DNA of 34,517 nucleotides from Armatimonadota bacterium. GTDB taxonomy: Bacteria > Armatimonadota > Zipacnadia > Zipacnadales > VGFC01. Under the pieces are notes generated by a model. The model was given only the letters and a program-made list of their open reading frames with translations. It searched no databases and was not told where the DNA came from. Within the stretch, counting starts at the first letter, position 1, and each line of letters opens with the position of its first letter. A program made the position numbers and the translations under genes. Shown here in pieces: positions 1-34,517 of the stretch. The stretch lies in NCBI GenBank assembly GCA_016869045.1, contig VGFC01000001.1, positions 1 to 34,517 on the forward strand. The letters run 5' to 3'.

Positions 1-1
1 C

Positions 2-118
2 ATCGCCCTGCTACGCTGCATCGGCGCCTCCAATATCGCCGCCGCCCTTCGCACTCACGGCGGCCACCCACACCGCGCTTTGGCGCTCGTGACCGCACCC
101 GGCGGGACTATGCAATGA
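2..118 (+). CDS. possible 3' end of an unidentified gene
   Basis: An open frame enters from the left edge and stops at TGA 116-118, giving a C-terminal stretch of 38 residues (it begins IALLRCIGASN and ends TAPGGTMQ). The alanine-rich helical composition and the position just before a strong promoter fit the end of an upstream gene. It is too short to assign to a family. Chance openness is possible in DNA this rich in G+C. Confidence 0.25.
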   Translation: MALLRCIGASNIAAALRTHGGHPHRALALVTAPGGTMQ

Positions 119-142
119 CCCTGCATTTCCCTCCCTCCGGTC

Positions 143-172
143 TTGACGAACCCGCCTTAGGTGAGGTAATAT
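143..172 (+). promoter_or_regulatory. sigma70-type promoter for the PadR gene, with a possible operator
   Basis: A -35 box TTGACG (143-148) is separated by 18 bp from a -10 box TAATAT (167-172), about 42 bp before the PadR start. GTAAT at 166-170, overlapping the -10 box, is mirrored by ATTAC at 181-185 and again at 186-190. This would suit an autoregulatory operator for the adjacent repressor. The boxes are seen directly; the operator role is inference. Confidence 0.55.
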
Positions 173-214
173 AAGGCTGCATTACATTACGTCGCATGAG
201 GCGGAGACGGACCC

Positions 215-541
215 ATGCCACTACCGGACATCACCCACCTCCAGTTCGCGGTGCTCAGCGCCCTCGGCGCCTCCGAGATGAGCGGCCGCGCCCTACGGGC
301 GGAACTCGCGAAGCACGGCGTGAAGAAGAGCGCCCCGGCCTTCTACCAACTCATGGCGCGCCTGGAGGAACAGAAGCTCGTCAAGGGGTGGTACGTCCCC
401 ATCGAGGTGGACGGCCACCGCATCCGCGAGCGGAGGTACAAGCTGCTGGCGGCCGGGGCCCGGGCGGTCGCCGAGGCCCGAGCGTTCTACGAGTCGCAGG
501 CCCGCTTGTCCCTGGCTGATGCGACTGGAGGAGTGTGCTGA
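215..541 (+). CDS. PadR-family transcriptional regulator
   Basis: The product is 108 aa, the size of a minimal PadR regulator: a winged helix-turn-helix (about residues 8-78) plus a short C-terminal helix. The segment LQFAVLSALGASEMSGRALR, the helix FYQLMARLEEQKLVKGWY and the beta-wing RERRYKLLAAGARAV follow the usual PadR pattern. GGAGACGG precedes the ATG at 215. PadR proteins are dimeric repressors that often control an adjacent membrane protein, and the next gene, which starts directly after the stop codon, encodes one. The effector is unknown. The family call is firm; the target is inferred from position. Confidence 0.85.
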   Translation: MPLPDITHLQFAVLSALGASEMSGRALRAELAKHGVKKSAPAFYQLMARLEEQKLVKGWYVPIEVDGHRIRERRYKLLAAGARAVAEARAFYESQARLSLADATGGVC

Positions 542-1114
542 GTGGGTGAGCTGGCTCCCCTCAAGCGTCCCGGCGACGACGACCTCGACGGAGCAACAGC
601 GCCGCAGCACGACGAGCAGACCTCCTTGCGCGAGGCAGTGTGTGTGGCGCTCCGGGAGCTGCGCACGTCGCTCCCGCCCGGTTGGCGTGGAAGCGCGGCC
701 TTCCCCGCTGTCTTGGCCATCGCGGCCTTCCTTCTTGTCGCGGTGATCTTGCTGATCCTGGCGGTGCTGCTGGTGCGTGCGCTTGGGCTAGGCCGACTGG
801 CGCCACAAGGCCTCGCCGAGGCCGATGCTGTCGAGCCTCGCCTCCCGCGTGTCTGGCACCTCTTCCCCTTCATCCTTCCCCGCAAGGTCCGCAGAGAGGT
901 CTACGAGCCGGCCTGCGAGGAACTGAAGCAGGACTACATCGAGGCGCAGAGCCTCGCGACGACCCCGTGGGCCAGGCGTTGGCTGACGTTCGCCTTCACC
1001 GTGAGGACCGTGGGGCTGGTTCTGGGAAGCCTGCACGCGGCGGTCGGCGACCGCGTGGTGACCTTCATCGCCAAGCTGATGGGCGAGGCGACGAAGCGGC
1101 TCCTCGGAGGCTGA
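542..1114 (+). CDS. single-pass membrane protein of unknown function, coupled to padR
   Basis: The product is 190 aa from a GTG that directly follows the padR TGA, so translation is probably coupled. An acidic, hydrophilic N-terminus (1-45) is followed by one long hydrophobic segment (about 53-81, PAVLAIAAFLLVAVILLILA) and then a charged region (110-150, with RKVRREVYEPACEELKQDYI) ending in an amphipathic stretch. I do not recognise a named domain. Two-gene padR plus membrane-protein units are common, and the layout suggests the PadR regulator controls this protein. It could also belong functionally to the antitoxin/toxin pair 18 bp downstream, but nothing in the sequence shows that. Confidence 0.75.
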   Translation: MGELAPLKRPGDDDLDGATAPQHDEQTSLREAVCVALRELRTSLPPGWRGSAAFPAVLAIAAFLLVAVILLILAVLLVRALGLGRLAPQGLAEADAVEPRLPRVWHLFPFILPRKVRREVYEPACEELKQDYIEAQSLATTPWARRWLTFAFTVRTVGLVLGSLHAAVGDRVVTFIAKLMGEATKRLLGG

Positions 1115-1132
1115 GAGCGGAAGGAGATCGGG

Positions 1133-1648
1133 ATGAGCACAATCGCGGCGAGCACGTTGGACCTGGAGAAGGCGGTGCAGGTGCTGCGGTACGTCGCGGC
1201 GCGGGTGCCGAACCTGTACCATGCCCTGAAGGTGCTCTACTTCGCCGACCGCGAGCACCTGCGCCGGTACGGGCGGTTCATCTACGGCGAGACGTACATC
1301 GCCATGCGGCTCGGGCCGGTGCCGAGCACCGCGTATGACATCGTGAAGACGACGCCCCCGAGCTTCCTGTGCGACTCCCTGCAGGCGGGCCGCGAGCAGT
1401 TCGAGGTTGCCGGCAACCTGATCGCCCCGAAGCAGGATGCCGATCTCGACTACCTGAGCGAGTCGGACCTGGAGTGCCTGAACGCGGCCATCCGCGACTA
1501 CGGGAACCTGTCGTTCGAGGCCTTGCGGGACGCGAGCCACGACGGGGCGTACGAGGCCGCCGGCGAGAACGAGCGCATCTCGGCCGAGGATGTCGCCCGG
1601 TCCTTCCCCAATCCGGCACCGCTGCTGGCGCACCTCAGGGGCGAATGA
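1133..1648 (+). CDS. Panacea (SocA-like) antitoxin domain protein
   Basis: The product is 171 aa. The N-terminal part matches the Panacea/SocA (DUF4065) signature: a helix LDLEKAVQVLRYVAARVPNL, then LKVLYFADREHLRRYGR, GETYIAMRLGPVPS and YDIVK. In this family the short Panacea domain acts as an antitoxin that neutralises unrelated toxins encoded next door. The C-terminal part (about 105-171, LSESDLECLNAAIRDYG, then FPNPAPLLAHLRGE) is the usual helical end of these proteins. AAGGAGATCGGG precedes the ATG. The next gene begins 6 bp after the stop, which is the usual antitoxin/toxin arrangement. The domain call is confident; toxin neutralisation here is inferred. Confidence 0.85.
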   Translation: MSTIAASTLDLEKAVQVLRYVAARVPNLYHALKVLYFADREHLRRYGRFIYGETYIAMRLGPVPSTAYDIVKTTPPSFLCDSLQAGREQFEVAGNLIAPKQDADLDYLSESDLECLNAAIRDYGNLSFEALRDASHDGAYEAAGENERISAEDVARSFPNPAPLLAHLRGE

Positions 1649-1654
1649 GCGAGC

Positions 1655-2014
1655 ATGGGGAGGCTCGGCGACCACTTCGCGCCGGAGGACCGACGCGAGC
1701 ATGTCCGTAGACAGCTCGTGCCGGGGCAGGTCCTCTACCTCGACTGCGACTTCACCACCCCACCCAAGCCCAAGTACGCCGTGGTGGTCTGCACCGACCC
1801 CGAGCCGCTCCTCTTCCTGGTGAACTCGCGCATCAACCCGTTCATCCAGAGACACCCCGACCTGTTGGCGGGCCAGGTGCCCCTGAAGGCCGCCGACTAC
1901 CCGTTCCTGAGGCACGACTCCTTCCTGGACTGCTCCGAGGTGAAGCGCTTCGCTGACCCCGGCGAGATTGCCGGGCAGCTGCTGGCCGACCTCAGCCGCA
2001 TCAGGGGGAGCTGA
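1655..2014 (+). CDS. probable toxin partner of the Panacea antitoxin, MazF/PemK-like fold suspected
   Basis: The product is 119 aa and begins 6 bp after the antitoxin stop. The segment VPGQVLYLDCDFTTPPKPKY followed by AVVVCTDPEPLLFLVNSRI resembles the start of MazF/PemK-type SH3-like barrels (a GD/GQ-x-V-x-W/Y-V-D turn, then a P-K-x-R-P-A-V-V-V strand). QVPLKAADYPFLRHDSFLDC followed by SEVKRF fits the later strands, where MazF proteins often carry the segment that selects between substrate-loop states. Similarity to classical MazF is weak and the usual catalytic Arg is not obvious, so this may be a distinct toxin family. The toxin role rests mainly on the Panacea neighbour. Confidence 0.6.
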   Translation: MGRLGDHFAPEDRREHVRRQLVPGQVLYLDCDFTTPPKPKYAVVVCTDPEPLLFLVNSRINPFIQRHPDLLAGQVPLKAADYPFLRHDSFLDCSEVKRFADPGEIAGQLLADLSRIRGS

Positions 2015-2133
2015 GCGAAGCCACGACACGGAGCGTCCTGGCCGGTGTCCGCGCCTCCAGGACGCTGAGCAAGATCCACAAGCGCGCGATCGAGGCTGCC
2101 CTCTCCCCCGCTCCGGACGATGTGTCCGTCTGA
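2011..2133 (+). CDS. possible 40-residue small protein overlapping the toxin stop
   Basis: A frame reading LSEATTRSVLAGVRASRTLS and ending in APDDVSV is open from a CTG at 2011 that overlaps the toxin TGA (CTGA), with AGGGGGAG just upstream, to TGA 2131-2133. The composition (basic helix, acidic end) is protein-like, but there is no ATG, GTG or TTG at the head. It could be a translationally coupled small protein, the remnant of a longer toxin C-terminus read in the next frame, or chance. Confidence 0.2.
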   Translation: MSEATTRSVLAGVRASRTLSKIHKRAIEAALSPAPDDVSV

Positions 2134-2227
2134 TGGGCACGGCCCGCCTCGCGCCGTGCGCTGTCCCTACGCCTCCTCCCCGACCCCGACAAGGGAATCC
2201 CCGCCGCTCGTCGAAGCACCCCGCATC

Positions 2228-3040
2228 ATGGCCGATCTCCGCGACTTCGAGGCCTTCGGCCCGTGGTTGGAGGCGCGCTTGGGCGTTGCGCTCGAGTGCG
2301 CGCGCGCGGACTGCGTCCCGGTCATCGCGCGCGAGGGTCCAAGGGCTCACCCGCTATGGGCGGTGCGCGTCGGTGAACGCGCCCTCGTGGTCACGCAGGC
2401 GGACTGGGTGGAGCGCGTCCGGCCAATTGTGGATCGGATGACTCCGGAGGAGCTCTTCTCGGTCTTCGGTGCCTACGAGCTATCGCGCGTGACGCTCCCT
2501 GAGGGCTACGGCATTTGGGGCCCCTCGTGGTTCTACGTGGCCGATGGGGCGAACTTCAGCGCGGAGCGCGATGAGCGCACGGTGCGTCTCAACCCCGAGC
2601 AGATGGCCGCGGTCGATGCGAGGGTCTTCTGGCATTGCGCGTCGGGTGAAGGGGTCGTCGGCTTCGGCATCTACGAGGGCGACCGGCTGGTCGCGCTGGC
2701 GACGGTCCGCCCGGACGAGGGCGCGGTGTGGGAAGTCGGCATTGACGTGGCGCCGGACGTGAAGACGCGCGGCCTCGGGCGCGCGGTCCTCGGGGCGGCG
2801 GGCCTCTGGATTCTGGAGCAAGGGCGTCTCGTTCTGGGCACGACCGCGCCATGGAACATCCCCTCCGCCAGAACCATGCGCTCGCTGGGCCTGCGCATGG
2901 TGCTGTCCAGCCTCATCAGCATCAAGGGCCCGATGCTCGTCCCACCGCAGCCGCTCGGTTCGCCCTTGCCAGGGGTCGAGCTGCGCCAGTACTATCCCGA
3001 CTGGGCGATGAACCGCGACATCCTGCCCAGGGAGGGCTGA
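2228..3040 (+). CDS. GNAT-family N-acetyltransferase with an extra N-terminal domain
   Basis: From the ATG at 2228 (MADLRDFEAFG) the product is 270 aa. The C-terminal half (about 135-235) is a GNAT fold: GVVGFGIYEGDRLVALATV forms beta 2-4, WEVGIDVAPDVKTRGLGRAV holds the acetyl-CoA-binding R-x-x-G-x-G turn, and TTAPWNIPSARTMRSLGLR is the usual beta 5/alpha 4 with an Asn and an aromatic. Residues 1-110 look like a domain that recognises the substrate. Upstream in-frame starts extend into sequence that does not look coding. There is no clear Shine-Dalgarno. The acceptor substrate cannot be told; acetylation of a small molecule or protein is the family role. Confidence 0.8.
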   Translation: MADLRDFEAFGPWLEARLGVALECARADCVPVIAREGPRAHPLWAVRVGERALVVTQADWVERVRPIVDRMTPEELFSVFGAYELSRVTLPEGYGIWGPSWFYVADGANFSAERDERTVRLNPEQMAAVDARVFWHCASGEGVVGFGIYEGDRLVALATVRPDEGAVWEVGIDVAPDVKTRGLGRAVLGAAGLWILEQGRLVLGTTAPWNIPSARTMRSLGLRMVLSSLISIKGPMLVPPQPLGSPLPGVELRQYYPDWAMNRDILPREG

Positions 3041-3042
3041 CA

Positions 3043-3067
3043 GGGCACACGCGCGGGCCGCGCGTGC
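3043..3067. repeat. GC-rich imperfect palindrome (GGCACGCGCGG family)
   Basis: GGCAC(AC)GCGCGG pairs with CCGCGCGTGCC at the end of the acetyltransferase gene. It is the same repeat family as the array at 10802-10958. There is no U-tract, so it is not a typical intrinsic terminator. Confidence 0.6.
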
Positions 3068-3160
3068 CACACCCTCTTTCCTCTTCGCCAGGGAGGAATC
3101 GACTATTGTCATACCGAATACCCTGATCTGCGCCGGCTCACCCTATGAGGAGGTGCTTCG

Positions 3161-5110
3161 ATGACGAGGCTCATTGGCGCAAGCGTGGTTCTTCTGGCCG
3201 CGGGGACATGTGCACGGCCATGGGCCGCCCAGGTCTGCGGCATCGCCAGTGTCAACGACGCGGGCGAACTCGACAACGAGGGCGCCATCTTCCCGGTGGT
3301 CAGCAGCAGCGGTCGGTTCGTTCTCTTCGCCTCGGCCGCTACGAACCTCGCGCCCAATGACACGTCCGGAGACTGGGACCTGTATCTCCATGATGGGCTG
3401 CTCGGGCTCACGACGCTCGTGGGCGTGTCCTCCGCTGGCGTCAAGGCGAACAACATCCCCGTTGTCTACGACATTAGCGCGAACGGACGGTTCGTGGCCT
3501 TCTCCTCGGATGCGACGAACCTCGTGCCCAACGACACGAACGGCTGGCGAGACGTGTTCCTGCGTGACGTCCAAGCCGGCACGACCACGCTCGTGAGTCG
3601 AACTCCCGGCGGTGCTCCAGGGGACTGGCATTCAGATTGGCCATCGATCAGCGCCGACGGCCGGTATGTCGCCTTCCAGTCGGTCGCCAGCAATCTGCTC
3701 TCCGAGGTCGTCGAGGGCGGGTTCGGGCAGATCTACGTTTACGACCGAGTGTCGGGCGGCATGAGGCTGATCAGTCGCAGGCGGGGCACCGGACTTCCGG
3801 GAGGTTGGCACAGCACGTCCCCCTCGATCAGCGCCGACGGGCGGTTCGTCGCCTTCGAGTCCCTGGCTGCTGATCTCGTACCGAACGACAACAACGGAGC
3901 GAAGGACATCTTCGTCTGGAAAGGGGCGAGGTCCCGCGTTGTCCGGGCGAGCGTGTCGACCGCCGGGGACGAGGCCAACAACTGGTCGGTGGGGCCGTCG
4001 ATCAGCGCTGACGGCCGTTTCGTGGCCTTCGAGTCGGCTGCCTCGAACCTGGTTCCCGGTGATACAAACGGAATGATCGACATTTTCGTCCGCGATGTGA
4101 CGGGCGGCCAGACAACCCGGGAAAGCCCCTCGCGCACCGGTGGTTCGGCCAACGGCCAGTCATGGCGTCCCTCCATCAGCGCCGATGGCCGGTATGTGGC
4201 GTTCGACTCCGACGCGTCGAACCTTGTGCCGGGAGACACCGGGGGGTACACGGACATCTTCATTCGGGACCGGCAGGCAGGGGCGACAACGCGCATGAGC
4301 GTGAATGCGGGCGGTCAAGGCGCCAACTGGTACTGCTACGCACCCTCGATCACGGCAGACGGCCAGGCGGTAGCGTTCCACTCGCAGGCCTGGAACCTAC
4401 CGCCACCCGGTGGGTCCGCCCCGCGTCCGAACCAGGTCTACCTGGCCTCGCTCGCCGGCGGTCAGCCTCCCGAGCTGCTGTGGGCCGGCAGCCCGGGCTA
4501 CGGGTCGGACGGGGTCCAGCCGAACCAAGGACAGGCTAACAGCACGCCGTTTCGGTTCCGCGTGCGGTATCGTGACGTCAATGGCGATGAACCGCAGTAC
4601 GTCCGGGTGCTCTTGTGGCGGAACGGCGCGCGGTGGCAGACGCTGGACATGCAGCCCGGCACAGGCGCGCCGTTCTGGGGACGCCTCTACACGCTCACCA
4701 GGAGGCTGCCCGCGGGCGACTGGGAGTACGCCTTCCGCGCACGGGATGACGACGGCGCCGCCACCGGCCCGGCGCGCGTCAAGCAGACCGGTCCGACCGT
4801 GACCGCCGGAGCCTCGGTGGCGGCCATCACCTCCCTGACGGCCGTGCCGCTGACCCCAGGGTGCCAAGTCGTTCTCACCCTCTCTGCCCCTGCCCGCGTC
4901 ACGGCTCGCGTCCTGAACCTCGCCGGGCGACCCGTCTCCACGCTCGCGCGCGATCGGGACTGCGAGGCGGGGAACACTATGCTGCTGTGGAACGCCCGGA
5001 GCAACGCCGGCCCTCCCGCGCCCAACGGCGTGTACCTCGTCGAGGTGACCGCCTATGGCGCGGGCGGGGCGCAGTCCCGCGCAGTGGCTCACCTCACGCT
5101 GACCAGGTAG
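3161..5110 (+). CDS. secreted seven-bladed beta-propeller protein (TolB/PD40-like) with C-terminal FlgD-type Ig fold
   Basis: The product is 649 aa with AGGAGG ten bases before the ATG and a signal peptide (about 1-23, cleaved near AWA/AQ). Seven repeats of roughly 55 residues follow (about 45-430). The consensus is PSISADGRFVAFESxASNLV, then PGDTNG, then DIFVRD; blades 4-6 are the best copies and blades 1 and 7 are divergent. This is the TolB/WD40-like PD40 repeat, and seven copies make a complete propeller. After it come an Ig-like region (about 455-545) and a C-terminal domain (about 555-649) with ARVLNLAGRPVSTL and NGVYLVEVTA, typical of FlgD-like Ig/secretion-tail modules. No catalytic motif is seen; binding or scaffolding outside the cell is likely. 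The gene stands alone, with palindromes on both sides. Confidence 0.8.
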   Translation: MTRLIGASVVLLAAGTCARPWAAQVCGIASVNDAGELDNEGAIFPVVSSSGRFVLFASAATNLAPNDTSGDWDLYLHDGLLGLTTLVGVSSAGVKANNIPVVYDISANGRFVAFSSDATNLVPNDTNGWRDVFLRDVQAGTTTLVSRTPGGAPGDWHSDWPSISADGRYVAFQSVASNLLSEVVEGGFGQIYVYDRVSGGMRLISRRRGTGLPGGWHSTSPSISADGRFVAFESLAADLVPNDNNGAKDIFVWKGARSRVVRASVSTAGDEANNWSVGPSISADGRFVAFESAASNLVPGDTNGMIDIFVRDVTGGQTTRESPSRTGGSANGQSWRPSISADGRYVAFDSDASNLVPGDTGGYTDIFIRDRQAGATTRMSVNAGGQGANWYCYAPSITADGQAVAFHSQAWNLPPPGGSAPRPNQVYLASLAGGQPPELLWAGSPGYGSDGVQPNQGQANSTPFRFRVRYRDVNGDEPQYVRVLLWRNGARWQTLDMQPGTGAPFWGRLYTLTRRLPAGDWEYAFRARDDDGAATGPARVKQTGPTVTAGASVAAITSLTAVPLTPGCQVVLTLSAPARVTARVLNLAGRPVSTLARDRDCEAGNTMLLWNARSNAGPPAPNGVYLVEVTAYGAGGAQSRAVAHLTLTR

Positions 5111-5175
5111 CGTCCGTCCTGAAGCACCACAGGCAAGGTCCTCCCGTACCCACGGCGAACTCACTCCCATGGCGG

Positions 5176-5194
5176 CACGGGCGCCTCGCCCGTG
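5176..5194. repeat. short perfect hairpin CACGGGCG-CCT-CGCCCGTG
   Basis: An 8-bp perfect stem with a 3-nt loop lies in the 122-bp gap between the propeller gene and the aldolase gene. No T-run follows. It is a REP-like element unlike the other families in the window. Confidence 0.5.
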
Positions 5195-5232
5195 ATACGG
5201 TCTTACGAATCCCGGAAGGGGGCATTGCAGCC

Positions 5233-6165
5233 TTGAGTCTCGCCGATGAACTCGTCCTCAAAGGTGTCGTCGTGCCGTGCGTTACGCCGTGCAACAGCGA
5301 CTACTCCGTGGATTATGGCGGCCTGAAGAGCAACGTACAGCGCGCTATCGCCGATGGCATCGTCATCGAGAAGGGCGTGCTGCTCATCGCGGGCGGTGGA
5401 GGGGAGCTGCCCTTCCTCACTCCCGAGCAGCGCCGCAAGTGCATCGAGACCGCGGTGGCGGCCGCCGACGGCAAGGCGCAGGTTCTGGGCGCGGTCCAGG
5501 ACAACGGGACTGCGATCTGCATCGAGCTGGCGAAGCAGGCCCAGGACGCGGGCGCCCTCGGCATTCAGCTCGGGCCACCGTGCCTCTACGACAACCACAC
5601 CGAAGGCGACATCATCCGCTTCTACGAGGATGTCGCCGCCACCGTCGACATCGGCATCCTGGCCTATAACACGTGGTGGACCTCGCTCAACATGACCTCC
5701 GACCTGCTGGTGACGCTCAGCGGGATCGACAACGTGGTCGGCGCCAAGTGGTCCTCCCCCGCCATCCACGATTACCTGCGCGGCTACCGCAAGTGCGCAG
5801 GGACGCTGATGATGATCGACAACCAGGGGATGCACGCGCAGGCCCACATCATGGGCGCGCAGGGCTTCGTCTCGAACACGGGCGACTTCTGGCCGCAGTA
5901 CGACCTGGAGCTGTGGGCGATGCTGGAGCGCGGCGAGTACCGCGACGTGCCCGCGTACATGGAGCGGCTGAGCTGGCCGTTCTACGAGTTCCGGGGTCGG
6001 AGCAGCCAGCGCACGGGCGGCGAGGCCGCGCCGAAGAAGGCCGCCGCCGAACTCGTTGGCCGCGCGGGCGGCCCGCCTATCCCGCCGACCCAGCCCTGCA
6101 CCGCCGAGGAGCGCGAGGAGTTGCGGCAGTTGTTCCTGAGCGCGGGCGTGCCGGGCGTGGTGTAG
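5233..6165 (+). CDS. dihydrodipicolinate synthase/N-acetylneuraminate lyase family aldolase
   Basis: The product is 310 aa from a TTG at 5233 (LSLADELVLKGVVVPCVTPC) preceded by GGAAGGGGG; upstream in-frame ATGs lie in the propeller gene in another frame. It is a class I (Schiff-base) TIM-barrel aldolase: AGGGGELPFLTPEQR stands for the GTTGE loop, Tyr145 (AYNTWW) for the conserved catalytic tyrosine, and Lys172 (GAKWSSP) for the lysine that binds pyruvate. The residues around Tyr and Lys differ from classical DapA, so it probably cleaves or forms a sugar-acid-type 2-keto substrate rather than making dihydrodipicolinate. It precedes a DUF4838 protein and a sugar-type ABC permease and binding protein, which supports a catabolic role. 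The substrate is unknown. Confidence 0.8.
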   Translation: MSLADELVLKGVVVPCVTPCNSDYSVDYGGLKSNVQRAIADGIVIEKGVLLIAGGGGELPFLTPEQRRKCIETAVAAADGKAQVLGAVQDNGTAICIELAKQAQDAGALGIQLGPPCLYDNHTEGDIIRFYEDVAATVDIGILAYNTWWTSLNMTSDLLVTLSGIDNVVGAKWSSPAIHDYLRGYRKCAGTLMMIDNQGMHAQAHIMGAQGFVSNTGDFWPQYDLELWAMLERGEYRDVPAYMERLSWPFYEFRGRSSQRTGGEAAPKKAAAELVGRAGGPPIPPTQPCTAEEREELRQLFLSAGVPGVV

Positions 6166-6180
6166 GGGCCGACCCATGGT

Positions 6181-6259
6181 CGTTGTAGGGGCGGAGCGTG
6201 CTCCGCCCACGCCGCGGGAACCCTAACGATGGGGCGGAGCACGCTCCGCCCCTACAACG
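6181..6259. repeat. 79-bp double palindrome (TAGGGGCGGAGCGTGCTCCG family)
   Basis: A 28-bp arm (6181-6208) is repeated perfectly in inverted orientation (6232-6259) with 23 bp between. Each arm contains its own palindrome, GGGCGGAGCGTGCTCCGCCC. It fills the gap between the aldolase and DUF4838 genes, ending 13 bp before the GTG start. It could fold as two small hairpins or one large cruciform. Confidence 0.85.
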
Positions 6260-6272
6260 GAAGGCGCAGGGG

Positions 6273-8765
6273 GTGAGGCGAGTGGGACCGATTCTGCTGG
6301 CGGCCCTTCTCTGTCCCTCGACAGGCCATGCGCTGGACCTCGTCCGCGGCGGGCAGCCGGTTGCGGTGATCGTGACCGCCGACGCGCCCGCTGCCGAGGA
6401 GAAGGCGGCGGCCGAGGAGCTGGCCCGCTACCTGAAGCAGGCGACGGGCGCGGACCTCGCCATCGTTGCCGAGGCGCAAGCGCCCGCAGGAGCGCAGGTC
6501 CACGTCGGCCACACCGCCGCGGCCAAGGCGCTGGGCATCCCGCCTGAGAAGCTCGACCGCGATGGGATTGTGATGCGGGTCGCGGAGGGGAAGCTGTTCT
6601 TGTGCGGAGGCGATGCGTACGCGACGCAGCTCGCGGTCACGCGCTTCCTGCAGACCCAGTGCGGGTGTCGGTGGTACATCCCGACCGAACTCGGCGAGCA
6701 TGTCCCCCACGCCGACAGCCTCAGCGTCCCCGACACGCTCAATATGACTGAGCAGCCGGGCTTCCTCTCCCGCCTCTGGAGCCGTCCGGCGGACATGGAC
6801 CCGAACTGGCCGCGCAGGAACTACATCCGCAGCCGCTTCAGCTTCCACCACAACCTGCTGAATGTGTTCAAGCCGGAGCTGTTCGACACGCACCCCGAGT
6901 TCTTCCCGCTCATGAACGGCGAGCGCCGGAAGCCGACCGGGCCGGAGGACCACAGCTGGCAGCCCTGCTTCTCGAACCCCGAGACCGCGAAGTACGCGGC
7001 GGAGGTTGCGGCCAAGGCGTTCGACAAGGACCCCTCGCTCGTCAGCTTCTCGATGGGCATCAACGACAGCAACGGGTACTGCCAGTGTGCGGAGTGCGAG
7101 GCGCTCACCGATCCTGAGCACGCGACGTTCCGCGACCGACCGAACCGCTCGAACCAGGTCTTCCGGTTCATGAACAACGTGGCGGAGGAACTCGCGAAGA
7201 CCCATCCCGACAAGTACATCGGTTGCCTGGCGTACTCGTGGTGTGAGGATGTGCCCACGTTCCCCGTCAACGACCATGTAATCCCCTACCTCACGAACGA
7301 CCGCGCGCAGTGGCGCGACCCGGCTTTCCGCGCGCAGGACCAGGAACTCATCCGCCGCTGGTGCGCGGAGCAGCCGATCGTCGGCATCTACGACTACTAC
7401 TACGGCTCCGGGTACGTGATCCCCCGCGTCTTCACGAAGGTCAGCGACGAGAGCCTGAAGTTCGCCTACCGCACGGGTGTGCGCGCGTTCTACGCGGAGA
7501 TCTACGAGAACTGGAGTCTCGACGGCCCGAAGGCGTGGCTCGCCAGCCAACTGCTCTGGAATCCCGCGCAGGACGCGGGGAAGCTGCTCGACGACTGGTA
7601 CGCGGGCATGTTCGCCGAGAGCGCGGGGCCGATGCGCCGCTACTTCGAGCTCTGCGAGAAGCAGTGGATGAGCCAGGGCGGCGACGCACGTTGGTTCAAG
7701 GGCTTCTTCGACATCAGCCAGATGGAGCTGTTCCCGCCCGAGGTGTGCCGGCGCGCGCGGGCCCTGCTCACCGAAGCCGAGCAGCAGGCGAAGAGCGACC
7801 TCGTGAAGCAGCGCGTGGAGCTCTACGGCGAGGGCTTCCACTACACCGAGCTATACTCCGACCTCTACTTCGGCGACAAGACGCTGGCGGGCCTGAAGGT
7901 GAAGACCCGCGCCGACCTGGACAAGGGCCTCGCCGCTGCGCAGCAGGTGAATGCGGCGGGCGCGGAGCTGGAGACCTACTACGCGAACGTGATCCAGGCC
8001 AACCCGCTGCACAAGTCGCCGATACCGTTCGCCGAGCGCGCGCGAGTTGATCTGACCTCGGGGCTGATGAGCTTCCTCTCCGAGGCGATCATCTGGGCCG
8101 ACGAGAACAACCAGTGGCCCGCGGTCGCCGACTTCGTCGCGCAACTAACCGCGAAGGCCGCCGACACGCCGGCCGGTCGCCTGGCGCGCGCGCTGGCCTA
8201 CGTGCACGACCACCCGGACGCGGGTGTCGAGGCGCTGACGAACGGCGGGGTCGAGGAGGCGAAGCCCGACGCGCCGAAGCCCGAGGGGATCGACTGGGCG
8301 AGCGAGGACATGCCCGGCGGCTGGGGCAAGTGGCTCCGGCCCGGCACGCCCGGCGAGCTGGTCTGGACGACGGAGCGCGCGCACACCGGTAAGGCTTCGC
8401 TGAAGGCCAGCGGCGCAACGGCCGCGTGCTTCCTGCAGAGCATCCCCGCGAAGCCCGGCGAGCAGTTCCTTTGCTCGTGCTACGCCATGGGCACCGTGCC
8501 GGAGGGCGCGCTCACCCAACTCGTAGTGCAGTGGCAGGACGCGCAGGGCAGGTGGTTCGAGGCGCCGAAGGCCACCGCCGCGCTTCCGGTCGGCGAGACC
8601 GACGGCTGGCAGCGGCTGCAGACCTTCTTCACCGTGCCGGAGGGCGTCGCCACCGCCGTGGTCTGCCTGGTGACCTATGACCAGGGCGAGAAGGGCAGCG
8701 TCACCTTCGATGACGTCTCGTGCCTGCGCCTCGACATCCCGGCCGCACCCGAAGTGAAGCCATGA
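6273..8765 (+). CDS. secreted DUF4838 protein with GH20-type N-terminal domain and C-terminal carbohydrate-binding-like domain
   Basis: The product is 830 aa. The GTG at 6273 is chosen because a normal signal peptide follows (VRRVGPILLAALLCPSTGHA); the open frame upstream runs into a palindrome. Residues about 25-130 (APAAEEKAAAEELARYLKQA) resemble the non-catalytic N-terminal domain of family 20 glycosidases. Residues about 160-480 are DUF4838, with its hallmark NDSNGYCQCAECEAL (from residue 264), YDYYYGSGYVIPR and GVRAFYAEIYENW. The last 150 residues (GGWGKWLRPGTPGELVW, AHTGKASLKASG) form a jelly roll like CBM4/9. The biochemical function of DUF4838 is not settled; polysaccharide processing is the usual guess. 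Its stop overlaps the permease start (ATGA), so it belongs to the transport operon. Confidence 0.85.
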   Translation: MRRVGPILLAALLCPSTGHALDLVRGGQPVAVIVTADAPAAEEKAAAEELARYLKQATGADLAIVAEAQAPAGAQVHVGHTAAAKALGIPPEKLDRDGIVMRVAEGKLFLCGGDAYATQLAVTRFLQTQCGCRWYIPTELGEHVPHADSLSVPDTLNMTEQPGFLSRLWSRPADMDPNWPRRNYIRSRFSFHHNLLNVFKPELFDTHPEFFPLMNGERRKPTGPEDHSWQPCFSNPETAKYAAEVAAKAFDKDPSLVSFSMGINDSNGYCQCAECEALTDPEHATFRDRPNRSNQVFRFMNNVAEELAKTHPDKYIGCLAYSWCEDVPTFPVNDHVIPYLTNDRAQWRDPAFRAQDQELIRRWCAEQPIVGIYDYYYGSGYVIPRVFTKVSDESLKFAYRTGVRAFYAEIYENWSLDGPKAWLASQLLWNPAQDAGKLLDDWYAGMFAESAGPMRRYFELCEKQWMSQGGDARWFKGFFDISQMELFPPEVCRRARALLTEAEQQAKSDLVKQRVELYGEGFHYTELYSDLYFGDKTLAGLKVKTRADLDKGLAAAQQVNAAGAELETYYANVIQANPLHKSPIPFAERARVDLTSGLMSFLSEAIIWADENNQWPAVADFVAQLTAKAADTPAGRLARALAYVHDHPDAGVEALTNGGVEEAKPDAPKPEGIDWASEDMPGGWGKWLRPGTPGELVWTTERAHTGKASLKASGATAACFLQSIPAKPGEQFLCSCYAMGTVPEGALTQLVVQWQDAQGRWFEAPKATAALPVGETDGWQRLQTFFTVPEGVATAVVCLVTYDQGEKGSVTFDDVSCLRLDIPAAPEVKP

Positions 8766-9754
8766 GCGTCATTGATGCCATCGACCAGGCCACTGCCTTC
8801 GCGCGAACCGTGCGCGTGGTGCAGATCATCATCACCCGGGCGGGTCCGGGTGCCGGCCTGCTGGCGCTGTTCCTGTACTTCGGCCTGACCACCGAGGGCT
8901 TCTTCACGAAGGACAACCTGATCTACATGGCCCTGCAGATCGCGGTCGTCGCCCTGCTGGCCATTGGCGAGACCTTTGTGATCGTGGCGGGGGGCATCGA
9001 CCTGTCCGTCGGCTCGGTGCTCGCGCTGTCGGGGGTGACGACGGCGCTCCTGCTGACGCGTGAGCCGCCGGTGCCCGTGGCGCTCGCCATCGGGGCCGGC
9101 CTCGGCGTTGGCGCGCTGTGCGGCCTCATCAACGGAACGCTAGTAACGCAGGCGCAATTGCCACCCTTCATCGTGACCCTGGGGATGATGGGCATCTGTC
9201 GCGGTCTCGCGAAGATCTGGACCGATGCCCAGAACATCGACCTGTCCGGCTCGCCGACCTTCACGCGGCTGGGCTCCGAGCGCGTGCTCGCGGACTGGGT
9301 GCCCGTGCCCGTGCTCGCGCTGATCGTCGTGGCCCTCGTCGCGGTCTTCATCCTGCGGTTCACGGCCTTGGGCCGCTACTGCTACGCGATGGGGTCGAAC
9401 AAGGAGGCCGCCCGGCTGTCGGGGGTGAATGTGAAGCTACACACCACGGTGGTGTTCATCATCTGCGGGCTGCTGGCGGGTCTGGCGGGGGTGGTGCAGG
9501 CGGCGCGCGTAGGGATCGGCCAGCCGACCGGCGGCATGGGCTATGAGCTGGACGGCATCGCCGCCGCGGTCATCGGCGGCGCGAGCCTCATGGGCGGCGT
9601 GGGGACGATCTCCGGCACGATCCTCGGTGCGCTCATCATGGCGGTCCTGCGCAGCGGCTGCGACCTGAAGGGCGTCAGCCCTCACCTGCAGGATGTCGTC
9701 ATCGGCGGCGTGATCGTGTTGGCAGTGTTAGTAGATCGCATACGACAGCGCTAG
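8762..9754 (+). CDS. ribose/xylose-type ABC transporter permease (RbsC-like)
   Basis: The product is 330 aa from an ATG overlapping the preceding TGA. It has 8-10 hydrophobic segments and the hallmark LAIGETFVIVAGGIDLSVGS of the BPD_transp_2 (RbsC/XylH/AraH) family. GRYCYAMGSNKEAARLSGVN is the cytoplasmic loop that contacts the ATPase. GASLMGGVGTISGTILGALI is the conserved segment near the C-terminus. It forms the membrane channel for uptake of a sugar-like substrate bound by the lipoprotein encoded next. No RbsA-type ATPase gene lies in this operon, so a shared or distant ATPase must be used. Confidence 0.93.
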   Translation: MSVIDAIDQATAFARTVRVVQIIITRAGPGAGLLALFLYFGLTTEGFFTKDNLIYMALQIAVVALLAIGETFVIVAGGIDLSVGSVLALSGVTTALLLTREPPVPVALAIGAGLGVGALCGLINGTLVTQAQLPPFIVTLGMMGICRGLAKIWTDAQNIDLSGSPTFTRLGSERVLADWVPVPVLALIVVALVAVFILRFTALGRYCYAMGSNKEAARLSGVNVKLHTTVVFIICGLLAGLAGVVQAARVGIGQPTGGMGYELDGIAAAVIGGASLMGGVGTISGTILGALIMAVLRSGCDLKGVSPHLQDVVIGGVIVLAVLVDRIRQR

Positions 9755-9774
9755 TGCGCATGGAGGCGAGTGAG

Positions 9775-10788
9775 ATGCTGCGTTACGTGTCGCTCGTTGT
9801 CGTCATCATGGCGATGGTCGCGCTCATCGGCTGTCCGAAGCCGACCGAGACGACGCCGCCTACTACTCCGACCGTCAAGACCGAGACCACCAAAGAGGCG
9901 CCGGCGAAGACCTACAAGATCGCCGTCGTGCCCAAGGGGACGGCCTACTCGTTTTGGAAGACGGTGAAGGCGGGCGCGGATGCGGCGGGCAAGGAAGTCG
10001 GCGCGGAGATCGACTGGAAGGGCCCGGCGGAGGAGACGGACATCGCGCGTCAGATCGGGATCATCGAGAACTTCATCACCGCCAAGGTCGATGGGATTGT
10101 GATGGCCGCCTGTGATGCAAAGGCCCTCGTCCCGAAGGTGAAGGCGGCGCAGGAAGCCGGGATTCCCGTCATCACCATCGACTCGGGGATCGCCACCGAT
10201 GACGCGCTCTCCTTCGTCGCCACCGACAACGTCAAGGGGGCGCGCCAGGGCACCGAGAGGCTCATCGAGCTGATCGGCGGCGAAGGGCAGATCGGCTGCA
10301 TCCCCTTCATCAAGGGTGCCGCGACCTCCGACATGCGCGAGCAGGGGTTCAACGAGGCGGTGAAGGCGAACCCGAAGGTGCAAGCCGTCAAACCGCTCTG
10401 GTCCGAGGGCGATGCGGCGAAGGCGATGAAGGCCGCCGAGAACATGATGACCAGCAACCCGGAACTCAAGGGCATCTTCGCCGCCAACGAGCCCGGGGCC
10501 ATCGGCGCTGCGCAGGCCATCAAGCAGCGCAAGATGACCGGCAAGATCAAGCTCGTCGCCTTCGACGCCGCCGACGCCGAGATCAACGCCCTCAAGGAAG
10601 GCACCATCCAGGCGCTCGTCGTCCAGGACCCCTTCAAGATGGGCTATGACGGCGTCAAGCTCGTCGTGGATGCGATCCAGGGGAAGACCGTCGAGAAGCG
10701 CGTCGATACGGGCGTGACGGTCGTGACGATGGACAACTTCAACGACCCCGGGGTCCAGAAGCTGCTGTACCCGAAGATCGAGGAGTAG
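9775..10788 (+). CDS. sugar ABC transporter substrate-binding lipoprotein (RbsB-like)
   Basis: The product is 337 aa. The ATG at 9775 is preferred because GGAGG lies 8 bases before it and it gives a clean lipoprotein signal, MLRYVSLVVVIMAMVALIGC, with the lipidated Cys at residue 20; in-frame starts at 9754 and 9760 are less likely. A Thr/Pro/Lys linker (21-45) precedes the periplasmic-binding domain: YKIAVVPKGTAYSFWKTVKA, DGIVMAACDAKALVPKVKAA, GIPVITIDSGI and IFAANEPGAIGAAQAIK are typical Peripla_BP_4 landmarks. It starts 21 bp after the permease stop in the same operon. Ligand unknown; a pentose or related sugar is the family norm. Confidence 0.92.
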   Translation: MLRYVSLVVVIMAMVALIGCPKPTETTPPTTPTVKTETTKEAPAKTYKIAVVPKGTAYSFWKTVKAGADAAGKEVGAEIDWKGPAEETDIARQIGIIENFITAKVDGIVMAACDAKALVPKVKAAQEAGIPVITIDSGIATDDALSFVATDNVKGARQGTERLIELIGGEGQIGCIPFIKGAATSDMREQGFNEAVKANPKVQAVKPLWSEGDAAKAMKAAENMMTSNPELKGIFAANEPGAIGAAQAIKQRKMTGKIKLVAFDAADAEINALKEGTIQALVVQDPFKMGYDGVKLVVDAIQGKTVEKRVDTGVTVVTMDNFNDPGVQKLLYPKIEE

Positions 10789-10801
10789 CAGTTGTCGCGT
10801 A

Positions 10802-10958
10802 GTGGCACGCGCGGCTCGCGCCGCAAGGTGGCACGCGCGGCTCGTGCCGCAAGGTGGCACGCGCGGCTCGCGCCGCAAGGTGGCACGCGCGGCTCGCGCG
10901 TGAGTGAGGTGGCGAACAAAGGCACCACAGCACCTCACGCGCGAGCCGCGCGTGCCAC
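10802..10958. repeat. 26-bp tandem repeat array plus inverted copy between convergent genes
   Basis: Three 26-bp units starting GTGGCACGCGCGGCTCG (10802, 10828, 10854; one base differs in the second) are followed by a partial fourth (10880-10911), whose reverse complement occurs at 10931-10958. The array fills the gap between the binding-protein gene (+) and the FAD oxidoreductase gene (-). Each unit is internally self-complementary. It may help end transcription from both sides, although no T-run is present. Confidence 0.85.
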
Positions 10959-10964
10959 CGTGCC

Positions 10965-13193
10965 CTACGGCCCGACGTACCTCAGCCGCACCGCGTCGAT
11001 CACGACGTACCCCTCCGTGCCTGCGTTGCCGATCTCGACGACGGCCGGCGCGCCGGGCGCGAACGCATACTTGCCGACGGTCTGCAGGGGCGGCGTCTCC
11101 GGGGCGGTCCGCTGGTTCAGCGTGACGGTCACCTCGCCTGCGGCGTACCGGATGCGGATCGGCACGTTGGTGGCGCGGTTGGGATTGGCCGTGTAGCCCA
11201 CCGCGACCTCATAGGTCCCCGCGGTCCTCACCTCGAACGCGTAACGCGCCGATGACTGGCCCTTGCGGCGGTCGCCGTCGTGGCGATAGGCGTCGCCGAC
11301 GAAGGGAGTGCCGGACGTCGAGGGGAACCACTCGCCCGTCCGCTCCGCCGCGTCGTCGTCGATCAGCAGGTCGGGCACGCCCGGCGGGCCGCCGGTCACC
11401 GTCACCACGCGCTTCGCCGGGAGGCCGGCGTCGCCGTAGTCGTCCCTGACCCGCAGCGTGATCTCGTACTCGCGGCTGAAGGTGTACGTGAACGTCGGGT
11501 TCTGCTCCGTGGAATCGATGGCCCCATCGCCATCGAGGTCCCAGCGTCGTTCGACGATCTCCCCGTCCTCGTCGGTTGAGGCGTCCTCGAAGCGGATCGC
11601 CGTTCCCGCCTGCAGTGGTTGCTCCGCCATCACGCGGAAGTCCGCCACGGGCCGCCGGTTCACGCGGAGGAGCTGGCCAGCCGCGGTGAGCCTGCGCTGC
11701 AGCTCGGGGACATCCACGTCCTGCACCGCGACGCGTTTCTCGCGGGCCATCGCCGCCGCCTCGCCGCACGCGTGACCGAGGATCATGTAGACCGGCTCCA
11801 TCCTCAGCGTGCAGTAGCCGACGTGCGTGGCCGAGCAGCACACCGGCACGAGCAGGTTCTGCAGCGTCTGCGGCACGACGACGCCGTAGGGGATCTCGTA
11901 GGGACGGATCGGGACGAAGAGCCAGCCCGCGCCCCGCCACGTCCCGTCCGGCTGGGGGAGTGTGCGCACGAAGTGTGAGTCGATGGCGTAGCTCCCCAGC
12001 CCGATCGAGTCCGCCTTCTGGTTGTCCGTGGTCACGTCCTGCTCGGTGAGGATGTGCTGCCCCACCAGGCGGCGCGACTCGCGCACGTAGAGCGCGTACG
12101 GCCAGTTGCCGTTGTCCACGAACTCGTCCTTGGCCAGGCCCCACGCCGAGGCCTCGGTGCGGATGCGCTCGGGCACGGCCGGATCGTTCTGCAGGAAGTA
12201 CAGCAGCCCGAGGATGTAGCGCCGATGGGCTTGTGCGATCTGCTTGCGAGCGTCATAGACCGAGGCGTAGTAGTCGTGGTTGGCGCCCGGCCAGTCGGTG
12301 GACTGCCAGGCGGTGCCGTTGTTCGTGTCGGTCTTCGCGAAGGGCATCGGCACCATGCTCACGCAGTGCCGGGCGAAGGTGTTCTGCTCGGAGGCCTTCA
12401 CAAAGGCCTCGGCGGTGAGGTAGTCCTCGCGCCGGTAGCCCTCGGGCTGGGAGATGGGCACGCGGTTGTCGGGGTTATCGGTCAGGCAGAGGCGGTAGTT
12501 GTAGGCCTGGATGCGCAGGTCGCCGGTGCCTGCGGCCTCGGGCTCGCCCGGGCCCGCGCCGGCGTGCGGCTCATTGGCCTCGTAGGAGCCCTCACGGCCC
12601 ACGCGGTACTGCTCCCCGGCCAGAGCCAGAAGGTCGCCCTCGTACAGCGCATCGACGAACATGTCGCCCGCGACCCAGAAGTCGACCCCCGCCACGTCGT
12701 CGCGGAATCGGACCCGCCGAATTCGCCGCCCCTCCACGGAGACCTCGATCAGCGGATGCTGAGTGAACACCTGGATGCGGCCAGTGGAGTCGATGAACTC
12801 GCGGAAGACCTGCTGGGCGACGTGGGGCTCGAACCAGTAGCCCTGGTTGCAGGCGCGGACCTCGGCGGAGCCCGAACCGTACTTGCCGCGGTAGTAGTCG
12901 AGGACGCGCTGGAAGAACTCGCGGGAGAGGCCGCCGATGGTGCGCCGGTCGCCGTAGTCCGTCGCGGTCAGCCCGCCGACGATGATGCCGCCGATGTGGG
13001 CCGAGGGCTCATACATGCCGACCGTGCACCCGGCGCGCGCAGCGGCGATGGCGGCGGCGATCCCGCCGGGCGTCGCGCCAACCACCACCACGTCGTACGA
13101 ACGCGGCTCGGCCTCCTGGGCGGACGCAGCCAGCGTCGTGCACAGGAGGCCGAGGATGGAAGCGAACAGGCTGTGCTTGAGGCGTACTCGCAT
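10965..13193 (-). CDS. secreted FAD-dependent oxidoreductase with PKD and golvesin-like C-terminal domains
   Basis: The product is 742 aa with GGGAGGG before the ATG and a signal peptide (about 1-25, cleaved near ASA/QEA). Residues about 32-500 form a FAD_oxidored domain with the dinucleotide motif VVVVGATPGGIAAAIAAARA, IGGIIVGGLTATDYG and a C-terminal FAD contact near VCCSATHVGYCTLRMEP followed by GHACGEAAAMA. A PKD domain follows (about 520-605, ASTDEDGEIVERRWDLDGDG). The last 125 residues match the golvesin/xanthan-lyase N-terminal type (GEWFPSTSGTPFVGDAYRHD, AGTYEVAVGYTANPNRATN). Such proteins are often labelled xanthan lyase-like, but the oxidoreductase substrate is not known. It lies 29 bp after tpiA on the same strand, so it may be transcribed with glycolytic genes, without an obvious pathway link. 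Confidence 0.85.
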   Translation of the reverse strand: MRVRLKHSLFASILGLLCTTLAASAQEAEPRSYDVVVVGATPGGIAAAIAAARAGCTVGMYEPSAHIGGIIVGGLTATDYGDRRTIGGLSREFFQRVLDYYRGKYGSGSAEVRACNQGYWFEPHVAQQVFREFIDSTGRIQVFTQHPLIEVSVEGRRIRRVRFRDDVAGVDFWVAGDMFVDALYEGDLLALAGEQYRVGREGSYEANEPHAGAGPGEPEAAGTGDLRIQAYNYRLCLTDNPDNRVPISQPEGYRREDYLTAEAFVKASEQNTFARHCVSMVPMPFAKTDTNNGTAWQSTDWPGANHDYYASVYDARKQIAQAHRRYILGLLYFLQNDPAVPERIRTEASAWGLAKDEFVDNGNWPYALYVRESRRLVGQHILTEQDVTTDNQKADSIGLGSYAIDSHFVRTLPQPDGTWRGAGWLFVPIRPYEIPYGVVVPQTLQNLLVPVCCSATHVGYCTLRMEPVYMILGHACGEAAAMAREKRVAVQDVDVPELQRRLTAAGQLLRVNRRPVADFRVMAEQPLQAGTAIRFEDASTDEDGEIVERRWDLDGDGAIDSTEQNPTFTYTFSREYEITLRVRDDYGDAGLPAKRVVTVTGGPPGVPDLLIDDDAAERTGEWFPSTSGTPFVGDAYRHDGDRRKGQSSARYAFEVRTAGTYEVAVGYTANPNRATNVPIRIRYAAGEVTVTLNQRTAPETPPLQTVGKYAFAPGAPAVVEIGNAGTEGYVVIDAVRLRYVGP

Positions 13194-13222
13194 AGCGCCC
13201 TCCCCGTGCGGGCTCCGGGCGC

Positions 13223-14038
13223 TCAGGAACCCCGCACTTCCTTCGTGACCGTTACCAGCTCGTTGAAGCTGCCGGCCTTCAGCGAAGCCCCGCCGACGAG
13301 GCCGCCGTCGATCTCCGGCTGCTCCACCAACTCACGCACGTTGTCGGGCTTGACGCTGCCTCCGTAGAGCACCGTGATGTCCGCCGCGGCACCAGCGCCC
13401 GCCACCCAGTCGATGGCCGCACGCACGACACCGATCACGCGGTTGGCCTCGACCGACTCACACGTCTTCCCGGTGCCGATCGCCCAGACCGGTTCATACG
13501 CGAGGATGACACCGTTGATCTGCGCGGCGTCCATGCCCTCCAGCGCCGCGATGACCTGGTCGCGCACGATGGCATCCGTCAAGCCCGCCTCGCGCTCGGC
13601 CAGTGTCTCGCCCACGCAGATGATCGGCGTCAGGCCGGTCCCGAGCGCCGCCTTGGCCTTGGTGTTCACCGCCGCATCGGTGTCTCCGAAGACGCGGATC
13701 AGGTCATCGGTCATGTCGGGCTCCGGCACGCCGAAGCGCCCGCGCCGCTCGGAGTGGCCGACGATCACGTACGCGCAGCCGCAGGAGGTGAGCATCTTGG
13801 GCGAGACCTCGCCCGTGTACGCGCCGCTCGCCTTCCAGTAGAGGTTCTGCGCAGACAGCTTCACGTTGCTGCCCGTGATGACATTCGCCACGCGCTCCAG
13901 CGCCGTGAACGGGGGCGCGAGCACGACCGCGACGCCCTCGATAGACCCCACACCCTCCACGACGCCCTTCGCCAGCGCCTCCGCCTCATCGAGGTCGCAG
14001 TTCATCTTCCAGTTACCGGCCATCATCGGAACTCGCAT
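13223..14038 (-). CDS. tpiA: triosephosphate isomerase
   Basis: The enzyme interconverts glyceraldehyde-3-phosphate and dihydroxyacetone phosphate in the cytosol. The 271-aa product has the whole catalytic set: Lys in MAGNWKMN, His in VIVGHSERRGRFG, Glu in LAYEPVWAIGTGKT, and the phosphate-binding GGSVKPDN and GGLVGGASLK near the C-terminus. The ATG at 14038 is chosen because GGGAGGAG lies five bases upstream; an in-frame TTG five codons earlier would take in that ribosome site. The gene follows pgk by 51 bp and precedes the FAD oxidoreductase. Confidence 0.97.
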   Translation of the reverse strand: MRVPMMAGNWKMNCDLDEAEALAKGVVEGVGSIEGVAVVLAPPFTALERVANVITGSNVKLSAQNLYWKASGAYTGEVSPKMLTSCGCAYVIVGHSERRGRFGVPEPDMTDDLIRVFGDTDAAVNTKAKAALGTGLTPIICVGETLAEREAGLTDAIVRDQVIAALEGMDAAQINGVILAYEPVWAIGTGKTCESVEANRVIGVVRAAIDWVAGAGAAADITVLYGGSVKPDNVRELVEQPEIDGGLVGGASLKAGSFNELVTVTKEVRGS

Positions 14039-14089
14039 CTGTACTCCTCCCAAGGCACGCAGGCCGTGCGTTGCCGTTCTCCTGCTCTC

Positions 14090-15274
14090 CTACTCTCCCG
14101 CCTCATCAAGGCACGCGACGCCCGGCAGCTCCTTGCCTTCCAGGAACTCAAGAGACGCGCCGCCGCCCGTGCAGACGTGGCCCATCTTGTCCGCCAGCCC
14201 GAACTGCGTCACTGCCGCGACGGCGTCGCCGCCGCCGATGACCGTGAAGCCTGCGGACTCCGCGACCGCCTCCGCCACCACGCGCGTGCCTCTGTCGAAG
14301 GGCGGGACCTCGAACAGGCCCATCGGCCCATTCCAAAACAGCATCTTGGCCGACCGGCCGATGCCGGCGAACTCCGCGGCGGTCTGCGGGCCGATGTCGA
14401 GGCCCTCCCAACCCGGCCGCAGGAAGTCCACCGGCACGGTCTTCACGTACTTGTGGTTCGTCACCCGCTCGGCCATCACGGTATCGACGGGGAAGCGCAG
14501 TCGTCCGAGCAGCTCCGGGCTCTGAGCGAGGATGTCCTTCGCCGCCGCGCCGCTGCTCTCGGAGAAGATCGAGTCGCCGATCTCCTTGCCGCGCGCCTTC
14601 AGGAAGGCGTAGGTCATTCCGCCGCCGATGAGCATCGTCTCGCACTTGGGCAGCAGGTTCTCGATGACGCCGATCTTGTCCGCGACCTTCGCTCCGCCCA
14701 GCACGACCACGAACCCCTCGCGCGGCGCATCGAGTAGTCGTTGCAGGGCCGACAACTCCGTCTCCACCAGGAACCCGGCCACGGCCGGCCGCGCGCGCTC
14801 GGCGACGCCGACGGTCGAGGCGTGCGCTCGGTGGCTGCTGCCGAAGGCGTCGTTGACGAAGCAGTCGCCCAGAGCCGCCAGCGCTTCGGACATCGCGGCA
14901 TCGTTCTTTTCGTCACCCGCGTCGAAGCGCGTGTTCTCGAGCAGCAGCACTTCGCCCGGCTGGAGCGTCGCCGCCGCGTCCGTCGCCTCCCCACCCAGGC
15001 TCGCGAACTGCACCGGCTTCCCGAGCAGTTCCGCCAATCGGTCGCGCACGGGCGCCAGGCTGTACTTCGGGTTCGGCTTGCCTTTGGGGCGACCGAGGTG
15101 CGAGAACGCCACCACCGATGCGCCTTGCGCGAGCACGTATTCCAGCGTGGGCAGCGTGGCCCGCACGCGCGTGTCGTCTGTGATCGTGCTGCCCTCCAGC
15201 GGGACGTTGAAGTCCGCCCGCAGCAGCACGCGCTTGCCCGCAAGGTCGATGTCACGTACGCTCTTCTTGTTCAT
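14090..15274 (-). CDS. pgk: phosphoglycerate kinase
   Basis: The enzyme makes ATP from 1,3-bisphosphoglycerate in glycolysis and runs in reverse in gluconeogenesis. The product is 394 aa, the normal length. N-domain features: KRVLLRADFNVPLEG, SHLGRPKGKPNPKYSLAPV, RFDAGDEKNDAAMSEALAAL and NDAFGSSHRAHAST. Hinge and C-domain: VVLGGAKVADKIGVIENLLP, WNGPMGLFEVPPFDRGT and TVIGGGDAVAAV. GGAGGAG precedes the ATG at 15274; the in-frame upstream codons lack a better ribosome site. The order yvcK-gap-pgk-tpiA indicates one glycolytic operon. Confidence 0.97.
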   Translation of the reverse strand: MNKKSVRDIDLAGKRVLLRADFNVPLEGSTITDDTRVRATLPTLEYVLAQGASVVAFSHLGRPKGKPNPKYSLAPVRDRLAELLGKPVQFASLGGEATDAAATLQPGEVLLLENTRFDAGDEKNDAAMSEALAALGDCFVNDAFGSSHRAHASTVGVAERARPAVAGFLVETELSALQRLLDAPREGFVVVLGGAKVADKIGVIENLLPKCETMLIGGGMTYAFLKARGKEIGDSIFSESSGAAAKDILAQSPELLGRLRFPVDTVMAERVTNHKYVKTVPVDFLRPGWEGLDIGPQTAAEFAGIGRSAKMLFWNGPMGLFEVPPFDRGTRVVAEAVAESAGFTVIGGGDAVAAVTQFGLADKMGHVCTGGGASLEFLEGKELPGVACLDEAGE

Positions 15275-15294
15275 GGCGCTCCTCCGCGGCACCG

Positions 15295-15399
15295 TCTCAG
15301 GTCTCTTGTCTCAGGTCTCATGTTGACGGCCACGGCGGGAAGCAGGAGACCCGAGACGCGAGACAGGAGACCCGAGACGCGAGACATGAGACCCGAGAC
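15295..15399. repeat. GAGAC-rich repeat with 21-bp direct copies and inverted partners
   Basis: Two identical 21-bp units (15345-15365 and 15366-15386, each beginning GGAGACCCGAGACGCGAGAC) and a shortened third copy (15387-15399) lie just after the gap stop codon. The other side (15295-15322, with CTCAGGTCTC twice) is roughly their reverse complement. The whole 105-bp segment between gap and pgk can fold back on itself. The composition is unlike the palindrome families elsewhere in the window. Confidence 0.8.
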
Positions 15400-16431
15400 T
15401 TACAGACCTTTCTGGGCCAGGAACATGACGAGGTCGGCGGTGCGGTTGCTGTAGCCCCACTCGTTGTCGTACCAGCCGAGGACCTTCGCCATGTTGCCCA
15501 GCACGCGGGTCTCCAGCGAGTCGATCGTGCAGGAGGCCGGGCACTCGACGATGTCGGCCAGGACGATCGGCTCGTCGGTGTAGTCCAGGTACGGGGCCAT
15601 CGGGCCTTCGCTCGCGGCCTTCGCGAACGCGGCGTTGATCTCGTCCTTGGTCGCGGGCTGGCTCAGCGTGACGTTCAGGTCGGTGACGGAGCCCGTGGGC
15701 GTCGGCACGCGCAGTGCGCCGCCGTCGAGCTTGCCCGAGAGCGCCGGGATCACCTCGCCGATCGCCGCCGCCGCGCCGGTCTTGGTCGGGATGATGTTCA
15801 TCGCCGCCGCGCGCATCCGGCGCTTGTCCTCGTGGGGGAAGTCCAGGATTCGCTGATCGTTCGTGTAGCTGTGGATCGTGGTCATGAAGCCCTGCGCGAT
15901 GCCCCAGTTGTCGTTGAGCACCTTCGCCATGGGCGCCAGGCAGTTGGTGGTGCACGAGGCGTTCGAGATGAGCACGTGCTGCGCGGGATCGTACATGCCC
16001 TCGTTCACGCCGAGCACGACGGTCACCAGCTTCTTGGCGACCTCCGCGTCCTTGCACTTGCACGGCGCGGAGATGATGACGCGCTTCGCGCCCGCTTCGA
16101 CGTGCCCCATGGCCTTGTCGTTGGTGAAGTGGCCCGTGGACTCGATGACGACCTCCACGCCCAGTTCGGCCCACGGCAACTCCGCTGGGTTGCGGACCTC
16201 GAAGCTCTTCACCGTCTTCCCGTTGATGACGAGGTCATCGCCCTTCACTTCGACCGTGCCCGGGAAGCGGCCGTAGATCGAGTCGTACTTCAGCAGGTGT
16301 GCGAGGCTGTCGTTGTCGGTGAGGTCGTTGATGGCCACGAGTTCGACGTCCTCACCATAGCGAGCCGAGAGCGCCTTCGTGACCTGTCGTCCGATGCGTC
16401 CGAAACCGTTGATCCCCAAACGTACTGCCAA
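15400..16431 (-). CDS. gap: glyceraldehyde-3-phosphate dehydrogenase
   Basis: The enzyme oxidises glyceraldehyde-3-phosphate to 1,3-bisphosphoglycerate. The product is 343 aa: an N-terminal Rossmann motif (INGFGRIGRQV), Asp in AINDLTDN suggesting NAD preference, the active-site Cys near residue 160 in SNASCTTNCLAP, the catalytic His in TTIHSYTNDQRILD, and the C-terminal WYDNEWGYSNR. The start is a TTG with GAGGAGGGA about nine bases upstream; no ATG or GTG in this frame fits the conserved N-terminus. It sits between yvcK (100-bp gap) and pgk (125-bp gap filled by the GAGAC repeat). Confidence 0.97.
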   Translation of the reverse strand: MAVRLGINGFGRIGRQVTKALSARYGEDVELVAINDLTDNDSLAHLLKYDSIYGRFPGTVEVKGDDLVINGKTVKSFEVRNPAELPWAELGVEVVIESTGHFTNDKAMGHVEAGAKRVIISAPCKCKDAEVAKKLVTVVLGVNEGMYDPAQHVLISNASCTTNCLAPMAKVLNDNWGIAQGFMTTIHSYTNDQRILDFPHEDKRRMRAAAMNIIPTKTGAAAAIGEVIPALSGKLDGGALRVPTPTGSVTDLNVTLSQPATKDEINAAFAKAASEGPMAPYLDYTDEPIVLADIVECPASCTIDSLETRVLGNMAKVLGWYDNEWGYSNRTADLVMFLAQKGL

Positions 16432-16531
16432 TGTAATCCCTCCTCAGGTAACGCGGCCGGTCGGTGCCGGCACACAGTTTCGGCGCTCGTCGCAGGCGTT
16501 GCGCGAGCGCCGGCTCACGATCTATCGCCGA

Positions 16532-17860
16532 CTAGACCACGGTCTCGGCGACCGGCTCCAGGCGCAGGACCGCCCGCGCCAGCCGATCCGGATCATGCCA
16601 GGCGTAGATGTCGTCCGAGATGAAGTCGCCGCACAGCGGGATGAGACCCAGGCGGCCGACCTCCTCCGCATCGGCGCGCACTATTCGCGCGCCCACCGCC
16701 TCGTACCTGCTCAACACATCCGAACTGGGAACCGCGTCGTTGATCAGGACGTAGTCGAAGATCTTGCCCCCCGCGTGGTCCATCACCGCCCGAACCTGGT
16801 CGGAGGCCTGCACGAGCAGGTCCGTCTCGCGTGGCTGGGTCATCACGTTGCACACGAACACTCGAACTGCGTTGCAGGTGCGCAGGGCTTCGGCTACTCC
16901 CGGCACGAGGACGTTGGGCACGATGCTCGTGTAGGTGCTTCCCGGTCCGATCACGACGATGTCCGCGTTGCGGATCGCCTCGACCGCTTCGGGGAGGGCC
17001 TCCGGCGCCTCCGGGTCGAGGAAGACCTGCTGGATGTCCCGACCCTGAGCGCTGACCTGGGTCTCGCCGCGCACAACGGAGCCATCCTGCAGCCGTGCGC
17101 ACAGCGCGACATGGTCCAGCGTGGCCGGCAGGACGCGCCCGCGAATGGCGAGGACCTTGCTGGTCTCCTTCACCGCCCGCTCGAAGTCCCCCGTAATCGA
17201 CGCCAGCGCCGCGATGAAGAGGTTCCCGAGCGAATGGCCATTGACCGAGGGGACATCCTCAAAGCGATACTGCAGCAGGCGGGCCATGACCGTCTCGTCG
17301 TCGGCCAGGGCAACCAGGCAGCGGCGCACGTCCCCCGGCGGCAGCGTGTCCATCTCGCGGCGCAAGCGCCCCGAGCTACCGCCCTCGTCCGAGACGGCGG
17401 CGATGGCCGTGATGTCGTTGATGTAGTGCTTCAGCCCGCGCAGGAGGTTCGACAAGCCCGTGCCGCCGCCGATGGCCACCACGGACGGGCCGTGCGCCCG
17501 CTCCCGGTCGGCCAGCAGCACATCGACCAGCGCCCGGTTCTCGCGAACGCGCAGGGGCTCCGCGATCGAGTGCACGATCTGCGCCAGCGACAGCACCACC
17601 GCACATAGCCCGCCCGCGATGAGCGCGACCCCGATCAGTACCGAGACTTGCGTCGCCAGATCGGGCCCCACCACCTGGCTCACCACATCGAGGACCTCGA
17701 CCATCGCCCCCAGCCCGACGGCGAAGGCGGCACCGAAAGCGACCGCCACCAGACCCAGCAGCAATAGCAGCACCCACCGCTTCACGCGCAGGCCCGGGTA
17801 GAACCAGCGCAGGAAGCGCGGCAGGCGTTGCCACTTGCTGCGACCCCTCTTGGTCGGCAC
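16532..17860 (-). CDS. yvcK: YvcK/CofD-like gluconeogenesis factor with N-terminal membrane anchor
   Basis: The product is 442 aa from GTG 17860 with AGGGTGA upstream. Two hydrophobic segments (about 27-52 and 70-95) anchor a C-terminal YvcK domain (about 120-435): VVAIGGGTGLSNLLRGLKHY, AAVSDEGGSSGRLRREMDTL followed by PPGDVRRCLVALA, NGHSLGNLFIAAL, VVIGPGSTYTSIVPNVLVPG and VMTQPRETD are all family landmarks. YvcK proteins bind UDP-sugars in Bacillus and Mycobacterium and affect gluconeogenic growth and cell-wall precursor supply. Bacillus YvcK lacks the membrane part; forms with an N-terminal anchor occur in other lineages. Its place at the head of the gap-pgk-tpiA block supports a role in central carbon control. 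The leader carries a terminator (17878-17901). Confidence 0.9.
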   Translation of the reverse strand: MPTKRGRSKWQRLPRFLRWFYPGLRVKRWVLLLLLGLVAVAFGAAFAVGLGAMVEVLDVVSQVVGPDLATQVSVLIGVALIAGGLCAVVLSLAQIVHSIAEPLRVRENRALVDVLLADRERAHGPSVVAIGGGTGLSNLLRGLKHYINDITAIAAVSDEGGSSGRLRREMDTLPPGDVRRCLVALADDETVMARLLQYRFEDVPSVNGHSLGNLFIAALASITGDFERAVKETSKVLAIRGRVLPATLDHVALCARLQDGSVVRGETQVSAQGRDIQQVFLDPEAPEALPEAVEAIRNADIVVIGPGSTYTSIVPNVLVPGVAEALRTCNAVRVFVCNVMTQPRETDLLVQASDQVRAVMDHAGGKIFDYVLINDAVPSSDVLSRYEAVGARIVRADAEEVGRLGLIPLCGDFISDDIYAWHDPDRLARAVLRLEPVAETVV

Positions 17861-17877
17861 GAGGTCACCCTACCCGC

Positions 17878-17901
17878 AAAAACGCGGCCCCGGGGGCCGC
17901 G
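17878..17901 (-). terminator. intrinsic terminator in the yvcK leader (possible attenuator)
   Basis: Read on the minus strand, a GC-only hairpin (CGCGGCCC paired with GGGCCGCG, 3-nt loop) is followed directly by TTTTTGCGGG. It lies 17 bases before the yvcK GTG and about 105 bases after the predicted -10 box. A terminator between a promoter and its gene suggests conditional read-through. On the plus strand no T-run follows the hairpin. Confidence 0.6.
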
Positions 17902-18005
17902 CGTTGGCACGTCATCAGGGATGGTCCTGGATGCAGCCCGCCCGGCAGCGCGCGCCGACTCGGCACTCGACCCCCCGGTCGAAGCGGACAACTCACCCGA
18001 GCGAC

Positions 18006-18034
18006 AGTATACCACGGCGGAAGGAGGGGGTCAA
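18006..18034 (-). promoter_or_regulatory. sigma70-type promoter for yvcK-gap-pgk-tpiA
   Basis: On the minus strand TTGACC is followed after exactly 17 bp by TATACT. The expected transcript start is near 17999, giving a leader of about 140 nt before yvcK. The sequence just after the -10 box (GTCGCTCG) resembles that of the secD promoter. Confidence 0.7.
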
Positions 18035-18140
18035 TCCGTGCGAGTGGCCCGGAAGAGGGGTGCTGGAGTGACGCAGCGAACCAGCGGACCGTCGCCATGT
18101 AACTGCGCCCAGCCGGGCGACGGAAGGTGAGTCGAGGCCG

Positions 18141-18482
18141 GTGAAGATCGGGCTGTATGCTCTCGCAACATGCGTCGGGTTGGTCGGGCTGGTGTTCCTG
18201 GTGGGGAACCAGGGGCTCGTCCAGCGGATGGTGGTCGGCGCGGTGCTGGTCGGGGCGGCGATCGCGATCATGGGGCTGACGCGGCTGAAGGCGCCGGCGC
18301 CGAGCGTCCACATCGTCCAGAACATCGACCTGCCGGGGGAATCGGACCTCGAGCAACTCAAGTGCCGCAACTGCGCCGCGCCGCTGGACGAGAAGAGCGT
18401 CGAGCTGAGGGATGGCGCGATCTTCGTCAAGTGCCCGCACTGCGGCACCTCCTACCAGATCGAGGAGGCGCCGAAGTGGTGA
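18141..18482 (+). CDS. small two-TM protein with C-terminal zinc ribbon, first gene of the radical SAM cassette
   Basis: The product is 113 aa from a GTG at 18141. Two hydrophobic helices (about 4-22 and 28-48) are followed by a linker (50-70) and a compact zinc ribbon (about 73-105) with paired CRNC and CPHC knuckles (CRNCAAPLDEKS, FVKCPHCGTSYQI). The family is not named in my knowledge; the layout suggests a membrane-anchored adaptor with a cytoplasmic metal-binding head. Its TGA overlaps the GTG of the radical SAM gene, so the two are made together. It might tether the modifying enzymes near the DUF2207 membrane protein encoded downstream; that is inference. Confidence 0.75.
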   Translation: MKIGLYALATCVGLVGLVFLVGNQGLVQRMVVGAVLVGAAIAIMGLTRLKAPAPSVHIVQNIDLPGESDLEQLKCRNCAAPLDEKSVELRDGAIFVKCPHCGTSYQIEEAPKW

Positions 18483-19882
18483 AGCAGGCCTGGCGTCGAG
18501 TGGCCGGCGCCCTGGTCCGCGATCTGCGGGCCTTCCGGCTGGCCCTGGGTGCTCCGCGGCCGGGGCTTCGGGCGTATCGGATCGAGACGGACGGCGGTCA
18601 GCTCCGTCTGCACCTCCGTGTGCATGGGGATGGCTCGGGCGCGCTGTTCGTCGATGTCTCGCAGGTCATCCATCTGACGCCCTCGGCGGCTCAGATCGCG
18701 CGCCTGCTGCTGGACGGCCTGGCCGCGCGGGCGGTCGTGAGGCTGCTGGCCGCACGCCATCCGGAAACGCCCTCCGAGCAGATCGTGGCCGACGTGCGGA
18801 CGGTCGAGGGCGTGATCGACGCCCTGAAGCAGCCGGGCGGCGCCTGCCCGACGTGCGACCCGGGCTTCGAGCGCTCGCCGATCTTCTCGCACCGCGCTCA
18901 CGCCCCGTACAAGGCGGACCTCGCGCTCACCTACGCCTGCAACAACCGCTGCGCGCACTGCTACAACGAGCCTCTGCGGCGCGGCACGCGCCCTCTGGGC
19001 CTGCGCGACTGGCGCCGGGTCATCCGGACGCTGGCGCGGGTCGGCGTGCCTCACCTCATCTTCACCGGCGGCGAGCCGACCCTCCACGAGGGGCTACCCG
19101 ACCTCATCCGCTGCGCCGAGCGGCTCGGGCAGGTCACCGGCGTGAACACCAACGGTCGCCGCCTGGCGGACGGCGGATTCGCGGGGCGGCTGAAGGCGGC
19201 CGGTCTGGACCATGTCCAGATCACCCTGCCCTCTCACCACCCGGAGTTGCATAACGCGATCGTCTGCGGGGACGCCTACGAGGAGACCGTTCGCGGCATC
19301 CGCAACAGCCTCGACGCCGGGTTGCACACGCTGACGAACACGACCCTGACGCGACGGAACGCCGGGGAGGTGGTCGAGGTCGTCGAGTTCCTGTATGCCC
19401 TCGGCGTGCGGACCTTCGCGATGAACGGGATGATCTGCTCAGGTGGGGGGCGCCTCAACCCGGACACGCTCGACGAGACGGAGCTAGTTCCGCTCCTGGG
19501 GGAAGTGCAGGAGCGCGCCGAGGCGCTGGGGATGCGCTTCCTGTGGTACACGCCGACCGAGTACTGCCGTCTGTCGCCGGTAGACCTGGGCCTGGGCGCC
19601 AAGGCCTGCAACGCGGCGGAGTACTCGATCTGCGTCGAGCCCAACGGCGACGTGCTGCCCTGCCAGTCGTACTACGAGCCGGCCGGGAACCTGCTGCGCC
19701 ACGACTGGGCGGCGATCTGGGACAGCGCCCTGTTCCGGCGCATCCGTCTGCGACGCGAGAACCCGCGAGTGGCCGGCCTGGATGAACGCTGCTACGACTG
19801 CCCGGACCTGCAGCTCTGCGGCGGAGGATGTGTGCTTCAGCGGGAGACGCAACGCAAGGAGGCTCTCGTGCATGTCCGCTAG
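18479..19882 (+). CDS. PqqD-like/radical SAM/SPASM maturase
   Basis: The product is 467 aa from GTG 18479, which overlaps the preceding stop; the frame opens further upstream but only antisense to the zinc-ribbon frame. Residues about 30-118 form a PqqD-like peptide-recognition domain (FVDVSQVIHLTPSAAQIARL). The radical SAM core (about 148-360) holds the [4Fe-4S] motif CNNRCAHC (Cys154, 158, 161), the SAM-contacting TGGEPTL and GVNTNGRRL. The SPASM domain (about 370-455) has Cys377, Cys385, Cys395 and a terminal CX2CX5CX3C (Cys438, 441, 447, 451), enough for two auxiliary clusters. Enzymes with this architecture usually modify ribosomally made peptides, for example forming thioether links. 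The next gene encodes a degenerate paralogue; the candidate substrate is the Cys-rich tail of the DUF2207 protein. Confidence 0.92.
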   Translation: MKQAWRRVAGALVRDLRAFRLALGAPRPGLRAYRIETDGGQLRLHLRVHGDGSGALFVDVSQVIHLTPSAAQIARLLLDGLAARAVVRLLAARHPETPSEQIVADVRTVEGVIDALKQPGGACPTCDPGFERSPIFSHRAHAPYKADLALTYACNNRCAHCYNEPLRRGTRPLGLRDWRRVIRTLARVGVPHLIFTGGEPTLHEGLPDLIRCAERLGQVTGVNTNGRRLADGGFAGRLKAAGLDHVQITLPSHHPELHNAIVCGDAYEETVRGIRNSLDAGLHTLTNTTLTRRNAGEVVEVVEFLYALGVRTFAMNGMICSGGGRLNPDTLDETELVPLLGEVQERAEALGMRFLWYTPTEYCRLSPVDLGLGAKACNAAEYSICVEPNGDVLPCQSYYEPAGNLLRHDWAAIWDSALFRRIRLRRENPRVAGLDERCYDCPDLQLCGGGCVLQRETQRKEALVHVR

Positions 19883-21143
19883 GGGACCCGATTTCGCCGC
19901 GCCCGGCCTGTACCACTACACGCAGCTGCCGGGCGGCTTCCCGGTGCGCTTCCACCTGCGGATCGACCCCGACGGCGCGGGCTTGCTGCTGGCCAACGCG
20001 TCGGAGGCCGCGCACCTCTCGCCGGTTGGCGTGACGATGGTCCGAGGTGCGCTGGAGGGCTTCGACGACACCGAGATCATCCAGCGGGTGCGCGCCGACT
20101 TCTCCGGCGGCAGTATCGCGCAGGTGACGAAGGACCTGGAGGGCGTGCGCAAGCTGCTGGCGGACCTGTTGACGCCCGGAGACAACTACCCGATCACGAA
20201 CTTCGGCGGCGACACGCCCACCGCGAGGCGCCGCCTCCTCGCGCCCTTCCAGGCCTACGTGACGCAGGCCGAGCCAGCCGGCGTCGAGCCGATCCTGCGG
20301 AACCTCTGGGAGGCCGGGGTGCCGCAGGTCACCCTCATCGCGCAGCCCAGCCTGCCGCCCGAGGGCCTGGCGCGAATCGTCGAGTGCGCGGAGGACCTGG
20401 GCATGATCGCCGGCATCCGGGCCCTGGCGAGCTGGCTGCCGGAAGGCGTCCTGCGGGAGGCGGGCATGGCCGGGCTCGATTTCCTCCAACTCGTTCTCGT
20501 CTCCGCCGGCGCCGCCGACCACGACCTGCTGACCCAGCCGGGCGACCTGGCGGCTTTCACGCAGGCCGTGGACGTGTGCCACGACATGGAGCTGTGCCCC
20601 GTGGCGCAGATTCCCCTCACGGACCGCAACGCGGATGACCTGCCGGAGATCGCGGAGTTTGCAGGGGGGAAGGCCATCCGCACCCTCAGCTTCTTCGCAC
20701 TCGCGTGCCTCGACGGCGAGGAGGAACAGGACGCGGCCGGCGCCTTGCCGGCGCGTGCCCTGCCGCAGGTCGCGACGATGGTCGCGGAGTGCGCGGAGGA
20801 GTGCGGGGCACGCTTCCTGTGGGACCCGCCGGTGAGGTTCAATCTACGGAAGGCCCTGGCCGACCACATCAGTGCCGGCCCGCGCGCGGGGGCCGAGGCG
20901 TCGATCCGCGTGGAACCCGAGGGGACGGTGTACGCCCCGCGCGGACCCCGCGAGCCCTGCGGCAATCTCCTGCGGCAGTCCTGGGACGCGATCTGGAAGC
21001 ACCCGGCGTTCGCCCGCTACCGCGACCTCGTGGAGGCGCCGTCCCGCTGCCCCACGTGCCCCGGCCTCGCGCTGTGCGCCGCGGCGTGCCCCAAGGACCC
21101 GACGGGCTGGTCCGATGACACCGTGACGGGGGGACCGGAATGA
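19872..21143 (+). CDS. pseudo-radical SAM/SPASM partner protein
   Basis: The product is 423 aa from ATG 19872, overlapping the radical SAM gene by 11 bp. It aligns by eye along its whole length with the preceding protein: a PqqD-like N-terminus (HLSPVGVTMVRGALEGFDD), then a barrel-like middle. Where the enzyme has the cluster loop CNNRCAHC this protein has AYVTQAEPAG, with no cysteines; TGGEPTL is replaced by IAQPSLP and VNTNGR by IRALAS. The SPASM part keeps the terminal CX2CX5CX3C (Cys393, 396, 402, 406) but has lost the first cysteines (SIRVEPEG where the enzyme has SICVEPNG). It therefore cannot bind the SAM-cleaving cluster and is probably a non-catalytic subunit. Pseudo-rSAM/SPASM partners are known from a few peptide-modification systems (for example GeoRSP). 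Confidence 0.85.
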   Translation: MSARGPDFAAPGLYHYTQLPGGFPVRFHLRIDPDGAGLLLANASEAAHLSPVGVTMVRGALEGFDDTEIIQRVRADFSGGSIAQVTKDLEGVRKLLADLLTPGDNYPITNFGGDTPTARRRLLAPFQAYVTQAEPAGVEPILRNLWEAGVPQVTLIAQPSLPPEGLARIVECAEDLGMIAGIRALASWLPEGVLREAGMAGLDFLQLVLVSAGAADHDLLTQPGDLAAFTQAVDVCHDMELCPVAQIPLTDRNADDLPEIAEFAGGKAIRTLSFFALACLDGEEEQDAAGALPARALPQVATMVAECAEECGARFLWDPPVRFNLRKALADHISAGPRAGAEASIRVEPEGTVYAPRGPREPCGNLLRQSWDAIWKHPAFARYRDLVEAPSRCPTCPGLALCAAACPKDPTGWSDDTVTGGPE

Positions 21144-23092
21144 GAGGGCGTGTGAGAAGCACGGCATCGGGCGTGATGAATCACGCCCCTACACCTGGGC
21201 ACGATGAATCGTGCCCCTACATGACGGCGATCTGCCGTCGTTGGGGGCGTAGGGGCGCGATTCATCGCGCCCAATCGTGTAGCGGGCGCCATTCATGGCG
21301 CCCCCCCGCGCTGCTCATCGTCGCGGTCATCTGCTTCGCCGCCACCACCGGTGCGCAGGACTACCGGTTCAGCGTGCCCGAGATGCTGCTGGATGTGTAC
21401 GTGAACCCGGATGCGTCCGTCACGCTCGACTACACGATCACCTTCCAGTGCAGCCTCGGCGCCCACCCGATCGACATCGTGGACATGGGGCTTCCCGACC
21501 GGGACTATGACATCGGGAACATGACTGCCTCGATCAACGACGTCCCCCTCTCCGGCATCCGCAAGTCCACCGCGATCGACTGCGGCGTCGAGGTGCCGCT
21601 CGGCGCGAGCCAGATCCAGCCCGGGCAGAGCGGGGTCTTTCGCTTCAAGGCCACCATGCCCAACCGCGTCTACCAGGACACGACGCGCAGGGATCTCGCC
21701 TCGCTGTGGATCACGCCCACCTGGTGGGGCCCGCAGTATGTTCAGGGCACGGGGAAGATCGCCGTGGTCGTCTACCTTCCCGGGGCGATCAAGCCCGACG
21801 AGGTCCTGCACCAGGGCCGCAACTTCACGCTCAAGGGAACGAAGGGGTCGCAGACCATCGTTGCCTGGCTCCTGGAAAACGAGCGCGCGGACAGCCCGCG
21901 CAAGTTCGCGCTGTCCTTCCCGAAGCGCACGATGGCGCGCGTCGTTCGGCAGACCGTCTGGGGCCTGGCCCTCAAATGGTGGCGCGAGAACCCTGGGGCG
22001 CGCCTCATCTGGGCGGTCGTGCTGTTCATCCTGTACGGAATCGCCTTCTTCCGCGCCAGCAAGGGGACGGGCGTCAGCGCCTTCATCTTCCTGGTGATCG
22101 GCCTGAGCGTCTGCTTCGTCCTGTGGCCCGTGTTCGAGCTGTTCGCGCTTCCGCTCCTCATCCCCATCTGGATCCTCGCCGAAAAGGGCCTCCGCAGGCG
22201 CAGCGGACGCTACCTGCCGGCCATCGTCTCCGTCGAGGCCGGTGGCATCAAGCGCGGCCTGTCCGCCCCCGAGGCGGCGATCCTCCTGGAACTGCCGCTG
22301 GGCCGCGTGCTGACGCTGATCATCTTCGGCCTGCTGAAGAAGAGCATCGTCAAGCAACTCGAAGCCGACCCCCTTGAGGTGCAGGTGGCTCCCGAGTACG
22401 CGGGTCTGGCGCGGAAGGACCGCCAGGCGAAGGCGCGGGCTCTCGGGACGGTCATCCACGCCTACGAGCAGCCGTTCCTCGAGGAGATCGAAGCTCACCC
22501 GGGCCATCCGCTCAACCGAATCGACTTCGGCAAGCCGATGAAGGCTGCCGTCGAGACCACAGCCAAGCGCCTGAAGGGCTTCGACGTCGAACGCACGCGC
22601 AGCTACTACCGCTACATCGTGAGCCGCGCGTGGGCCGAGGCCAAGGCCATCGGGGACGTCGAGAAGCGAACCGAGTACACCGACGACAACCTGCTGTGGC
22701 TGCTGGCGGCGGACCGCGGCTACGATGACTTCGGCTACTGGCACTCCCACGGGTATGACTACCATCCGCCTTGGGGCCGCCCGACGCCCGGCGGCATCCC
22801 GACGCCCAGCTCCGCGGGAGGCCGGACGAGCTTGGCCGACGTCTCGCGCTCGTTCGCGGGTTGGGCCGAGGGCGTGACGGGCGGCCTCGCCGGCAAGATG
22901 GACCCGGTCTCCGTCGGTCTGAAGACCGGCGGGCTGGTCAACCTGTCCGGCGTGGACAAGGTCACCGTGGATGTGCTCGAATCCCTCGCCTCCAGCAGCG
23001 GCTCGGGTGGCGGCGGAGGCGGGGGCGGCGGCTGTGCGTGCGCCTGCGCCGGGTGTGCGTGCGCCTGCGCGTGCGCGGGAGGCGGGAGGTAG
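21140..23092 (+). CDS. DUF2207-type membrane protein with poly-Gly and CACACAGC Cys-rich tail
   Basis: The product is 650 aa from ATG 21140, which overlaps the preceding stop (ATGA); an internal ATG near 21221 is an alternative start. The signal-like hydrophobic segment (ALLIVAVICFAATTGA, about 57-72) is preceded by about 46 residues encoded by palindromic repeats. An extracytoplasmic DUF2207-like domain (about 75-270) is followed by three hydrophobic helices (about 286-350) with basic loops (FFRASKG, KGLRRRSGR) that put the C-terminus in the cytoplasm, then a winged-helix-like segment (LSAPEAAILLELPLGRVLTL). The end is SSSGSG, nine glycines, and CACACAGCACACACAGGGR, with seven cysteines at 632, 634, 636, 639, 641, 643 and 645. 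Gly-rich ends are common in DUF2207 proteins; the alternating Cys/Ala tail beside radical SAM genes marks it as a probable modification substrate. Confidence 0.8.
   Translation: MRGRVRSTASGVMNHAPTPGHDESCPYMTAICRRWGRRGAIHRAQSCSGRHSWRPPALLIVAVICFAATTGAQDYRFSVPEMLLDVYVNPDASVTLDYTITFQCSLGAHPIDIVDMGLPDRDYDIGNMTASINDVPLSGIRKSTAIDCGVEVPLGASQIQPGQSGVFRFKATMPNRVYQDTTRRDLASLWITPTWWGPQYVQGTGKIAVVVYLPGAIKPDEVLHQGRNFTLKGTKGSQTIVAWLLENERADSPRKFALSFPKRTMARVVRQTVWGLALKWWRENPGARLIWAVVLFILYGIAFFRASKGTGVSAFIFLVIGLSVCFVLWPVFELFALPLLIPIWILAEKGLRRRSGRYLPAIVSVEAGGIKRGLSAPEAAILLELPLGRVLTLIIFGLLKKSIVKQLEADPLEVQVAPEYAGLARKDRQAKARALGTVIHAYEQPFLEEIEAHPGHPLNRIDFGKPMKAAVETTAKRLKGFDVERTRSYYRYIVSRAWAEAKAIGDVEKRTEYTDDNLLWLLAADRGYDDFGYWHSHGYDYHPPWGRPTPGGIPTPSSAGGRTSLADVSRSFAGWAEGVTGGLAGKMDPVSVGLKTGGLVNLSGVDKVTVDVLESLASSSGSGGGGGGGGGCACACAGCACACACAGGGR
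21169..21303. repeat. cluster of four palindromic elements inside the 5' end of the DUF2207 gene
   Basis: Four 20-bp palindromes: GGGCGTGATGAATCACGCCC (21169-21188), GGGCACGATGAATCGTGCCC (21197-21216), GGGCGCGATTCATCGCGCCC (21253-21272) and GGGCGCCATTCATGGCGCCC (21284-21303). The first two carry CTAC on the right and the last two carry GTAG on the left, so the block is arranged head to head. The third and fourth form the composite unit also found at 26338 and 33181. The reading frame from 21140 stays open through all of it. Confidence 0.85.
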
Positions 23093-23099
23093 AGCAGGT

Positions 23100-23153
23100 A
23101 GGGACTGTCCCGTTGCCTGCCCGCCTTTGGCAGGCAACGAGGACTGTCCCCTG
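23100..23153. repeat. nested palindrome GGGACTGTCCC with inner stem
   Basis: GGGACTGTCCC, then GTTGCCTGCC, a 7-nt loop, GGCAGGCAAC, and GAGGACTGTCCCC form a nested inverted repeat between the DUF2207 gene and the methyltransferase. The inner stem is 10 bp. No T-run follows, so it is a repeat element more than a terminator, though it could reduce read-through into the next gene. Confidence 0.7.
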
Positions 23154-23178
23154 TTGGTCGTGTCGATGGCACCTCAAC

Positions 23179-23901
23179 ATGGCACGCCCGGACCTTCCCG
23201 ACCCCGAACCGTCCCTTCGCCTCGCCGAGTGGCTCGCCGGGCCGCGCGGGCGACTCCTGCGTCGGGCGCAGATCGGCCAACGGCGGCGCGTGCTGGAGGT
23301 GGGTTGCGGCCACGGCTTCGTAACCGAAGAGCTGGTCCGGCGGGTTCCCGGCCAAGTGGTAGCCCTCGACCGCGACATCCGCCCGGCAGCCTCGCGGGGC
23401 GTGCCCGGCGCGCAGCTCGTTCGGGCCGACGCCGCGGCTCTCCCCTTCGGTGACGCCTCGTTCGGCCTCGTCCTCTTCCAGAACACGCTGCTGTGGGTCA
23501 GTGACCCTCGGGTCGCCATCGAAGAGGCGACACGTGTGCTTCTGCCGAGGGGCTGCCTTCTCGCCATCGAGCCGGACTTCGGTGGCATGATCGAGTACCC
23601 GCCGGAGATCGCGCTGCAGGACGTGTGGCTGCGGGCGCTGGCGGCCTGTGGCGCCGATCCGCTGATCGGACGCAAGCTGCCGGGGATGTGCGAACGGACA
23701 GGCCTGGAGGTGTGGACCGAACTGCAAGGCTTCCCCCAGCCGGTCGGCGAGACGACCACCGGCCTGCTACGCGGACTGCCCCTGACCGACCACGACGAGA
23801 CGCGGGTCTGCCGGGCCGAGGAGCGCCTCGCCTCGCGGAGCGGAACCTGGGAGCCGTTCGTCCACGTCCCGTACTTCCTGATCGCGGCCACGAAGCGCTG
23901 A
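23179..23901 (+). CDS. class I SAM-dependent methyltransferase
   Basis: The product is 240 aa from ATG 23179 (MARPDLPDPEPSLRLAEWLA); the ribosome site is weak and the start follows a palindrome. Motif I is VLEVGCGHGFVTEELV (from residue 38), followed by VVALDRDIRPA (acidic residue for the ribose), VRADAAALPFGDASFGLVLF (motifs II/III of the Methyltransf_11 type) and EATRVLLPRGCLLAIEPDFG. The C-terminal part is variable and would select the substrate. The gene is 86 bp beyond the DUF2207 gene on the same strand and may be the last member of the radical SAM cassette, but the gap and the palindrome leave it possibly independent. Substrate unknown. Confidence 0.85.
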   Translation: MARPDLPDPEPSLRLAEWLAGPRGRLLRRAQIGQRRRVLEVGCGHGFVTEELVRRVPGQVVALDRDIRPAASRGVPGAQLVRADAAALPFGDASFGLVLFQNTLLWVSDPRVAIEEATRVLLPRGCLLAIEPDFGGMIEYPPEIALQDVWLRALAACGADPLIGRKLPGMCERTGLEVWTELQGFPQPVGETTTGLLRGLPLTDHDETRVCRAEERLASRSGTWEPFVHVPYFLIAATKR

Positions 23902-24007
23902 GCGGGCCTAACCGTCACTCTCCGGACCAACCCTCCGGGATGGCCCCCGAGCTGAGCATCGCCCCCCGCGCGGTCGCACCCTGCGGGCGTTGAGGACGTA
24001 ATGTGAA

Positions 24008-24037
24008 TTGACACCCCGCGACGCGATGGCGTATACT
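24008..24037 (+). promoter_or_regulatory. sigma70-type promoter for secD
   Basis: TTGACA (24008-24013), an 18-bp spacer and TATACT (24032-24037) form a near-consensus promoter about 58 bp before the secD ATG. Confidence 0.75.
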
Positions 24038-24046
24038 CTCGCTTCG

Positions 24047-24064
24047 TACCCGGGTTCGGGTACC
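24047..24064 (+). promoter_or_regulatory. hairpin at the start of the secD leader
   Basis: GTACCCG, a GGTT tetraloop and CGGGTAC form a perfect 7-bp stem at or just after the expected transcription start. It may stabilise the mRNA 5' end or serve as a binding site. No T-run follows. Confidence 0.45.
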
Positions 24065-24094
24065 ATGTAAGGCTGTGTCAGAGGTAGGCTCCGA

Positions 24095-26311
24095 ATGCAG
24101 TACCGACCCAAGCTCTGGATCGCAATTCTGCTGGCGCTTCTGGTCTGCGGATTCGAGATCGGGTTCCAGCCGATTCGCTTCATCCACCACAAGCAAACCA
24201 TGGAGGCGGCGGTCGATTTCGACCTTGGTCAGCCGGCCGCGACCGATGAGGCGGGACTGACGGAGAAGCTCGCGACAATCCGCACTGAACTGGCCGCGGC
24301 CGGCCTCAAAGAGCAGGCGATCAAGGACCTCCGCTTCGTGACCCCCTCGCGCCTGCGCCTGGCGACAACGGCCCTCACCGACGAGCAGCGGAACACCGAC
24401 AAGAGCATGGCCCTTTCGACCCTCCAGAAGCAGTTCAAGGGTGTGAAGGCGATCGATGCCGCCCCTGAGGACGCTGAGGCGGCCAACGCCGTGGCTCGGA
24501 TGGGGCCGATCGGCGTGTTCCGGCCCGTTCCGAACGTCCGGCTGGGGCTGGACCTCCAGGGCGGCGCCCATGTCGTCCTCCAGTGCAAGCCCAGCACCGA
24601 GATGACCTTCGCGACCCCTGAGGACCGCCCGATGTGGGCCGAGGCGAAGGGCAAGGAGAGCGAGAAGCCCGCCGAGCCGGCCGCCAAGGAGACCAAGTCC
24701 GAGACCAAGACGGAGACGAAGGCCGAGGAGAAGGCGGCGGAGTCCAAGGAGGGCAAGGAAGCCCCGTCCGAGGAGACCGGGACCGAAGAGAAGGCCTCGG
24801 AGACCCCCGAAGCCAAAGAGCCGCCCCCCGCCGAGACCAAGAGCGAGACCAAGACCGAGTCGTCCCCCGGCGGACCGTGGAAGCCCGGCGAGACGAGAGA
24901 GTCCTTGCTCGCCAAGATCGAGAAGCTGCTGAAGGACGAGGGCGTGCCGGCCTTCGAGGCCGGCGCTCCGGCGCCCAACCGGCTCCTCGTGAAGACACAG
25001 AGCACCTCGGAAGAGCAGGTCACCCAGCAGCAAGACGCCATCCTCAAGTGGCTCAACACGCGCTATGAGGGCGTGAAGATCGACGCCGGCAAGCCCTCCA
25101 GCGTCTTCGTCACCCGAGACACGGCGGCCAAGGCGAAGCATATCATCGACCTGCGGCTGTACAGCATGAGCGAGATCAAGGAGCCGATCGTGCAGACGCA
25201 GGGCCAGGATCGGATCATCGTCGAGCTGCCCGGCGTCAAGGAACCCGAGCGCGTCACCAAGATCCTGCAGAGCACGGCGCAACTGGAGTTTCGCCTCGTG
25301 CCGGAACGCTACAGCTGCCCGGGCGCCGGCGACAACGACTACACCTCCTGGGAGGACTCGCAGACCGGACAGCGGGTGACCGAGCGGCGCGTGCTCGACG
25401 AGTCGCCCGTTCAGTTCACCGGTGCGGACCTCAAGCCAAACGCCGCTGTCGTGCCGTCCGACGTGCCGAGTCAGTTCGAGGTACAGTTCGAGATCAAGGA
25501 GAGCCGCAAACGCGAGTTTGCCGAGTTCACCCGCAACAACGTCGGTCGCATCATGTCGATCATCCTGGACGACGAGACCAAGATGGCGCCGGTCATCAAG
25601 AGCGAGATCCCCGGTCAGGGCGTCATCTCCGGCGACATGGACGCCCAGGACGCGGGGGAGCTGCGTCTGCTGCTGAACGCCGGTGCGCTGCCGGTGCCGT
25701 TGGAGATCGTGGAGAACCGCACCGTCAGCGCTACCCTGGGCGAGAACGCGATCCGCCAGAGCATCATCGCCGGCATCGTCGGCTTCATCCTGGTCGCGAT
25801 GTTCATGGTGGCCTACTACCGGCTCCCGGGTCTGCTGGCCGACTTCGCTCTGACGCTCTACGTCGTGCTCCTGCTCGCCTTGCTCTCGACCTGGTCACCC
25901 ATCCAGACGACGCTGACCCTGCCCGGGATCGCGGGGATCATCCTCTCGATCGGCATGGCGGTGGACGCGAACGTCATCATCTTCGAACGCATCCGTGAGG
26001 AGCTGCGGGTCCGCACCACAACGCGCGCCGCTGTCGAGGCCGGCTTCCATCGCGCCTGGCCCGCGATCCTGGACGCCAATGTCACCACCGTAATCGGCGC
26101 CGCAGCCCTGTACTTCTTCGGCACCAGCTCCATCAAGAGCTTCGCCGTGACACTGCTGCTGGGTGTCTGCACCCACCTGTTCACTGCCGTTACCGCCTCC
26201 CGGTGGCTCGTCCACATCGTTGCCCGCACCCACCTCGGGGAGAACCGGGCCCTGTTCGGGGTGGAGCCCCTCGAGACCCCCGCCGTCGCACCGGCGGGCG
26301 GCTCCGAGTAG
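24095..26311 (+). CDS. secD: protein translocase subunit SecD
   Basis: SecD forms with SecF the proton-driven membrane complex that assists late steps of Sec export. The product is 738 aa, longer than many SecD proteins. TM1 is at about 8-26, the first periplasmic (P1) region contains VRLGLDLQGGAHVVLQC, and the C-terminal RND-type block of five helices (about 560-720) contains GMAVDANVIIFERIREELR and the motif region near SAVAALYFFGTSSIKS-type sequence. Between about 185 and 262 lies an inserted low-complexity stretch rich in Glu, Lys, Thr and Pro (AKETKSETKTETKAEEKAAE) that most SecD proteins lack. It has its own promoter, and secF follows after a palindromic repeat. Confidence 0.95.
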   Translation: MQYRPKLWIAILLALLVCGFEIGFQPIRFIHHKQTMEAAVDFDLGQPAATDEAGLTEKLATIRTELAAAGLKEQAIKDLRFVTPSRLRLATTALTDEQRNTDKSMALSTLQKQFKGVKAIDAAPEDAEAANAVARMGPIGVFRPVPNVRLGLDLQGGAHVVLQCKPSTEMTFATPEDRPMWAEAKGKESEKPAEPAAKETKSETKTETKAEEKAAESKEGKEAPSEETGTEEKASETPEAKEPPPAETKSETKTESSPGGPWKPGETRESLLAKIEKLLKDEGVPAFEAGAPAPNRLLVKTQSTSEEQVTQQQDAILKWLNTRYEGVKIDAGKPSSVFVTRDTAAKAKHIIDLRLYSMSEIKEPIVQTQGQDRIIVELPGVKEPERVTKILQSTAQLEFRLVPERYSCPGAGDNDYTSWEDSQTGQRVTERRVLDESPVQFTGADLKPNAAVVPSDVPSQFEVQFEIKESRKREFAEFTRNNVGRIMSIILDDETKMAPVIKSEIPGQGVISGDMDAQDAGELRLLLNAGALPVPLEIVENRTVSATLGENAIRQSIIAGIVGFILVAMFMVAYYRLPGLLADFALTLYVVLLLALLSTWSPIQTTLTLPGIAGIILSIGMAVDANVIIFERIREELRVRTTTRAAVEAGFHRAWPAILDANVTTVIGAAALYFFGTSSIKSFAVTLLLGVCTHLFTAVTASRWLVHIVARTHLGENRALFGVEPLETPAVAPAGGSE

Positions 26312-26337
26312 GGCGGCGATCTGCACTCGTTTGTAAC

Positions 26338-26391
26338 GTAGGGGCGCGATTCATCGCGCCCGATCGTGTAGGGGCGCCATTCATGGCGCCC
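26338..26391. repeat. 54-bp composite palindromic element between secD and secF
   Basis: GTAG plus GGGCGCGATTCATCGCGCCC (26338-26361), a 6-bp joint, then GTAG plus GGGCGCCATTCATGGCGCCC (26368-26391). The two palindromes start 30 bp apart. The same pair, with the same spacing, occurs at 21249-21303 and 33181-33234. Confidence 0.9.
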
Positions 26392-26426
26392 GCCCACGCT
26401 CCAATCGCGTAGGAGGGAGTCTCTCG

Positions 26427-27812
26427 GTGGACCTGTTTCGCAATCGGCGCTGGGATCTCGTGGGGAAAGCGTGGCTCTGGTACACGATCTCCGTCGCCAT
26501 CACGATTCCCGGCCTGATCATGTGGATGGCCGCGGGCCTCAACCTGGGGATCGACTTCACGGGTGGGGCCATCATGAAGTACGAGTTCGCGCAACCGCTC
26601 GCCGCCTTCCCGGGTGGCGAGCCGGCGGCGATGGAGGCGGTGCGCCGCGTCGTGGCGAGCCGCGAGGTCGGCTACGAGAAGAACGAGGTCCAGGTGGCCG
26701 ACCAACGCTGGGTCATCGTCCGCATCAACGAGTTCAGCGAGGAGCAGCGGAAGGTCGCCCAGCAGAAGATCCAGCAGGCCCTCGAGAAGACCCTCGGCTC
26801 GAGTTGCGGCGCGGTCACCCAGGCCTCCGACGTCGAGTTCGTCGGACCGGTCGTGGGGGAGGACCTCAAGCGGGGCGCCGAGTGGGCCCTCATCGTCGGC
26901 GTCGGTGGCATCCTCATCTACGTCTCGTTGCGGTACCGCTTCCGCTTTGCCGTGGCCGCCATCATCGCTCTCGTTCACGACGTCCTGATCCTCACCGGCG
27001 TCATGGCCCTGCTGCGGGTCGAGGTGAACTCGCCCTTCGTGGCGACGATCCTCACCGTCTTCGGCTACTCCATCAACGACACCGTCGTCATCTTCGACCG
27101 CATTCGAGAGAACCAGACCCTCCATCGCCAGGCGCCCTTCGCGGCGACGGTCAACTCCAGCCTGCTCCAGACGATGGCCCGGTCGGTCAACACGGTCCTG
27201 ACCGTCGAGATCACCCTCATCTGCCTCTACTTCTTCGGCGGGGCTTCGATCAAGCCGTTTGCCCTCTCGCTGATCGTGGGCATCACCTCCGGGTGCTACT
27301 CCTCCATCTTCAACGCCAGCCAGCTCCTCGTGACCTGGCAGCGCATGTGGGAGGGCGGAGCCGGTCAGAAGCTCTGGTGGCGCGCCATCCTCGCCCTGGC
27401 GCCCGCACTCGCCATCGGCGTCACCCTGGAGCTGATCGCCAGCCGCTTCGAGCTGAACCGCCTGTACCCGTTCACCAAGGTGCCGGCCCTCTACTGGATC
27501 GCGGTGCTTTCCTACGTCGTCGGCCTGCTGCTGACGAAGTACTTCTCCGTCGGCGCCCTGCGGGTGCTGGCGGGTGTGCCTGCCTCCCGCGGCGGCGTCC
27601 CGGCCCGGGCCGCTGCGCCCGCCAGGCCCGTCGTCTCCGCGGCCGCGGGCGCTGCGGGCCTGCCGACGTCGGGCGGGGCCCCCGGCACGAGCGCCATGGA
27701 GGCCGCCTCGGCCGCCGCCGCCGAAGCCCGCCGCGAGGAGCGCCGCGAACGCCGCGAGCAGCGCAAGACCAAGGACAAGCGCAAGGCGGGCGATCGCAAG
27801 AAGAGGTTCTGA
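26427..27812 (+). CDS. secF: protein translocase subunit SecF with extended C-terminus
   Basis: The product is 461 aa (SecF is usually about 300) from GTG 26427 with TAGGAGGG upstream. The core (1-315) has TM1, LGIDFTGGAIMKYEF at the start of the periplasmic domain, VVGEDLKRGAEWALIVGVGG, and the RND helices with GYSINDTVVIFDRIRENQ. After the sixth helix come two further hydrophobic segments (about 322-342 and 355-375), then an Ala/Pro/Gly linker and a strongly basic end (RREERRERREQRKTKDKRK) that may contact ribosomes or lipid head groups in the cytoplasm. Partner of the SecD encoded upstream. Confidence 0.95.
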   Translation: MDLFRNRRWDLVGKAWLWYTISVAITIPGLIMWMAAGLNLGIDFTGGAIMKYEFAQPLAAFPGGEPAAMEAVRRVVASREVGYEKNEVQVADQRWVIVRINEFSEEQRKVAQQKIQQALEKTLGSSCGAVTQASDVEFVGPVVGEDLKRGAEWALIVGVGGILIYVSLRYRFRFAVAAIIALVHDVLILTGVMALLRVEVNSPFVATILTVFGYSINDTVVIFDRIRENQTLHRQAPFAATVNSSLLQTMARSVNTVLTVEITLICLYFFGGASIKPFALSLIVGITSGCYSSIFNASQLLVTWQRMWEGGAGQKLWWRAILALAPALAIGVTLELIASRFELNRLYPFTKVPALYWIAVLSYVVGLLLTKYFSVGALRVLAGVPASRGGVPARAAAPARPVVSAAAGAAGLPTSGGAPGTSAMEAASAAAAEARREERRERREQRKTKDKRKAGDRKKRF

Positions 27813-27842
27813 CGGCAGGAGTCACGAGCCGGCAGTCAGGGG

Positions 27843-27866
27843 AACGGCGACGGCAACGTCGCCGTT
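27843..27866. terminator. GNRA-tetraloop hairpin between convergent secF and DUF4139 genes
   Basis: AACGGCGACG, a GCAA loop and CGTCGCCGTT form a perfect 10-bp stem in the 55-bp gap between convergent genes. No long T-run is present on either strand (GTCACTTCGG follows on +), so it may be a bidirectional barrier or 3'-end stabiliser instead of a classic terminator. Confidence 0.45.
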
Positions 27867-27867
27867 G

Positions 27868-29109
27868 TCACTTCGGCCGGACAGGCCCGAGGCGAACGCG
27901 CCTGCCCTGGCGCTTGATGAGGCGGTACGAGAGCGTTTCCTTGCCCTGGGGCGCCAGGTCAACGCGGAAGGTCACTTCGTTCATCCCCTCCTCCACGTAG
28001 GGCACATCCGCCGCGACGTCCCAGACGCCGGGCACGGTGTCGGTGTACTCGACGGTCACCGGGTGCGTCCCGTAGTTCTGCAGCTCCACCTCGACCCACT
28101 CCCGCTCGTCGTAGCCCTCCACCTGGTCGAAGCGGTCGAACTCGAAGTTCGTGCGCTGCTGCTTCATCACCCGTCGTTCGGCGGCGACATCCGGCGTCGC
28201 CCCCAGGTCGATCTCGCACTCCTCCCCGATCGGCGTGTAGGGGACCTTCGCCGAGGGCTGCGGCAGCGTCCCGTTCGGCGTGACGGCCATCACCTGCGCG
28301 TCGGCTCCCGCGACGGGAATCTCCCCTAGCCCCGCCTCGGGCGTGTTCCCGAACACCACCACTCGGTGCACGCCATCCCCGTACTTCGCGGGATGCAGCC
28401 GATACAGAATCTGCGCCTCCGTCAGCCTGATCTTCGCCAGAAAGGACGCCGTGTAGGTATCCTCCAGCGTCAGCCGCGGCGGCGAGCCAATGTCGTAGAC
28501 ATAGCGCTCGGACAGGCCGCTCCCGGCGGCGGAGGGTGGGTTCTTCCTCTGGTCCCGGTAGGCGGGGAGTGTCTTCCACGCGGCGTCGGCGAGGTTCTCG
28601 ATCAGCCGCAGCTCGCCCACGACGAGCCGCACCTCCGGGCCCTCGAACTCCTGCCCGCTGCGGTTGCGGAGCTCCACCAGGCCTTCGAGTTCGACGGCGC
28701 CGCCGGCCTCGTCGAGCGTCAGGCGGTAGTAGGGCTTCCAGTCGATCCCGCTGGTGAGGTAGGTGATCTCCAGGTCCCGCGGGCCGGGCGTCTGCGCCGT
28801 CAGCCGCCAGCGCATCGCCTCGCGCTTCCCCGGCGGCTGCGCGGGCGCGCTGACCGTCACGCCCTCCGGCGCGCGCAGGCTCAGGGACGACCCATCGACC
28901 GCCGCCGCCGGCCACTCGACAGATACGTCCGCCGTCCCGGCCGGCAGCAGCACCGTCCGCACCTCGCGCACGAGGGTAATGTCCGCGTTCCCGTAGACCA
29001 CGAGGCTGACCGCCGCCCGCGGCGGCGAGAGCGCGACCGACACCTCGGCGCGCGCCCCGGACGCCAGCCCAAACGCCATCAGCACGGCACTCACGCGCAG
29101 GACATGCAT
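27868..29109 (-). CDS. secreted DUF4139 (MuiA-like) protein
   Basis: The product is 413 aa with GGGAGGAG nine bases before the ATG and a signal peptide (about 1-21, ending GARA). Residues about 22-100 form a beta-rich N-terminal domain (VVYGNADITLVREVRTVLLP). The DUF4139 region follows, with YLTSGIDWKPYYRLTLDEAG and VELEGLVELRNRSGQEFEGP, its usual landmarks, and ends in VTVEYTDTVPGVWDV. Proteins with this domain (mucoidy inhibitor MuiA family) are envelope proteins of unresolved function. It follows the hydrolase gene by 22 bp and is the last gene of the minus-strand envelope operon. Confidence 0.85.
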   Translation of the reverse strand: MHVLRVSAVLMAFGLASGARAEVSVALSPPRAAVSLVVYGNADITLVREVRTVLLPAGTADVSVEWPAAAVDGSSLSLRAPEGVTVSAPAQPPGKREAMRWRLTAQTPGPRDLEITYLTSGIDWKPYYRLTLDEAGGAVELEGLVELRNRSGQEFEGPEVRLVVGELRLIENLADAAWKTLPAYRDQRKNPPSAAGSGLSERYVYDIGSPPRLTLEDTYTASFLAKIRLTEAQILYRLHPAKYGDGVHRVVVFGNTPEAGLGEIPVAGADAQVMAVTPNGTLPQPSAKVPYTPIGEECEIDLGATPDVAAERRVMKQQRTNFEFDRFDQVEGYDEREWVEVELQNYGTHPVTVEYTDTVPGVWDVAADVPYVEEGMNEVTFRVDLAPQGKETLSYRLIKRQGRRVRLGPVRPK

Positions 29110-29131
29110 CGGCTGAATCTCCTCCCGACGC

Positions 29132-31882
29132 TCACTTCACGACGAAGGACGCCGCCCCGACCGCCCCGGTTACCTCCGCCAGCGAAACGGTGGCCGTGTA
29201 GACTCCCGACTCCAGCGCGCGCGACCCCGCGGCGGGCTCCCACCGGAGGGTGACCTTTCGCTTCGGGCCCAGGCGCACCTCCTGAGTCGGCAGGGTGCGC
29301 TGAGCCTCCACGATGACGCAACTCGCCGTCACCGTGATCTCGCGGGCCTCATCCGGGTTCTCGATCTCCGCCGTCACCTCGAACGGCTCACCCCGGCGCC
29401 GGTCGGGCGCCGCGACCCGCACGATCGCCACCGCAGGCGTCTTCTGTTCCGGCAGGATGGTGAACACCGGCGTCGTCGAGGCGACCGCCCGCCCGAGGCC
29501 GCCGGCCCGCGCGTTGACGGCAACCGGCACCGGGTAATCGCCCGCCGGCAGCTCGCCCGCGTCCCACACCAGGCGCGCGTCACCCGTCCCTCCCGCCGCG
29601 ATGGACAGCGTCTGAACGGCGGGCGTGACGCTGCCGGGCCCCTCAGGCGCCAGAACCGTCACCTCAGCCGGCGCCGAGCCCGCATTGCGGATGGACACGG
29701 TGAACGAGACCGCGCCGCCCTCGACGGTCTCCGCGCGCTCGGGCGCAGCCGTCACGCGAATCCGGTTGCTCTCGCGCGGGGCCAGGACCGCGCTCCGTTC
29801 GCGGTCATCCGCCCAACAGTACGTGCCGGCGGTCGCGCACACGTTGACGACGGTCCCCTCGATGGCCTCGACGGACGCCCGCTCCGGCGCTGCGAAGAAG
29901 GCGACACCGTCGTCGTTGGTCGGGCGCGAGAAGGCGCCTCCGTCCGCGCTCCACGATAGCGTCACCCGCGCCTGCCGCACGGGCTCGCCCCGGTCGTTCG
30001 CGATCCGCACCTCGACGCCCGCCTCGACCGGGCGCACCCAGTCCACGTGGATGAGCCGCGAGCCCTCCGGCCGTACCGCGCGCACCCGGCCAAGCTCGAT
30101 CCCCCGGTTGGGCCGCCAGTCCTGGTCCAGGAAGCCGGCCTCCACGAAATACCCCGCCTCATAGGTGATGACCGGCGGCTTGTTGTTCACGTTCTCCACG
30201 TAGGGCAGGTCCTCGATGTCGCTGTCGAAGACCACGTAGTCGCCCCAACCCCACTGCAGCTTCTCCAGGTCGTACCCCAGCCCCCGGGGCACGCTCCCGT
30301 CCGGCTTCGTCGCGAAGCGACCCCGGCACCCCACGACGAGCGTGCGAAAGCCCGTCAGCGGGTTCGGATAGACCCAGTACGCTCCGTACTTCGCGCCCCG
30401 GTACAGCCGGTTACCGTTCGCCGGGTCGCGCACCAGCACCCGGTTGTCGCGGACCTGCACGGGCAGGTCGCAGGCCTCCCCGATCCGTCGCAGGACCGAG
30501 CTCGAATCCAGCGTGCCGAAGATGATGAGGTTGGTGGACGTCGCCTCATCCTGGGTCAGCTCATCCTCGGGCTTCGCGTGCACCGCGTCGTAGTGCACGT
30601 TGAAGGCGTTCCACTCGTTGGCGAAGTCCTCCGCCTCGATCTGCCCCTGCCGCACGCTCGCGCGGTCGCCCGCGGTCCCCCAAGCCACGGTGAAGGGCGC
30701 CAGAAACGCCTCGCCGATGGGCCCCTCCAGGCCACGATGCTTGTGCAAGCCCGGCCGCTCGGCCCGCTGCCAGGAGGCATTGCCCGTGGGATGGTCGCGT
30801 GCGAACTCGAAGGCGACCTCCTTGGGCTGGCCGTCGTAGCATGGCACGCCGTCCACGATCACCTGAACGCGGTCGCGTCCCGCGAGCGGGCTGTCCGGCA
30901 GGCTGAGGCTGAAGGCCTCCACATTCCGCAGGGAGACGTACGCGGCCGACTCGGAGACCCCGGCGTCCAGACGCCCCATCGCCCCCTGCACGCCGAACCG
31001 GTCGATGGCGGCCCAGTGGACCTTCCCGTAGCGCAGCAGCGTCGCCTCGATGGTCACCGAGGGCGGCCGCTCCAGCCCGGAGACCGCCAGGAACCGCTCG
31101 TAGATCCGGGGCAGGTCGTAGCCGCCGCCGTGCCCGCGATCCGAGTGGTAGACGAGCTCGTGTCGGTAGACTTCCGGCGCGTCGGTCCTCTCGGCCTCCA
31201 GAGCCTTGCCCAGGTCCACGCCCTGCCAAGGATACACGACGTTGTCGAGCGCATCCACGATCAGCTGCACGTTGCCCCACCGCGCGGTGCCGGCGGTGTA
31301 CCGGGGCGAAACGGCCTCCAGCAGCGGGCGACGGAACTCCTCGATGGCGTTCGGCATGTCCTTGCGCTCGTACCAGTGCCAGTGGAACTCGCGGAAGTCC
31401 GTCCAGCCATCCACCGGCGCCGCGCCCGAGAACACGTCCGGCCGGCGGACACCCATCCGGTACGCGCCCGTCCCGCCCATCGAGCCGCCCGTCATGTAGA
31501 CCCGCGACCGATCGACCGCCACCAGCTTCCCGACGTCCTCCAGCACCCGCATCACATCATCTTCGCCGATCCCATCGTAGAAGTTCGGCCCGCGCCCGTT
31601 GACGTTCACCAGAATCCAGCCGTGGTCGTCGGCCCACTGCCGCTGCCAGAGCGAGAAGTCCGCCCCGACCCACCAGCCGTAGCCGTGGGCGTGCATCACC
31701 ATGGGATAGCCCGCATCACTTGGGGGATTCGCGCGCGGGAGGTACACGCCGTACTGCTGCCGCGACCCATCGACCACCGAGAAGTAGGAGCGGACCTCTC
31801 CCTGGGGCGGCTCGTCGGCGACCGCCCCGGCTGGGCGCAGCCACGCGATCGCGCCGAGAATGGGCAGAAGCGCGCGCCTCAT
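29132..31882 (-). CDS. large secreted alpha/beta hydrolase (esterase or prolyl-oligopeptidase-like) with C-terminal Ig-like domains
   Basis: The product is 916 aa from ATG 31882, which begins a clean signal peptide (MRRALLPILGAIAWLRPAGA) 16 bp after the glycosyltransferase stop; a GTG at 31915 would overlap that gene. The hydrolase domain (about 35-275) has MVMHAHGYGWW at the oxyanion side, the nucleophile elbow TGGSMGGTG (Ser134) and a likely catalytic His in SDRGHGGGYD. A middle beta-rich region (about 280-610) is unassigned. The last 300 residues are Ig-like modules (VRQARVTLSWSADGGAFSRP, GGAVSFTVSIRNAGSAPAEV of the CARDB type). It resembles PHB-depolymerase/feruloyl-esterase-like secreted enzymes. 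The substrate is unknown, presumably an environmental polymer. Confidence 0.8.
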   Translation of the reverse strand: MRRALLPILGAIAWLRPAGAVADEPPQGEVRSYFSVVDGSRQQYGVYLPRANPPSDAGYPMVMHAHGYGWWVGADFSLWQRQWADDHGWILVNVNGRGPNFYDGIGEDDVMRVLEDVGKLVAVDRSRVYMTGGSMGGTGAYRMGVRRPDVFSGAAPVDGWTDFREFHWHWYERKDMPNAIEEFRRPLLEAVSPRYTAGTARWGNVQLIVDALDNVVYPWQGVDLGKALEAERTDAPEVYRHELVYHSDRGHGGGYDLPRIYERFLAVSGLERPPSVTIEATLLRYGKVHWAAIDRFGVQGAMGRLDAGVSESAAYVSLRNVEAFSLSLPDSPLAGRDRVQVIVDGVPCYDGQPKEVAFEFARDHPTGNASWQRAERPGLHKHRGLEGPIGEAFLAPFTVAWGTAGDRASVRQGQIEAEDFANEWNAFNVHYDAVHAKPEDELTQDEATSTNLIIFGTLDSSSVLRRIGEACDLPVQVRDNRVLVRDPANGNRLYRGAKYGAYWVYPNPLTGFRTLVVGCRGRFATKPDGSVPRGLGYDLEKLQWGWGDYVVFDSDIEDLPYVENVNNKPPVITYEAGYFVEAGFLDQDWRPNRGIELGRVRAVRPEGSRLIHVDWVRPVEAGVEVRIANDRGEPVRQARVTLSWSADGGAFSRPTNDDGVAFFAAPERASVEAIEGTVVNVCATAGTYCWADDRERSAVLAPRESNRIRVTAAPERAETVEGGAVSFTVSIRNAGSAPAEVTVLAPEGPGSVTPAVQTLSIAAGGTGDARLVWDAGELPAGDYPVPVAVNARAGGLGRAVASTTPVFTILPEQKTPAVAIVRVAAPDRRRGEPFEVTAEIENPDEAREITVTASCVIVEAQRTLPTQEVRLGPKRKVTLRWEPAAGSRALESGVYTATVSLAEVTGAVGAASFVVK

Positions 31883-31898
31883 GACACGTACCTTCGGG

Positions 31899-33743
31899 TT
31901 ACGGTGGCGGCTCACCTGCGCGGACGTCCCGCGCCGGCCTCGGCTCGCTGCGCAGGATGAGAGCGCGGTCGGTCTGGCCGATGGTCGTGACCATGCCGTG
32001 GGCGGCGGCCTCGAACTCCGGCCAGAAGCGCCGGCGGCAGATGATGACGGCCGTCGGGCCGGGCGTCAGCACGCTCTCCGCATCTTCCATGCGGTAGACC
32101 CGGCCCCTGAGTCGGCCGGCATTCCCCGGGAACTCGTACTCCGCCGGCGCATTGCCGAACACCGCCACTCGGTCGTCCAGGTAGAACACGGTCCCCCGCG
32201 AGAGCTGGCGGATCGAGAAGATGCGCTCGCCCGGCTTGCGCAGTTCGGCGACCTTCTGCGCGAGGGCCTTGTCGGAGGGGAAACGCGGGTCGCGACCTGC
32301 AGACCAGAGCAGCACGTGATACGACGCCAGCAGCGAGATCGCCAGCAGCGCGACCGCCCACTTGCGGGCGCGCAGGATCGCCGCCGCGATCACCTCCAGG
32401 CCGGCCAGCGCCCAGATCAACGCGACCGGCTTCACCGCCACCGGGAGCGACTGCCCCAGCTTCACGAACACGACGGCCGCCGCCACACCAATGAGCAGGA
32501 TCCCCGTCCCGACTGCCGCCCACAGGCCGCGCTTGCGGGCCGGCGAGACATACCGCCCAATCAGCAGCGCAATCGGCGGGAGACAGGGCAGGATGTAGGT
32601 CTCCACTTTCACCTTCGAGAGGCTGAAGAGCACGAGCGGAACCGCGACCCACACCAGCCAGAGAATGCAGGCGCGCCGCTGCGGCTCCTCGCCATGCCGT
32701 CGCCCCCCAAAGCCGTCGGTGACGGCTCCCGGGAGGAACAGCGTCCACGGCCAGCAGGCCCCCAACAGGACCGGCCCGAGGTACCACCACGCTTGCTGGT
32801 GCGCCGCGTCGATCTCGCCCGTCACCCGCGCGACGTTCTCGTGCAGCAGGAAGAAGCGGATCGCCCCCGGGTTCGCATGCTCGCAGAGCGCGAACCAGGG
32901 CACGATGATCACCGCCAGAATGCCCAGCACCGCCAGCCACGGCACCTGCAGCAGGGCGCTCAGGCGCCGGGTCAATCCGAGATAGGGAACCATGACGAAG
33001 ACCGGAAGGACCAGCGCAATCGGCCCCTTCACCAGCACACCTAGCCCTGCCGCCGCGGCCGCCAGGCAGTAGTACCCTCGCCCCCCACCGCCGTATCTGG
33101 CGGCGCGATCCCGCCCCCCACCGTCTCCCCCGCCGTATGTAGGGGCGCGATCCCGCCCCCCACCGTCTCCCCCGCCGTATGTAGGGGCGCGATTCATCGC
33201 GCCCGACCGTGTAGGGGCGCCATTCATGGCGCCCGTCCCCTCTCGCCCTCCCTCCGATCCCAACCACGCCCACCAGATCGTCGCCGTGACCGCCAACGTC
33301 AGCAGCATGTCGTAGCGGATCACCCGCCCGACCGCGAACCACAGGACGCTCGTGGCGAGCACCGCCGCCGCCGCGATCCCCGCGTGGTGGCCGAAGACGT
33401 GTCGTCCGAAGGCGTAGGTCAGGGCGACGCCGGCCGCCGCCGCCAGCAGGGAGGACAGCCGGACCGCGAACTCGTGTGGCCCGAAGAGGCCGATGCTCAG
33501 GGCGGTGAGCCAGTGCAGCAGGGGCGGCTTGTCCAGGTAAGCGAAGCCGTTGAGGCGAGGTGTGACGAAGTCGCCGCTAGCCCACATCGCCTGCCCGACG
33601 GCCGCGTAGCGCGCTTCATCGGGCTCCACCAGCCCCGGCGAGCTCAACCGCAGACCGCACACCGCGACGGTCAGCACGAACACGGCCACTGTCGCCAGCG
33701 GGGGCGACCAGCGGTCAGTCTGGGCGGCCCGTTTGTGCGACAA
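31899..33743 (-). CDS. ArnT-like (GT39/GT83) membrane glycosyltransferase carrying an in-frame repeat insertion
   Basis: The product is 614 aa from a TTG at 33743 with GGAGGGGGA just upstream. Family landmarks: VEPDEARYAAVGQAMWASGD in the first periplasmic loop (Glu/Asp needed for catalysis), GFAYLDKPPLLHWLTAL, and in the second half KVKVETYILPCLPPIALLIG. About a dozen hydrophobic helices are present. Such enzymes transfer a sugar from a polyprenyl-phosphate donor to lipid A or another envelope acceptor. Residues about 168-222, between two helices, are encoded by palindromic and 42-bp tandem repeats (GAMNGAPTRSGAMNRAPTY, then GGGDGGGRDRAPTY and GGGDGGGRDRAARY). The rest of the family lacks this insert. 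The frame stays open, so the protein may tolerate it in the loop. It lies between the UPF0104 and hydrolase genes. Confidence 0.88.
   Translation of the reverse strand: MSHKRAAQTDRWSPPLATVAVFVLTVAVCGLRLSSPGLVEPDEARYAAVGQAMWASGDFVTPRLNGFAYLDKPPLLHWLTALSIGLFGPHEFAVRLSSLLAAAAGVALTYAFGRHVFGHHAGIAAAAVLATSVLWFAVGRVIRYDMLLTLAVTATIWWAWLGSEGGREGTGAMNGAPTRSGAMNRAPTYGGGDGGGRDRAPTYGGGDGGGRDRAARYGGGGRGYYCLAAAAAGLGVLVKGPIALVLPVFVMVPYLGLTRRLSALLQVPWLAVLGILAVIIVPWFALCEHANPGAIRFFLLHENVARVTGEIDAAHQQAWWYLGPVLLGACWPWTLFLPGAVTDGFGGRRHGEEPQRRACILWLVWVAVPLVLFSLSKVKVETYILPCLPPIALLIGRYVSPARKRGLWAAVGTGILLIGVAAAVVFVKLGQSLPVAVKPVALIWALAGLEVIAAAILRARKWAVALLAISLLASYHVLLWSAGRDPRFPSDKALAQKVAELRKPGERIFSIRQLSRGTVFYLDDRVAVFGNAPAEYEFPGNAGRLRGRVYRMEDAESVLTPGPTAVIICRRRFWPEFEAAAHGMVTTIGQTDRALILRSEPRPARDVRAGEPPP
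33093..33234. repeat. 42-bp tandem repeats plus composite palindrome inside the ArnT-like gene
   Basis: Two 42-bp units (33093-33134 and 33135-33176, differing near the left end) and the start of a third run straight into the 54-bp composite palindrome (33181-33204 and 33211-33234). The unit length of 14 codons and the total keep the minus-strand frame open. The tandem unit itself begins like the palindrome (GTAGGGGCGCGAT) and then departs from it, as if derived from a damaged copy. Confidence 0.9.
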
Positions 33744-33782
33744 CTCCCCCTCCGTCTACGCTGCCAAGGTAAGCCGTGGGAG

Positions 33783-33828
33783 GGGCCGCATACGAGCCTG
33801 CGGCCGTCTGCAGGCGAGTATCCGGCCC
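33783..33828. repeat. imperfect 19-bp inverted repeat upstream of the ArnT-like gene
   Basis: GGGCCGCATACGAGCCTGC (33783-33801) matches the reverse complement of 33810-33828 at 16 of 19 positions, with an 8-bp loop. It lies in the 106-bp gap between the UPF0104 and glycosyltransferase genes and belongs to a different family from the other palindromes. No promoter is evident in this gap. Confidence 0.6.
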
Positions 33829-33849
33829 GAACCCGCATCCCCAATCCAC

Positions 33850-34517
33850 TCACCCCAAACGTCCCACCCGCCGGCGCGCGATGATCTTGCATACCCAGAC
33901 GCCCACCGGCCACGCGAGTTCCGCGCCGAGCAACCACGCGCGGGAGACCAGCGCGATGCTCATCGCGACACCCGACGCCGAGGGCCCCAGCAACCGGGCG
34001 AGCACATACTCCCGCACACCCAGCCCGCCCGGGAAGATGAAGCTCAGGAAGCCCGCCACCCAGGCCAGCGCATTCCCCGTCACCAGCGGCAGGAGGGGCG
34101 CCTGGAGCCCCAACCCGGCTGCCAGCAGCCATAGCCCCGACCCCCAGAGCGCCCACAGCACGAAGTAGCACACCAGGAGCGGCACAGCGGCCGACCACTG
34201 GTAGCGGAACTCGGCCGTCGGGCGCTTGAGCAATCGCAGCCCCGCGTTGATCGCCCGCGGGAGCACTGCGGGGTGCAGCACTCCGAACGCCCCGGCGAGC
34301 AGGATGACCGCCGCCAGCAGCAGACGCTCCGGCGACAGGATCTGCAGCGCGTACCCCAGGCCGACGATCAGCCCCGTGATCGTGAGCGTGGAGACCTCGA
34401 TGAACATCGCCAGCGTGGCCTGGCTCTCCGGCACGCCCGCTCTCCCGGCCAGGTACACCTTCCCTACGAGCGTCATGACCTTGCCCGGCACGTACTTCGC
34501 GAGCTGCCCCACCGCCT
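33850..34517 (-). CDS. UPF0104/LPG-synthase-type membrane protein, 5' end beyond the window
   Basis: At least 222 residues are visible and the frame is still open at the right edge, so the N-terminus is missing. GQLAKYVPGKVMTLVGKVYL is the conserved loop of the lysylphosphatidylglycerol-synthase transmembrane family (UPF0104), and FPGGLGVREYVLARLL is its second hallmark. Five or more helices are visible. Family members without the aminoacyl-transfer domain are thought to be flippases or lipid-associated proteins. The next gene on this strand is the ArnT-like glycosyltransferase, which suggests joint work on lipid-linked sugars in the envelope. Confidence 0.85.
   Translation of the reverse strand, partial: AVGQLAKYVPGKVMTLVGKVYLAGRAGVPESQATLAMFIEVSTLTITGLIVGLGYALQILSPERLLLAAVILLAGAFGVLHPAVLPRAINAGLRLLKRPTAEFRYQWSAAVPLLVCYFVLWALWGSGLWLLAAGLGLQAPLLPLVTGNALAWVAGFLSFIFPGGLGVREYVLARLLGPSASGVAMSIALVSRAWLLGAELAWPVGVWVCKIIARRRVGRLG

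Follow-up and report, generated by a model that had tools for sequence, protein, structure and literature searches.

What does a radical SAM enzyme act on when its neighbors are an apparently inactive paralogue and a membrane protein ending in alternating cysteines and alanines? This question is raised by the window analyzed here, a stretch of 34,517 nucleotides (positions 1 to 34,517 of contig VGFC01000001.1) from an Armatimonadota bacterium, in which five genes at 18141–23901 on the plus strand form a cassette in the order ZR, RS1, RS2, D22, and MT. Re-reading the ORFs from the sequence returned the same overlaps of 4, 11, and 4 bp (18479/18482, 19872/19882, and 21140/21143) that had been recorded in an earlier reading made without database searches (here, the sequence-only reading). 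We propose, with a probability of about three in four, that the cassette encodes a protein-embedded, RiPP-like maturation system that acts in place on the D22 tail.

RS1 (18479–19882, plus strand, as are all features below) combines a PqqD-like/RRE domain with radical SAM and SPASM domains. It matched PF04055 at 4.9e-23 (82.6 bits, cutoff 29.5) and SPASM at 7.4e-9 (36.2 bits, cutoff 21.5); the PqqD match was weak (1.2e-3, 19.5 bits, below the cutoff of 23.4), and profile positions 20 to 95 of the N-terminal domain aligned with the PqqD-like TfuB1. Its CxxxCxxC cluster motif, CNNRCAHC (18938–18961), completes the signature of the radical SAM superfamily, and the SPASM domain together with the RRE/PqqD-like domain places RS1 among the SPASM peptide maturases. 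The cluster cysteines (C134, C138, and C141 of alignment A2) were invariant, and every full-length orthologue listed carried the motif. By profile, the nearest solved structures were SkfB (6efn), PqqE (6c8v), and SuiB (5v1q); the RS1 cassette fitted none of the sactipeptide family models.

RS2 (19872–21143) aligned with RS1 over 405 columns in profile-profile comparison (probability 100, E 9e-68, 28% identity), with a gap where the CxxxCxxC loop of RS1 is deleted, and its AF2 model (pLDDT 87) had SuiB as its best fold match (1.3e-11). SPASM matches of RS2 were weak throughout. The CxxxCxxC motif that defines radical SAM proteins was absent from all homologues of RS2 and of RS2b, a second pseudo-paralogue that plays the same part in most Chloroflexota and has lost the SPASM cysteines too. 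These results bear out the pseudo-radical SAM partner proposed in the sequence-only reading, and, as judged by fold and homology, RS2 is best described as a predicted pseudo-radical SAM protein. RS2 and RS2b form separate clades; a single origin was compatible with the data (AU p 0.27), and we therefore did not adopt two independent losses of the cluster. In one case (L037), RS1 and RS2 are naturally fused.

The next gene product, D22 (21140–23092), bears the tail. It had no Pfam or NCBIfam match, PF09972 being absent even at E ≤ 5, and a colinear profile match related it to DUF2207 proteins (probability 92, E 8e-7). The earlier label of DUF2207 membrane protein thus holds as remote homology but not as a PF09972 match. 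Like the window protein, the D22 proteins of L056, L051, and L172 gave no PF09972 match, and the gathering score was passed only by one D22 of the sister group described below (L230, 25.4 against a cutoff of 24.4). Matches to TIGR04222 were weak (homologues of L056, L227, and L230) and reached 20.0 and 22.8 bits at best against a cutoff of 43, and the window D22 had none. In the AF2 model of D22 (pLDDT 86), a signal peptide leads into a beta domain on the extracytoplasmic side, which is similar in fold to the N-terminal domains of M1 aminopeptidases and of OST1. Three TM helices (model residues 232–254, 259–275, and 277–301; 21992–22201), supported also by hydropathy, a helical cytoplasmic domain, and a disordered C-terminus follow. 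Most homologues outside Armatimonadota have one TM helix followed by 3 to 6 Lys/Arg within 15 residues, so that the side after the last helix is K/R-rich. The modeled three-helix topology and these basic residues agree in predicting that the tail is cytoplasmic, on the same side as the enzymes, in both the one-TM and the three-TM forms, as had been suggested from the sequence.

Two structural variants of the gene were also seen. A short dispersed element (GCGATGAATCGCGCCCCTAC) has 4 copies in the window where 0 are expected (21201–21268, 26338–26357, and 33181–33200); two copies in opposite orientation lie in the 5′ part of D22, so that the window protein has an N-terminal extension of ∼50 residues that is absent from its relatives. 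Two Chloroflexota loci (L040:6193–9669 and L042:9700–12900) have a tandem D22 pair, with additional genes between RS1 and RS2.

D22 of the window ends in GGGGGGGGGCACACAGCACACACAGGGR, and its last 19 codons (23033–23089), which include seven for Cys, encode the (Cys-Ala)n tail CACACAGCACACACAGGGR, a putative core for modification that closes with an invariant GGGR at the C-terminus. The last 10 residues were CACACAGGGR in all 72 distinct D22 proteins compared, drawn from four phyla. Their codons were mixed, with both Cys, all four Gly, three or four Ala, and all six Arg codons in use. Because these residues are fixed while synonymous codons vary, and because D22 outside the tail is only 24–43% identical between lineages, the invariance reflects selection on the peptide and not a DNA repeat. 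The central Gly is kept in most tails and is lacking in the archaeal ones (CACACACACACAGGGR).

To find tails independently of the enzyme, we surveyed genomes of four phyla with a DNA pattern for CxCAGGGR-stop, using the reversed pattern as a control. Hits came from 40 of 291 Armatimonadota genomes (control, 0), 33 of 400 Chloroflexota (control, 3), 19 of 247 Acidobacteriota (control, 0), and 9 of 243 Thermoplasmatota (control, 0), the name used here for the archaeal phylum of genome G296. Matches other than CACAGGGR, 2 in Armatimonadota and 5 in Chloroflexota (L094, L098, L160, and L174–L177), were dropped from the count as chance hits because none came with cassette genes. This left 94 tail-bearing genomes (38 Armatimonadota, 28 Chloroflexota, 9 Thermoplasmatota, and 19 Acidobacteriota). 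The reversed-pattern controls and the codon variation rule out a chance repeat or GC-rich DNA as the source of the tail. Nor is it the ordinary poly-Gly tail of DUF2207 proteins, since the canonical members in the same genomes (G004 and G005) end in poly-Gly-Trp (GGGGW) and have no Cys there.

We then asked how closely the tail follows the enzymes. D22 was present in 34 of 41 near relatives, and searches with RS1 retrieved the same gene set from Armatimonadota, Chloroflexota, Acidobacteria, and Methanomassiliicoccales archaea. Across the 400 Chloroflexota genomes of the tail survey, the tail and RS1 (orthologues at profile E < 1e-145) occurred in the same 28 and neither occurred in the other 372, a count over genomes that are not phylogenetically independent. 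In all 19 Acidobacteriota and all 9 Thermoplasmatota with the tail, it lay in a D22-RS1 locus. Tails that are common in genomes without the enzymes, which the sequence-only reading had named as telling against it, were thus not observed. The cassette is split in three genomes (G047, G046, and G298), with RS1 elsewhere, and RS1 was not found in one tail-bearing draft genome (G045); where RS1 is solitary, in rumen Anaerolineae, each genome encodes a normal tailed D22 at another site. The pseudo-partner is missing in archaea and in nearly all Acidobacteriota; for this reason we regard RS2 as dispensable and accessory.

The enzymes might also have belonged to some other Cys-rich peptide, the second outcome named in advance as adverse. 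A search of the cassettes for a second conserved Cys peptide found none, and the sister enzymes described below adjoin a scaffold of the D22 type whose Cys tail is of a different kind. A related end on a short ORF was seen only in a rumen Anaerolineae locus (L057:7789–8001), where 60 codons encode a signal peptide and a terminal CDNCAHACAGGGR just before RS1. As a free RiPP precursor this ORF was rejected, since it is probably an internally deleted D22 remnant. Two further loci (L053 and L055) contain only broken D22 remnants, and the genomes of all three loci each have a normal D22 elsewhere. The conserved Cys-rich partner is a membrane protein, not the short free precursor that characterizes sactipeptide and ranthipeptide systems.

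A sister system gave the best genomic evidence for what the tail is. In each of three Chloroflexota genomes, an RS1 homologue of a second tier (E between 1e-93 and 1e-102) directly adjoins a divergent D22 whose C-terminal tail is a Cys-rich (CHSA)n/CVHDA repeat (L227:7669–10847, L228:4792–8114, and L230:2649–5824). Among 340 sampled genomes, the CHSA repeat occurred in 2, both with the sister enzyme. Enzyme subfamily and tail type thus change together while the scaffold remains constant, and this covariation argues that the tail is the substrate. Together with the co-occurrence data, the pairing supports the sequence-only reading, in which a membrane protein carries its own modification substrate as a tail.

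ZR and MT belong to the cassette by linkage, and the roles given for them below are guesses. ZR (18141–18482) is a small membrane protein with two TM helices, seen as two hydrophobic segments in its homologues, followed on the cytoplasmic side by a CxxC...CxxC zinc ribbon, which matched the zinc-finger domain TIGR02098 at 21.1 bits (cutoff 20.9). It ends in EEAPKW, and nearly all of 75 distinct homologue C-termini share the ..PKW end. The gene is linked in 27 of 28 Chloroflexota, 19 of 19 Acidobacteriota, and 8 of 9 archaeal loci. MT (23179–23901), a class I SAM methyltransferase (PF08241, 9.5e-17), is linked in 9 of 9 archaeal and 23 of 28 Chloroflexota loci; its best NCBIfam model, the DVU_1556 methyltransferase (NF045667), scored 63.2 bits, below the membership cutoff of 155. 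In the window, 86 bp separate D22 from MT, and a second repeat-like inverted element (gggactgtcccgttgcctgcccgcctttggcaggcaacgaggactgtcccc, 23100–23165) occupies this gap. Downstream of the cassette, secD and secF lie on the same strand at 24095–27812.

Other genes accompany the cassette in some lineages. Six Chloroflexota loci, among them L149, L150, L152, L153, and L154, have a predicted Rex-type redox repressor gene (c11) and a predicted MreB/actin-like gene (c12) in the vicinity. Anaerolineae cassettes (L157, L159, L161–L164, and L167–L173) have extra conserved genes: c5, present at 12 loci, encodes 338 aa of unassigned family, and the products of the others are predicted to be PAS-like (c13), membrane-anchored with an HExxH motif (c7), similar to dual-specificity phosphatases (c8), and signal peptidase I (c6). 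We also considered anti-phage defence and set it aside, because PADLOC found no defence system composition in the cassette; its matches, to radical SAM (pVip, 54.6 bits) and methyltransferase models, were all generic.

These observations suggest the following course of events. D22 would be inserted into the membrane by its signal peptide, with the beta domain outside and everything from the C-terminal domain through the Gly linker to the tail on the cytoplasmic side. RS1 would bind it through the PqqD-like domain, the free GGGR end, or both, and apply radical SAM chemistry to the (Cys-Ala)n tail; on the genomic evidence, we consider modification of the tail by RS1 likely. The products would most plausibly be Cys thioethers to neighboring carbons. 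The thioether is assumed because RS1 is of the SPASM family, and SPASM enzymes perform other chemistries as well, so that we give this product even odds. Where present, RS2 would be catalytically dead and most likely form a heterodimer with RS1, holding or feeding the repetitive substrate. ZR probably serves as an enzyme scaffold at the membrane or in thiol handling, and MT may add or complete methylation. The product probably stays permanently anchored rather than being released, and on its membrane anchor it may finally serve in metal or redox binding.

A variant of this reading, whose confidence overlaps with that of the reading itself, makes the tail the core of a released peptide: D22 would be leader and anchor, RS1 and RS2 would modify the tail, and a protease would cut the Gly linker. 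This accords with RiPP logic and with the Gly-rich linker that precedes the core, and many Anaerolineae cassettes do have an HExxH membrane-anchored protein and signal peptidase I nearby. However, no protease recurs in all four phyla and the cassette has no exporter, and the D22 body carries invariant residues of its own, so that D22 is more than a leader. Release is unlikely. We regard as improbable that the tail stays unmodified and binds metals or thiols in the manner of a metallothionein, next to enzymes that are linked to it but modify something else or build a cofactor for the protein. Soft metals could bind to a CxCxCxC array as it stands, and nearly every cassette has a zinc-ribbon protein close by, but a pure metal ligand would need neither strict Ala alternation nor an invariant GGGR. 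Moreover, the tail co-occurs perfectly with an enzyme of the peptide-maturase type, the sister enzyme comes with a tail of another sequence, and the cassettes showed no second conserved Cys peptide.

The conserved end might instead reflect DNA or translation, with GGN GGN GGN AGR acting as a Shine-Dalgarno sequence for the next gene. At L053, L055, and L057, D22 or its remnant does run into RS1, with a GGAGG-like stretch just before the RS1 start. The end is nevertheless kept in the gene order of the window, where MT follows only after the gap, and at each of its positions the choice among synonymous Gly, Arg, Cys, or Ala codons is free. The codon data contradict this as a general cause, and we consider it extremely improbable.

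If in-place maturation of the tail is correct, RiPP chemistry reaches beyond small molecules and small metal binders: in Bacteria and Archaea alike, a membrane protein would receive a crosslinked Cys array at its cytoplasmic end from radical SAM enzymes. CACACAGGGR, kept across domains, is a defined substrate, so the chemistry can be tested directly by mass spectrometry. The cassette also provides a clear pair of active and pseudo-radical SAM proteins, and the matched sister system with its other repeat offers a means to dissect recognition.

By their own cutoffs, the sactipeptide, DUF2207, TIGR04222, and DVU_1556 families all leave the cassette outside. Among the openly available journal papers searched, none contained CACACAGGGR, DUF2207 plus radical SAM, or this gene combination; the three with CACACAG and radical SAM concern viperin, and the string there is presumably primer DNA and not the tail. 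Sactipeptide and ranthipeptide maturases of the SkfB, CteB, and RumMC type share the RRE-like, radical SAM, and SPASM domains and a Cys-rich substrate, and SkfB is the best solved-structure match of RS1, but here the putative substrate forms the C-terminus of a 500–650-aa membrane protein and a pseudo-enzyme partner is added. Anaerobic sulfatase-maturating enzymes and QhpD-type enzymes use radical SAM/SPASM chemistry to modify a residue within a full-size protein. In contrast, no catalytic enzyme is matured here, and what would be modified is a tail of Cys-Ala repeats. DUF2207 proteins (PF09972) resemble D22 in having a signal peptide, beta domain, TM segment, cytoplasmic domain, and Gly-rich tail, and differ in the canonical Cys-free end and in the family match that the window D22 lacks. 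In the TrsS/DVU_1556/DVU_1557 radical SAM (seleno)protein system of NCBIfam, MT is nearest to DVU_1556 and ZR is faintly like the redox protein DVU_1557, with all scores far below cutoffs, and we know of no D22-like protein in that system.

The closest published idea concerns MNIO (DUF692) enzymes and TIGR04222 membrane proteins, whose low-complexity, Cys-rich C-termini have been proposed as in-place, RiPP-type MNIO substrates; there, the tail is a periplasmic Ser/Gly region with scattered Cys, and one-third of TIGR04222-bearing genomes lack an MNIO (PMC12452194). DUF2207/TIGR04222-type proteins could be a general scaffold for C-terminal, in-place RiPP cores, an idea as apt to be wrong as right: MNIO would serve one branch, the radical SAM/pseudo-radical SAM pair with (CA)n-GGGR would serve four phyla, and the sister enzyme with (CHSA)n would serve others, the result being a permanently membrane-anchored, crosslinked, cofactor-like poly-Cys tail and not a secreted natural product. 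The MNIO system and the present one both place a Cys-rich C-terminal region on a membrane protein as a putative in-place substrate, but the cassette described here pairs it with radical SAM enzymes, an exact (CA)n-GGGR sequence, a predicted cytoplasmic location, and a much tighter linkage of tail and enzyme.

Follow-up and report, generated by a model that had tools for sequence, protein, structure and literature searches.

A head-to-tail dimer of GTAG-tagged REP palindromes in frame within an ArnT-like glycosyltransferase gene of an Armatimonadota bacterium

The window analysed here, a stretch of 34,517 bp of contig VGFC01000001.1, comes from an Armatimonadota MAG of 7.87 Mb in 723 contigs. 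It carries, on its minus strand, a glycosyltransferase gene that contains a segment of palindromic and tandemly repeated DNA, and palindromes of the same kind occur at other places in the window:

31902..33743, minus strand: ArnT/PMT_2-like GT-C glycosyltransferase gene with the insert (ORF of 614 codons, i.e. 614 aa; stop at 31899-31901)
~33084..33239, minus strand: inserted segment of 156 bp = 52 codons, residues ~169-220 (BLASTP gap and codon alignment against the homologue L009)
33088..33193, no strand: 42-bp tandem array, 2.5 copies (TRF, 95% matches; direct repeats)
33181..33204, plus strand: GTAG REP unit with stem type A, GTAGGGGCGCGATTCATCGCGCCC, translated GAMNRAPT (exact match to the genome-wide family; hairpin)
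33211..33234, plus strand: GTAG REP unit with stem type B, GTAGGGGCGCCATTCATGGCGCCC, translated GAMNGAPT (matches in the window; stem typing; hairpin)
26337..26391, plus strand: REP dimer A-30-B between coding stretches of differing frames, itself not in frame
21169..21272, no strand: inverted REP cluster, C and D types on minus, A type on plus
10802-10899: 26-bp tandem repeat, 3.8 copies, 97% matches

The initial annotation had held that the frame is kept and that family motifs continue normally past the repeats, and this is borne out: the 614 codons are uninterrupted, the motifs are present on both sides of the insert, and the two flanks score positive for codon usage in one common frame. 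The protein matches Pfam PMT_2 over residues 71-162 (E 7e-17), and its insert-free homologue L009 aligns with the solved ArnT structure 5ezm (E 1e-30) over ~350 residues; ArnT (5ezm, 5f15) has only a short loop at the place where the host protein has its 52 additional residues. An AlphaFold model of the host protein, built from a two-sequence alignment, reached a mean pLDDT of 40 and was therefore not used to place the insert in three dimensions. The corresponding loop of ArnT comes after the helix that follows a catalytic aspartate on the periplasmic side, so the loop with the insert is most likely exposed to the cytoplasm, at a distance from the active site.

An insert of about 140 bp and some 55 residues had been proposed; the insert is real, but it measures 156 bp and 52 residues, slightly longer than the 142 bp first delimited. 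It adds the residues GAMNGAPTRSGAMNRAPTYGGGDGGGRDRAPTYGGGDGGGRDRAARYGGG plus a few at its edges, which are ambiguous by a few codons. The two REP units lie head-to-tail, 30 bp apart, and differ by a compensated stem change; both fold as 8-bp hairpins (DNA, -11.1 kcal/mol for A and -10.9 for B), with z-scores of -4.6 and -4.7, respectively, and no shuffle as good. As read from the sequence, two of the three frames of a REP are free of stops in either orientation, and the dimer spacing of 30 bp puts both units in a single frame. Palindromic and tandem repeats are both present, as first described, but the tandem part is mostly a local 42-bp amplification starting from half a REP and not a separate element: each 42-bp unit joins the first half (13 bases) of REP A (GTAGGGGCGCGAT) to GC-rich DNA, and the distal part of the unit had no other occurrence in the genome loci examined for it. 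Since 42 bp equal 14 codons, the copy number is neutral with respect to frame; the number itself is uncertain in a MAG, the array being about as long as a short read.

The palindromes belong to a large family, of a repeat type that is common in bacteria. Within the window there are seven matches against none expected from shuffles, and the 24-base unit, with up to three mismatches, has 741 copies in the genome as against none for the reversed control. Array statistics come from 2.76 Mb of the 7.87 Mb, some contigs having been sampled because they bear REPs, and the counts do not include five contigs that had been picked for protein similarity. This sample holds 346 units in 134 arrays, of which 333 units start with an unpaired GTAG; the unit is a short palindrome with an 8-bp stem and the loop TTCA (taking a stem of 6-13 bp and a loop of a few bases as the criterion). 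Most copies in the first 1.57 Mb fall into four stem types (89 A, 56 B, 44 C and 24 D), each perfectly self-complementary. All eight stem pairs are intact in 305 of the 346 units, and 194 of those 305 carry at least one two-sided change. In a set of hand-picked distinct units, covariation amounts to 0.411 compared with 0.156 after shuffling, a value reached by none of 500 shuffles; among 14 distinct units, every one of the 112 pair cells is paired, and four of the eight pairs show two-sided changes. The family is under palindromic constraint.

Adjacent units form 174 head-to-tail and 38 inverted pairs. The former are mostly 28 or 30 bp apart (163 pairs), and 27 of the latter are spaced at 52 bp and build four-unit B-A-D-C clusters (L053 3624-3757; L059 13514-13647; L083 7102-7235) inside a longer, MITE-like composite of ~200 bp with its own terminal inverted repeats, AGAGCGTGTATGAGAAG / CTTCTCATACACGCTCT. 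Across genomes the unit is patchy: it occurs in 19 of 201 (the source genome and relatives), reaching another family of the phylum, with 332 copies in the genome G055 and only 17 in the sister species.

Comparison with relatives provides the empty site. The closest homologue, L009 from the same genus (55% identity), lacks exactly these 52 residues while retaining strong similarity on both sides, so that the proposed check, an alignment to homologues for a clean insertion point, upholds an in-frame insertion of palindromic repeats between two predicted helices of the ArnT-like protein; because the sister protein is just 55% identical, the exact insertion point and any target duplication are not resolvable beyond those few codons. 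The sole homologue retrieved by a contig search, from 'Armatimonadetes bacterium isolate K_DeepCast_150m_m2_147', is a protein identical to that of the same-genus genome G001. The host protein has a match in 28 of the 61 genomes searched, and alignments with matches on both sides are interrupted at this very point. A single sister cannot polarise the direction of change, and an ancestral repeat loop lost by the relatives would also leave such a pattern; we regard this as exceedingly improbable, given that no relative with two-sided matches, from the same genus to the same phylum, has the extra residues, that no REP-coded loop was seen in distant homologues, and that the insert consists of a genome-wide repeat family.

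The ArnT-like gene is not the only host. We scanned the sample with a codon-usage model trained on the genome, counting an array as in frame when both its flanks were coding in the same open frame. This holds for six of the 108 REP arrays with full flanks versus 1765 of 3000 random points (59%; p 4e-31), a roughly tenfold avoidance of genes by REPs, which is what the purging of most intragenic insertions would produce. The further in-frame cases, including two found by similarity, are the following:

L053: GH2 glycosidase with an in-frame dimer, immediately ahead of where the Glyco_hydro_2 domain match begins
L095: host of no known family with an in-frame dimer
L081: large protein with a weak MG2 match and an in-frame dimer
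L112: PMT_2-like membrane protein with an in-frame dimer
L152: DnaE2-like polymerase III alpha with an in-frame dimer translated VGAPFMAPNYVGARFIAP
L115: RAYT with an in-frame dimer
L113: nucleotidyltransferase-like gene with a REP (found by similarity)
L116: spermidine synthase-like gene with a REP (found by similarity)

The naming of L152 as DnaE2-like is our reading of its domains and resemblance. Two candidates were set aside: at L149, one of the six counted by the scan, the REP precedes the probable start of a signal peptide, and in the tRNA-guanine transglycosylase gene L094 the N-terminal REP may be upstream of the true start.

For three of these genes, as for the host gene, the sister genome has an empty site. 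Identity is 75-79% for the GH2 gene and 71-72% for L095. In the DnaE2-like gene (83% and 74%), 45 query residues stand against 11 in the sister, and the match with 83% identity breaks at residues 869/915. Four genes with empty sites bear on whether the glycosyltransferase gene is a decaying pseudogene or its repeat an assembly error. The data are from a MAG only, repeats assemble badly, and the 42-bp copies are 95% identical, all of which could be taken in favour of such an artefact; we nevertheless deem it quite improbable in view of the open frame with its motifs and codon signal on both flanks, of the unit length of 42 bp, with which changes in copy number preserve the frame, and of the same dimer lying in frame in the other genes with empty sites.

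A candidate mover is also encoded in the genome. L115 (7194-7889, contig C303) is a RAYT gene with an NHVH (HUH) motif and has REP arrays on both sides, at 7175-7226 and 7904-7983; it is the only RAYT found with these REPs flanking it. Among the other Y1_Tnp genes (8 of the 10 found by Pfam, viewed with up to ~1.5 kb on each side), none had REPs nearby. The reading frame of this RAYT itself contains a REP dimer, situated in the variable linker that follows the HUH motif; this copy was considered as a clean insertion and rejected, since in a paralogue an unrelated linker of similar length occupies the site. Further near-copies lie at C303:120-428 and C539:59-421. Some in-frame REP sites are flanked by direct repeats of 6-12 bp, which are not expected from a Y1 transposase; the direct similarity of flanks averages 12.2 versus 10.9 for permuted pairs, a difference to which local composition may contribute, and the repeats may be due to chance in GC-rich DNA. 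REPs have been proposed to be moved by RAYTs (PMC3733652, PMC8266576), and the L115 protein could be the mover of the present family.

Of the seven intragenic cases in the codon scan, six are read in the same frame (GAMN.APT), and the 30-bp spacing, a multiple of three, is common to all. This preference is suggestive, being based on few cases, two of them on contigs selected by similarity to this very frame. Together with the RNA of the host-gene strand, which folds better than its shuffles (z -3.9), it invites the idea that the insert was retained for use, the peptide or the RNA hairpins serving as a flexible tether, as a translation pause for membrane insertion or in mRNA stabilisation. We consider this unlikely: the host proteins are unrelated, REP arrays are strongly depleted from genes, the RAYT paralogue has an unrelated linker at the REP position, and any REP should give a well-folded RNA.

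By far the most probable history, in our judgement, is an insertion of a REP dimer into the ArnT-like gene, presumably by a RAYT, followed by partial tandem duplication and tolerated in a cytoplasmic loop. The GTAG REP would be a mobile palindrome that is not autonomous and presumably depends on a RAYT (Y1/HUH) transposase to move it in the form of a single-stranded hairpin; a head-to-tail dimer would have entered the glycosyltransferase gene, and part of it would then have been tandemly duplicated in 42-bp units via slippage or recombination. Most insertions into genes would be lost, the few that persist being multiples of three, free of stops and situated in a loop. Here the loop would be a short one between two membrane helices, most likely on the cytoplasmic side, opposite the active site. 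As the insert is a multiple of three, stop-free and located in a helix-helix loop, the enzyme can probably accommodate it, and it escaped removal by selection; the peptide would then be expressed, the enzyme would have kept its activity, and the insert may be nearly neutral.

The host L113 led to a second palindrome, unrelated to the REP, with a typical copy, GGGAATTCGGGGACACGATCCCAATTCGATACGACCGAATTGGGTCATGTCCCCGAATTCCC, of 62 bp forming one long hairpin. The sample contains 40 full copies, and 37 of them, outside the contigs chosen by similarity and none at a contig edge, could be set against the REP arrays: 13 of the 37 lie open and in frame within coding sequence, with several frames and either orientation represented, compared with the 6 of 108 given above (p 3e-5). 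Their hosts include a pyruvate formate-lyase-like enzyme, a DUF58 protein, a GH2 protein, an amidohydrolase and an alpha-L-fucosidase, and relatives lack ~21 residues at the site in the DUF58 protein and ~23-26 in the lyase. With up to two mismatches, the arm has 102 matches in the genome and four in the sister. It fits GGGGWSAS, the motif given for terminal repeats of other tyrosine transposases (PMC3733652); no transposase was tied to it in this analysis. Example copies of GGGGACACGATCCCAATTCG...CGAATTGGGTCATGTCCCC are:

L124 16702-16747
L113 4659-4704
L069 4896-4942
L161 2377-2423 and 3037-3083

The outer arms vary between copies and yet are complementary within each (L124 16691-16760 among others), with pairs such as GGGAATTC/GAATTCCC, CAAATC/GATTTG and GGGCTTGG/CCAAGCCC, as might result from copying or correction of the hairpin itself. 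Also at L124, upstream of the DUF58 gene (~17322-17455), residues 7-50 of the open frame recur at ~100 genomic positions, on either strand, which hints at a third family of palindromes.

The initial annotation had named the Rickettsia palindromic elements (RPEs) as the known example of translated palindromes and proposed an independent case in another phylum. The likeness holds, palindromes being inserted in frame in unrelated genes here, in an Armatimonadota host, as in Rickettsia (Ogata 2002; Claverie and Ogata 2003, via PMC3733652); as the precedent, however, Rickettsia does not stand alone, for GTAG REPs inside ORFs were already reported in 2013. In the account of Di Nocera, De Gregorio and Rocco (PMC3733652), GTAG REPs occur in Proteobacteria, Cyanobacteria, Chloroflexi and PVC, a phylum list in which Armatimonadota does not figure; in-frame intragenic copies are most numerous in Opitutus terrae (Verrucomicrobiota), often as dimers; some REP clusters, in Thauera and R. 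conorii, encode 43-82 residues, and DnaE2 is one of the hosts. All the testable features of GTAG-tagged REPs described there are present here: the GTAG tag, a short stem and loop with compensated stems, high and mostly extragenic copy number, a REP-flanked RAYT, and in-frame copies of ~20-80 residues, including in DnaE2-type genes; the comparison with the 24 consensus families of that paper covers these described features. RPE-4 and RPE-6 are of the CGTC class and RPE-1 is longer (PMC3733652), whereas the present REP has the tag GTAG, so that it works like an RPE and yet is none; it also resides, mostly extragenically, in a large, non-reduced genome. With REPINs and BIMEs it shares clusters of REP units linked to RAYTs, but REPINs pair inverted units while the dimer inserted here is head-to-tail, though inverted four-unit clusters also exist. 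The second palindrome looks more RPE-like than the REP family.

As translated REPs have already been reported in other bacteria, we see here a well-documented case in a new phylum, not a new phenomenon. What this case adds is the phylum, a family dominated by head-to-tail dimers, empty sites for four genes and a second family alongside the first. We found no earlier report of intragenic REPs in Armatimonadota in the literature; the empty sites in the sister species show that REP palindromes become part of protein-coding frames in this phylum as well. It is conceivable, if somewhat doubtful, that this genome is a large-genome counterpart of Rickettsia, in which at least two unrelated palindrome families regularly end up in genes as translated insertions, the ~62-bp one in 13 of 37 sampled copies. 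Forms compatible with coding (units of a dimer ten codons apart, a single preferred frame) would then have been favoured, and mobile palindromes would be a regular source of new protein loops. Loop creation by mobile palindromes has so far been studied mostly in the obligate intracellular Rickettsia, and with two in-frame palindrome families in one genome this bacterium would be a good place to measure the rate at which tolerated loops are created.
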